Below are positions 1 through 35,034 of a DNA stretch of 35,034 nt, piece after piece. Made by a program: the position numbers and the translations under genes. Every line of letters begins with the position of its first letter. The first letter of the stretch is position 1. The notes under the pieces were generated by a model. That model was not told where the DNA came from, did not search any database, and worked only from the letters and a program-made list of their open reading frames with translations. Source of the stretch: Thermoproteota archaeon (GTDB lineage Archaea; Thermoproteota; Methanomethylicia; Methanomethylicales; B66-G16); NCBI GenBank assembly GCA_003649085.1, contig QMQV01000006.1, positions 1-35,034 of the forward strand. The letters run 5' to 3'.

Positions 1-111
1 GAGCTTAAGACATGTAAAGTCTGCGGTATGCCAAGCTCAGCTAATGTCTGTGCTTTTTGTAAGATAAGGAGCAAGATATCTGAGCTTGGTAGTCTAAGGG
101 AAAACTGTTAA
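1..111 (+). CDS. C-terminal end of a TtuA/Ncs6-type tRNA 2-thiolation protein (partial)
   Basis: The window opens inside a reading frame that runs 36 codons to a TAA at 109-111. It contains two zinc-knuckle pairs, TCKVCG and VCAFC, separated by a PSS segment. This paired CxxC layout closes archaeal Ncs6/TtuA-type enzymes, which activate a tRNA uridine by adenylation and transfer sulfur to it; the tail binds zinc. The ATP-binding PP-loop domain must lie outside the window, so the family call rests only on the tail. Any other protein ending in a double zinc knuckle remains possible. The next gene starts 40 bp later on the same strand. Confidence 0.6.
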   Translation, partial: ELKTCKVCGMPSSANVCAFCKIRSKISELGSLRENC

Positions 112-150
112 ATTAATGAAGCCACGTGGTTAGGTGATAGGTGAAGAAAC

Positions 151-579
151 GTGAGCGTTGTTGAAGCAAAGCAAGGTAGGATTTTCATAGGCAAGCTACC
201 ATACGGGTCAGACTTGTTAAGCGCTGTAAAGGAAGTTGCTGAGAAAAACAACGTTAAGTCGGCGGTCTTCTTCATAATAGGCTCAGTTAAGAGAGCGCAC
301 TTAGCCTACTATCATCAAGTTGCAAAACGCTACTTAGACTACTACGTTGAAAAACCAACTGAAATAGTCTCATGTATAGGTAACATAGCTGAGCTGGAAG
401 GACAAATCTTTCCTCACGCACATATAGTGTTGTCAGATCCAGAAGGAGAAACCTATGGTGGGCACGTGTTAGACGGCACAGTAATCTTTGCAGCTGAAAT
501 TTACATGGTTGAGCTTAAGGAAGTGACCTTACGGAGGACATACGATGAGATAACAGGTCTTAAACTCTTCCAGCTATGA
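151..579 (+). CDS. PPC/DUF296 domain protein (PD1-like putative DNA-binding protein)
   Basis: The 142-residue product is a single PPC (DUF296) domain spanning almost its full length. It opens with RIFIGKLPYGSDLL and holds the family core of AVFFIIGSVKRAHLAYY, then HAHIVLSDPEG and YGGHV. The histidines of HAH and GGH are the usual metal-binding positions in prokaryotic single-domain PPC proteins, which form trimers. In plants the same domain occurs in AT-hook proteins; the archaeal role is unknown and DNA binding is only a family name. The start is a GTG at 151 preceded by GGTGA-like sequence. The gene follows the tRNA-thiolation tail by 40 bp and may share its transcript. Confidence 0.85.
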   Translation: MSVVEAKQGRIFIGKLPYGSDLLSAVKEVAEKNNVKSAVFFIIGSVKRAHLAYYHQVAKRYLDYYVEKPTEIVSCIGNIAELEGQIFPHAHIVLSDPEGETYGGHVLDGTVIFAAEIYMVELKEVTLRRTYDEITGLKLFQL

Positions 580-652
580 AAACTTTACAGAAATTTAACA
601 GAGCCTCTTGCCCATTTTACTAAGTGAATATCTCTTCATCAGGAGAGAAAGC

Positions 653-660
653 ATTATATT
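653..660 (+). promoter_or_regulatory. Putative TATA box for the FAD oxidase operon
   Basis: The sequence ATTATATT lies in the 128-bp gap before the FAD oxidase gene and is preceded by purine-rich AGAGAAAG, which could serve as a BRE. Archaeal spacing would put transcription start near 683, leaving a leader of about 25 bases that contains the GGGGAG ribosome site at 694-699. Confidence 0.45.
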
Positions 661-707
661 CCCGTAACTACCATATCAGTCACTAGCCTCTTTGGGGAGT
701 GAATTTC

Positions 708-2258
708 ATGCCAGTTGACCCTCAAGTGAAAAAGGATCTTGAAGGTGTTGTCGGCGCTGACAACGTGATTACGGATCCAGGCATCATATTCACAGAAATA
801 TACGACGCTTGGCTACAGATAATTCCAGGCAAACCAATTAAGTTTCCAGACTACATAGTGAAGCCCGCTAATGAAATGGAAGTTGCTGAAGTAATGAAAA
901 TCGCTAACAAGTACAAAATACCAGTACACCCATGCACTGGATACACCTACAAGCTCCCATTAGCTGGTGGCATACTATTACAGCTTACTCGCATGACGAG
1001 AATTCATGAAGTTAACGTAGAGGAAATGTACGCGGTGATAGACGCTGGAGTTACTTTCAATCAGTTCTTCAGATATACGCGAGCAAGAGGACTAAACGTA
1101 ATGATACCATATGCTACGTTCCCGCCACATGTATCTATAGTAGCTAACTACTTGTTCAAAGGGATAGGCTCAAACATAATACCGATATCCGACGGCAACC
1201 AAGAAGCGCTAATGGCGTTAGAAGTAGTTTTGCCAACAGGCGAAATTGTACATACGGGGTCGTGGAGTCAGCCAAACAGTAGCTGTAAGTACACTTTTGA
1301 TCTAGGCTGGGGTCCACAGCTAACAAGAATATTCGTAGGAGCGCTCGGCACCTTAGGCGTAGTTACCAAAGCTGCTATTAAGATGTGGCCAGCGCCAAAA
1401 GCTGTAACTACAAAGATCTTAGCGCATGACGATGTCGAAGGTATGTGCAGATCGATGCGCGAGCTGGCATTAAACAAGATATTCCCAGCTACCACTGGAG
1501 GACATTGGCTGTTAGCAGTGTTGCATGGTCCTGATCGTGCTCCGTATTGGGGCTTTGAACACCGCAAGAAGCTTTATGAATTAACTGACGAGGATATTAC
1601 AAAGATGCGTGAGTATTATGGTTTCCCAGGCAAAGGTCCGCACTGCTACTACTGTCTAGCAATAGCTCCGCACTGGGTTTCAGAAGACGAGGCAAAGGTA
1701 ACTGAGAAAGCTTTCGAAGAATACTTAAAGAAACGTCCTGACGTGAAGGTATTAGATCCCGAAGTTGGCGGAGGAAGATTTTGCCGCTTAGAGCTATCTG
1801 TTAAAGCTGACGGCGCCCTTTCAGGAGATCCAACACAGATTAGAACAAGATATGTTGGCTGGACTCCTGGGTTAATATGGTCATTCTACGGCTCAATAGG
1901 CTGGAGCACTTTCGCCAAAATGCATGAAATAACTTGGAGCGTAGGAAGGAAATGTGGGCTTGTCCCCGCGCTGCATACGTTATCCATAAATGAGGGTAGA
2001 GCTGCTCATGTCAGGTACATGGTGCCGATTGAACGTGGCGACCCCAAGGGCTTAGATAGTTATGCTAAGTTTGTTGGAGAAGTAATACCGAGAGTTATTA
2101 AGGAGGCAGGCTTTACCCCAGCAAGATGCTTCGGTCTTGGAGCTCAAACGGTCTCCTCAATTGTTGACCCAGGTTTTGCAGAACTTTACAGAAAGATTAA
2201 GAGAGCTTTAGATCCCAATAACATAATGTCTCCCGCATTGGCATTTAACTTAATGTAG
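708..2258 (+). CDS. FAD-linked oxidase, PCMH/vanillyl-alcohol oxidase or GlcD type
   Basis: This is a flavoprotein of about 516 residues. The N-terminal FAD-binding half reads FPDYIVKPANEMEVAEVMKIANKY, then a Gly-rich loop, LTRMTRIHEVN and VIDAGVTFNQF, and later GALGTLGVVTKAAIKMWPAPK, all typical of FAD_binding_4 oxidases. The C-terminal end (YRKIKRALDPNNIMSPALAF) matches the family's terminal FAD-contact segment. Such enzymes oxidise hydroxy acids, phenols or alcohols; the substrate cannot be read here. The next gene, an HdrD-like iron-sulfur protein, is the likely electron acceptor. A GTG at 699 is also in frame, but GGGGAG at 694-699 sits correctly only for the ATG at 708, which I chose. 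The soluble sequence lacks a signal peptide, so the enzyme is probably cytoplasmic. Confidence 0.85.
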   Translation: MPVDPQVKKDLEGVVGADNVITDPGIIFTEIYDAWLQIIPGKPIKFPDYIVKPANEMEVAEVMKIANKYKIPVHPCTGYTYKLPLAGGILLQLTRMTRIHEVNVEEMYAVIDAGVTFNQFFRYTRARGLNVMIPYATFPPHVSIVANYLFKGIGSNIIPISDGNQEALMALEVVLPTGEIVHTGSWSQPNSSCKYTFDLGWGPQLTRIFVGALGTLGVVTKAAIKMWPAPKAVTTKILAHDDVEGMCRSMRELALNKIFPATTGGHWLLAVLHGPDRAPYWGFEHRKKLYELTDEDITKMREYYGFPGKGPHCYYCLAIAPHWVSEDEAKVTEKAFEEYLKKRPDVKVLDPEVGGGRFCRLELSVKADGALSGDPTQIRTRYVGWTPGLIWSFYGSIGWSTFAKMHEITWSVGRKCGLVPALHTLSINEGRAAHVRYMVPIERGDPKGLDSYAKFVGEVIPRVIKEAGFTPARCFGLGAQTVSSIVDPGFAELYRKIKRALDPNNIMSPALAFNLM

Positions 2259-2282
2259 TTCATGTTGAAAGAGGTGAAGAAG

Positions 2283-3611
2283 ATGGCTGAAGGTATAAAA
2301 AGAGATATACCCCTATATACAAAGGACAAGTTCTCAATTCCATATATACGCCATGCGAGCAGAGACGCAGAACCTGAAGACTGGAACACCATAAAGTTCC
2401 CAAACAGCGATAAATACCCGGATCTAGATGCAGCAAAGTCTCATGCGCTAAGATGCTGGGCATGTAGATCTTGTGAAATTTCAACGTTTGCAAACTGGGC
2501 TTACATATGTCCTCCAGCTGCTTTTCCCAAGAACTCCAGGACAGCTGCCTACAGAGGACATGGAAAGAACTACCTAGTGCTTGGGCTGCTGCAAGGATAC
2601 TTCGAACCTACAGAAGCGGTTGCTGAGGCTGTTTTTCAATGTGCGCTTTGTGGAAACTGTACCATACAATGCGCGATAGGCGGCGGGGCATCAGACCCCC
2701 TAGTATCTCTAGACGCCTTGCGCAGAACCTTTGTAAAGCTTGGGCTAGGCCCGATGCCTAAACACAAGAGGTTTATCGAGTTCATACAGAAATACCACAA
2801 CGCCTACGGAGAGCCAACTGAAAATAGGTTTGCGTGGTGGCCCCCAGAGGTAAAGAAGCCTGTTAAGAAGAAGAAAGCTGATGTGCTATACTTCGCTGGG
2901 TGCACAGGTCCATACAGAGTTCAGGAGCCGTGCATAGCTACAGTTAAGCTGCTAAATGCTGCTGGCGTCGACTTCACCGTATTAGATACAGACGAGTGGT
3001 GCTGCGGTTCTCCAGCCTTAATGGTAGGCGCTTGGGAAGAGGCTAGAGAAACGCTGAAGCATGACTTTGAGTTAATTGAGGAGCTTGGAGTAAGCAGGGT
3101 GGTAACAACTTGTGCCGGATGCTACAGGCAACTTAAGGAGGGTTGCAAGAAGCTCGGCCTCAAGCCTCCTGTCGAGATCATATACACTGTTGAGCTAGTA
3201 AATGAACTAATAAGGCAAGGAAAGCTTAAGCCAACGAAGCCTCTAAACATAACTATAACGTACCATGACCCATGCCACACAGGTAGACACATAGGCTTAT
3301 TTGATGAGCCAAGAGAGCTCATAAGCTACCTGCCGGGTGTAAAGTTCGTGGAAATGGAGAGAATCTTCCATCAGTCCTGGTGTTGTGGTGCTGGCGGAGG
3401 CATGATGTCAGGCTTCCCTGAAACTGCCAAGTTTGCTGCTACTGAGAGACTAAAAGAAGCTAAGGCCACTGGGGCTTCATATCTAACGACAGTCTGTCCA
3501 TTCTGTGAACTCAACTTCTACCGTGCAGAGCAAGATGCTAAGACTGGCATTGTTACTGGAGGCGAAGCCGACCTAATAGTCTTACTAGCAAAAGCTTGTG
3601 GCCTTATGTGA
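2283..3611 (+). CDS. HdrD/GlcF-like iron-sulfur protein with two CCG domains
   Basis: The N-terminal third carries two cluster motifs: CWACRSC followed after 11 residues by CP, and CALCGNCTIQC. Two complete CCG domains follow. The first fits C-X32-CC-X35-C-X2-C and the second C-X35-CC-X36-C-X2-C, so every cysteine needed for two non-cubane [4Fe-4S] clusters is present. This matches HdrD of heterodisulfide reductase and GlcF-type subunits, which pass electrons between a flavin partner and disulfide or quinone acceptors. It starts 24 bp after the FAD oxidase. An ATG at 2262 is also in frame, but GAGGTGA at 2271-2277 is correctly spaced for the ATG at 2283, giving 442 residues. The acceptor is unknown. 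The 11-residue gap in the first cluster motif is longer than the usual three. Confidence 0.85.
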   Translation: MAEGIKRDIPLYTKDKFSIPYIRHASRDAEPEDWNTIKFPNSDKYPDLDAAKSHALRCWACRSCEISTFANWAYICPPAAFPKNSRTAAYRGHGKNYLVLGLLQGYFEPTEAVAEAVFQCALCGNCTIQCAIGGGASDPLVSLDALRRTFVKLGLGPMPKHKRFIEFIQKYHNAYGEPTENRFAWWPPEVKKPVKKKKADVLYFAGCTGPYRVQEPCIATVKLLNAAGVDFTVLDTDEWCCGSPALMVGAWEEARETLKHDFELIEELGVSRVVTTCAGCYRQLKEGCKKLGLKPPVEIIYTVELVNELIRQGKLKPTKPLNITITYHDPCHTGRHIGLFDEPRELISYLPGVKFVEMERIFHQSWCCGAGGGMMSGFPETAKFAATERLKEAKATGASYLTTVCPFCELNFYRAEQDAKTGIVTGGEADLIVLLAKACGLM

Positions 3612-3621
3612 GGTGATGATT

Positions 3622-3786
3622 TTGCCGCTTCCTTGGAAGTATAATGTAATGTGCAGAGACTGTGGAAACAAGTGGGAGGCTAGAAGCTGGAAGGAGATTC
3701 TGCGTTGTCCAAAATGTGGATCGTTTAACGTAAAGATGTTGCCATCAGAGGTCTATAAGCCGTTCATAGTACCATACGTAGTGTAA
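3622..3786 (+). CDS. Small zinc-ribbon protein
   Basis: This small protein of about 54 residues is built round one zinc ribbon: MCRDCGNKW, then LRCPKCGS, a C-X2-C...C-X2-C pair about 19 residues apart. The reading frame opens upstream inside the HdrD-like gene. The ribosome site GAGGTGAT (3610-3617) overlaps the in-frame ATG at 3616, so the TTG at 3622 is the better start. Third place in the FAD oxidase-HdrD operon suggests an accessory role in assembly or electron transfer, but nothing in the sequence proves it. No enzymatic motif is visible. Confidence 0.65.
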   Translation: MPLPWKYNVMCRDCGNKWEARSWKEILRCPKCGSFNVKMLPSEVYKPFIVPYVV

Positions 3787-3794
3787 ACTACCTT

Positions 3795-3823
3795 ATTCTC
3801 TAATTACTCTTTATTTTGTTTTT
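3795..3823. terminator. T-rich stretch between convergent genes
   Basis: The plus-strand zinc-ribbon gene ends at 3786. It is followed by pyrimidine-rich sequence with T runs at 3811-3823, of the kind that ends archaeal transcription on the plus strand. There is no clear hairpin. It overlaps the end of the minus-strand ureohydrolase gene. Confidence 0.35.
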
Positions 3824-5046
3824 AGATTTAAGCCATCTATCTCTTCACTAACCTTAAGCTTCTTACCGACCTGCTTCACAAAACCTCTTGCGATCAACTC
3901 CTCTTCTAGGCTTCTTTCTAATCTTTTTCCAGCCTTTAGCTTTGCTAAAGCATTAAGAGTATCGCTTGTAACTTCTACTTCCCCAGACACGAACTCCCTT
4001 ATAATGTTGCCAACAACCGAGTATGTAGGCTCAGGCTTACCATTCTTTAAAGTGCCTCCAGCCCTCAGTGGCTCAATTTCTACAATATCGAAACCGACGA
4101 TTTTATCGTCTAATACTTTCTTTAGAAAATCTACTAGGCAGTAGAATTCTAGTTCGCTTATTCCTTCGATGTCTATGAACTTAGCTCCGAGCACTGGGCG
4201 TCTCGCCATGATGTCGATATCCACGGATATGTAGATGTTTTGTGCATCTAGCTTTGAGATGGCATATTTTAAACTTTCAATAACTCCGTTTCTATCTATC
4301 ACGCTTCTCGGCACGATCGTAACTCCTTGTCTTTCAAGTTGCAGGTACGCTTCAACGTATTCCTTAACTCTAAGATCGCTGATCTCTCTAACCTTAGCAT
4401 CGGGGTAGTCTAATGGTCCATATACAACTAGGTTTTCTGCCTTGATAACTCCTTCCTCAATTAAAAACTTTAAAAACGAGCCACATAGATATGCGTCTTT
4501 TCTCCCCTCAGGGTAGTATACGTAGTCGAATGGTGTAAGGCCAAACTGCCCCTTATCAGGGCTCTTCTCTCTAGCATATTCCACCAGCTTATTCCTGATA
4601 TTTGACGATATGGCGTCAAAGTGGCTGTCAAAGACTATAACGCCGAGCTCCGCAGAGCCATATCTCTCGGTTAGAGCATCCAACACCCCTCCGGTCATAG
4701 AGTGATCTATCCCTATCATAACTGGCTTATCGCTTATGTTATCTTTAACGAAGTCAGCTACTTTCCTCCTATATTCTAAGCAGCCATTAGTATCTAAGAA
4801 AGCTACGATGCCTTCAGGAGTCAACAGTATCAAGTCGTCCACCGTCGGGTTGGGAGTAAGCCAACTCTCCACATCAACCTTACCTTTAAACACCAAATCT
4901 TTTCCAATAGCCCAATCTCTAAGCTCTTCGACGATAGCGTCGTACGGCTCAACAACTCTAAAGCCGCTAAGCGCAAGCTGCGTTTTCATTCTTATAGAGT
5001 CAAGCCCCTCATCGGGATCTAGCGATATGCCGAAGACCTCGTACAA
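3811..5046 (-). CDS. Divergent arginase/agmatinase-family (ureohydrolase) protein
   Basis: The 411-residue protein has the metal-binding pattern of Mn-dependent ureohydrolases: GIDHS in place of GGDHS, DSHFD in place of DAHxD, and SVDID in place of SxDxDxxDP, followed by DIVEIEP. All five expected metal ligands (one His, then D-H-D, then D-D) are present. It departs from the family in length (usually about 300), with an N-terminal extension of roughly 100 residues, a longer stretch between the two Asp motifs, loss of the DP after SVDID, and a basic helical C-terminal tail. The family hydrolyses guanidino or formimino groups; the substrate here is unknown. The start is a TTG with GGGGAG directly upstream on the minus strand. 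It lies 14 bp after the helical gene on the same strand and forms an operon with it. Confidence 0.75.
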   Translation of the reverse strand: MYEVFGISLDPDEGLDSIRMKTQLALSGFRVVEPYDAIVEELRDWAIGKDLVFKGKVDVESWLTPNPTVDDLILLTPEGIVAFLDTNGCLEYRRKVADFVKDNISDKPVMIGIDHSMTGGVLDALTERYGSAELGVIVFDSHFDAISSNIRNKLVEYAREKSPDKGQFGLTPFDYVYYPEGRKDAYLCGSFLKFLIEEGVIKAENLVVYGPLDYPDAKVREISDLRVKEYVEAYLQLERQGVTIVPRSVIDRNGVIESLKYAISKLDAQNIYISVDIDIMARRPVLGAKFIDIEGISELEFYCLVDFLKKVLDDKIVGFDIVEIEPLRAGGTLKNGKPEPTYSVVGNIIREFVSGEVEVTSDTLNALAKLKAGKRLERSLEEELIARGFVKQVGKKLKVSEEIDGLNLKTK

Positions 5047-5059
5047 TGAACATCTCCCC

Positions 5060-5401
5060 TCAACGTAGCTTAGACAATTTCTCTTTAACCTGTTTAAGCT
5101 TATCCAATATCATGGAGAGGGCAATTGACGGTATTGAACTCTCACCGAACACAACCGATGGCAGCGAAGACTGGCATGGTGTCATAAGCGCATATTGGCT
5201 TATTAAACGCTTAACCTCCTCAATTTTCCCTAATACGTCTCGTGCTTCAACATCTTCTACCACGCTTAAGTATTTTGTCAACATGTCGTAAGACTCGTTT
5301 ACGTGGTATAGTATTAAGCTCAAGTTAGCTTTACCTTCAACAGCTTTAGCTGCTCTATCAACTTCATGCTTAGCTTTAGCGAGCAAATCTCTCCAAGACA
5401 T
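5060..5401 (-). CDS. Helical protein of unknown function, upstream of the ureohydrolase
   Basis: I do not recognise this 113-residue protein. It is charged and apparently all helical, with two amphipathic stretches (roughly residues 1-75 and 90-113) joined by a Ser/Pro-rich loop. There is no signal peptide, membrane segment or cysteine pair. Its start is an ATG at 5401. Its TGA stop lies 14 bp before the TTG of the ureohydrolase, and the ribosome site of that gene lies in the gap, so the two are almost certainly co-transcribed. It could be an assembly partner or regulator, but this is position-based only. Confidence 0.65.
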   Translation of the reverse strand: MSWRDLLAKAKHEVDRAAKAVEGKANLSLILYHVNESYDMLTKYLSVVEDVEARDVLGKIEEVKRLISQYALMTPCQSSLPSVVFGESSIPSIALSMILDKLKQVKEKLSKLR

Positions 5402-5473
5402 CTAAAGAAGCCCTTTACTTATCACCAGCTTTTCACGTTACGCATATAATAGTGTTAAGTTCTAAGCTCAAAC

Positions 5474-5860
5474 GTGTCTTTAGCGACCTTAATAGCTGGG
5501 CAGCAGGTAGTAGATGTCTTGTCTAGACTTGCCGAGCTTATAGCGTCTAATCCTTTGAACATGGTATGGCTTATTGCAGGTCTAGTAGCTGGAGTTTACG
5601 CAATATACAGGTTATTTAGACAAGAGTCAGCTCAACGCTATGAAGCCGCAGCTTTCAACGCTCTCAAATTATCGGAAAAACAGCCTGAGGTTCAAAGCTT
5701 CTTGAGCGAAAACCCAGGTGCCAAAGCTGAAGCATACTTTTCCCTAGGTGATAGGTGTTGGGTAGTCACGTGGCGTGGACTTGAAGAGGACTTGGTAGTC
5801 ATGATAGCTGCTCCTTCAGGTCAAGTTAAGAAGATTGAGAGGGTTAAGCGCTTGAGGTAA
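5474..5860 (+). CDS. Small membrane-anchored protein with a PepSY-like C-terminal half
   Basis: The 128-residue protein begins with a short amphipathic segment, then one membrane helix at about residues 29-48 (MVWLIAGLVAGVYAIYRLF). A soluble domain follows that reads EVQSFLSENPGAKAEAYF, then CWVVTWRG and VVMIAAPSGQVKKIERVKR. The fold order (helix, then strands ending in a G-x-V-x-x-I segment) resembles a PepSY domain, but this is a weak structural impression. The start is a GTG at 5474. It is divergent from the ureohydrolase operon, with about 70 bp between the two starts. Function is unknown. Confidence 0.6.
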   Translation: MSLATLIAGQQVVDVLSRLAELIASNPLNMVWLIAGLVAGVYAIYRLFRQESAQRYEAAAFNALKLSEKQPEVQSFLSENPGAKAEAYFSLGDRCWVVTWRGLEEDLVVMIAAPSGQVKKIERVKRLR

Positions 5861-5864
5861 AACA

Positions 5865-5872
5865 CATATATA
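5865..5872 (+). promoter_or_regulatory. Putative TATA box upstream of the NCS2 transporter
   Basis: CATATATA sits immediately after the stop of the 128-residue gene. Normal archaeal spacing predicts transcription start near 5893-5898, just before the first codon that could open the transporter frame. The transcript would therefore have a very short leader or none, which bears on the missing standard start codon. Confidence 0.4.
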
Positions 5873-5924
5873 CCTAGAGCTTACCTTAGCTTGGAAAGGG
5901 CTTTTTACGGCTAAAGTCTCAAAG

Positions 5925-7301
5925 CTGAAGATAATTTATTACCCTGAAGACAAGCCTAAGCTCAATGAGTGGCCAATACTCTCGCTCCAACACATCTTAG
6001 TAATGTTTGGAGCTACAGTAGCTGCGCCTTTTCTCATTGCTCAAGGCATTGGCATGCCGACAGCTGAACTAGGCTACTTAATATCCTTCGTTTACATAAC
6101 CATGGGCTTAGCTACAATACTTCAAGGGACATTTGGTTGCAAGTTGCCCTTCATCATGGGCAGCAGCTTCTCCTACATACCTCCAATAATATCTGTTGGG
6201 CAAGTTTACGCGCCGATAACAGGCAACTTCGGTATGCCAGCTATATCAGTTGGGCTTGTAGGAAGTGGTGCTGTTCACTCACTTGTAGGCTTTTCAAGGC
6301 TAGTCGGTACGATCAGAAAGTACATTACTCCGACAATAGTAGCTCCCACGTTAATATGCATAGGCTTAGCGCTAGTCCCATATAGCGCCTTACTAAGCTA
6401 TCAACCACCAGGTCCTTGGCTAATGTTCCTCACAATAGCCATCATCATCTTCCTAACGTATTTCACCAAGGGCTTTCCAAGCTATACAGCTGTTTTTTGG
6501 GGTGCGGTAATAGGCTACATTATAGGCTTTGCCTCAGGAGTTGTAGACTTAACAGAGTTTTACCAAGCTCCGCTTTTCAGACCGCCAGCGCTTTTCCCAT
6601 GGGGCTACTACCTTGATGCCCTGCCGATCTTAATATTGCTCTTCGGCAGCTTAGCGGTAATCATCGAGAGCACGGGCGACGTCTTCTCGTTATCAATTTT
6701 AACCGAGACTATGACTCATAAGTGGCACTTAAACAGAGCTATAGCTGCTGAAGGCTTAGGAATTATGGGTGGGGGGCTGCTCGGCGGCATCGCCTGTACA
6801 ACATATAGCGAAAACATAGGTTTAGTAGGCTTAACCGGCGTAGCGAGCAGATACGTCACCATCGGGGCTGGCGCAATAGCCTTAGCTTTAGGCATGATAC
6901 CTAAGTTCGGGGCCTTAATAGCGGCTATGCCAAAGCCTGTTTTAGGCGGCGTCACGTTCATAACCTATGGGATGATAGCAGCTGCCGGTATGAAGCAGCT
7001 TGAGATAATCCCCATGTCAGCTAGAAACATGTTCATAATAGGCACAGCTGTAACATTGGGCCTAGGCATGCCGCTAATCATCAACGGAGCTTATGGAATA
7101 ACATCGCCAGTTGGGCCATGGTTGCTAGCGCACGGAGCTTGGGGTAGAGCTTTATACACTCTTGGCAACACGAGCATGGCTGTTGCAGCTATATCGGCCG
7201 CTGTCATGGACTACATAATACCTGGAAGCGAGGAGGAGAGGGGGATGGCCTATGTTAAGGAGGTGTTAAAGGTTCAGGAGAGGGCCCCAATAGCCTTCTA
7301 G
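5925..7301 (+). CDS. NCS2-family nucleobase (uracil/xanthine) transporter
   Basis: This polytopic membrane protein of about 458 residues carries family landmarks: QHILVMFGATVAAPFLI at the first helix, VIIESTGD in the eighth-helix region, and CTTYSENIGLVGLTGV in the tenth. The SENIG signature is closer to UraA than to the QNxG form of purine carriers, so uracil is favoured but not proven. Uptake would be proton- or sodium-coupled. The first ATG (6003) falls inside the conserved first-helix segment. Upstream codons in the same frame read KIIYYPEDKPKLNEWPILSLQHILV, which is typical NCS2 N-terminal sequence, so the real start is upstream. No ATG, GTG or TTG exists between the in-frame stop at 5853 and 6003. 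I place the start at CTG 5925 as the best guess. Fourteen bases separate its stop from the next gene. Confidence 0.85.
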   Translation: MKIIYYPEDKPKLNEWPILSLQHILVMFGATVAAPFLIAQGIGMPTAELGYLISFVYITMGLATILQGTFGCKLPFIMGSSFSYIPPIISVGQVYAPITGNFGMPAISVGLVGSGAVHSLVGFSRLVGTIRKYITPTIVAPTLICIGLALVPYSALLSYQPPGPWLMFLTIAIIIFLTYFTKGFPSYTAVFWGAVIGYIIGFASGVVDLTEFYQAPLFRPPALFPWGYYLDALPILILLFGSLAVIIESTGDVFSLSILTETMTHKWHLNRAIAAEGLGIMGGGLLGGIACTTYSENIGLVGLTGVASRYVTIGAGAIALALGMIPKFGALIAAMPKPVLGGVTFITYGMIAAAGMKQLEIIPMSARNMFIIGTAVTLGLGMPLIINGAYGITSPVGPWLLAHGAWGRALYTLGNTSMAVAAISAAVMDYIIPGSEEERGMAYVKEVLKVQERAPIAF

Positions 7302-7314
7302 GAGGTAGTGCTCT

Positions 7315-7497
7315 ATGTGGGAGGGGATTCAATATAGCTCTTGGAATATAATTGGCGGCGTAGCAGTTATGGTAGCTTACTTGCTGCTATCTTACTTTAT
7401 GGAGAAATATGACCGAAAGAGAGGTATTATAGGAGCTCAGTGGCATCACAAGTATGCTGAGGAGGGCGAAGAGCCCTCGAAAACGAATGATAGCTGA
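7315..7497 (+). CDS. Small single-pass membrane protein downstream of the transporter
   Basis: The 60-residue product has a hydrophilic N-terminus, one membrane helix at about residues 11-30 (IIGGVAVMVAYLLLSYFM) and a charged tail ending in an acidic segment. An excellent ribosome site, GGAGGTAG, lies just ahead of the ATG. The gene follows the NCS2 stop by 13 bp and overlaps the next gene, so it is part of the transporter transcript. It may be a small accessory subunit of the transporter; I recognise no family. Confidence 0.65.
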   Translation: MWEGIQYSSWNIIGGVAVMVAYLLLSYFMEKYDRKRGIIGAQWHHKYAEEGEEPSKTNDS

Positions 7498-8491
7498 GCT
7501 TGAAAGCTACGCTAGAAAGGCTTTGTCAAATGCTAAAGAAGCCTTGAAATCCCTCCCTTCAACAGATCAGCTAAGCGATGAGCTTAGAGGAGAGCTTAGC
7601 GAGGCTTTGCTCTTCATAGACTTAGCTGACTACGCTCTAAGCCAAAGCCTCTACGCGCAAGCATCTTATAGAGCGTTGTCTGCCATAGGTCACTTAGAGC
7701 TAATAAAGGTTATCAACGAGTGGAATAAGCTGGGCTCGCAGGAAGTCCTTAAAAAAGCTACATCTCTCGTTGAAAGTACGTCTAAAAGCATTTTAAAGTT
7801 AAATGAGAGAATTTCCTTAGCTGAGTCTAAGATAAGCAATGTTAAGTATCTAGACTGGGTTGCCTTTGCAGGCTTTCACATGCTATGGACCATTAACGCG
7901 TTTAACTCAATGAAAGCTGAGTTCGAGAAAAAGAAGCGCATAGGAGCAGCCGCTGAATGCCTCAACATAGCTAACTTCCTATCATATATAGAGCACATTC
8001 TGAACATAGCCTCAGCTTACGCATATCCGGCTAAGGCAGATACAAAGCCATCTTTGAAGCAGCTAGCCTTAAAGCACATCGACTCAGCAAAACAGGAGTT
8101 AAGCCACGATAAAGGGATTAAATCACTCTTCTTTAGAAATGTTGGCGAAAAACACTTAGCTTACATAGAGGCTGCCAAAGCAGATTTAGATAAGCTGCCT
8201 ATAACAGGTCTTCTTCTGCAAATATCGTTTATATTCTCAAGCTATAAGGCCGAGGACGTTTCAGTCGACGAAGTTAAGAAAAGGGTTCTTTCAATTGAAG
8301 GAGAGCTTCGATTTACTTCTTCAAAGCAGTTTGTAGAAGCTGTTAAGCTCAACCTTGAGGTTATGCAAAGAGTTAAAAAGAAGAAGCTTGTCGAGAGCTT
8401 AGCACATGACTCCCGCGTTCTCTTAGAAGCCACTATCCGAGCTGAAAAGCTCATTGATGAGATTTCGAGCTTTCTAAGTCTTAGAACGTGA
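7487..8491 (+). CDS. Large helical soluble protein, unknown function
   Basis: I do not recognise this protein of about 334 residues. It is rich in Ala, Leu, Ser, Lys and Glu and looks all helical, with repeated helix-loop-helix stretches resembling a TPR- or DUF357-like architecture (for example YARKALSNAKEALKSLP near the N-terminus). There is no membrane helix, signal peptide or cysteine motif. Two starts are possible: ATG 7454 inside the preceding gene, with no ribosome site, and ATG 7487, which overlaps the preceding stop. I prefer 7487 by coupling. The gene lies between the transporter genes and the membrane protein-AAA-Lon pair, 63 bp before the latter. Confidence 0.65.
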   Translation: MIAELESYARKALSNAKEALKSLPSTDQLSDELRGELSEALLFIDLADYALSQSLYAQASYRALSAIGHLELIKVINEWNKLGSQEVLKKATSLVESTSKSILKLNERISLAESKISNVKYLDWVAFAGFHMLWTINAFNSMKAEFEKKKRIGAAAECLNIANFLSYIEHILNIASAYAYPAKADTKPSLKQLALKHIDSAKQELSHDKGIKSLFFRNVGEKHLAYIEAAKADLDKLPITGLLLQISFIFSSYKAEDVSVDEVKKRVLSIEGELRFTSSKQFVEAVKLNLEVMQRVKKKKLVESLAHDSRVLLEATIRAEKLIDEISSFLSLRT

Positions 8492-8554
8492 GCTTCTCGT
8501 ATAGCAAGAGTTTTAGAATAGTGCTTCCAAGTTTCTCTCGGGTACAAACATAAA

Positions 8555-9385
8555 ATGATAGGAATTTACGCGCTAGCATTAGCAGTTGTTACATTGCTTT
8601 TATCAGCTAATCCAGCTTATGCTAGTAGCCAAGCAATGGTGATCTCACTGCCCAAGACTACGATGCTGCCATCGGATGTCATAGTCTTCTACTACGAAGG
8701 CTCAAGCGACATAAACGTGCTAACAAGCGAGAATGAGCACATGGTTTTCGAGAAAGTCGAAGGCTTCGGTGGAGGTAGATATCAAGGACATTTGGCGATG
8801 TCCTTTAAGCCCTCGAATAAGTCGTGGGTAGACAACGTGATAGTAGCTTTTTACTCAGCACAGCCTTTTAACGTAAATGTGACGCTATACCATACAGCAA
8901 CCGACACGTCTTTTTACCTTGGAAGCTACAATTGCCCCGCTAACGTCACTGTCCAGTTCGTTCTACCGGTTAGATACGTGGTCTATCAATCTACAACTCA
9001 GCAGACAACCGAGTGGCAAAAACTGCTCCTTTCAGCAGAGTCGCCGCTTTGGAGATTCCTACTCTACGGAGCTTTTTTCGCGATGTTCGGAGCATCTTGG
9101 CTTCTCGATGCTAAAGACTTTAAGCAGAGAAAGGGCAGAAGGTGGACGAAACAGGATTCTCTAGCCTTACTGATAAGATACTTCTTCTACGCCTCACTCT
9201 TCATACTTTTCATAACCTCTATAGTAGCTTTAGGCAAGCTCCTCTTCAACGTCTTCGCGTTAGGATCTTTTGAGCTAAGCTTAGGTATGGTTGTTGAATC
9301 TGCTGGTATCCTCTTGTTATTTGCTGCACTTTATGGTTTAGCTAAGTGGAGGGATTGGTTTGACGTTATTGATGAAGAAGAGTAA
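8555..9385 (+). CDS. Secreted/membrane protein translationally coupled to the AAA-AAA-Lon protease
   Basis: The 276-residue protein starts with a signal peptide (hydrophobic residues 3-22, then ANPAYAS as a plausible cleavage region). An outside-facing beta-rich domain of about 130 residues follows with several N-glycosylation sequons (NKS, NVT, NVT). Then come three membrane helices at about residues 165-183, 207-230 and 240-263, and an acidic cytosolic tail ending DVIDEEE. I know no family for it. Its last 26 bases overlap the start of the double-AAA Lon gene, whose GGAGGG ribosome site lies in this coding sequence, so the two products are made together. The obvious hypothesis is a membrane anchor or substrate receptor for the protease. 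Confidence 0.75.
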   Translation: MIGIYALALAVVTLLLSANPAYASSQAMVISLPKTTMLPSDVIVFYYEGSSDINVLTSENEHMVFEKVEGFGGGRYQGHLAMSFKPSNKSWVDNVIVAFYSAQPFNVNVTLYHTATDTSFYLGSYNCPANVTVQFVLPVRYVVYQSTTQQTTEWQKLLLSAESPLWRFLLYGAFFAMFGASWLLDAKDFKQRKGRRWTKQDSLALLIRYFFYASLFILFITSIVALGKLLFNVFALGSFELSLGMVVESAGILLLFAALYGLAKWRDWFDVIDEEE

Positions 9386-12131
9386 GAAGGATGAGGATTA
9401 TGTAGGAGAACCTATTGGAGAGGGGTTAGGAGAGTTTAAGCCTTGGTGGATTAAGAGGCCTAGGCTAAGAAAGCTGTTAAGCATACCTCTTCACATGGTT
9501 AATAGGGATTACCGTAGGTGGAAAAACGCTCAATTAACACCTAGAAAGCTTAGGAAGAGGTTAACTGAGCTTGATAAGAGGTTTCCACATAAGAGAGAGG
9601 ACCTTGTTGGAAGAAATAAAGAGTACGAAGCGTTAATGACTTCAATAGGCTACCACGTGATAAGAGATCCCGTTGTCAGGTCAGTGTTTAAAGGCTCTGA
9701 CCCGCCTAAGTTTTTCATCTTGAAAGGAGGGACTGGGACTGGTAAGACGCTTTTAGCTGAAGTCTGTTTAAGAGATGCGATACTCTACGGCATTAAACAC
9801 GGAGTAAACGTACAGGCAATATCTGTTAAAAGTGAGGAGATCTTCAGCCCACTCTACGGTCAATCAGTTAGAAACCTAGCATTAATCTTCAGAAGAGCAA
9901 GCGAAGTACCGAGCATAATCTTCTTTGACGAATTCCAAGCTTTTGGCACAAAAGTGGCTATGGCAATGCACGGAGCTGATAGAGAAGATATAAGAGTTCA
10001 AGACGCCTTCGTAGACCACATCAACAAGATACTCAATACGCAACAGAGAACCGTGGTAATAGCTGCTACTAACAAGTTTGAGGCTATCAGGGAGGATATT
10101 AGGAGAAGAGCGCACGTCATAGACTTAGACCAAAACATTTCAAGAGAGATGTTGCTGGCTGTTTTGAAAAGCGAGTTTAAGAAAAATGGCTGGGAATACC
10201 TAGATGCTGAGAAAGTCTTAGAAATCTTGGAAAAAGCTGTCAGCGCATATAGGCAGACACAGCTCACCCCCTTCGACATAATCGATGCATGTAATAAGGT
10301 CAGGTTGAAGAAGATTGAGCCATTAAGAGAGAGGTTGTTTAAGAGGCTTAAGGGGCTCGTGCATGCGGAAGAGAGGCTAGGTTACACAGTTACCTTAGAC
10401 GATTTCCGAGACGTAGCTAGAAGCTTGAGAGGTTACGTTGAGCAAGAAAAAAGTTCAGAAGTCATGAGCGCTGTATTGCAGATAAAGCCAGCTGTAAGCT
10501 ACTCAGATATAGGCGGGCTCTTCGGGATTAAGGAAAAGATCTTCAAGATAATATCCCTGAGCTTAAGGCCAGAGCTCTCGGGCAAGCTAAACTGGGTTCC
10601 TCCAAAAGGCTTCTTGTTATGGGGTGAGCCAGGCTGCGGCAAGACTTACTTATCGAAGGCTATAGCCAAGGAGAGTAACGCCACGTTTCTCTATGCGCCA
10701 GCAGCTCAGCTGTTGATGAATGCTAAGTGGGTTGGCGACCCAGAGAAAAACGTCAGAGACCTATTCCAGCTTGCTAGAAGAATGGCTCCCAGCATAATAT
10801 TCTTCGACGAATTTGACGTAATAGCTTCTAAACGTCGAGGAGATCCCGTCAGCGATAGGATTGTAGCTCAGATATTAACTGAGCTTGATGGCTTGCAGCC
10901 GCTTGAAAACGTCATAGTCATAGCAGCTACAAACCGCTTAGAGATGATAGATGAAGCTGTAATAAACAGGTTTGAGCCGTATGTCATAGAAATACCGTTG
11001 CCTAGAAACGACGCGGAACGATTAGATGTGATTAGAGTTCACCTCAAACACTACCTTCCACACTTAAGTGAAGAAGCAACCCCAGAAAACGTGTTGAGCG
11101 TCATAAAGAAGTTTAAGATGGTCTCTCCAAGAGTCATAGCTGAAATCGTGAGAGAAGCTAATAGGATAAGGTCGCAGGAAGTAGCTGCTGCTACAGATAT
11201 CGTGAGAGCATATGACTCGGGAGATAAGGATCAAGCTGAAAAGCTTAGGAAGCTGTATAGTGAGGAGCTTAGCAGAATACGCGACATTTATGGTAGCGAC
11301 GATGTTGAAATATTGAGAAACGTCACGCCAGAACAACACAAGCTCAAGCTTTACCACTTCTACAAAGCTGCTGGAGAGCTTGAAAAGGAATTCGAAAAAG
11401 AGCTTTTAGAGTCGCAAGAAAGCTTGATCTCGGAACATCCAGGTACGGGCGTGGTATTGGGCTTAGCAACAGATCAGCTTGGGCGTCAAGGCATAATACT
11501 CCTCGTGGAGTGTAACATAAACCCCAAAGGTTCAGGCAAGGTTGCTGTTACAGGAGCTGCTAAGACGGTATTAGTTGGACAAGCTGCTCCAGTTGAGGAC
11601 ACGAGCGTTATTGAAAGCGCTTCAAACGCTGTTGAATATGTTAAAAGCTACGTATTGAATAAGCTGGGCGTAGACTTGTCAAACTACGACTTCAAATTCC
11701 AAGTCATAAGCCCAATGGAAGGCGTGCCTGGAGGCGGCGTTACGGGACCAAGCCTCGGAGTAGCTTTTAGCGTAGCTGCGATCTCAGAGCTATCTGGAAT
11801 AGAGGTTAAGCCTGAAGTGGTGATGACTGGCAAGGTGGACATTAAGGGCAACGTGGGTCCAGTAGGCGGGCTTAGCTGGAGAGGCTCTGGCAAGGTGTTA
11901 GCTGCTATTAAGACTAAGAAGGTTAAGATAAGGAAGTTCATATTGCCAAAGTGGAATTACGAGAAAGCGCCAGATGAGCTTAAGCCACTTGTTGAGGAGG
12001 GCATTGACGTAATACCAGTTGAAAAACACGTTGAAGCGTGGCAATATGCTCTAGGCGTCGATGAGCAGCAGATATTGGCTAAGCTTGCTGAAAACCTTAA
12101 ATCAGCTGGTTTTGTCGTAGCCTCCCCTTAA
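9360..12131 (+). CDS. Tandem AAA+ ATPase fused to a C-terminal Lon protease domain
   Basis: The 923-residue protein has a basic N-terminal region of about 90 residues and a first AAA+ module (Walker A GGTGTGKT near 122-129, Walker B IIFFDEF near 186-192, sensor IAATN). A second, more Cdc48-like module follows (Walker A GEPGCGKT near 422-429, Walker B IIFFDEFD near 479-486, then IAATNRLEMIDEAVINRFEP). A helical linker leads to a Lon S16 domain from about 720. Catalytic Ser798 lies in TGPSLG and the likely general base Lys845 in SGKVLAA. Known archaeal LonB has one AAA module and its own membrane helices; this protein has two modules and no obvious membrane helix. ATP-driven unfolding and proteolysis is the expected activity. 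The Ser-Lys spacing is 47 residues instead of about 43. TTG 9360 has GGAGGG at 9348-9353; ATG 9372 is an alternative. Confidence 0.9.
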   Translation: MTLLMKKSKKDEDYVGEPIGEGLGEFKPWWIKRPRLRKLLSIPLHMVNRDYRRWKNAQLTPRKLRKRLTELDKRFPHKREDLVGRNKEYEALMTSIGYHVIRDPVVRSVFKGSDPPKFFILKGGTGTGKTLLAEVCLRDAILYGIKHGVNVQAISVKSEEIFSPLYGQSVRNLALIFRRASEVPSIIFFDEFQAFGTKVAMAMHGADREDIRVQDAFVDHINKILNTQQRTVVIAATNKFEAIREDIRRRAHVIDLDQNISREMLLAVLKSEFKKNGWEYLDAEKVLEILEKAVSAYRQTQLTPFDIIDACNKVRLKKIEPLRERLFKRLKGLVHAEERLGYTVTLDDFRDVARSLRGYVEQEKSSEVMSAVLQIKPAVSYSDIGGLFGIKEKIFKIISLSLRPELSGKLNWVPPKGFLLWGEPGCGKTYLSKAIAKESNATFLYAPAAQLLMNAKWVGDPEKNVRDLFQLARRMAPSIIFFDEFDVIASKRRGDPVSDRIVAQILTELDGLQPLENVIVIAATNRLEMIDEAVINRFEPYVIEIPLPRNDAERLDVIRVHLKHYLPHLSEEATPENVLSVIKKFKMVSPRVIAEIVREANRIRSQEVAAATDIVRAYDSGDKDQAEKLRKLYSEELSRIRDIYGSDDVEILRNVTPEQHKLKLYHFYKAAGELEKEFEKELLESQESLISEHPGTGVVLGLATDQLGRQGIILLVECNINPKGSGKVAVTGAAKTVLVGQAAPVEDTSVIESASNAVEYVKSYVLNKLGVDLSNYDFKFQVISPMEGVPGGGVTGPSLGVAFSVAAISELSGIEVKPEVVMTGKVDIKGNVGPVGGLSWRGSGKVLAAIKTKKVKIRKFILPKWNYEKAPDELKPLVEEGIDVIPVEKHVEAWQYALGVDEQQILAKLAENLKSAGFVVASP

Positions 12132-12181
12132 CGCTCATATCTTAGCTTAAGACACTAGTTTAAAGCTGAGGTGGCTGTACC

Positions 12182-12928
12182 CTGCCGGCTTTAGATGTAG
12201 AAGCTGCTACGAGAGATGTCATATCCACAGCCCTCTCAGCTGGGGCATCGTTAGCTGGCGTAGCAGACCTAAGCTTGTTACGCGATGTACCAGTGTTCGG
12301 AGCTCTTAAGCTTGATAGCTTTAAATACGCTGTTTCAATAGCCGTGGCGCTGCCCAAGTACGTCTTTGAGATGATAACTAGAGACGATCCAGGCGAGCTA
12401 TATGCACATGCTTACAAAACCGCAAACTACACCTTGGACAACATAGCTTTCAGAGTCGCGAGCAAAATTTTCAGCTATGGCTACCATGCCTTAGTAATAC
12501 CGGCTTCGATGATCATAGACATGAAGAATCTCGTAGCACACGTTTCACATAAGCCTTTTGCGTGGGCCGCCGGCTTCGGGTGGATTGGTAGGAATGGCTT
12601 ATTGATAAATCCAAGATATGGTCCTAGGATAAGGCTAGCGACGGTTTTAACTGATATGCCTCTTAAGCCAAATAAGCCCTTTGAAGAAAACCTCTGTGGG
12701 GACTGCAGGCTCTGTGTCGAAAACTGTCCTTCAGGAGCTCTCAAATATCGAGACTTTAAAGTAAGGCCGAATAGCAGAGAGGAAATCTTCGACACTCAGA
12801 AATGTTTTGAAAGACTTAAAACGCTTAAAGATAGGCCTTGGATAAAGGAAACAATACCCGAATATGGGTTCTACATATGCGGAATGTGCATAAAAGTATG
12901 TCCTTGGGGTAAGGAGAAGTTCATGTAG
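12182..12928 (+). CDS. QueG-like double [4Fe-4S] protein (epoxyqueuosine reductase homologue)
   Basis: The protein resembles the catalytic core and ferredoxin part of QueG (COG1600). It shows a GFGWIGRNGLLINPRYGPRIRL segment (QueG: GLGWIGK...LL), then CGDCRLCVENCP and CGMCIKVCP, enough cysteines for two [4Fe-4S] clusters. Archaea make archaeosine rather than queuosine, so the substrate is probably different. From a TTG at 12275 the product would lack conserved N-terminal sequence. Upstream codons in the same frame read ISTALSAGASLAGVADLS, which is typical of the family. The only plausible start there is CTG 12182, seven bases after GAGGTGG (12168-12174). That gives 248 residues, shorter than bacterial QueG (about 350-380). 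It lies 50 bp after the AAA-AAA-Lon gene. Confidence 0.75.
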   Translation: MPALDVEAATRDVISTALSAGASLAGVADLSLLRDVPVFGALKLDSFKYAVSIAVALPKYVFEMITRDDPGELYAHAYKTANYTLDNIAFRVASKIFSYGYHALVIPASMIIDMKNLVAHVSHKPFAWAAGFGWIGRNGLLINPRYGPRIRLATVLTDMPLKPNKPFEENLCGDCRLCVENCPSGALKYRDFKVRPNSREEIFDTQKCFERLKTLKDRPWIKETIPEYGFYICGMCIKVCPWGKEKFM

Positions 12929-12944
12929 CTTTTTAGAGCTTAAC

Positions 12945-12954
12945 CTTCTTTTTT
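12945..12954. terminator. Pyrimidine-rich stretch between convergent genes
   Basis: Between the end of the QueG-like gene (12928) and the end of the convergent nicotinamidase-like gene (12975) lies CTTCTTTTTT. This T run would suit plus-strand archaeal termination. No strong hairpin accompanies it. Confidence 0.35.
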
Positions 12955-12974
12955 ACAAGGCTAAGCCCACATCT

Positions 12975-13529
12975 TCACGACATGCTTTTAAATAAGCTTT
13001 TAACCTTATCTAAGCTTACTATGCTCGCCCCATAGACTTTCCTCATGTATTCAAGAGCTCTCTCGTGGTCTTCAAGGGTTAAAGCAGCCGTACAATCTCT
13101 TACCACCATAAGCTTATACCCCCTGTAAAAAGCATCCGCAGCTGTATGTTGTACGCAAATGTGAGTGTGTATGCCTGTTAAGATGAGGACATCTACTCCT
13201 AACTCCCTTAACAACAAGTCTAAGCTTGTCTCGAAAAATCCGCTATACCTACGTTTTTGCACAACAAAGTCTTTTTCCATAGGCTTAAGCTCAGCAACAA
13301 CCTCTGCTTCAGGGCTTCCCACTACAGCGTGCTCGCCCCAAAGCTCAAATTCCCTATCAACACCCCGTATGTGCGCGTCATTACAGTAGATTATTGGTAT
13401 GCCATGTCTTCTAGCTTCGTCAAGCAACGTCTTCAACTTAGGTATGATGTCCTTAGCTGCATCGCAGCCGAGCCTTCCATGAACAAACTCCTCTAACATA
13501 TCAATTACCAATACCGCATACCTAGCCAA
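12975..13529 (-). CDS. Isochorismatase-family cysteine hydrolase, nicotinamidase-like
   Basis: The 184-residue protein has the full catalytic triad of the family at the expected positions: Asp10 (VLVIDML), Lys92 (VQKRRYSGF) and Cys125 (HTHICVQHTA). The D51-x-H53 and H67 positions match the metal site of nicotinamidases. The nicotinamidase role (nicotinamide to nicotinate, NAD salvage) is the best guess, but the family also holds other amidases and isochorismatases. Length is normal. The start is ATG 13529, 18 bp downstream of the Hjc stop on the same strand, so it may be the last gene of that cluster. It converges on the QueG-like gene. Confidence 0.8.
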   Translation of the reverse strand: MARYAVLVIDMLEEFVHGRLGCDAAKDIIPKLKTLLDEARRHGIPIIYCNDAHIRGVDREFELWGEHAVVGSPEAEVVAELKPMEKDFVVQKRRYSGFFETSLDLLLRELGVDVLILTGIHTHICVQHTAADAFYRGYKLMVVRDCTAALTLEDHERALEYMRKVYGASIVSLDKVKSLFKSMS

Positions 13530-13547
13530 TGCTTACGCCCCCCAGCA

Positions 13548-14003
13548 TCATATAATGCTCCAATCAGATTTCTCATCTGAGCTTACATGTACCTTGCCTA
13601 TAGACTTCACGTGTTTGAAAACCCACCTTCTACCAAACTTAGCAGCTATGACAGCTTCCCTTGACTTATATGGCTTAAACATTTCCAAGAAGTTAAACAG
13701 CTTAGCTACCTGTTCTTCAGCAACGGTTATCGATGACTGATAATGGTACTTCACTTCAAATGCTGCTATCCTATCACCTTTGGTTGCGAAGACATCTGGA
13801 TACTTCATAGCAGGACCAGATAAAGGTATCCTAATAGCCTTCCAGCCATGTTTTTCAAGCAAGTTTACAAGCTGCTGTTCAGCATACTTCCCCCTTCTCC
13901 TCCACCTCCTCAAAGCATCTACGTCTACCGTCCTCTTAGGCTTACTAGATGAGCTAGCTCTCTCTTGCTGGCTTAGCTTCTCCCAATGCTTCACCCACGA
14001 CAA
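13548..14003 (-). CDS. hjc: Holliday junction resolvase Hjc
   Basis: The core reads RGKYAEQQLVNLLEKHGW, then LSG, YPDVFATKGDRIAAFEVK and a basic, aromatic C-terminal part. This gives the Hjc nuclease pattern E...S...PD...E-x-K that binds the catalytic magnesium. The enzyme cuts four-way DNA junctions as a dimer in recombination and fork repair. The open frame reaches 14060, but that region overlaps the winged-helix gene. A TTG at 14003 with GGAGG at 14013-14017 on the minus strand is a better start and gives 151 residues with a Ser-rich, basic N-terminal extension of about 40 residues before the fold. A still shorter start at the Leu before RRWRRRGKY cannot be excluded. It is the fourth gene of a minus-strand cluster. 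Confidence 0.85.
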   Translation of the reverse strand: MSWVKHWEKLSQQERASSSSKPKRTVDVDALRRWRRRGKYAEQQLVNLLEKHGWKAIRIPLSGPAMKYPDVFATKGDRIAAFEVKYHYQSSITVAEEQVAKLFNFLEMFKPYKSREAVIAAKFGRRWVFKHVKSIGKVHVSSDEKSDWSII

Positions 14004-14349
14004 CTTGGCTATCCTCCAGCTCAACATACTTAACTCCGCGTTTCTCGGCGTCAAGCACAATCTTCAATGCTAACCCCTTAAGCCAATCTGAAAACTTATC
14101 GTAGATCTTGACATACGACTTGCTTTTAGGCTTCTTCTCAATAACCTTTAAATTAGCTAGCCTTTGGCAAACTTTCCTAGCCGTATTCTCGCTCATGTAT
14201 GAGATTCTAGCTAAGTCGATAGGCTTAAACTCCCTCGGCAAACTAGGAAAGACAGCTATAACCCTTAAGGGAATATTAATGTCGAAGACGTGTTCTTTCT
14301 TGATAGCTATGAACTTGCTCTTAGTCAATAACTGGCTCACGCTCCTCAT
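13954..14349 (-). CDS. Winged-helix DNA-binding protein next to hjc
   Basis: The 131-residue protein carries a central helix-turn-helix of the winged type: LARISYMSENTARKVCQRLANLKVIEKK, followed by a short wing (SKSYVKIYDKF). The N-terminal 35 residues are beta/alpha and the C-terminal helix is charged. It is probably a transcription factor or DNA-binding accessory factor. Its start ATG at 14349 has GAGGAGG a few bases ahead; a GTG nine bases later is an alternative. It overlaps the preceding 115-residue gene by 29 bp and runs 50 bp into the region encoding the start of Hjc, so the genes are translated as a linked block. Confidence 0.7.
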   Translation of the reverse strand: MRSVSQLLTKSKFIAIKKEHVFDINIPLRVIAVFPSLPREFKPIDLARISYMSENTARKVCQRLANLKVIEKKPKSKSYVKIYDKFSDWLKGLALKIVLDAEKRGVKYVELEDSQVVVGEALGEAKPARES

Positions 14350-14668
14350 GTTCCTCCTCGTAAATCTCTATCATAACCCTAGCTTTAAGCTCCCTCTTAG
14401 TAAACGGTGGAGCTTTATCTCCAAGCTCCAAGGCTACGACAACAGGGTTGCCCATGCTATCGGTAAACCTAACTTCAGCTACATACTTCTTCTTAGGGCC
14501 TTCTTGAGCAGCCTTTATCAACGCATCGTACATTCTGCTTAAAGCCATCTGAAGAGATAGGGGGCTTGCTAAGTCGCTTGGCGTCAACGTCAACTGAGTG
14601 AAGCCGGAGTATACTTCGCCTACCTTAGCCTCTCCGTGAAAAACGCCAACAGCTTTTCTCTCAGCCAC
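14321..14668 (-). CDS. Unknown 115-residue protein in the hjc cluster
   Basis: I do not recognise this protein. The first half seems mixed alpha/beta (VGVFHGEAKVGEVYSGFTQLTL, then a helical SLQMALSRMYDALIKAAQ). The second half reads like a beta hairpin (VAEVRFTDSMGNPVVVALELGD) ending in a very acidic tail. There are no cysteines or membrane helices. The start is a GTG at 14668 with GAGGAGG upstream. It overlaps the winged-helix gene by 29 bp. The position ahead of a winged-helix gene and hjc suggests a role in DNA transactions, by context only. Confidence 0.65.
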   Translation of the reverse strand: MAERKAVGVFHGEAKVGEVYSGFTQLTLTPSDLASPLSLQMALSRMYDALIKAAQEGPKKKYVAEVRFTDSMGNPVVVALELGDKAPPFTKRELKARVMIEIYEEEHEEREPVID

Positions 14669-14722
14669 TTTAACTTAAACCTCCTCTTGACAGCTATACT
14701 CGCAAAGCTATATTACGCTTCC

Positions 14723-14965
14723 TCAAAAGCCCAATAAGTCAGCCAATGTCTTCGCCTTCTTAACCTTAGGAAGCTTATCCGTAGCATTGACCACGCCTGA
14801 TGACGTTAGCTCAACATAGCCTTTTTCAACCAAAGCTCTCAACACCGCTTTTGGGTCTGAAACGCCCATCATCTTCAAATCTGAGAAAAACCTCAAAATG
14901 CCTACACTCCAATACTCATTTAAATACTCGATGGCTTTCTTAACATCTTCAGATTTCTCAGCCAT
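14723..14965 (-). CDS. Small winged-helix-like protein, first gene of the hjc cluster
   Basis: This 80-residue protein is mostly helical and ends KTLADLLGF. The segment DPKAVLRALVEKGYVELTSSGVVNATDK reads like the recognition helix and wing of a small winged-helix domain, with no closer family visible. The start ATG at 14965 has GAGGG six bases ahead. It is 54 bp upstream of the 115-residue gene on the same strand and appears to head the cluster. Confidence 0.65.
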   Translation of the reverse strand: MAEKSEDVKKAIEYLNEYWSVGILRFFSDLKMMGVSDPKAVLRALVEKGYVELTSSGVVNATDKLPKVKKAKTLADLLGF

Positions 14966-15119
14966 GGAGAACCCTCTGCAACATCTGCCTTAATAAACTT
15001 AAGGAGCTGTAATAAGAGTTCAGCTGACAAGAGACGCATTTTTCTGAGCGACTGTTAAACGCCTATACACGAGCAACTTATTTTAACACTTAAAAAACCA
15101 ACATTTTTTGAAGTAGCTG

Positions 15120-15935
15120 GTGTCTAAGTTGGTAGAAAGAGTGCCAAAGGAGATCTTCGTCTCGCGTGTCGAGTTGGGCAGAAGGCTTGTAGAGTTTTTA
15201 ATCGAAGGTCCCGATAGACCTGGAATAACAGCCGATATAGCGTCTATATTTGCTAAGAACAACATATCTATAGTCAACTTAGCTGCTTACGTTAATATGG
15301 AGAAAAAAGCGTATACGATGTTCTTATTAGCTGATTTCACGGGAGCTCCCGTCCAACCTGGCGATGTAGTGTCTGAGATTAAGAAGTTCTTGAGAAATTG
15401 GGCTTTAAAGGTTGAAGTATATGAGCCTGAGACGTTAGGAGTTTTCTGCGATATCTTCGGTTTTCCATCCACGATAAATAACCTTAAAGAACAGGCACTA
15501 ATCTTTAGAGCGAGAACGCTAGCTGAAACGTATCAAGCTATTAAAAACACGTTTGGATCTGGCGGGGAGATGCTTCTCTTTTGGCAGGGGCAAGAAGCTG
15601 GTAAGACGACAGCTAACCTCATATCTTCAGGGTTTCTACAACAAGCGCTAGCTGAGGTTAAGGTGCGTTTTCACATAAACGCGTTGACGGCAGCTGGCAT
15701 AGGGATTTTTCGCTTAGAAAAGCTCAGCGAAGATGAGCTAATTATATCGTGTGAAGACTTGTTTGAGTCGCGTTTTCTCAAAGGCAAGCTGGATAAGCCT
15801 AATTGTCCATTTACGAGAGGCTATGTCTCGGGAATGGCATCAGTATACTTCGGCAAAGAGGGTCTTCCAGCTGAGGAGGTTGAGTGCATAGCTAAGGGAG
15901 ACCCTAAGTGCGTCTTTAAGGTAAGGCTCAAGTAA
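15120..15935 (+). CDS. ACT domain-V4R domain protein (putative small-molecule sensor)
   Basis: The 271-residue protein has two modules. Residues about 20-100 form an ACT domain (EFLIEGPDRPGITADIASIFAKNNISIVNL), the ligand-binding fold of amino-acid-responsive regulators. Residues about 125-271 form a V4R (4-vinyl reductase) domain with its closing cysteines: CPFTRGYVSGM, then EVECIAKGDPKCVFKV. V4R domains bind hydrophobic or iron-linked ligands and occur in regulators and in chlorophyll/bacteriochlorin proteins. No DNA-binding domain is present, so it probably acts through a partner. The start is a GTG at 15120. The AT-rich sequence TTAACACTTAAAAAA about 30 bp upstream could be its promoter. 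It stands alone, 83 bp before the AbrB operon. Confidence 0.8.
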   Translation: MSKLVERVPKEIFVSRVELGRRLVEFLIEGPDRPGITADIASIFAKNNISIVNLAAYVNMEKKAYTMFLLADFTGAPVQPGDVVSEIKKFLRNWALKVEVYEPETLGVFCDIFGFPSTINNLKEQALIFRARTLAETYQAIKNTFGSGGEMLLFWQGQEAGKTTANLISSGFLQQALAEVKVRFHINALTAAGIGIFRLEKLSEDELIISCEDLFESRFLKGKLDKPNCPFTRGYVSGMASVYFGKEGLPAEEVECIAKGDPKCVFKVRLK

Positions 15936-15964
15936 AGCGTGATCGAACAAGCGTTAAACTTTTA

Positions 15965-15992
15965 TTTTTCACATTTTTCACACTTGTGTGAA
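15965..15992 (+). promoter_or_regulatory. Tandem repeat plus palindrome, candidate operator of the abrB-ABC operon
   Basis: Two exact abutting copies of TTTTTCACA occur at 15965-15973 and 15974-15982. The second runs into a perfect palindrome (15977-15992): arm TTCACAC, spacer TT, arm GTGTGAA. A TATA-like TTTTATTT lies just upstream near 15959, so the palindrome falls between it and the predicted start of transcription near 15988. That is where a repressor would block RNA polymerase. The first gene of the operon encodes an AbrB-type DNA-binding protein, a natural candidate to bind here. Confidence 0.6.
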
Positions 15993-16018
15993 TAATCTGA
16001 ATAAGTAAGGGACCACCT

Positions 16019-16246
16019 GTGCTTGGAGATAGGTATAAGCTCTATGGCGCAGCCCCCGTAAGTGACCGTGGGCAAATAGTGATACCTAAAGAGGCTAGAG
16101 AAGACTTAGGCGTAAAAGCTGGTGATAAACTGCTGGTAGTAGGTGATGTTAAAAGCGGCGTACTCATATTGATCAAGTCTGACATAGTCAAGGACATAGC
16201 GCATAAAGTCCTGGAGACCATTGAGAGAGGTGAGAAAAGTGGATGA
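16019..16246 (+). CDS. AbrB/SpoVT-type transcription regulator
   Basis: The 75-residue protein is one swapped-hairpin AbrB domain: PVSDRGQIVIPKEAREDLGVKAGDKLLVVGD, followed by a short helical tail. Such proteins bind DNA as dimers; many control their own operon, and some are toxin-antitoxin partners, for which no toxin is seen here. The start is a GTG at 16019, 27 bp after the repeat/palindrome. Its TGA overlaps the GTG start of the ABC ATPase by 8 bp, so the two are translationally coupled. It most likely regulates the export operon it heads. Confidence 0.85.
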   Translation: MLGDRYKLYGAAPVSDRGQIVIPKEAREDLGVKAGDKLLVVGDVKSGVLILIKSDIVKDIAHKVLETIERGEKSG

Positions 16247-16928
16247 GGTTATCAAGACCATAGACTTATGGAAGGTCTACAAGCTAGGCAAGGTTGAGTA
16301 CGCTGCTTTAAGAGGGGTAAACTTAGCTGTTAAGAGAGGCGAGATGATAGCTGTTGTAGGGCCATCTGGGAGCGGCAAGTCAACTCTGTTAAACTTGATA
16401 GGTGCGTTAGATAGACCGACGAAGGGGCAAGTCTTCATAGACGGCGTAGATATCTCGAGGTTGAAGAGCAAGGAGTTAGCTGAGCTTCGAAACAAGAAGA
16501 TTGGCTTTGTCTTCCAAATGTTTAATCTAATACCATACATGACCGCTCTCGAAAACGTTGAAGTCCCTATGATAGCCTCAGGGATACCTCCCAAGGAGAG
16601 GAGAGAGCGTGCCATGCAGCTGCTGGAAGCCGTCGGCTTAGCTGCTAGAGCTAACAACAAGCCAAGCGAATTGAGTGGAGGTGAGCAGCAAAGAGTTGCT
16701 ATCGCAAGAGCTCTCGCTAACTCCCCTTCGATAGTCTTAGCTGATGAGCCTACAGGGAACTTGGATTCGAAGTCAGCTTGGGATGTCGTAAACTTGCTTA
16801 AGAAAATTAACGAAGAGAGGAACGTGACGATAGTGATAGTTACTCATAACTTGGAGATAACGTCGGTGTGCAATAGGGTAGTTTACCTTAGAGATGGCAT
16901 GATTGAGAGGGAGGTCGTAGCTGGATGA
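16239..16928 (+). CDS. MacB/LolD-type ABC transporter ATP-binding protein
   Basis: This is a standard nucleotide-binding subunit of about 229 residues: Walker A GPSGSGKST, Q-loop FQMFNLIPYMT, signature LSGGEQQRVAIARAL, Walker B IVLADEPTGNLD and H-loop THN. The sequence around NLIPYMTALENVEVPM is typical of the MacB/LolD class, which powers lipoprotein or peptide export without moving substrate through the membrane in the usual way. A TTG at 16221 opens the frame, but GGTGA at 16228-16232 points to the GTG at 16239, which overlaps the AbrB stop. The stop overlaps the next start as ATGA. Confidence 0.92.
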   Translation: MDEVIKTIDLWKVYKLGKVEYAALRGVNLAVKRGEMIAVVGPSGSGKSTLLNLIGALDRPTKGQVFIDGVDISRLKSKELAELRNKKIGFVFQMFNLIPYMTALENVEVPMIASGIPPKERRERAMQLLEAVGLAARANNKPSELSGGEQQRVAIARALANSPSIVLADEPTGNLDSKSAWDVVNLLKKINEERNVTIVIVTHNLEITSVCNRVVYLRDGMIEREVVAG

Positions 16929-19210
16929 GGTCTTTAAAAGTCTTGTTAACGCTGTTAACTATCTTCGTGCTCTTCACAGCGCTATCCTCCACTTTAGCCT
17001 ATGGGCAGCAGTCCTCAAACTTCAGGGTTGTTAAGGTATTCTGGGGTGAGAGCGAGTCTTCGAAGATACAGGCTGCTCCAGGAGATGAGAATGTCATCTT
17101 AACTATAAGACTTCAATATGTTGATACGTCGTCGTATTCAAAGGTATTATACCTTAAAGGGACTTTGCATTTGTCACAAGGCTTTGAGACGCCATCTGGT
17201 GAAGGCGAAGCTGTAGCTTACTATTCATCCGTTGTCGCGGGGCAGACATTTGACTTGCAGTTTACATTGAACATCGACGACTCAGCCAGCATAGCTGATC
17301 ACAGCATGAGGCTAGTCATAGAAGGCTCAGGTCACATGTCTCCTACAACTCAAGAACTAACCGTAACCGTGCCCCTATACGGCAGAGTCTCCTTCAACGT
17401 ACAGGTCTTAAACAGCTCTGTTAAGCCAGGTTTAAGCGACATAGTCTTAGCTTTAAAAAATAAAGGCTCTGCCGACGCGTCAAACGTCAAGGTCACAATA
17501 TCTTCATCTTCAGTAAGCTTAGTTGGTGAAGATAGTAGCTTCGACTTAGGCGAAATTGGGTCAGGTGATGTGAAGTACATCCCGCTTAAGATATATGCTC
17601 AGCCATCAACACTTCCATATACCGGGGTATTGACGCTTAGCATAAGCTACCGCGACGCATATGGTGTAGATAGGTCAGATAGCTTAGCTACGAGCGTATA
17701 CGTTGAAGCTACCCCAAGTCCAAGGCTTGAAGCCTCGTTAACGCCCTCTACTTTAACGCCTGGCAAAGACAATAGTGTTAAGCTCACGATTAAAAACGTA
17801 GGGGAATACGAGCTTAGCTCAATAAACGCCTACTTAGTTGTCCCACAGACATCCCAGCTAATACTCAGGAATAGCGACGGCTTCTGGTATATACAAAGCT
17901 TAAAGCCAGGAGAAAACTTCACAACGGAGTTCACAATATACGCTCCTCCTTCAAGCGCTAGCTTAACGTGTCAATTAGCCTTAACGTTAAACTACATGGA
18001 CGAGTTTAACGCGTCACATAGCGAAACCAGGTATTTAGGAGTTAAAGTAGAGGATGCTCAGCAAGGCTTATTAAAGCTATCTTTAAGCAGCTATCAGCTT
18101 AGCCCAGGACAAGTCAACAACTTAACATTGTATGTCGTAAATGAAGGGGGCAATGTCGAGGACATAACGATAATGCTTACCCTCCCATCAGGGTCATATG
18201 CCTCGCCGACCTCGCCACTAATCTTAATTGGCTGGGATGGCTTTCTCCACATAGACAAGCTTGAAAAAGGGGGGTTTTACAGCCAAAAGATAATGATCTA
18301 CGCTCACCCAGACGCCGCTGGCAATAGCTATCAAATGAGCTTTTCTCTAAGATACAAGGATCCCACGGGCTTTACACGTAGCGAGACAAGAGTTATCGGC
18401 GTCAAAGTGTTAAATGCTCCAAAGCCAGCTATAGAGTGCTCCTTCACGCCTCAAAGAATATTCACTGGAAAATCCTCCAATGTAAGCTTCACTATAAGCA
18501 ACTTAGGCAATGAGCCGTTAAGCTCAGTTGAAGTAGAAATATCGCTTCCAAAGACAGCTACGCTAACCCCCATAGCTCTCCTTGGAGAAGACAATAAGCT
18601 CTTCATAGGCACATTAAAGCCCTCAACGTCAAAAACCGTTAACTTATCAATTTATGCTCACCCAGACGCCTCTGGTACTACGCAGGAGTTGACTTTAACA
18701 ATTAAGTACAGAGACTCCACGGGGGCTGATAAAAGGGAAACTAGGAAAGTGGTATTGGTGTTAAAAGGCTCCGTTGACATAGTGTTATCGGAGTACTCAA
18801 CGTATCCGAGAGAGGTAACGCCCGGCTCAGATTTTTCGCTTACAGCTACGTTAATAAATCTCGGCACGTCACCCGCATATGGAGTCAACATAACGCTTGA
18901 AGGGGAGGGCTTTGAGCCACTTATAAGTGAAAGCGTGTTTGTAGGCGACTTGCCCATTAACACGCCAACGCCTTTCACAATGGCTTTAAAGGCTCCATCG
19001 AGCATCAAGCCTGGCAAGTACACTCTTAAGTTTAAGATAAGCTATAGAGATAACCTACATGAAGAAGGCGAAGCTTACGTGCACGTGCCCATAACAGTTC
19101 AAGGAGCTGTCCCAGCTACTTCAAAAGCTAAGGCTGGCTTCGCGGTTGCCGCAGCTTTACCAGCAGCTATCTTAGCTTTAGCTATCTGGAGGAGACATGT
19201 ACCGCGATGA
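16925..19210 (+). CDS. Secreted membrane-tethered protein with five CARDB-like repeats, part of the ABC operon
   Basis: The 761-residue protein has a signal peptide (hydrophobic residues 5-25, ending LAYGQQ) and a unique N-terminal domain of about 125 residues. Five beta-sandwich repeats of about 110 residues follow, then a C-terminal membrane helix (about 738-756) before a short basic tail RRHVPR. Each of the first four repeats contains a conserved I-Y-A-x-P segment and all contain an SYRD/KYRD-like strand. Such CARDB/NEW3-like domains (COG1361) make extracellular stalks. The ATG overlaps the ATPase stop (ATGA), and its TGA overlaps the permease ATG the same way. It is therefore a fixed component of the transporter and perhaps a periplasmic-adaptor substitute on the outer face. 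Substrate is unknown. Confidence 0.85.
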   Translation: MRSLKVLLTLLTIFVLFTALSSTLAYGQQSSNFRVVKVFWGESESSKIQAAPGDENVILTIRLQYVDTSSYSKVLYLKGTLHLSQGFETPSGEGEAVAYYSSVVAGQTFDLQFTLNIDDSASIADHSMRLVIEGSGHMSPTTQELTVTVPLYGRVSFNVQVLNSSVKPGLSDIVLALKNKGSADASNVKVTISSSSVSLVGEDSSFDLGEIGSGDVKYIPLKIYAQPSTLPYTGVLTLSISYRDAYGVDRSDSLATSVYVEATPSPRLEASLTPSTLTPGKDNSVKLTIKNVGEYELSSINAYLVVPQTSQLILRNSDGFWYIQSLKPGENFTTEFTIYAPPSSASLTCQLALTLNYMDEFNASHSETRYLGVKVEDAQQGLLKLSLSSYQLSPGQVNNLTLYVVNEGGNVEDITIMLTLPSGSYASPTSPLILIGWDGFLHIDKLEKGGFYSQKIMIYAHPDAAGNSYQMSFSLRYKDPTGFTRSETRVIGVKVLNAPKPAIECSFTPQRIFTGKSSNVSFTISNLGNEPLSSVEVEISLPKTATLTPIALLGEDNKLFIGTLKPSTSKTVNLSIYAHPDASGTTQELTLTIKYRDSTGADKRETRKVVLVLKGSVDIVLSEYSTYPREVTPGSDFSLTATLINLGTSPAYGVNITLEGEGFEPLISESVFVGDLPINTPTPFTMALKAPSSIKPGKYTLKFKISYRDNLHEEGEAYVHVPITVQGAVPATSKAKAGFAVAAALPAAILALAIWRRHVPR

Positions 19211-20415
19211 GAGCAGGAGACCTAGTTAAGTGGGCTTGGAAGGGGTTAAAGGAGAGAAGGCTTAGGACATCTCTAACGGTCTTAGGCATAGTTATTGGAG
19301 CAGCTGCCATAATAGCTCTAGTCTCGCAAACCTCAGGCATGCAAGAGAGTATTAACGCCCAATTGACAAAACTCGGCCCAAATACCATCTTCATAATGCC
19401 ATCTTCGATGCAAACTAGGCTGACATTAATTGACGTTGAAAGAATGAAGCAAATACCTGGTGTCCAAGAGGTCATACCCGCATACTACTCTAGAGTTACA
19501 CTATATGGATCAGGTGGCTCAGAATCTCTATCGCTCTTCGGCATAAGGCCAGATCACATAGAACCTCTCTTCGGGGAAATTAAGATTGAAAAAGGGAGGT
19601 TGATGTTAGCTTCAAGCGCGCCTGAAGCTGTTGTAGGCTATGAAATAGTTCACCCACCAGAAGGGAGCAAAGCTTTAGCGGACGTAGGTCAAGCAATAAC
19701 TCTTGAGTTTATGGTGGGGAAGAAGACTTTTAGGAAGACTTTTTACGTAGTAGGTTCACTTGAAGAATACGGAGCGTCTCCATTCATAAGAGTTGACAGG
19801 ATAGTCTTCATATCGCTGGAATCTGCTAAGCAGACCTTTAACCGTGACTACTTCGACGTAATCTTCATAAAAGCTGATACTCCCGAAGACGTGGACAAGG
19901 TAGTTGATTACCTTAAGATATTCTACGGAGCTGAGCTTGACATAATAACCGTCAAGCAAATAGCTCAAATAGTATCTAGGATAACGTCTACCATAGGATT
20001 TTTCTTCGGCACAATAGCCGCGATATCGCTCTTCGTAGCTGGCTTGGGCATAATGAACATAATGTTCGTATCGGTAATGGAAAGAACTAGGGAAATAGGT
20101 GTTTTAAAAGCGCTTGGCTTTAAGGACTCAGATGTCATGAAGCTCTTCTTATGGGAAGCTATGTTAGTTGGAATAATAGGCGGAGTTATAGGTATAGTTG
20201 CTGGCATTGGAGGCTCATACATACTTCCATTTTTCTTTAGTAAGCCTATAAAAGGTGTTGGGGGTACATTGATGATTCAGTATACCCCTATCTTCAGCTT
20301 AGATCTTTTAGTGTTAGTGCTTCTGTTTTCAGTAGCTGTAAGCGTTTTAGCAGGTTTACTGCCAGCTAGAAGAGCTGCTAAGTTAGACCCTGTTGTCGCT
20401 TTAAGACACGAGTAG
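19207..20415 (+). CDS. MacB/FtsX-type ABC transporter permease
   Basis: The 402-residue protein has the MacB layout. An N-terminal cytosolic segment WKGLKERRLRTSLTVLGIVIGAAAI leads into the first membrane helix. A large extracellular domain of about 220 residues follows. Three C-terminal helices follow, with the FtsX signature VMERTREIGVLKALGFKDSDV between helices 2 and 3 and the ending LPARRAAKLDPVVALRHE. Together with the ATPase two genes upstream it forms a mechanotransmission-type exporter or envelope-remodelling complex. It overlaps the repeat protein by 4 bp (ATGA). No antibiotic specificity can be inferred. Confidence 0.92.
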   Translation: MRAGDLVKWAWKGLKERRLRTSLTVLGIVIGAAAIIALVSQTSGMQESINAQLTKLGPNTIFIMPSSMQTRLTLIDVERMKQIPGVQEVIPAYYSRVTLYGSGGSESLSLFGIRPDHIEPLFGEIKIEKGRLMLASSAPEAVVGYEIVHPPEGSKALADVGQAITLEFMVGKKTFRKTFYVVGSLEEYGASPFIRVDRIVFISLESAKQTFNRDYFDVIFIKADTPEDVDKVVDYLKIFYGAELDIITVKQIAQIVSRITSTIGFFFGTIAAISLFVAGLGIMNIMFVSVMERTREIGVLKALGFKDSDVMKLFLWEAMLVGIIGGVIGIVAGIGGSYILPFFFSKPIKGVGGTLMIQYTPIFSLDLLVLVLLFSVAVSVLAGLLPARRAAKLDPVVALRHE

Positions 20416-20511
20416 GTTAAGTAGCTTAAAAAGCTCGTAGAAACCGCTAAATTTACTCCACCTGCATAGATTAGAAACCAGCTAGCTTAACTACGAGGAG
20501 GATCAAGCTAG

Positions 20512-21192
20512 TTGTCGAAAGCTAGGAAAGCGAAGTTTAAGCTCATCGACTTAAGCTATCCGATATCTCATGAAACACAAGTCTTTCCAACTTATCCCAA
20601 GCCAGCGATCGTCAAATGGGCTAGATTAGATGTGCAAGGCTTTGAAGCTGAAGTAATACACATGGCTACTCACACAGCTACCCACATAGATGCCCCCCTA
20701 CATATGTTAAACGGCGGAGCAAGCATAGACCAGCTCCCCCTTGAACGCTTCATCTTAAATGCCTTAGCGATAGACATGTCGTTTAAAAAGCCTAAAGAGC
20801 TTATAACAGCTGAGGACTTGAGGAAAGCGTTATCGAAGATAAAGTTCGACATCGGGGACGCCCTCTTAATATATACGGGTTTTGAAAAAAGAGCTGGTTT
20901 TCCATCGTATTTAACAGATCACCCAGGATTATCTGAAGATGCGGCTTCTCAAATCGTTGATCTAAAGTTTAGCTTAGTAGGCGTAGACACTCCTAACATA
21001 GACCACCCGGATAGCTCAACGTTTCCAGCTCATAAAACCCTGTTTAAAAACGGTATATTAGTAATTGAAAACTTAAGAAACCTCAAAAAACTCGTTAATA
21101 AGAGGTTTAAGCTCGTCGTCTTGCCTCTCAACATAGTTGGCGCTACAGCGTCTCCAGTTAGAGCAGTCGCGTTAATTGAGAAGAAGAGCTAG
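20512..21192 (+). CDS. Cyclase-family metal-dependent hydrolase (kynurenine formamidase-like)
   Basis: The 226-residue protein carries the cyclase/KynB metal motif HTATHIDAPLH near residues 53-63, together with LIDLSYPIS at the N-terminus and GVDTPNIDHPDSSTFPAHKTLF, where the Asp/His pair completes the site. Family members hydrolyse N-formylkynurenine or other amides and lactones using zinc or manganese. No tryptophan-catabolism genes are nearby, so the substrate is open. The start is a TTG at 20512 with GAGGAGGAT upstream. A TATA-like element, CTTAAAAAG near 20426, suggests its own promoter. Confidence 0.82.
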   Translation: MSKARKAKFKLIDLSYPISHETQVFPTYPKPAIVKWARLDVQGFEAEVIHMATHTATHIDAPLHMLNGGASIDQLPLERFILNALAIDMSFKKPKELITAEDLRKALSKIKFDIGDALLIYTGFEKRAGFPSYLTDHPGLSEDAASQIVDLKFSLVGVDTPNIDHPDSSTFPAHKTLFKNGILVIENLRNLKKLVNKRFKLVVLPLNIVGATASPVRAVALIEKKS

Positions 21193-21296
21193 CTTTCCCT
21201 GAAAACTTATAGTGTACACAGGCGTTTTAAAGCACAGTCATAAGGTCGACAACTTCCTCGACCATAGAGATATGCTTAAAAGGATAAGGTGATGGC

Positions 21297-22121
21297 TTGG
21301 ATAAAGAGTCTTCAATGACTAGCTCACTTAAGCTTATTGAAGTCGAAGCTAGGGAAATATTCGCTAAAACCAAGATTCCTGAAGCAAGCTACGTCGTAAA
21401 CCAGTACGTAGGCTGTGGGCATTCGTGTCTATACTGCTATGCTAAATTCATGTGTAGGTGGAAGAGGTATGGAGAATGGGGTTCATGGGTTGAAGCTAAG
21501 GTCAACGCTCCAGAGCTTATTAAAAATAGGTATGTCCACGGCGTGGTCTACATGTCCAGCGTATCTGACCCGTATCAGCCTATTGAAAGAGAGCTTAAGC
21601 TTACTAGAAGAGTTCTCGAAAACATGGATGAAAACATCTGCCTCAGAATTTTAACGAAGTCAAATCTCATATTAAGGGACATAGATGTGCTTATGAAGTT
21701 TAAGCATTTGGAAGTAGGCTTAACCGTTAACGGCTTTAATGAGGAGATCAAGAAGGTTTTTGAGCCTAATAGTCCTAGACATGAAGATAGAGTTAAGGCT
21801 CTTAAAGAGCTTTCGAGAAGAGGATTAAAGACGTACGCTTTCATAAGCCCAGCGATTCCGCATTTAGTCGACGTTACGTTTTTAGTTCAACAGCTTAAAG
21901 ACATCGTAGACTTCTTCATAGTAGAACCGCTAAACATAAAGCTTTGTGGCAAACGCTTCTTCAAAGCACTTAAAGAACTAGCACCTAACAGCTTTAACTC
22001 CATCAACAGCTTAGACAAGTACTTAAGCTACCACAGGAAGTTAAGGAGAGAACTTCAAGAACTTAAGGTTAAAGCCATGCTCGTAGCACATTATCCAAGG
22101 CTATGCGTTTACAAGCTTTAA
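21297..22121 (+). CDS. Radical SAM protein of the SplB-like group
   Basis: The 274-residue protein has the cluster motif CGHSCLYCYA (C-X3-C-X2-C) near residues 40-49. SplB-like landmarks follow: VYMSSVSDPYQPIERELKLTRRVLE, LRILTKSNLILRDID and GLKTYAFISPAIPHL. This group (COG1533) includes spore photoproduct lyase relatives, but archaeal members have no spores to repair and their role is unknown. It lacks the extra cysteine region of SPL that I would look for. The start is TTG 21297, close behind AAGGTGAT; ATG 21315 is an alternative. It converges on nikR with 10 bp between the stops. Confidence 0.85.
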   Translation: MDKESSMTSSLKLIEVEAREIFAKTKIPEASYVVNQYVGCGHSCLYCYAKFMCRWKRYGEWGSWVEAKVNAPELIKNRYVHGVVYMSSVSDPYQPIERELKLTRRVLENMDENICLRILTKSNLILRDIDVLMKFKHLEVGLTVNGFNEEIKKVFEPNSPRHEDRVKALKELSRRGLKTYAFISPAIPHLVDVTFLVQQLKDIVDFFIVEPLNIKLCGKRFFKALKELAPNSFNSINSLDKYLSYHRKLRRELQELKVKAMLVAHYPRLCVYKL

Positions 22122-22131
22122 TGCTAGCAGC

Positions 22132-22533
22132 TTAGGCTACCGAGACTATCGTGTACTTAACATGCTTAATCCCCCTTATTGACCGTATTCTCCCTATAAA
22201 GTCTAGGACTTCATTTACGTCTCCTTTAGCTACTAAGACTTCTAAGCAATATGCTCCATTAATGTGTATGTGCATGTCAGCCGATATTATTCTCTCGTAC
22301 CTGTGCCTTAGCTGTATAAGCCTCTCTATCGCGCCCTGTTTCTCATGTTCAGCTATAGCGGTTATCGTAGCTATGACCGATTTAGCTTTGAGGGCGCTGA
22401 GCTCATGTTCCATCAGCATTTCTCTAACAGCATCTCGAATGACTTCAGACCTACTTGAATAACCTCTTTCCTTCATGAGAGTATCTAATTTCTCGAGAAG
22501 TTCAGGCGTAAGCGATATGCTTATAATCGCCAT
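22132..22533 (-). CDS. nikR: NikR nickel-responsive regulator
   Basis: The protein has an N-terminal ribbon-helix-helix (ISISLTPELLEKLDTLMKERG, then SSRSEVIRDAVREML) and a C-terminal ACT-like metal domain. Counting from the ATG at 22533, all four nickel ligands of NikR are present: His77, His88, His90 and Cys96 in the segment HIHINGAYCLEV. It should bind DNA as a nickel-loaded tetramer and repress uptake or activate export. The frame opens upstream to 22593, but GGAGG lies about 10 bases before ATG 22533, giving the usual NikR length of 133. It is divergent from a P1B metal ATPase, its likely target, with an AT-rich palindrome between. Confidence 0.88.
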   Translation of the reverse strand: MAIISISLTPELLEKLDTLMKERGYSSRSEVIRDAVREMLMEHELSALKAKSVIATITAIAEHEKQGAIERLIQLRHRYERIISADMHIHINGAYCLEVLVAKGDVNEVLDFIGRIRSIRGIKHVKYTIVSVA

Positions 22534-22555
22534 ATAATAAAATTCCTCCATAAGC

Positions 22556-22605
22556 TTAATAAATTTTATTAAATTTCCAGCATTTCTTAGCACTAGTTTA
22601 ATAAA
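22556..22605. promoter_or_regulatory. Divergent promoter region between nikR and the metal ATPase with an AT-rich palindrome
   Basis: A perfect 17-bp palindrome (arm TTAATAAA, centre T, arm TTTATTAA) spans 22556-22572, 23 bp ahead of nikR. The same octamer TTAATAAA recurs at 22598-22605, 42 bp away (about four helical turns), in the right place to be the TATA region of the ATPase gene. Either these are two TATA boxes that happen to be alike, or a NikR operator that covers both promoters. It does not resemble the bacterial GTATGA-N16-TCATAC NikR site. Confidence 0.45.
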
Positions 22606-22649
22606 AGCAGTTTAAGCAGAGCCTTTCATCAGCTACGAGCTGACAAATA

Positions 22650-24578
22650 TTGAAGAATCAAGGCTTCTGCGCATGTAAGCGAGCACCTGCTAGTGGTTGG
22701 CTTAGCTTACCTAAGAACAATGTAGCTGTAATCGCGTTGTCGACGACACTGTTTCTCATAAGCATATTCCTCAAGTTTTCTTTGAAGTTTGAAGCCTTAG
22801 CTAATGTGTTATTTGCGTTGGTCGCCATGATATCTGGTTTTGAAATTGCGCTAAACGGTATACGCTCCTTAATCTCGTATGGGAAGTTTAGCGTTAACAT
22901 GTTAATAGTCATAGCATCTGTCGGCAGCTTTTTAATAGGTCATATAGAGGAAGGAGCTGTAATAGTGCTCTTATTCTACGTAGCTGAAAGCCTTGAAAAA
23001 AGAGCTGCTGAAAAGGCTAAGAAGTCCATTCACCTGCTTATGGAGGTAGCCCCCAACGTAGCGTTAGTTAAAAGAGGGGAAAGTTTTTCCGCAGTGCGTG
23101 TTGAAGAAGTTGTCGTAGGCGATATCATATTAGTAAAGCCTGGAGAGAGAATCCCGCTAGATGGTATTGTCGTGAAGGGCTCTTCAAGTGTTAACCAAGC
23201 ATCGATAACAGGAGAATCTACGCCTGTGTTTAAAGATGTTGGAGACGAAGTTTACGCTGGAACAATCAACATTGACGGCTTCTTAGAAGTTAAGGTTACG
23301 AAGCGCCATGACCAGACAGTTGTCAGCAAGATAGCTAAGCTAATTGAGGAAGCTCAAGAAAGGAGATCTAGCGTTGAGAGGTTTATTGACAGGTTTTCGA
23401 AAATTTATACGCCTAGCGTCATATCATTAGCAGCTTGCGTAGCTATAATCCCCATCTTCTTATTAAACCTTCCAGCAGGTGAATGGATTTACAAGGCGCT
23501 CATCTTACTTGTAGTGTCTTGTCCATGTGCCTTAGTGCTATCTACTCCAGTAGCCATGATGTCGGCTATTACAAATGCTGCTAAAAACGGTGTATTGATC
23601 AAAGGGGGCAGGTATGTTGAGGAGATAAGCAAGGCCAAGGTCTTTGCCTTCGATAAGACAGGTACGTTAACTGAAGGAAAGCTTGAAGTCACAGACGTCG
23701 TTCCCTTAAAATGCTCGAAAACTGAGCTATTATCTACAGCTGCTTCCCTTGAAGCCTTATCAGAACATCCTATCGCGAAGGCAATTTTGGATAAAGCTAA
23801 AGAGGAAAACGTGGAACTTAAAGCTGTTGAAGACTTTAAAGCCATAGCCGGTAAAGGAGTTGTAGGCGTGGTTAATGGCGTTATCTACTACGTCGGCAAC
23901 AAGAAGCTGTTTAACGAAGACGTACTCAAGCCTTTAGAAAATCACGTCAGCTTACTTGAGCGTGAAGGTAAGACCACCGTATATGTGGGTAGAGGCTCTG
24001 AGCTTATCGGTTTCATAGCTGTTGCAGACAAAGTTAGGGAAGGCGTCGTAACTGCGCTGAGCGAGCTCACTAAAAAAGGCATAGAGGTTGTTATGGTAAC
24101 CGGAGATAACGCAAAAGCCGCTGAGGCGTTTGCCAAGAAAATTAAGATCTCCAAGTACTTTGCAGAGCTTTTACCTGAAGATAAGGTGAGGGTCATTGAG
24201 GAACTTTCAAAGAGATACGCACACGTAGTTATGGTAGGAGACGGCGTAAACGATGCTCCTGCTTTAGCGAAGGCGAATGTAGGTATCGCCATGGGCGCCA
24301 TAGGCAGCGATGTGGCATTAGAAACAGCTGACATAGCATTAATGCAGGACGACGTAGCGAAACTGCCTTACTTAATTGAGCTAAGCAAGAGGACATTAAA
24401 AATAGTTAAGCAAAATGCCATTGCGTCGATATTAATTAAAAGCAGCTTTGCAATCCTAGCAATACCAGGTTATGTGACGTTATGGCTTGCTGTAGTAGTC
24501 GGCGATGTAGGGCTTTCACTTGCCACACTATTAAATGCCATGCACATAGCTAAGGTAAAGCCTACCAAGAGGTATTAA
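22650..24578 (+). CDS. P1B-2-type heavy-metal-translocating ATPase (Zn/Cd/Pb class)
   Basis: The 642-residue pump shows the actuator motif TGES, the metal-path CPC (SCPCALVLSTP), the phosphorylation motif DKTGTLTEG, the P1B-specific HP (SEHPIAKAI) and the hinge GDGVNDAPAL. In the last helices N-X7-K and D-V-G-X7-N match the P1B-2 pattern for Zn2+/Cd2+/Pb2+. The N-terminus has no full heavy-metal-associated domain, only CACK within the first 10 residues. It would export divalent metal from the cytoplasm. The start is a TTG at 22650 with no clear ribosome site. It is divergent from nikR and ends in a 4-bp overlap with ilvE. Confidence 0.92.
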   Translation: MKNQGFCACKRAPASGWLSLPKNNVAVIALSTTLFLISIFLKFSLKFEALANVLFALVAMISGFEIALNGIRSLISYGKFSVNMLIVIASVGSFLIGHIEEGAVIVLLFYVAESLEKRAAEKAKKSIHLLMEVAPNVALVKRGESFSAVRVEEVVVGDIILVKPGERIPLDGIVVKGSSSVNQASITGESTPVFKDVGDEVYAGTINIDGFLEVKVTKRHDQTVVSKIAKLIEEAQERRSSVERFIDRFSKIYTPSVISLAACVAIIPIFLLNLPAGEWIYKALILLVVSCPCALVLSTPVAMMSAITNAAKNGVLIKGGRYVEEISKAKVFAFDKTGTLTEGKLEVTDVVPLKCSKTELLSTAASLEALSEHPIAKAILDKAKEENVELKAVEDFKAIAGKGVVGVVNGVIYYVGNKKLFNEDVLKPLENHVSLLEREGKTTVYVGRGSELIGFIAVADKVREGVVTALSELTKKGIEVVMVTGDNAKAAEAFAKKIKISKYFAELLPEDKVRVIEELSKRYAHVVMVGDGVNDAPALAKANVGIAMGAIGSDVALETADIALMQDDVAKLPYLIELSKRTLKIVKQNAIASILIKSSFAILAIPGYVTLWLAVVVGDVGLSLATLLNAMHIAKVKPTKRY

Positions 24579-25474
24579 AAGACCTTCACCCCATTTCTAG
24601 GATCTGAGACCACTTTTCTAAACTCGTATGCTATCTTCTTAGTAAGCTCTCCAGGCCTGCCGTTGCCAATTGGCCTACCATTAACCTCAATCAACGGCAC
24701 GACTTCGGCAGCTGTCCCCGTAAAGAAGGCCTCATCAGCATTAAAGAGCATGTGTGGCGTTATGTTCTGCTCATAGACTTTAAGGCCTAGGTTTTGAGCA
24801 ACTTCAATGACTACTTGCCTTGTAATCCCCTCAAGCGCGCCAGAGCTCGTAGGCGGTGTCAATACGTCTCCTTTCCTAATTATGAAGATGTTATCCGACG
24901 TACCCTCAACGATATGTCCCTGCGAGTTTAAGAAGATAGCTTCATCAGCTCCACATAGGTTAGCTTCAATTTTAGCTAATACGCTGTTAAGGTAGTTTAA
25001 CGACTTTATCTCATGGCTTGTGCCGTCGACTGGGTCCCTTTTAACCCAGCATATGATTGCTTTAACGCCCTTCTCAAGAGGGTCTTCGCCATAAAGCCTT
25101 AACACCTCCTCAGCGATTATTATCACGCTTGGCCTACTACACCTTCTCGGATCTAACCCGAGAGTTCCAACTCCACGTGTTACAACAAGCCTAATGTAAG
25201 CGTCTCTAAGTTCGTTGATCCTAACAGTCTCCACGACGGCGTTAACCATTTCTTCCTTGGTCATAGGTATATTGAGCATCATGCTCTTAGCAGATCTGTA
25301 AAGCCTATCAACATGCTCTCTTAACTTAAATATGACCCCGTTATACTCCCTTATGCCTTCGAAAACGCCGTCCCCGTATAGAAAGCCGTGGTCGTAGACA
25401 GAGATTTTAGCTTCAGATTTTGGATAAAACCTCCCATCGATGTATACCAAAGGCTCTTTTTCCAAGCTAAACAC
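24575..25474 (-). CDS. ilvE: Branched-chain amino acid aminotransferase
   Basis: The 299-residue fold-type IV PLP enzyme contains VYDHGFLYGDGVFEGIREYNG at the N-terminus, the PLP-lysine segment EIKSLNYLNSVLAK, GHIVEGTSDNIF, and GALEGITRQVVIEVA. Length is normal. It interconverts Val, Leu and Ile with their 2-oxo acids in the cytoplasm using glutamate. Class IV also includes D-amino acid and aminodeoxychorismate enzymes, but this motif set fits IlvE best. The start is a GTG at 25474; a TTG nine bases later is possible. It converges on the metal ATPase and shares a TTAA stop overlap with it. Confidence 0.92.
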   Translation of the reverse strand: MFSLEKEPLVYIDGRFYPKSEAKISVYDHGFLYGDGVFEGIREYNGVIFKLREHVDRLYRSAKSMMLNIPMTKEEMVNAVVETVRINELRDAYIRLVVTRGVGTLGLDPRRCSRPSVIIIAEEVLRLYGEDPLEKGVKAIICWVKRDPVDGTSHEIKSLNYLNSVLAKIEANLCGADEAIFLNSQGHIVEGTSDNIFIIRKGDVLTPPTSSGALEGITRQVVIEVAQNLGLKVYEQNITPHMLFNADEAFFTGTAAEVVPLIEVNGRPIGNGRPGELTKKIAYEFRKVVSDPRNGVKVF

Positions 25475-25586
25475 CTACCGAAGCTTAAAATGTAAGTAAT
25501 GGCATTGCTCAAAAAGCTTTTGCCTAGAAGACACCATGCTTATTTGAAACTAAGCTAGAAGAACGCTTATATCTCACTACCCCTTC

Positions 25587-25607
25587 ATATGGATTAGCTA
25601 TCCAGAC
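25587..25607 (+). promoter_or_regulatory. Imperfect palindrome at the importer promoter (copy 1)
   Basis: Left arm ATATGGATT, spacer AGC, right arm TATCCAGAC. The right arm is identical to the site at 29018-29038 ahead of the divergently oriented ATPase gene of the same importer. It lies 15 bp after a TATA-like CTTATATC (25565-25572), over the predicted transcription start, and directly precedes the GGTGA ribosome site at 25608-25612. This position suits a repressor. The binding factor is unknown; the window encodes DtxR-family, NikR and AbrB candidates. Confidence 0.6.
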
Positions 25608-25617
25608 GGTGAGCTAT

Positions 25618-26646
25618 ATGGGTAAGACCACAACAGCTGTGCTTGCAATCGCCTTAGTCGTCATGGTGGTGGCTTTAGCCTACGAGGCAGCTATTATCCA
25701 GAGATTGCAGGAAGAAAATAATCAGCTTGGAGAGCTAGTAGCCCAGCTTGAACAGCAAGTCAGCATACTTCAAGAAAAGCTTGAAACACCTAGTTATCCC
25801 TTAGCTGTTGTAGACGATTTTAATAGGACGATAGCTATAGCTGAAGAACCTAAACGCATAGTTTCCCTAGCCCCTTCAAACACTGAGATACTCTACGCGA
25901 TAGGAGCTGGGGATAAGCTCATTGGAGTAACTAGATACTGTGATTACCCACAAGAAGTCATTGAGAGGAAGAATACAGGCGACTTAGCAGTTGTAGGCGG
26001 CTTCTCTGACGTTAACATCGAGCTCATAGTTTCACTAAAACCGGATTTGGTAATAGCCTTTGGCACGCTGCAGGTAAATGTAGTTAAGGCTTTAGAAGGC
26101 CATGGAATCCCGGTAATAGCGCTTAATCCTCAAGACATCGAAGGCGTCTTAAAAGATATTGAGCTTGTAGGTAAAGCTGTGGGGTTATACAAGGAAGCTA
26201 AACAGCTTGTAGCAAACCTCTCTTCTAGAATCGACCTCGTGCAAAACAAGGTAGCTAGCGCACCTAAAGTTAAGGTGTACTATGAGCTTTGGTATGACCC
26301 GTTGATGAGCGTAGGCCCTGGAACGTTTATTCACGACTTGATAACGATAGCTGGAGGCGAGAACATCTTTCACGACGCTAAAACACAATATCCTATCATA
26401 AGTGCTGAGGAGGTCATATCAAGAAACCCAGATGTCATAATACTCCCTGATAGCTACATGGCGGAATATAACATAACGGTGGATCAGGTGAAAAATCGCC
26501 CAGGCTGGAGCGCCATAAACGCTGTTAAAAACGATAAGATATACTTTATTGACGAAGATTTGCTAGTGCGTCCTGGTCCTAGACTTGTAGATGGACTTGA
26601 ACAGCTAGCTAAGATAATACACCCTGAGCTATTTGGTGCTAGTTAA
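25618..26646 (+). CDS. Periplasmic-type substrate-binding protein of a cobalamin/siderophore ABC importer
   Basis: The protein has an N-terminal membrane helix at about residues 4-24 with no lipobox, then a coiled coil (RLQEENNQLGELVAQLEQQ). A BtuF/FhuD-like domain follows: PKRIVSLAPSNTEILYAIGAGDKLIGVT, LKPDLVIAFG and RPGPRLVDGLEQLA. It is probably held to the membrane by the uncleaved helix, with the coiled coil as stalk. Cobalamin, haem or an iron chelate are all possible ligands. An in-frame GTG at 25609 overlaps the GGTGA site, so ATG 25618 (342 residues) is preferred. Its TAA overlaps the ATG of the permease by one base. Confidence 0.88.
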   Translation: MGKTTTAVLAIALVVMVVALAYEAAIIQRLQEENNQLGELVAQLEQQVSILQEKLETPSYPLAVVDDFNRTIAIAEEPKRIVSLAPSNTEILYAIGAGDKLIGVTRYCDYPQEVIERKNTGDLAVVGGFSDVNIELIVSLKPDLVIAFGTLQVNVVKALEGHGIPVIALNPQDIEGVLKDIELVGKAVGLYKEAKQLVANLSSRIDLVQNKVASAPKVKVYYELWYDPLMSVGPGTFIHDLITIAGGENIFHDAKTQYPIISAEEVISRNPDVIILPDSYMAEYNITVDQVKNRPGWSAINAVKNDKIYFIDEDLLVRPGPRLVDGLEQLAKIIHPELFGAS

Positions 26647-27725
26647 TGGACATGCCAGCTGAATACGCAGGTAAGAGGCGTTTTTGGCAGCTCTCCATAG
26701 CTTCCCTAGCCTTAATCCTCGTTTTAGCCTCCATAGCTTCCCTATGTGTAGGTCCAGCGCCAATACCTTTTGACGTAGCTCTTAAGGCAGTTTTAAAGAA
26801 TACGCCCCTAATCAACACGCTTTTAGAGCCTCAAGGCTTATTTTCAAATTTATCTCCTCAAGGAGAAGCCATAGTAATTGACATTAGGTTACCTAGGATA
26901 TTAACATGTGTTTTCGCAGGAGCTGCTTTAAGCTTAGCTGGCGCTATCTTACAGGGGATTTTCAGAAACCCTATGGCAGATCCATACGTCATAGGGATAT
27001 CTTCTGGCGCAGCCTTGGGAGCTACGGTTGCATTTGCTACAGGGCTAGGCTTTACGGTTTTTGGAGCAGCTGCCGTACCAACGCTAGCTTTCATATCCTC
27101 ACTTTTAACAGTGTTGTTAGTTTACAACATCGCTAAAGTAGGTGGCAAAGTCCCCGTAATGACGCTACTGCTTTCAGGCATAGCCGTAAGCATTTTCTTA
27201 TCAGCTTTCACAACTCTTCTCATAACGTTTTCAGGTGAAGTGCTACATGGCATTTACTTCTGGCTTCTCGGAAGCTTCGCCTTTGCTAAATGGGCTGACT
27301 TTTACGTGGTGGCCCCTTTAACAGCCGTGGGTTTTATGGTGACCTACTTCTATGCTAGAGACTTGAACATCATGTTGTTGGGAGAGGAGACGGCTTTAAC
27401 ACTTGGTGTTAACGTTGAAAACGTTAAGAAGGCCTTGATAGCTGTAAGCAGCTTAGTAACCGCAGCTGCAGTTTCTGTTAGCGGCATAATAGCTTTCGTA
27501 GGCTTAATAATACCTCACATAATGAGGATAATAGTTGGGCCAGATCACCGCGTGCTTCTACCTGCATCTTTGCTAGCTGGTGGGCTTTTTCTGCTGCTTT
27601 GCGATGACTTAGCGAGGACGGCACTGCCTCCTATTGAGCTACCAATAGGAGTTATAACGGCGATGTTTGGCGGGCCATTCTTCATATACTTGTTGAGGAG
27701 GAAGAAGGGAGAATACAGCCTCTAA
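26646..27725 (+). CDS. FecCD/BtuC-type ABC importer permease
   Basis: The 359-residue, roughly ten-helix protein carries the FecCD family segments RLPRILTCVFAGAALSLAGAILQGIFRNPMADPYVIGISSGAALGA, spread over residues about 80-125. It also has FVGLIIPHIMRIIVGPDHR, which couples to the ATPase, and LPIGVITAMFGGPFFIYLLRR at the end. It forms the membrane channel for the binding protein one gene upstream. The ATG at 26646 shares a base with the preceding TAA. Its stop overlaps the convergent ATPase gene by 4 bp. Confidence 0.93.
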   Translation: MDMPAEYAGKRRFWQLSIASLALILVLASIASLCVGPAPIPFDVALKAVLKNTPLINTLLEPQGLFSNLSPQGEAIVIDIRLPRILTCVFAGAALSLAGAILQGIFRNPMADPYVIGISSGAALGATVAFATGLGFTVFGAAAVPTLAFISSLLTVLLVYNIAKVGGKVPVMTLLLSGIAVSIFLSAFTTLLITFSGEVLHGIYFWLLGSFAFAKWADFYVVAPLTAVGFMVTYFYARDLNIMLLGEETALTLGVNVENVKKALIAVSSLVTAAAVSVSGIIAFVGLIIPHIMRIIVGPDHRVLLPASLLAGGLFLLLCDDLARTALPPIELPIGVITAMFGGPFFIYLLRRKKGEYSL

Positions 27726-28984
27726 TCTAAAAGCTGGTTTAAAACCTTAAGGGCATCATCGAGATTTTCAACAGTAACTGCTCCGCTATCTACGAGCTCA
27801 AGGTAAAGCTTTGAAGCCCTATTCTCCGTGTAATCCCTGCCTTCAAGACTCTTCCCGATCAAGATAACCTTCTTGCCGCGCTTTAACGCCTCAAGCGCTA
27901 GTTCTAAGTTCTTCAAGTTCCCGTAACCAAATGGCACATTAGCCACTAGCACGACATCAGCTTTTAAAGCCATGTTAAGCGCTTGGCTATACGTTAAGTC
28001 GCTTATCGGCGAGAAAGGAGCTTCGGCAGCAACCTCTAAGCCTAAGCTTTGAGCAGCCTTGTAGTCGTCGTCAAGTAAGTTGACAACGCCAACCGTAACT
28101 TCAAAGCCTTTTCCAGCGAGTATAGCCATTATCTGAGCTCCACATCCTCCACCACAGATTAAGTGCACTTTGCCCCTTTTCTCAGCTGGTTTATCACGAC
28201 TTAGCTGTAGGGGGACTACATACAATGCTCCAGTCGTGGGGTGTCTTCTAACTTCGACCTTCACTGAAAAAGCCTTCTCGATGTTTTCAGCAGTTAAAAC
28301 CTCCTCTGGTGAGCCGACAGCAATTATTTTGCCTTGATGCATTAAAGCCATTCTATCGCAGTATCTAGCCGCTAAGTTTAAGTCGTGAAAGACCGCAATT
28401 ACCGTTAATCTCTCTTCAAGGCAAAGCTTCTTAAGCAACTCCAAAATCTCAATTTGGTGGCTTATGTCTAAATGCGACGTAGGCTCGTCAAGCATCATGA
28501 CGCGTGGCTTTTGAGCTAATGCCCTCGCAATAATAACTCTCTGTTTTTCACCACCACTAAGTTCGGTTATAGGGCGATTAGCGAGATGCCACGTGTTAGT
28601 CAGCTCCATAGCCCACTTCGCTATATCAAAATCCTCTTTTCTCTCAAAGGAAAACTTGCTTAAATGTGGGTTTCTACCCATTAACACTATGTCGAGGGCT
28701 GTGAAGCTAAAGGTTACAGCGGTTTCCTGCGGAACAACAGCTACTTTCTTAGCAAGCTCGACTCCGCTAACATTTGAAATATCTTCTTCGTCTAAGAAAA
28801 TGGCTCCTATCTTCGGCTTTAAGATCTTAGCAATAGCCCTAATCAACGTGGTTTTGCCAGAGCCATTTGGGCCTACAATGCCGAGGAACTCTCCTTCGTG
28901 AACTTCAAGAGTTACTCTTTCAAGTGCCTTTATAGCTCCATAGTAGCAGTCTACGCCCAGTACCTTTATCTTAACCTTCGTCAT
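27722..28984 (-). CDS. ABC importer ATPase with an extra C-terminal domain (archaeal BtuD-like)
   Basis: Residues 1 to about 255 are a FecE/BtuD-type nucleotide-binding domain: Walker A GPNGSGKTT, signature ELSGGEKQRVIIARAL, Walker B VMMLDEPTSHLD and H-loop FHD. Residues about 265-420 form an additional alpha/beta domain starting HLICGGGCGAQIMAILAGKGFEV, with a glycine-rich turn resembling a Rossmann-like loop. Halobacterial BtuD has a comparable extension, so this is a known but uncharacterised variant that may bind ligand or regulate the ATPase. It is transcribed towards its permease partner instead of with it. Its ATG at 28984 lies about 35 bp after the predicted transcription start, and its promoter has the same palindrome as the binding-protein gene. 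Confidence 0.9.
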   Translation of the reverse strand: MTKVKIKVLGVDCYYGAIKALERVTLEVHEGEFLGIVGPNGSGKTTLIRAIAKILKPKIGAIFLDEEDISNVSGVELAKKVAVVPQETAVTFSFTALDIVLMGRNPHLSKFSFERKEDFDIAKWAMELTNTWHLANRPITELSGGEKQRVIIARALAQKPRVMMLDEPTSHLDISHQIEILELLKKLCLEERLTVIAVFHDLNLAARYCDRMALMHQGKIIAVGSPEEVLTAENIEKAFSVKVEVRRHPTTGALYVVPLQLSRDKPAEKRGKVHLICGGGCGAQIMAILAGKGFEVTVGVVNLLDDDYKAAQSLGLEVAAEAPFSPISDLTYSQALNMALKADVVLVANVPFGYGNLKNLELALEALKRGKKVILIGKSLEGRDYTENRASKLYLELVDSGAVTVENLDDALKVLNQLLD

Positions 28985-29017
28985 CTCAGCTGTAAGCGCC
29001 TCTCAATTTAGCTGAGC

Positions 29018-29049
29018 GTTTGGATATGTTATCCAGACAGCTTATAAAA
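29018..29049 (-). promoter_or_regulatory. Near-perfect palindrome and TATA box at the importer ATPase promoter (copy 2)
   Basis: Plus-strand left arm GTTTGGATA, spacer TGT, right arm TATCCAGAC (29018-29038): eight of nine arm positions pair. The minus-strand TATA box TTTTATAA is at 29042-29049, immediately upstream. Transcription should begin near 29019, inside the palindrome. The shared right arm with the site at 25587-25607 suggests one repressor controls both halves of the split importer. Confidence 0.65.
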
Positions 29050-29361
29050 CCCTAACTATAAAAGCTACAATTCAAGTTGAGAAGTTATGGGAATTTTTAA
29101 CAAAGCTTGAGGCAAGCTACGATGTCGCGACATCAACCTCTTTTTAGAGAGGCATGGTAAATAGGCACGGCTTAAAAATACGGTAAGCTCACACATAGTC
29201 CCCCTCTTTAAGTGCTCAAAACCCGCAGCCATTTTTATGGAAGCAAAGCTGAAATATCCTTTTAGCGAAAGTAGCAACACCACAAGAAATCGGGGAAGTA
29301 CGCGCGAGTTCTCCTTAAAAGAAGGCTTAGAAGAAGCCTCGTTCTTTGAGGTGTTTTAACC
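29050..29361. other. Mainly non-coding gap between the ABC ATPase and an unknown gene
   Basis: This stretch of about 310 bp has no convincing long gene. It contains a 14-bp perfect palindrome GATGTCGCGACATC at 29121-29134 and a small hairpin CCTCT...AGAGG near 29138-29153, and a second hairpin (AGGCTT, loop, AAGCCT) at 29323-29339 just ahead of the next gene. It also holds a TATA-like CTTAAAAATA near 29163-29172 and one weak 40-codon ORF. No tRNA cloverleaf or box C/D pattern was recognised. Confidence 0.5.
29237..29359 (+). CDS. Possible 40-residue mini-protein (weak)
   Basis: An ATG at 29237 opens 40 codons ending in TAA at 29357-29359. The product is charged and ends LKEGLEEASFFEVF. There is no ribosome site, so it would have to be leaderless or spurious. 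Its last codons contain the GAGGTG ribosome site of the gene at 29362, an arrangement seen for translationally linked genes. Composition alone does not prove coding. Confidence 0.2.
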   Translation: MEAKLKYPFSESSNTTRNRGSTREFSLKEGLEEASFFEVF

Positions 29362-29799
29362 TTGATTAAAGGTGATCTATTTTCTATCGATGGCAACACT
29401 TTAAGGATGAAGACGCCTCTATACTTCCTAATCGTAAAAGCTTACATAGACAACTGCATAGACAAGCTTGATGAGCTAATGGATATGGCTAAGAGCGGGC
29501 TAATAGACGTATTGACAGCACAGGGTACGCTTGACATAGCCTTAAACGGCTCTCTTGAAGCTCTTAAAGCGTTTTTAAGCCCAAAGATCTTAAAGCAAGC
29601 GGGCTTTAGCGAGAAAGACGTTAAGAGAATCTCGTGTTCGCTTAAGAAAGTTTCAAGAGCACTTAAGTCAGCTGGAAGCTTAGCTTCCTCTCCAGCTTTA
29701 AGACCTGAACATAAGTTCACAATAGCTACGGAACTGGATAACGCTAAAAAGAGCTTGTTGGCTATTAAAAGCAAGATAAGCTACATCGCCTACATTTAA
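29362..29799 (+). CDS. Unknown helical protein upstream of thiI
   Basis: I do not recognise this 145-residue protein. It looks entirely helical after a short N-terminal hairpin, with Leu/Lys-rich amphipathic stretches such as CIDKLDELMDMAKSGLIDVL and a central SPKILKQAGFSEKDVKRI. No membrane segment or cofactor motif is visible. The start is TTG 29362, eight bases after GAGGTG (29348-29353). It ends 17 bp before thiI and is very likely co-transcribed with it. A role linked to tRNA modification is possible by position only. Confidence 0.7.
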   Translation: MIKGDLFSIDGNTLRMKTPLYFLIVKAYIDNCIDKLDELMDMAKSGLIDVLTAQGTLDIALNGSLEALKAFLSPKILKQAGFSEKDVKRISCSLKKVSRALKSAGSLASSPALRPEHKFTIATELDNAKKSLLAIKSKISYIAYI

Positions 29800-29816
29800 A
29801 GCTGAGGAGCTACAAG

Positions 29817-30977
29817 TTGAAGGAAAACGTAGCCTTAGTTAGGTATGGAGAGGTGTTTTTAAAGAGCCCACAGGTACATAGACGTTTTTTAAACGCTCTT
29901 TCAAGCAACATAAGGTTTTACCTTGAGAGGAAGCGCTTAGAGTTCGAGAGGATGGTAGTTGAACGCGGCAGAATATACGTGTACTCAGATAAGCCTGAGG
30001 AAATCGCCAAAAGCTGTTGCTTAGTTTTCGGCGTAACATCCTCTTCTCCAGCTATAGAGCTTTCACGCAACTTCTCGGAAATTGAAGAAGCTGTGATAAG
30101 CTTGGCAGCAAGGGAGGTTAGGGATAACTTTACATTTGCTGTAAGAGCTTCAAGAGAGCTTAAAGATTATCCTCTAACGAGCTTAGAAATTGAGAAAAGG
30201 TTAGGGGCGTCGATCTTAAACGCGTTGAGGAGCTTAAACGTCAAGGTAAACTTAGAAAACCCTATGGTTGAGCTCGGCGTTGAAATTCGTAGAAGAGCTG
30301 CTTATGTTTATGCTAAGACGTTTAAGGGAGTTGGAGGTTTGCCAATAGGTGTTGAAGGGAAGCTTGTCTCATTGATATCAGGTGGTATTGATAGCCCTGT
30401 GGCAGCTTGGCTTATGCTTAAGCGCGGAGCTGCGATCACGTTCCTACACCTTGATCTAGGTGGAGAGTCTAGGAAGAGGTGGCTCTCGGTCATGAATGCC
30501 TTAAGCACGTGGTTTTCAAATCCAAACTTAGAAGCTTACTTCATACCCGATTACTTCAAGATATTAGAAGATGTAGCTTCAAGAGCTGGAAAAATGACGT
30601 GTTTAGCATGTAAGCGGCTCATGTATAGGTTAGCTGAAGCTTTAACGCTGAAAAGTGGGGCAAAGGGGTTTGTAACGGGTGAAAGCATTGGGCAAGTGGC
30701 TTCGCAAACTTTAGATAACCTATACGCCCTTTCAAGTGGGATAAAAGTCCCAATATATAGGCCTCTAGCAGGGTTAGATAAGGAAGACATCGTTAAATTA
30801 GCTAAGGAGATAGGCACTTTTCAAGCATCAACATCAATTAAGTTTGAGTGCCCCTATGTCCCTAGAAAACCTGAGACGCACGTAGATGTAAAGTCCCTGC
30901 TCGAGCTTGAGAAAGAGCTTAAGCTAGTTGAAAAAGCTAATGAGATGTTGAAAAGAGTTAGTAAACTTCAACTCTAG
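29817..30977 (+). CDS. thiI: tRNA sulfurtransferase ThiI (4-thiouridine synthase)
   Basis: The 386-residue protein has the ThiI order: an N-terminal ferredoxin-like region (ALVRYGEVFLKSPQVHRRFLNAL), a THUMP domain to about residue 165, and a PP-loop ATPase with VSLISGGIDSPVAAWLMLKRG. MTCLACKRLMYRLAE and KFECPYVP with candidate sulfur-handling cysteines follow. It adenylates a tRNA uridine (U8 in bacteria) and transfers sulfur to it. It lacks the bacterial rhodanese domain, as in other archaea, so the sulfur donor must differ. The start is a TTG. Its 3' end overlaps the convergent DUF4430-like gene by 20 bp. With the tail at 1-111, the window has two tRNA-thiolation genes. Confidence 0.93.
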   Translation: MKENVALVRYGEVFLKSPQVHRRFLNALSSNIRFYLERKRLEFERMVVERGRIYVYSDKPEEIAKSCCLVFGVTSSSPAIELSRNFSEIEEAVISLAAREVRDNFTFAVRASRELKDYPLTSLEIEKRLGASILNALRSLNVKVNLENPMVELGVEIRRRAAYVYAKTFKGVGGLPIGVEGKLVSLISGGIDSPVAAWLMLKRGAAITFLHLDLGGESRKRWLSVMNALSTWFSNPNLEAYFIPDYFKILEDVASRAGKMTCLACKRLMYRLAEALTLKSGAKGFVTGESIGQVASQTLDNLYALSSGIKVPIYRPLAGLDKEDIVKLAKEIGTFQASTSIKFECPYVPRKPETHVDVKSLLELEKELKLVEKANEMLKRVSKLQL

Positions 30978-31332
30978 GTCTTGTTTTAGGCGGAAAGCCC
31001 TCCTCCTTATGTGAATAGTATCGCCACAAGACGATAGATCCGTTTTCTACGATGACCTTATCGGCTGTAACTTGTGGAAAAGCCCAGTCCCTAGTTTTCT
31101 TATCGTATATGTAGAAGACCCAGCTCATGTTTAAATCAGCTTTTACGCCATCAATCTCTAAGACGACAGCGCCTAAATGCCCGCTTGCTGCGTCACTTTC
31201 AACATATTTAACATCTGCGACTGCTTTAAGAGCGTCTAAGATACTTGAGCCTTGCGGAATTTTAACGTCCTTAACTCTAACTCCCTTATCAGCTCCGTAG
31301 TCTATGTAAACCCTCACCTTGATGGTTTTCAA
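30958..31332 (-). CDS. Small DUF4430-like (transcobalamin C-terminal-like) domain protein
   Basis: The 124-residue protein reads as a ubiquitin-like beta-grasp fold: VRVYIDYGADKGVRVKDVKI, GSSILDALKAVADVKYV, EIDGVKADLNMSWVFYIYD and ENGSIVLWRYY. The spacing of the ILDAL, dG, WvFYIyd and G-x-x-I-x-W-R segments matches the DUF4430 domain that also ends transcobalamin-like proteins. DUF4430 proteins are usually secreted; this one has no signal peptide and appears cytoplasmic. The start is a TTG at 31332, and its GGAGGAAT ribosome site is the end of the AN1-finger gene, so the two are coupled. Confidence 0.65.
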   Translation of the reverse strand: MKTIKVRVYIDYGADKGVRVKDVKIPQGSSILDALKAVADVKYVESDAASGHLGAVVLEIDGVKADLNMSWVFYIYDKKTRDWAFPQVTADKVIVENGSIVLWRYYSHKEEGFPPKTRPRVEVY

Positions 31333-31338
31333 GATGGG

Positions 31339-31470
31339 CTATTCCTCCAAGGAAAACGCTTCACACTGATGAAGCTCTGGATATATGTGGTCTGGGCAGA
31401 AGTATTTTCCACAGTACTTGCACTTTTCAACCTTCTCGACTTCTCTCATGCAAAACTCGCAAATAGGCAT
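31339..31470 (-). CDS. AN1-type zinc-finger mini-protein (43 residues)
   Basis: This short frame runs from ATG 31470 to TAG 31339 on the minus strand. It contains six cysteines and two histidines in an AN1-like order: CEFC at residues 4-7, CKYC at 17-20, FCPDH at 24-28 and PELHQC at 31-36. The pattern C-x2-C...C-x2-C-x4-C-x2-H-x5-H-x-C is the AN1 zinc finger found in eukaryotic stress proteins and in short archaeal proteins. Its function in archaea is unknown. It lies between the eL33 gene and the DUF4430-like gene, on the same strand, and its last codons form the next gene's ribosome site. Confidence 0.8.
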   Translation of the reverse strand: MPICEFCMREVEKVEKCKYCGKYFCPDHIYPELHQCEAFSLEE

Positions 31471-31518
31471 AAGGGTTAAGAAGAGTTATAAGCGTAAAAA
31501 CTTTTCCTTAGGAGAATA

Positions 31519-31782
31519 TCAGGATATTAAGACGTTAGTTGAAAGCGCTTGTCCAGGCAGAGGCTTATTAAACCTAACTACTACAACGCCGTTTCTCCCA
31601 TGAACTCTAATAACCCTCCCCCGAACCTCTAAGCCTTTCTTTGAAGTCCACGTAACAGACCTACCAATAAGCTTAGATGCTGAGCTCACGTCGTCAAAGC
31701 CATCCACCTTAACCAACACATCTCTGCTAAAGTTTCTAGGCCCTCGAGCCATAGTGCTTAAAATAACGCCTTTAAGCTCCAT
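31519..31782 (-). CDS. rpl35ae: Large-subunit ribosomal protein eL33 (L35Ae)
   Basis: The sequence MELKGVILSTMARGPRNF, then VLVKVDGFD, ASKLIGRSVTWTS and VIRVHGRNGVVVVRFNKPLPGQAL is eL33 along its whole length. The HGxxG and FxKPLPGQA segments are diagnostic. The protein occurs in eukaryotes and only part of the archaea, and never in bacteria. The frame opens to 31869, but family length and a GGCGGCGAT ribosome-like site favour ATG 31782 (87 residues). It heads a minus-strand group with the AN1 finger and DUF4430-like gene. Confidence 0.9.
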   Translation of the reverse strand: MELKGVILSTMARGPRNFSRDVLVKVDGFDDVSSASKLIGRSVTWTSKKGLEVRGRVIRVHGRNGVVVVRFNKPLPGQALSTNVLIS

Positions 31783-31854
31783 AGCGAAATCGCCGCCCTT
31801 TTCCATTGAAAAAGCTAAAGCTACCTGCGCATAAACGTTACTTAAGAAGCTACC

Positions 31855-32055
31855 TTGACTGTCAAACACCTCCGAGACTTTTACCGAAAAGATCCTGAAG
31901 GCTTTTACATACTCTTAATTAGCGAAGAAGAGCTCTCCAAGGTTTGCGAGGTCGAAGGCTTAAGAGTTGAAAAAGCGGGGCCGAAATTCGTGGTTAAAAC
32001 TAAGTCCAGAGCTTGCTTAGATAAGCTGCTGAGAAAACTCGGAAAACTTCCTTGA
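31855..32055 (+). CDS. Small unknown protein divergent from eL33
   Basis: This 66-residue frame starts at a TTG and gives a compact alpha/beta sequence (FYILLISEEELSKVCEVEGL, then FVVKTKSRACLDKLLRKLG) with two cysteines. There is no clear ribosome site. A TATA-like CATAAACG lies about 25 bp upstream, so a leaderless transcript is possible. It would be divergent from eL33 only if eL33 starts at 31782, as argued. I recognise no family. Confidence 0.5.
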   Translation: MTVKHLRDFYRKDPEGFYILLISEEELSKVCEVEGLRVEKAGPKFVVKTKSRACLDKLLRKLGKLP

Positions 32056-32071
32056 AAACTATTAATAAGAG

Positions 32072-32157
32072 TTCCGTAATTAACTGAAAACCTTTCCATA
32101 ATTAAAGTGGCTTATCTAAACATTATCTGGACTTAAACATAAAGTTTTTATACTCTT
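32072..32157 (+). promoter_or_regulatory. Two pairs of helically phased direct repeats ahead of a TATA box
   Basis: Direct repeats TTCCGTAATTAA (32072-32083) and TTCCATAATTAA (32094-32105) are exactly 22 bp apart. They are followed by TTATCTAAAC (32112-32121) and TTATCTGGAC (32123-32132), 11 bp apart. A TATA-like TTTTTATAC lies at 32145-32153, giving transcription start near 32176 and a short leader to ATG 32193. Periods of two turns and one turn place each pair on one face of the helix, upstream of the TATA box, which fits activator binding. Confidence 0.5.
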
Positions 32158-32192
32158 GTACTCTACGCCTTAAGCTCTAGTGGTAAGGGACG

Positions 32193-33449
32193 ATGGTAAT
32201 ATACAACTACGTGACTAAAGTTAAGGGCAGGGTAGCCTTAACGATCTTGCCTATGAGAGAGTATAATAGGCGTTTTGACTGGATTGTTGAGGAAATGAAG
32301 TATGAAGACGAGATCTCCTCATTAAACCTACCGAGTAACTTAAGGAAAGTCTATAGGCATAAAGCAAGGCTAATGCACTGGACAATAGAGCTGCTGACCA
32401 ATAGCAAGCATGTATACACCTTATGGAGAGAAAACTGGTGGGAAGCTGAAAACTCTTCAATACCCGATGCTTGGGTAGTCGCATTAGTAGGTGTTCAACA
32501 TCCAGACGACCTGCAGAAAATGAGCTTAGACTCCCCTGACCCTAAAACTTTCTACTGCCGTGAAAGCAAGGTGTACATGATTATAAACAGCGAGTACTAT
32601 GGTCAGGCGAAGTCTCAAGCGTGTTTAGGGCTAACTGCTGAGCTTGCTGAAGAAGAGGGCGGTAACATTCTTCCAATACACGGAGGTTGTGTAAAGGTCT
32701 TTGACAAGGGTATAATATTGATAGCTCCAACTGGCACAGGCAAGACGACGCATACATACGCCTTAGCGCTATGGGGTAAGCCAGGTGAAACAGCTATACA
32801 CTCTGACGACTGGGTTTTCGTGGACTTAAAGACCTACAAGGTATACCCTTCTGAGAGAAAGTTCTATTTGAGGACAAACATTGTAGATGCTTTCCCAGAG
32901 TTTACCGACAAGATTTTGAATTCGCTACTTGAAAACGCGGATCCAAGCGACTTGGCTAAAGATATGGTTGCTAGATGTGTAATAGACCCCGTTGAAATGC
33001 TCGGAGAAGATAGGGTGGTTAGAGAGGTTGCAGCCGACGCCGTATGGCTGTTTAAGAGAGATTACTGGGATCCGCATGTCGTAGTAAAGCTTTCTCCAAC
33101 TAAAGCCATTGAGGTATTGGAAGATGGGAGGGTGTACAGGTATGCTTATAAGAGGAGGAACGCTTCCGGCGTACCTGCGCTTATCGAGAAGATCAACGAG
33201 CCATACTACAACCCATACTTAATAGATTTAAGCGAAGCTAAGCAGCCTATACGCAGGATGATGTACTTTAAGCTGTTTAAGAAAGCACAGCCATACTGGG
33301 TTAACACGAGGCTTTCCATAGACCAAATGCAGAGAATACTTAGAAAGCTAGCCTTAGGCGAAATCGATAAAGCTGTTGTGGAAGGCGAGGAAGTAATCCT
33401 GTATAAGGACAAGAGTGTTGTGGGAAGGGAAGTTGCTGAGCCAGCTTAG
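32193..33449 (+). CDS. PEPCK/HPr kinase-like P-loop protein, function unknown
   Basis: The 418-residue protein has a central segment resembling the ATP-PEPCK/HPr-kinase fold: ILPIHGGCVKVFDKGIILIA, then P-loop PTGTGKTTHT near residues 178-187, and a kinase-2-like HSDDWVFVD. The early His-Gly-Gly and the aspartate pair align with the nucleotide and metal sites of ATP-PEPCK (HxGA...SGTGKTT...DDE). About 150 residues before and 200 after match nothing I know, and the usual PEPCK substrate residues are not evident. It could phosphorylate a protein or metabolite. The start is ATG 32193 behind GGTAAGGG. It ends in a 4-bp overlap with the convergent dtxR-like gene. Confidence 0.6.
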   Translation: MVIYNYVTKVKGRVALTILPMREYNRRFDWIVEEMKYEDEISSLNLPSNLRKVYRHKARLMHWTIELLTNSKHVYTLWRENWWEAENSSIPDAWVVALVGVQHPDDLQKMSLDSPDPKTFYCRESKVYMIINSEYYGQAKSQACLGLTAELAEEEGGNILPIHGGCVKVFDKGIILIAPTGTGKTTHTYALALWGKPGETAIHSDDWVFVDLKTYKVYPSERKFYLRTNIVDAFPEFTDKILNSLLENADPSDLAKDMVARCVIDPVEMLGEDRVVREVAADAVWLFKRDYWDPHVVVKLSPTKAIEVLEDGRVYRYAYKRRNASGVPALIEKINEPYYNPYLIDLSEAKQPIRRMMYFKLFKKAQPYWVNTRLSIDQMQRILRKLALGEIDKAVVEGEEVILYKDKSVVGREVAEPA

Positions 33450-33895
33450 CTCTTAGACTTAGCCTCAAGGTAGTTAGCAAACCTATGCTTAAGCTCTTCG
33501 CCAAATTCTTTTTCTAAAAACTCCATAAAGCTTGTTAAGTTGTCAATAGTCTCCTTCGACAAATCATGTTCCATGCGGCACGCGTCTTTAAGAGCAATCT
33601 CGTCATCTACCATCAACATCTCCCTCAAAAACTTGTAGAGAAGCTTTTCCCTATTGTAAATAGCTCGCGCAACAGCTTCCCCTTTTTCAGTTAACTTGAT
33701 GTCGCCATATCTTTCATAGTCTAAAAAGCCCAAGTCGGCAAGTCTCCTGACAGCGTCCGTTACACTTGAAAGCTTAACCCCCATTGCCTTCGCTATGGCC
33801 TTAACTCTAGGTGTTTTGCCAGATAGCTTAAGCGAGTATATGGCTTCTAAATACTCCTCTAAGCTTCGAGTGAGCTTCTCCTCACTTGAGCTCAT
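33446..33895 (-). CDS. DtxR-family metal-dependent repressor
   Basis: The 149-residue protein has an N-terminal winged helix (SLEEYLEAIYSLKL, then KAIAKAMGVKLSSVTDAVRRLADLGFLDYERYGDIKLTEKG) and a dimerisation domain carrying DACRMEHDLS. That segment supplies the Cys-x-x-Glu-His primary metal ligands of the iron-responsive DtxR type. The ancillary-site His and Glu that usually precede it appear replaced (YNREKLLYKFL). There is no SH3-like third domain. It probably senses Fe2+ or Mn2+ and represses transport genes; the importer at 25.6-29.0 kb is a possible target. The start is ATG 33895. Confidence 0.88.
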   Translation of the reverse strand: MSSSEEKLTRSLEEYLEAIYSLKLSGKTPRVKAIAKAMGVKLSSVTDAVRRLADLGFLDYERYGDIKLTEKGEAVARAIYNREKLLYKFLREMLMVDDEIALKDACRMEHDLSKETIDNLTSFMEFLEKEFGEELKHRFANYLEAKSKS

Positions 33896-33954
33896 TTTTC
33901 AACATCTCAGCCAATACTAACTTCATTTCTGCTCAGTTATACAACCTATAAGCC

Positions 33955-34770
33955 TTAGCGCGAAGATTGATGGCTAGCTTTCCTTTTTTCAAGTTCCTTT
34001 CGTTTTTCTCTTTTACCAATCCATATAGCCGCTTCAAGCAAGACTATTAACGGGACTAGGAGCAAGAGGTCAGTAATTATCGTGGGATCTGGTGTTAAAA
34101 ACGCTATGGCAACTAACATTCCAGCGTAAATCCACTTTCGCTTTGTCTCAATGTCCTCTGGAGCTATGATGTCAGCTTTTATGAGGTATACGATGAGTAT
34201 TGGGAAGGTGAAGCCAAAACCTATTAACAGCGTAGTGAAGACGACGAAGGAAAAGAAGTTTTCAATACCTAGCAGTGGCAGCGCTTCAGCTGAGGTTATT
34301 AAGAAAGCTAAGATCCTCATGGTGATAGGTATTATTAGCTTATAGCTGAAGATAACGCCCAGTATGAAGAGTCCTACGAAAGCTATTAAGGAGATGTAAA
34401 AGCCTTTGCGCTCATGTGGGTACAGCGCTGGGTTAACAAACTTTATGAACTCATAGGCTATAACTGGCGATGCGAAAATAACCCCTATTAAAAGCCCTAC
34501 AATTAGGTAAACTTGTATTATGCTGCTTACCCCTTGAGCTATAAGCTTCATTCCCTCAGGTAAAAGATCTCTCTGTATGTTGCCTGTGATTTCAGCTATC
34601 ATAGGCTTATAAACGCCTTTAAGTAGCTTATGAAAATCGAAGTCAGCTGGTAAGAAGGATATCGTTAAGGCTGAGACTATTACCGCGTAGAGGGCAACTT
34701 TAAGCCTACTTAAAAGCTCGTCCAGGTGTTCAGTGAAGCTCATCTTAGGGCCAGGCTCTTCTTCTGACAT
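33955..34770 (-). CDS. tatC: Twin-arginine translocase subunit TatC
   Basis: The 271-residue, six-helix protein starts with SFTEHLDELLSRLKVALYAV, the TatC N-terminal signature whose acidic residues help bind twin-arginine signals. It has FASPVIAYEFIKFVNPALYPHERK in the middle and FPILIVYLIKADIIAPEDIETKRKW, then FLTPDP near the end. It is the receptor of the Tat system exporting folded, often cofactor-bearing proteins. Its start is ATG 34770 with GGAG six bases ahead. The gene follows tatA by about 70 bp on the minus strand. A basic cytosolic tail rich in Lys/Glu closes it. Confidence 0.95.
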   Translation of the reverse strand: MSEEEPGPKMSFTEHLDELLSRLKVALYAVIVSALTISFLPADFDFHKLLKGVYKPMIAEITGNIQRDLLPEGMKLIAQGVSSIIQVYLIVGLLIGVIFASPVIAYEFIKFVNPALYPHERKGFYISLIAFVGLFILGVIFSYKLIIPITMRILAFLITSAEALPLLGIENFFSFVVFTTLLIGFGFTFPILIVYLIKADIIAPEDIETKRKWIYAGMLVAIAFLTPDPTIITDLLLLVPLIVLLEAAIWIGKREKRKELEKRKASHQSSR

Positions 34771-34839
34771 CAGCTGCTCCGTCCACTAACTACGAAAGGC
34801 TTTGAAAATAGGAGGAAACGAGCTGCCTTATTAACTAAG

Positions 34840-35034
34840 TTATTTCGAAGACTTTTTAGAAGCCACTTCAGCAATTTCCTTAGCTATCTGATCAATGGAC
34901 TTTCCTTCAGTTGATATGCCAAGCTTCTTAGCTAACTCTATTACAGCTTGCTCGCTTTCTTTTTGAGCAGCTTCAGCTTTGACAGGTGCACGCTCTTCTT
35001 CAACTATTGGCGTGCTCGTGGATTTCTTAAACTC
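34840..35034 (-). CDS. tatA: Cytosolic tail of TatA (partial)
   Basis: The frame runs off the right edge of the window and ends at a TAA (34840-34842). The 64 visible residues start EFKKST, which matches the EFKK segment closing the TatA amphipathic helix. A charged, Ala/Glu-rich tail ending in a helix and Lys/Ser residues follows. The membrane helix and the Gly hinge lie outside the window, so the call depends on EFKK plus the position just upstream of tatC. Confidence 0.7.
   Translation of the reverse strand, partial: EFKKSTSTPIVEEERAPVKAEAAQKESEQAVIELAKKLGISTEGKSIDQIAKEIAEVASKKSSK

Follow-up and report, generated by a model that had tools for sequence, protein, structure and literature searches.

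The window, a 35,034-nucleotide stretch of contig QMQV01000006.1 from a Thermoproteota archaeon, carries on its forward strand two overlapping genes, the first encoding a predicted membrane protein and the second a protein with two AAA+ modules and a Lon protease domain in one chain. The features of the two genes, with the source of each, are as follows:

8555..9385, + strand: membrane partner subunit, 276 residues (ORF list, neighbour comparison, profile)
8558..8626, + strand: partner N-terminal signal/TM helix, residues 2-24 (prediction)
8636..8977, + strand: partner predicted beta-sandwich ectodomain, residues 28-141 (predicted structure)
9044..9349, + strand: partner three predicted helices, residues 164-265, with basic loop DAKDFKQRKGRRW (predicted structure)
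9360..9385, + strand: overlap of partner end and protease start, 26 bp (ORF list)
9360..12131, + strand: AAA+-AAA+-Lon protease, 923 residues (ORF list, Pfam)
9432..9584, + strand: protease N-terminal basic, aromatic segment, residues 25-75, EFKPWW...YRRW...LTPRK (alignment)
9615..10349, + strand: first AAA+ module, about residues 86-330 (Pfam, alignment, AlphaFold model)
10470..11405, + strand: second AAA+ module, about residues 371-682 (Pfam, alignment, AlphaFold model)
11421..12074, + strand: Lon (S16) protease domain, residues 688-905 (Pfam, alignment)
11751..11753, + strand: codon of catalytic Ser798 in GPSLG, with Pro797 before Ser (A-type centre) (alignment)
11865..11894, + strand: GGLSWRGSGK, residues 836-845, a 4-residue insertion ahead of catalytic Lys845 (alignment)

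The protease reading frame begins with a TTG codon, and an in-frame ATG lies four codons on. Pfam assigns two AAA (PF00004) stretches, with an E-value of 1.8e-56 and 190.6 bits for the whole protein, and a Lon_C (PF05362) domain at residues 690-898 (E 5.6e-20, 72.2 bits against a cut-off of 21.1), which together with catalytic Ser798 and Lys845 places the protein in the Lon (MEROPS S16) superfamily. In the first AAA+ module, Walker A (GGTGTGKT, 123-130) and Walker B (IIFFDEF, 186-192) are accompanied by the pore loop LYGQS around Y166, sensor-1 N238 and R249/R250; in the second, Walker A (GEPGCGKT, 422-429) and Walker B (IIFFDEFD, 479-486) are accompanied by the pore loop KWVG around W457, sensor-1 N525, R537 and R591. 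Each ring of the window protease thus has an aromatic pore-loop residue, Tyr166 in the first and Trp457 in the second, and the pore loops read directly at five distant-clade loci carry Trp-Tyr or Phe-Tyr, and Tyr. The AlphaFold model of the whole protein, built as a monomer, has a pTM of 0.43.

These sites are highly conserved in a 77-row alignment that includes partial sequences and two distant relatives, with counts given over the rows covering each site. The Walker residues are kept in both the first module (K129 in 72/72, D190 and E191 in 73/73) and the second (K428 in 76/77, D483 and E484 in 77/77), as are the sensor-1 Asn (67/75 and 77/77, respectively) and the arginines R249 and R250 (75/75) and R537 (77/77). 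The Lon dyad is equally well kept (S798 in 74/74, K845 in 73/74), and Pro797 precedes the serine in 74/74 rows; among the 21 close-clade loci the Ser/Lys pair can be counted in 19, L011 and L014 ending before the Lon site. The retention of the Walker and Ser/Lys residues across the alignment argues that the two-AAA+-Lon layout is neither a chance product nor a chimera, and, judged by their residues, the two AAA modules both seem to be functional ATPases. The preliminary description of this DNA had proposed two full AAA+ modules, each with Walker A and B, and a Lon domain with its serine in GPSLG, and both proposals are borne out.

Sought in related archaeal genomes, the architecture marks a conserved family, with at least 178 of the 247 proteins listed as matches having the two-AAA+-Lon layout (in four pairs of these 178, one sequence contains the other). 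Of 397 genomes sampled from the phylum of the relatives, 37 carry the family, with one copy in 36 of the 37 carriers and two fragments in the remaining one (G361); three carriers encode an additional Lon-like protein, 819-831 residues long. No LonB scoring over the profile cut-off is present in any of the 397 genomes, and its absence is therefore not specific to the carriers; nor is the protease a general LonB replacement, since only 37 of the 397 genomes have it. Exclusion between the protease and another Lon type is not significant (no shared genome for sets of 37 and 32, Fisher p 0.058), and as kinship also confounds the count, we dropped LonB exclusion as a statistical proof. Proteasome-family subunits are found in all 26 genomes tested, which indicates that the protease is a separate system and agrees with the earlier proposal that it is distinct from the PAN-proteasome.

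By profile, the protease is not LonA, LonB or Cdc48. That it is an ordinary divergent LonB or LonA with a recently gained AAA module is highly improbable: although its S16 domain is genuine and the best solved match of the family Lon domain is A. fulgidus LonB (E 3e-21), the window protease reaches 73.1 bits where the LonB profile (TIGR00764) demands 516.6 and 82.3 where that of LonA (TIGR00763) demands 608.05, a tree of Lon domains sets the family apart as a separate group (UFBoot 94), and the layout is common to two clades, close and distant, that are about 38% identical, so that the gain of the AAA module is not recent. With archaeal LonB the protein shares an S16 Ser-Lys domain C-terminal to AAA+, an archaeal host and, as we propose, an attachment to the membrane, which in this family would be provided by a subunit encoded separately or fused to the chain. 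However, LonB has a single AAA+ module enclosing a membrane-anchoring domain and an Asp before the serine, according to passages of PMC9569914, whereas the window protease has two AAA+ modules, no TM segment predicted in its chain at the cut-off used and a Pro before the serine. Its A-type centre and the order AAA+ then S16 in a single chain recall bacterial and organellar LonA, which according to the same passages has one ATPase domain and, at its N-terminus, an extended region containing a coiled coil (PMC9569914). The earlier separation from LonB thus holds by profile, by layout, by the residue before the serine and by the Ser-Lys spacing described below.

The tandem classical-type AAA+ modules resemble Cdc48, p97 and VAT, which also provide the closest solved tandem folds. 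A Cdc48-like build, as the preliminary description put it, is therefore apt, but membership is not: the protease scores 218.5 bits against a Cdc48 (TIGR01243) cut-off of 802.65, has no CDC48 N-domain in a Pfam scan at E 0.001 and carries its own protease domain. FtsH combines one AAA+ ring with a zinc metalloprotease. In superposition, FtsH and PAN tie as the best structural fits to the second AAA+ module, and the fused Asgard members follow the FtsH order of membrane part, AAA+ and protease, but no Peptidase M41 domain is found in the window protease (Pfam scan, E 0.001). Lon groups beyond the classical two also include Lon-like-Ms of Methanobrevibacter smithii, likewise found in an archaeon, which has one ATPase domain and a Tyr at the serine position (part of PMC4864567), and LonBA of firmicutes, with one ATPase domain (passages of PMC9569914).

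The family also differs from the classical types in the spacing of its catalytic residues. LonA and LonB are stated to have Ser and Lys exactly 42 residues apart (passages of PMC9569914), a rule from which the two-AAA+-Lon family departs: Ser and Lys are both present, at a distance of 46 residues, in 178/178 two-AAA+-Lon proteins among the matches listed, and 48 residues apart in L134 and L135. The insertion motif GGxxxxGxGK is found in 178/178 proteins among the matches listed. All four specified residues of RGxGK are invariant across 23 aligned family Lon domains, whereas in the 178-protein set the Arg (GGxxxRGxGK) is present in 173/178 and so falls below invariance. The 4-residue insertion is not found in 24 other Lon domains aligned, and E. 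coli Lon lacks it in the alignment of Lon domains. The four extra residues could alter or weaken catalysis, and with the spacing of 46 instead of the stated 42 one might suppose a dead or weak Lon domain, its Lys moved by the insertion, in a machine that is mainly an unfoldase or chaperone. We consider this very unlikely, because the dyad is nearly invariant in the alignment and complete in the 178 proteins, RGxGK is strongly conserved, and in a profile alignment the family Lys falls on the Lys of A. fulgidus LonB, the insertion standing just ahead of it.

The overlapping upstream membrane-protein gene does not appear in the preliminary description. Its 276-residue product matches no Pfam family and no PADLOC entry at E 0.001. 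The 26-bp overlap has equal length in L004, L005, L006, L007, L008, L010, L011, L131 and L132. At close-clade loci the partner gene adjoins or is fused to the protease in 21/21, the fusions being in two Odinarchaeia, and at distant-clade loci a membrane-protein gene adjoins it in 21/21, giving 42/42 loci with both ends readable (L136, whose 5' end is missing, was left out of the count, and L137-L139 were dropped as having no family match). The protease can therefore hardly be called self-contained, as had been suggested. A profile of the partner hits 15 of 378 genomes, and it is these 15 that have the close-clade protease; since some of the loci behind the profile come from those genomes, only the absence of the partner elsewhere is independent. 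In the Asgard members it is the three-helix portion (residues 164-265) that is fused to the protease, and the beta-sandwich ectodomain is missing both from these fusions and from L131/L132. In the fusions, the protease N-terminal segment runs straight on from the membrane part. W29 of this segment is invariant and W30 is kept in at least 90% of sequences (alignment of 53 rows), the WW pair being present in both clades; the segment may have a membrane-proximal role. Further upstream, ORF 7454-8491 matches no family at E 0.001 and none of the ORFs of L001-L014, and was dropped as part of the system. Of these 14 loci, just three (L001, L003 and L009) have matches to a GlcD/CCG pair that lies upstream.

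No homology is detectable between the partners of the close and the distant clade (HHalign of whole alignments 2.7%, E 0.017; of the TM parts 0.4%, a value matched by a reversed control), leaving their common descent unsupported and their likeness one of gene type. This and a protease chain without a predicted TM segment would fit a soluble two-ring quality-control protease whose neighbouring membrane gene is merely co-transcribed and acts elsewhere. Adjacency or fusion at every readable locus, the 15/15 phylogenetic match of partner and close-clade protease and the Asgard fusions make such an arrangement unlikely. A regulatory or defence protease, to which we give scarcely any weight, might be suspected from PADLOC matches of the AAA modules to IetA (E 3.7e-43) and TRIP13 (E 1.1e-21); these scores reflect generic AAA similarity and are weaker than the matches to the profiles of CDC48 (E 1.6e-64) and PAN (E 1.4e-62), so that a defence role on this ground was rejected, and the single copy per genome and the partner's lack of a PADLOC match also speak against it.

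We therefore favour, with a probability of roughly 0.7, a membrane-anchored, double-ring, ATP-dependent AAA+-Lon serine protease of FtsH-like layout with its own membrane partner. Six copies would probably stack the first AAA+ ring, the second AAA+ ring and the Lon chamber on one axis. The partner would sit in the membrane with its beta-sandwich domain outside the cell, and its cytosolic tail would dock on the protease N-terminus, which would turn the first ring towards the membrane, an orientation shared with FtsH. The two pores, each lined with aromatic residues, would thread the substrates, probably membrane proteins that are damaged or in excess, down to the Ser798-Lys845 dyad for cleavage, and the complex would plausibly do work of the FtsH/LonB type.

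No description of a two-AAA+-Lon architecture beside a membrane protein was found in the literature searched, whose coverage is partial. A survey table in PMC2605481 lists no Lon in five Crenarchaeota. Sections of a review of AAA+ proteases describe FtsH and Lon as having protease and AAA+ in one subunit and other complexes as built from distinct subunits, and name Cdc48, HslU and ClpA/B/C as proteins with two AAA+ modules (PMC7226402), a pattern from which the two-AAA+-Lon family departs. We lean, if only slightly, towards counting the family as a class of its own, the third among archaeal ATP-dependent proteases after the 20S proteasome and LonB: an AAA+ protease of one chain and two unfoldase rings, bound to its own membrane subunit, whose outer beta-sandwich may detect substrates on the outside or draw them in. 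Its task would be the quality control of membrane proteins in TACK archaea and some Asgard members that lack LonB and FtsH. With its chamber attached covalently, this natural two-ring machine would be a suitable object for studying what the second ring contributes. For part of the Thermoproteota and Odinarchaeia, it is a concrete candidate for membrane-protein degradation, and may be one answer to how damaged proteins are cleared in archaea without the usual membrane protease.

The window protease, in which two AAA+ modules precede a Lon (S16) domain in one chain, belongs to a family, and its gene is accompanied by a membrane-protein gene:

8555-9385, forward strand, membrane-protein gene (276 aa), hereafter the partner
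9360-12131, forward strand, two-AAA Lon protease gene (923 aa)

Among the best 120 of 3609 matches in a large protein-set search, relatives are 56-83% identical to the window protease and carry Nezhaarchaeota, Methanomethylicota/Verstraetearchaeota, Hecatellales, Bathyarchaeia, Odinarchaeia, Hodarchaeota, Promethearchaeota, Sulfolobales and Desulfurococcaceae labels, plus one bacterial label (Methylomirabilota); the named ones are annotated as 'AAA family ATPase', 'ATP-binding protein', 'SpoVK/Ycf46/Vps4 family AAA+-type ATPase' or hypothetical. Among the best 120 matches listed, a distant clade (21 loci examined), about 38% identical across about 900 residues, is common in Bathyarchaeia and has further members labelled Nitrososphaerota, Brockarchaeota, Marsarchaeota and Thermoproteota. 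One of its members, P0247 (1261 aa), carries the intein-type domains PF14528 and PF14890. The two-AAA Lon layout, defined as at least 840 aa, two P-loops and a GPSxG-type motif beyond residue 600, is present in 178 of the 247 proteins from the matches listed. At E 1e-100, the family is found in 37/397 sampled genomes of the phylum of locus L001 (Methanomethylicota MAG) and in 2/180 sampled from that of L014 (Odinarchaeia MAG).

The active parts of the protease family are conserved. The Walker A Lys, Walker B Asp-Glu, arginine-finger candidates and the predicted catalytic Ser and Lys are invariant across the 21 distant-clade loci and, where covered, across the 21 close-clade loci (the nearer relatives, window included), two of which end before the Lon site and leave Ser and Lys unread. 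The first sensor-1 position in the distant clade is N (12 loci), T (7) or S (2), and aromatic pore loops are present in both rings in the seven loci read.

In the window protease, 46 residues lie between Ser798 and Lys845, whereas 'exactly 42' is stated for LonA and LonB (PMC9569914). The spacing of 46 holds in all 178 proteins with the layout, and is 48 in L134 and L135, two loci of a third type. The four added residues directly precede the catalytic lysine; GGxxxxGxGK is found in 178/178 family proteins, GGxxxRGxGK in 173/178, and the insertion is absent from 24/24 other aligned Lon domains, including E. coli Lon. A profile of 23 family Lon domains also picks up Lon domains of solved structure. 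Its best match is A. fulgidus LonB (E 3e-21), where the two lysines align and a 4-residue gap precedes them. In an unrooted tree of 48 sequences, containing one LonA and no LonC, the family Lon domains form one group (UFBoot 94).

In the portions of the literature searched, no description of the 46-residue spacing was met. Excerpts of earlier work describe two ATP-dependent proteases in archaea, FtsH being lacking (PMC4343526), tabulate five Crenarchaeota without Lon (PMC2605481), and name only FtsH and Lon as combining protease and AAA+ in one subunit (PMC7226402). Two separate Lon groups, Lon-like-Ms (PMC4864567) and LonBA (PMC9569914), differ from the window family by their descriptions, with one ATPase domain each against two, and passages of a further review (PMC9263693) contain nothing contradicting an undescribed two-AAA Lon. 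Titles, listings and abstract openings in the open collection searched, which misses most subscription papers, yielded no account of one; an earlier description elsewhere is possible. In our judgement, what sets the two-AAA Lon apart among S16 AAA+ proteases is its unusual number of modules, the distinct spacing in its active site and a putative membrane subunit of its own.

The partner gene lies immediately upstream of the protease gene and overlaps it by 26 bp. No Pfam family matched the partner at E 0.001; in its predicted structure (pLDDT 83.2, pTM 0.45), a helix at the N-terminus is followed by a beta-sandwich (28-141) and three helices (164-265). A partner adjoins or is fused to the protease in 21/21 close-clade loci, window counted. 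Homologs of 23-32% identity lie directly upstream in 13/13 loci L001-L013 and in L113, L115 and L133. L131 and L132 keep the 26-bp overlap and only the membrane part (124 and 134 aa), so some lineages can do without the outer domain. In L014 and L128, the partner is fused to the protease N-terminus; the L128 product is identical in sequence to P0064 (Candidatus Odinarchaeum yellowstonii), and this N-terminal extension also occurs in seven database proteins (989-1015 aa). HHalign matched this extension to the C-terminal part of the partner (E 2.6e-20), and in the two fused chains read, P0064 and P0051, the partner-like end directly continues into the protease N-terminal segment bearing the PWW motif. 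The partner profile matches 15/378 genomes (E 1e-4, one match each), the same 15 that hold the close-clade protease; because the profile was built partly from loci of these genomes, its absence from the other 363 is the informative half. A protein 99% identical to the window partner comes from a Methanomethylicota MAG.

The distant clade shares this plan of a protease with an adjoining membrane protein, yet sequence comparison failed to show a relationship between the partners of the two clades. Of the 21 distant-clade loci, 16 encode, upstream on the same strand, a protein that has TM stretches towards its C-terminus and in most cases an N-terminal hydrophobic stretch as well; its gene overlaps the protease gene or lies at most 275 bp away (the L119 copy is truncated by the contig end). 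L122, L125, L127, L129 and L130 have an adjacent membrane-type protein in divergent orientation with three hydrophobic stretches each. As background, 51/194 other ORFs in the compared loci have a 5'-side neighbour with at least two hydrophobic stretches.

Other genes in the window are as follows:

699-3611, GlcD-type FAD oxidase and CCG-domain Fe-S protein, upstream of the protease; matches to one or both recur near the protease in L001, L003 and L009
7454-8491, 345 aa, just upstream of the partner; no Pfam, NCBIfam, PHROGs or PADLOC match at E 0.001
16221-20415, consecutive ABC ATPase, 761-aa CARDB/NPCBM-associated protein and MacB/FtsX permease, apparently one transporter operon

LonB was found over cut-off in 0/14 first relatives and 0/397 genomes of the L001 phylum sample, and in 3/14 control genomes; the profile matched four of these controls (Thermotoga maritima, Methanocaldococcus jannaschii, Haloferax volcanii and Methanosarcina acetivorans). 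Among the 397 phylum genomes, 54 have weaker matches to the LonB profile (E 1e-40). In 32 of them the match is a Lon group of mostly 735-793 aa, sharing no genome with the 37 holding the two-AAA Lon, which is not significant (p 0.058); the remainder are mostly 800-844 aa, and genomes G312, G337 and G361 hold one plus the two-AAA Lon. Proteasome-family subunits are present in 26/26 two-AAA Lon genomes tested and PAN over cut-off in 6/26, so many may pair the proteasome with other ATPases. The two-AAA Lon thus occurs alongside the proteasome. This phylum has several Lon solutions, of which it is one, and it does not replace LonB universally.

Further Lon proteins were encountered. Loci L090-L096, L098 and L141 encode a 739-793-aa open frame (one P-loop in the eight copies scanned), below the LonB cut-off, in which the serine follows a Pro and TGEIN is followed by a different insertion of 4 residues; this is apparently another uncharacterised archaeal Lon type. 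L138 and L139 (Asgard sample) encode proteins of about 800 aa whose GDSAS-type Lon domains pair together, apart from other Lons. Several two-AAA Lon genomes also have a short Lon-domain open frame (284-303 aa).

Short Lon-domain frames (genome:contig:positions)
G118:C1:278269-278670
G056:C2:74855-75163
G040:C4:62542-62931
G024:C2:53227-53655
G009:C14:13278-13679
G355:C24:13974-14198
G060:C92:33446-33955

Going by what is established for AAA+ proteases, a chain with tandem AAA modules and a Lon domain at its C-terminus should form a hexamer; in the two-AAA Lon, presumably an active protease, two stacked AAA+ motor rings would sit above a Lon protease chamber. The partner presumably binds this assembly: by our reasoning from the positive-inside rule, its basic loop (DAKDFKQRKGRRW) and C-terminus would be cytosolic, and its membrane part would lie beside the first AAA+ ring, because the fusions place it there. 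The order membrane, motor, protease is that of FtsH, and the proposed partner-protease arrangement would have the same order. The two-AAA Lon is likely to extract and degrade membrane proteins.
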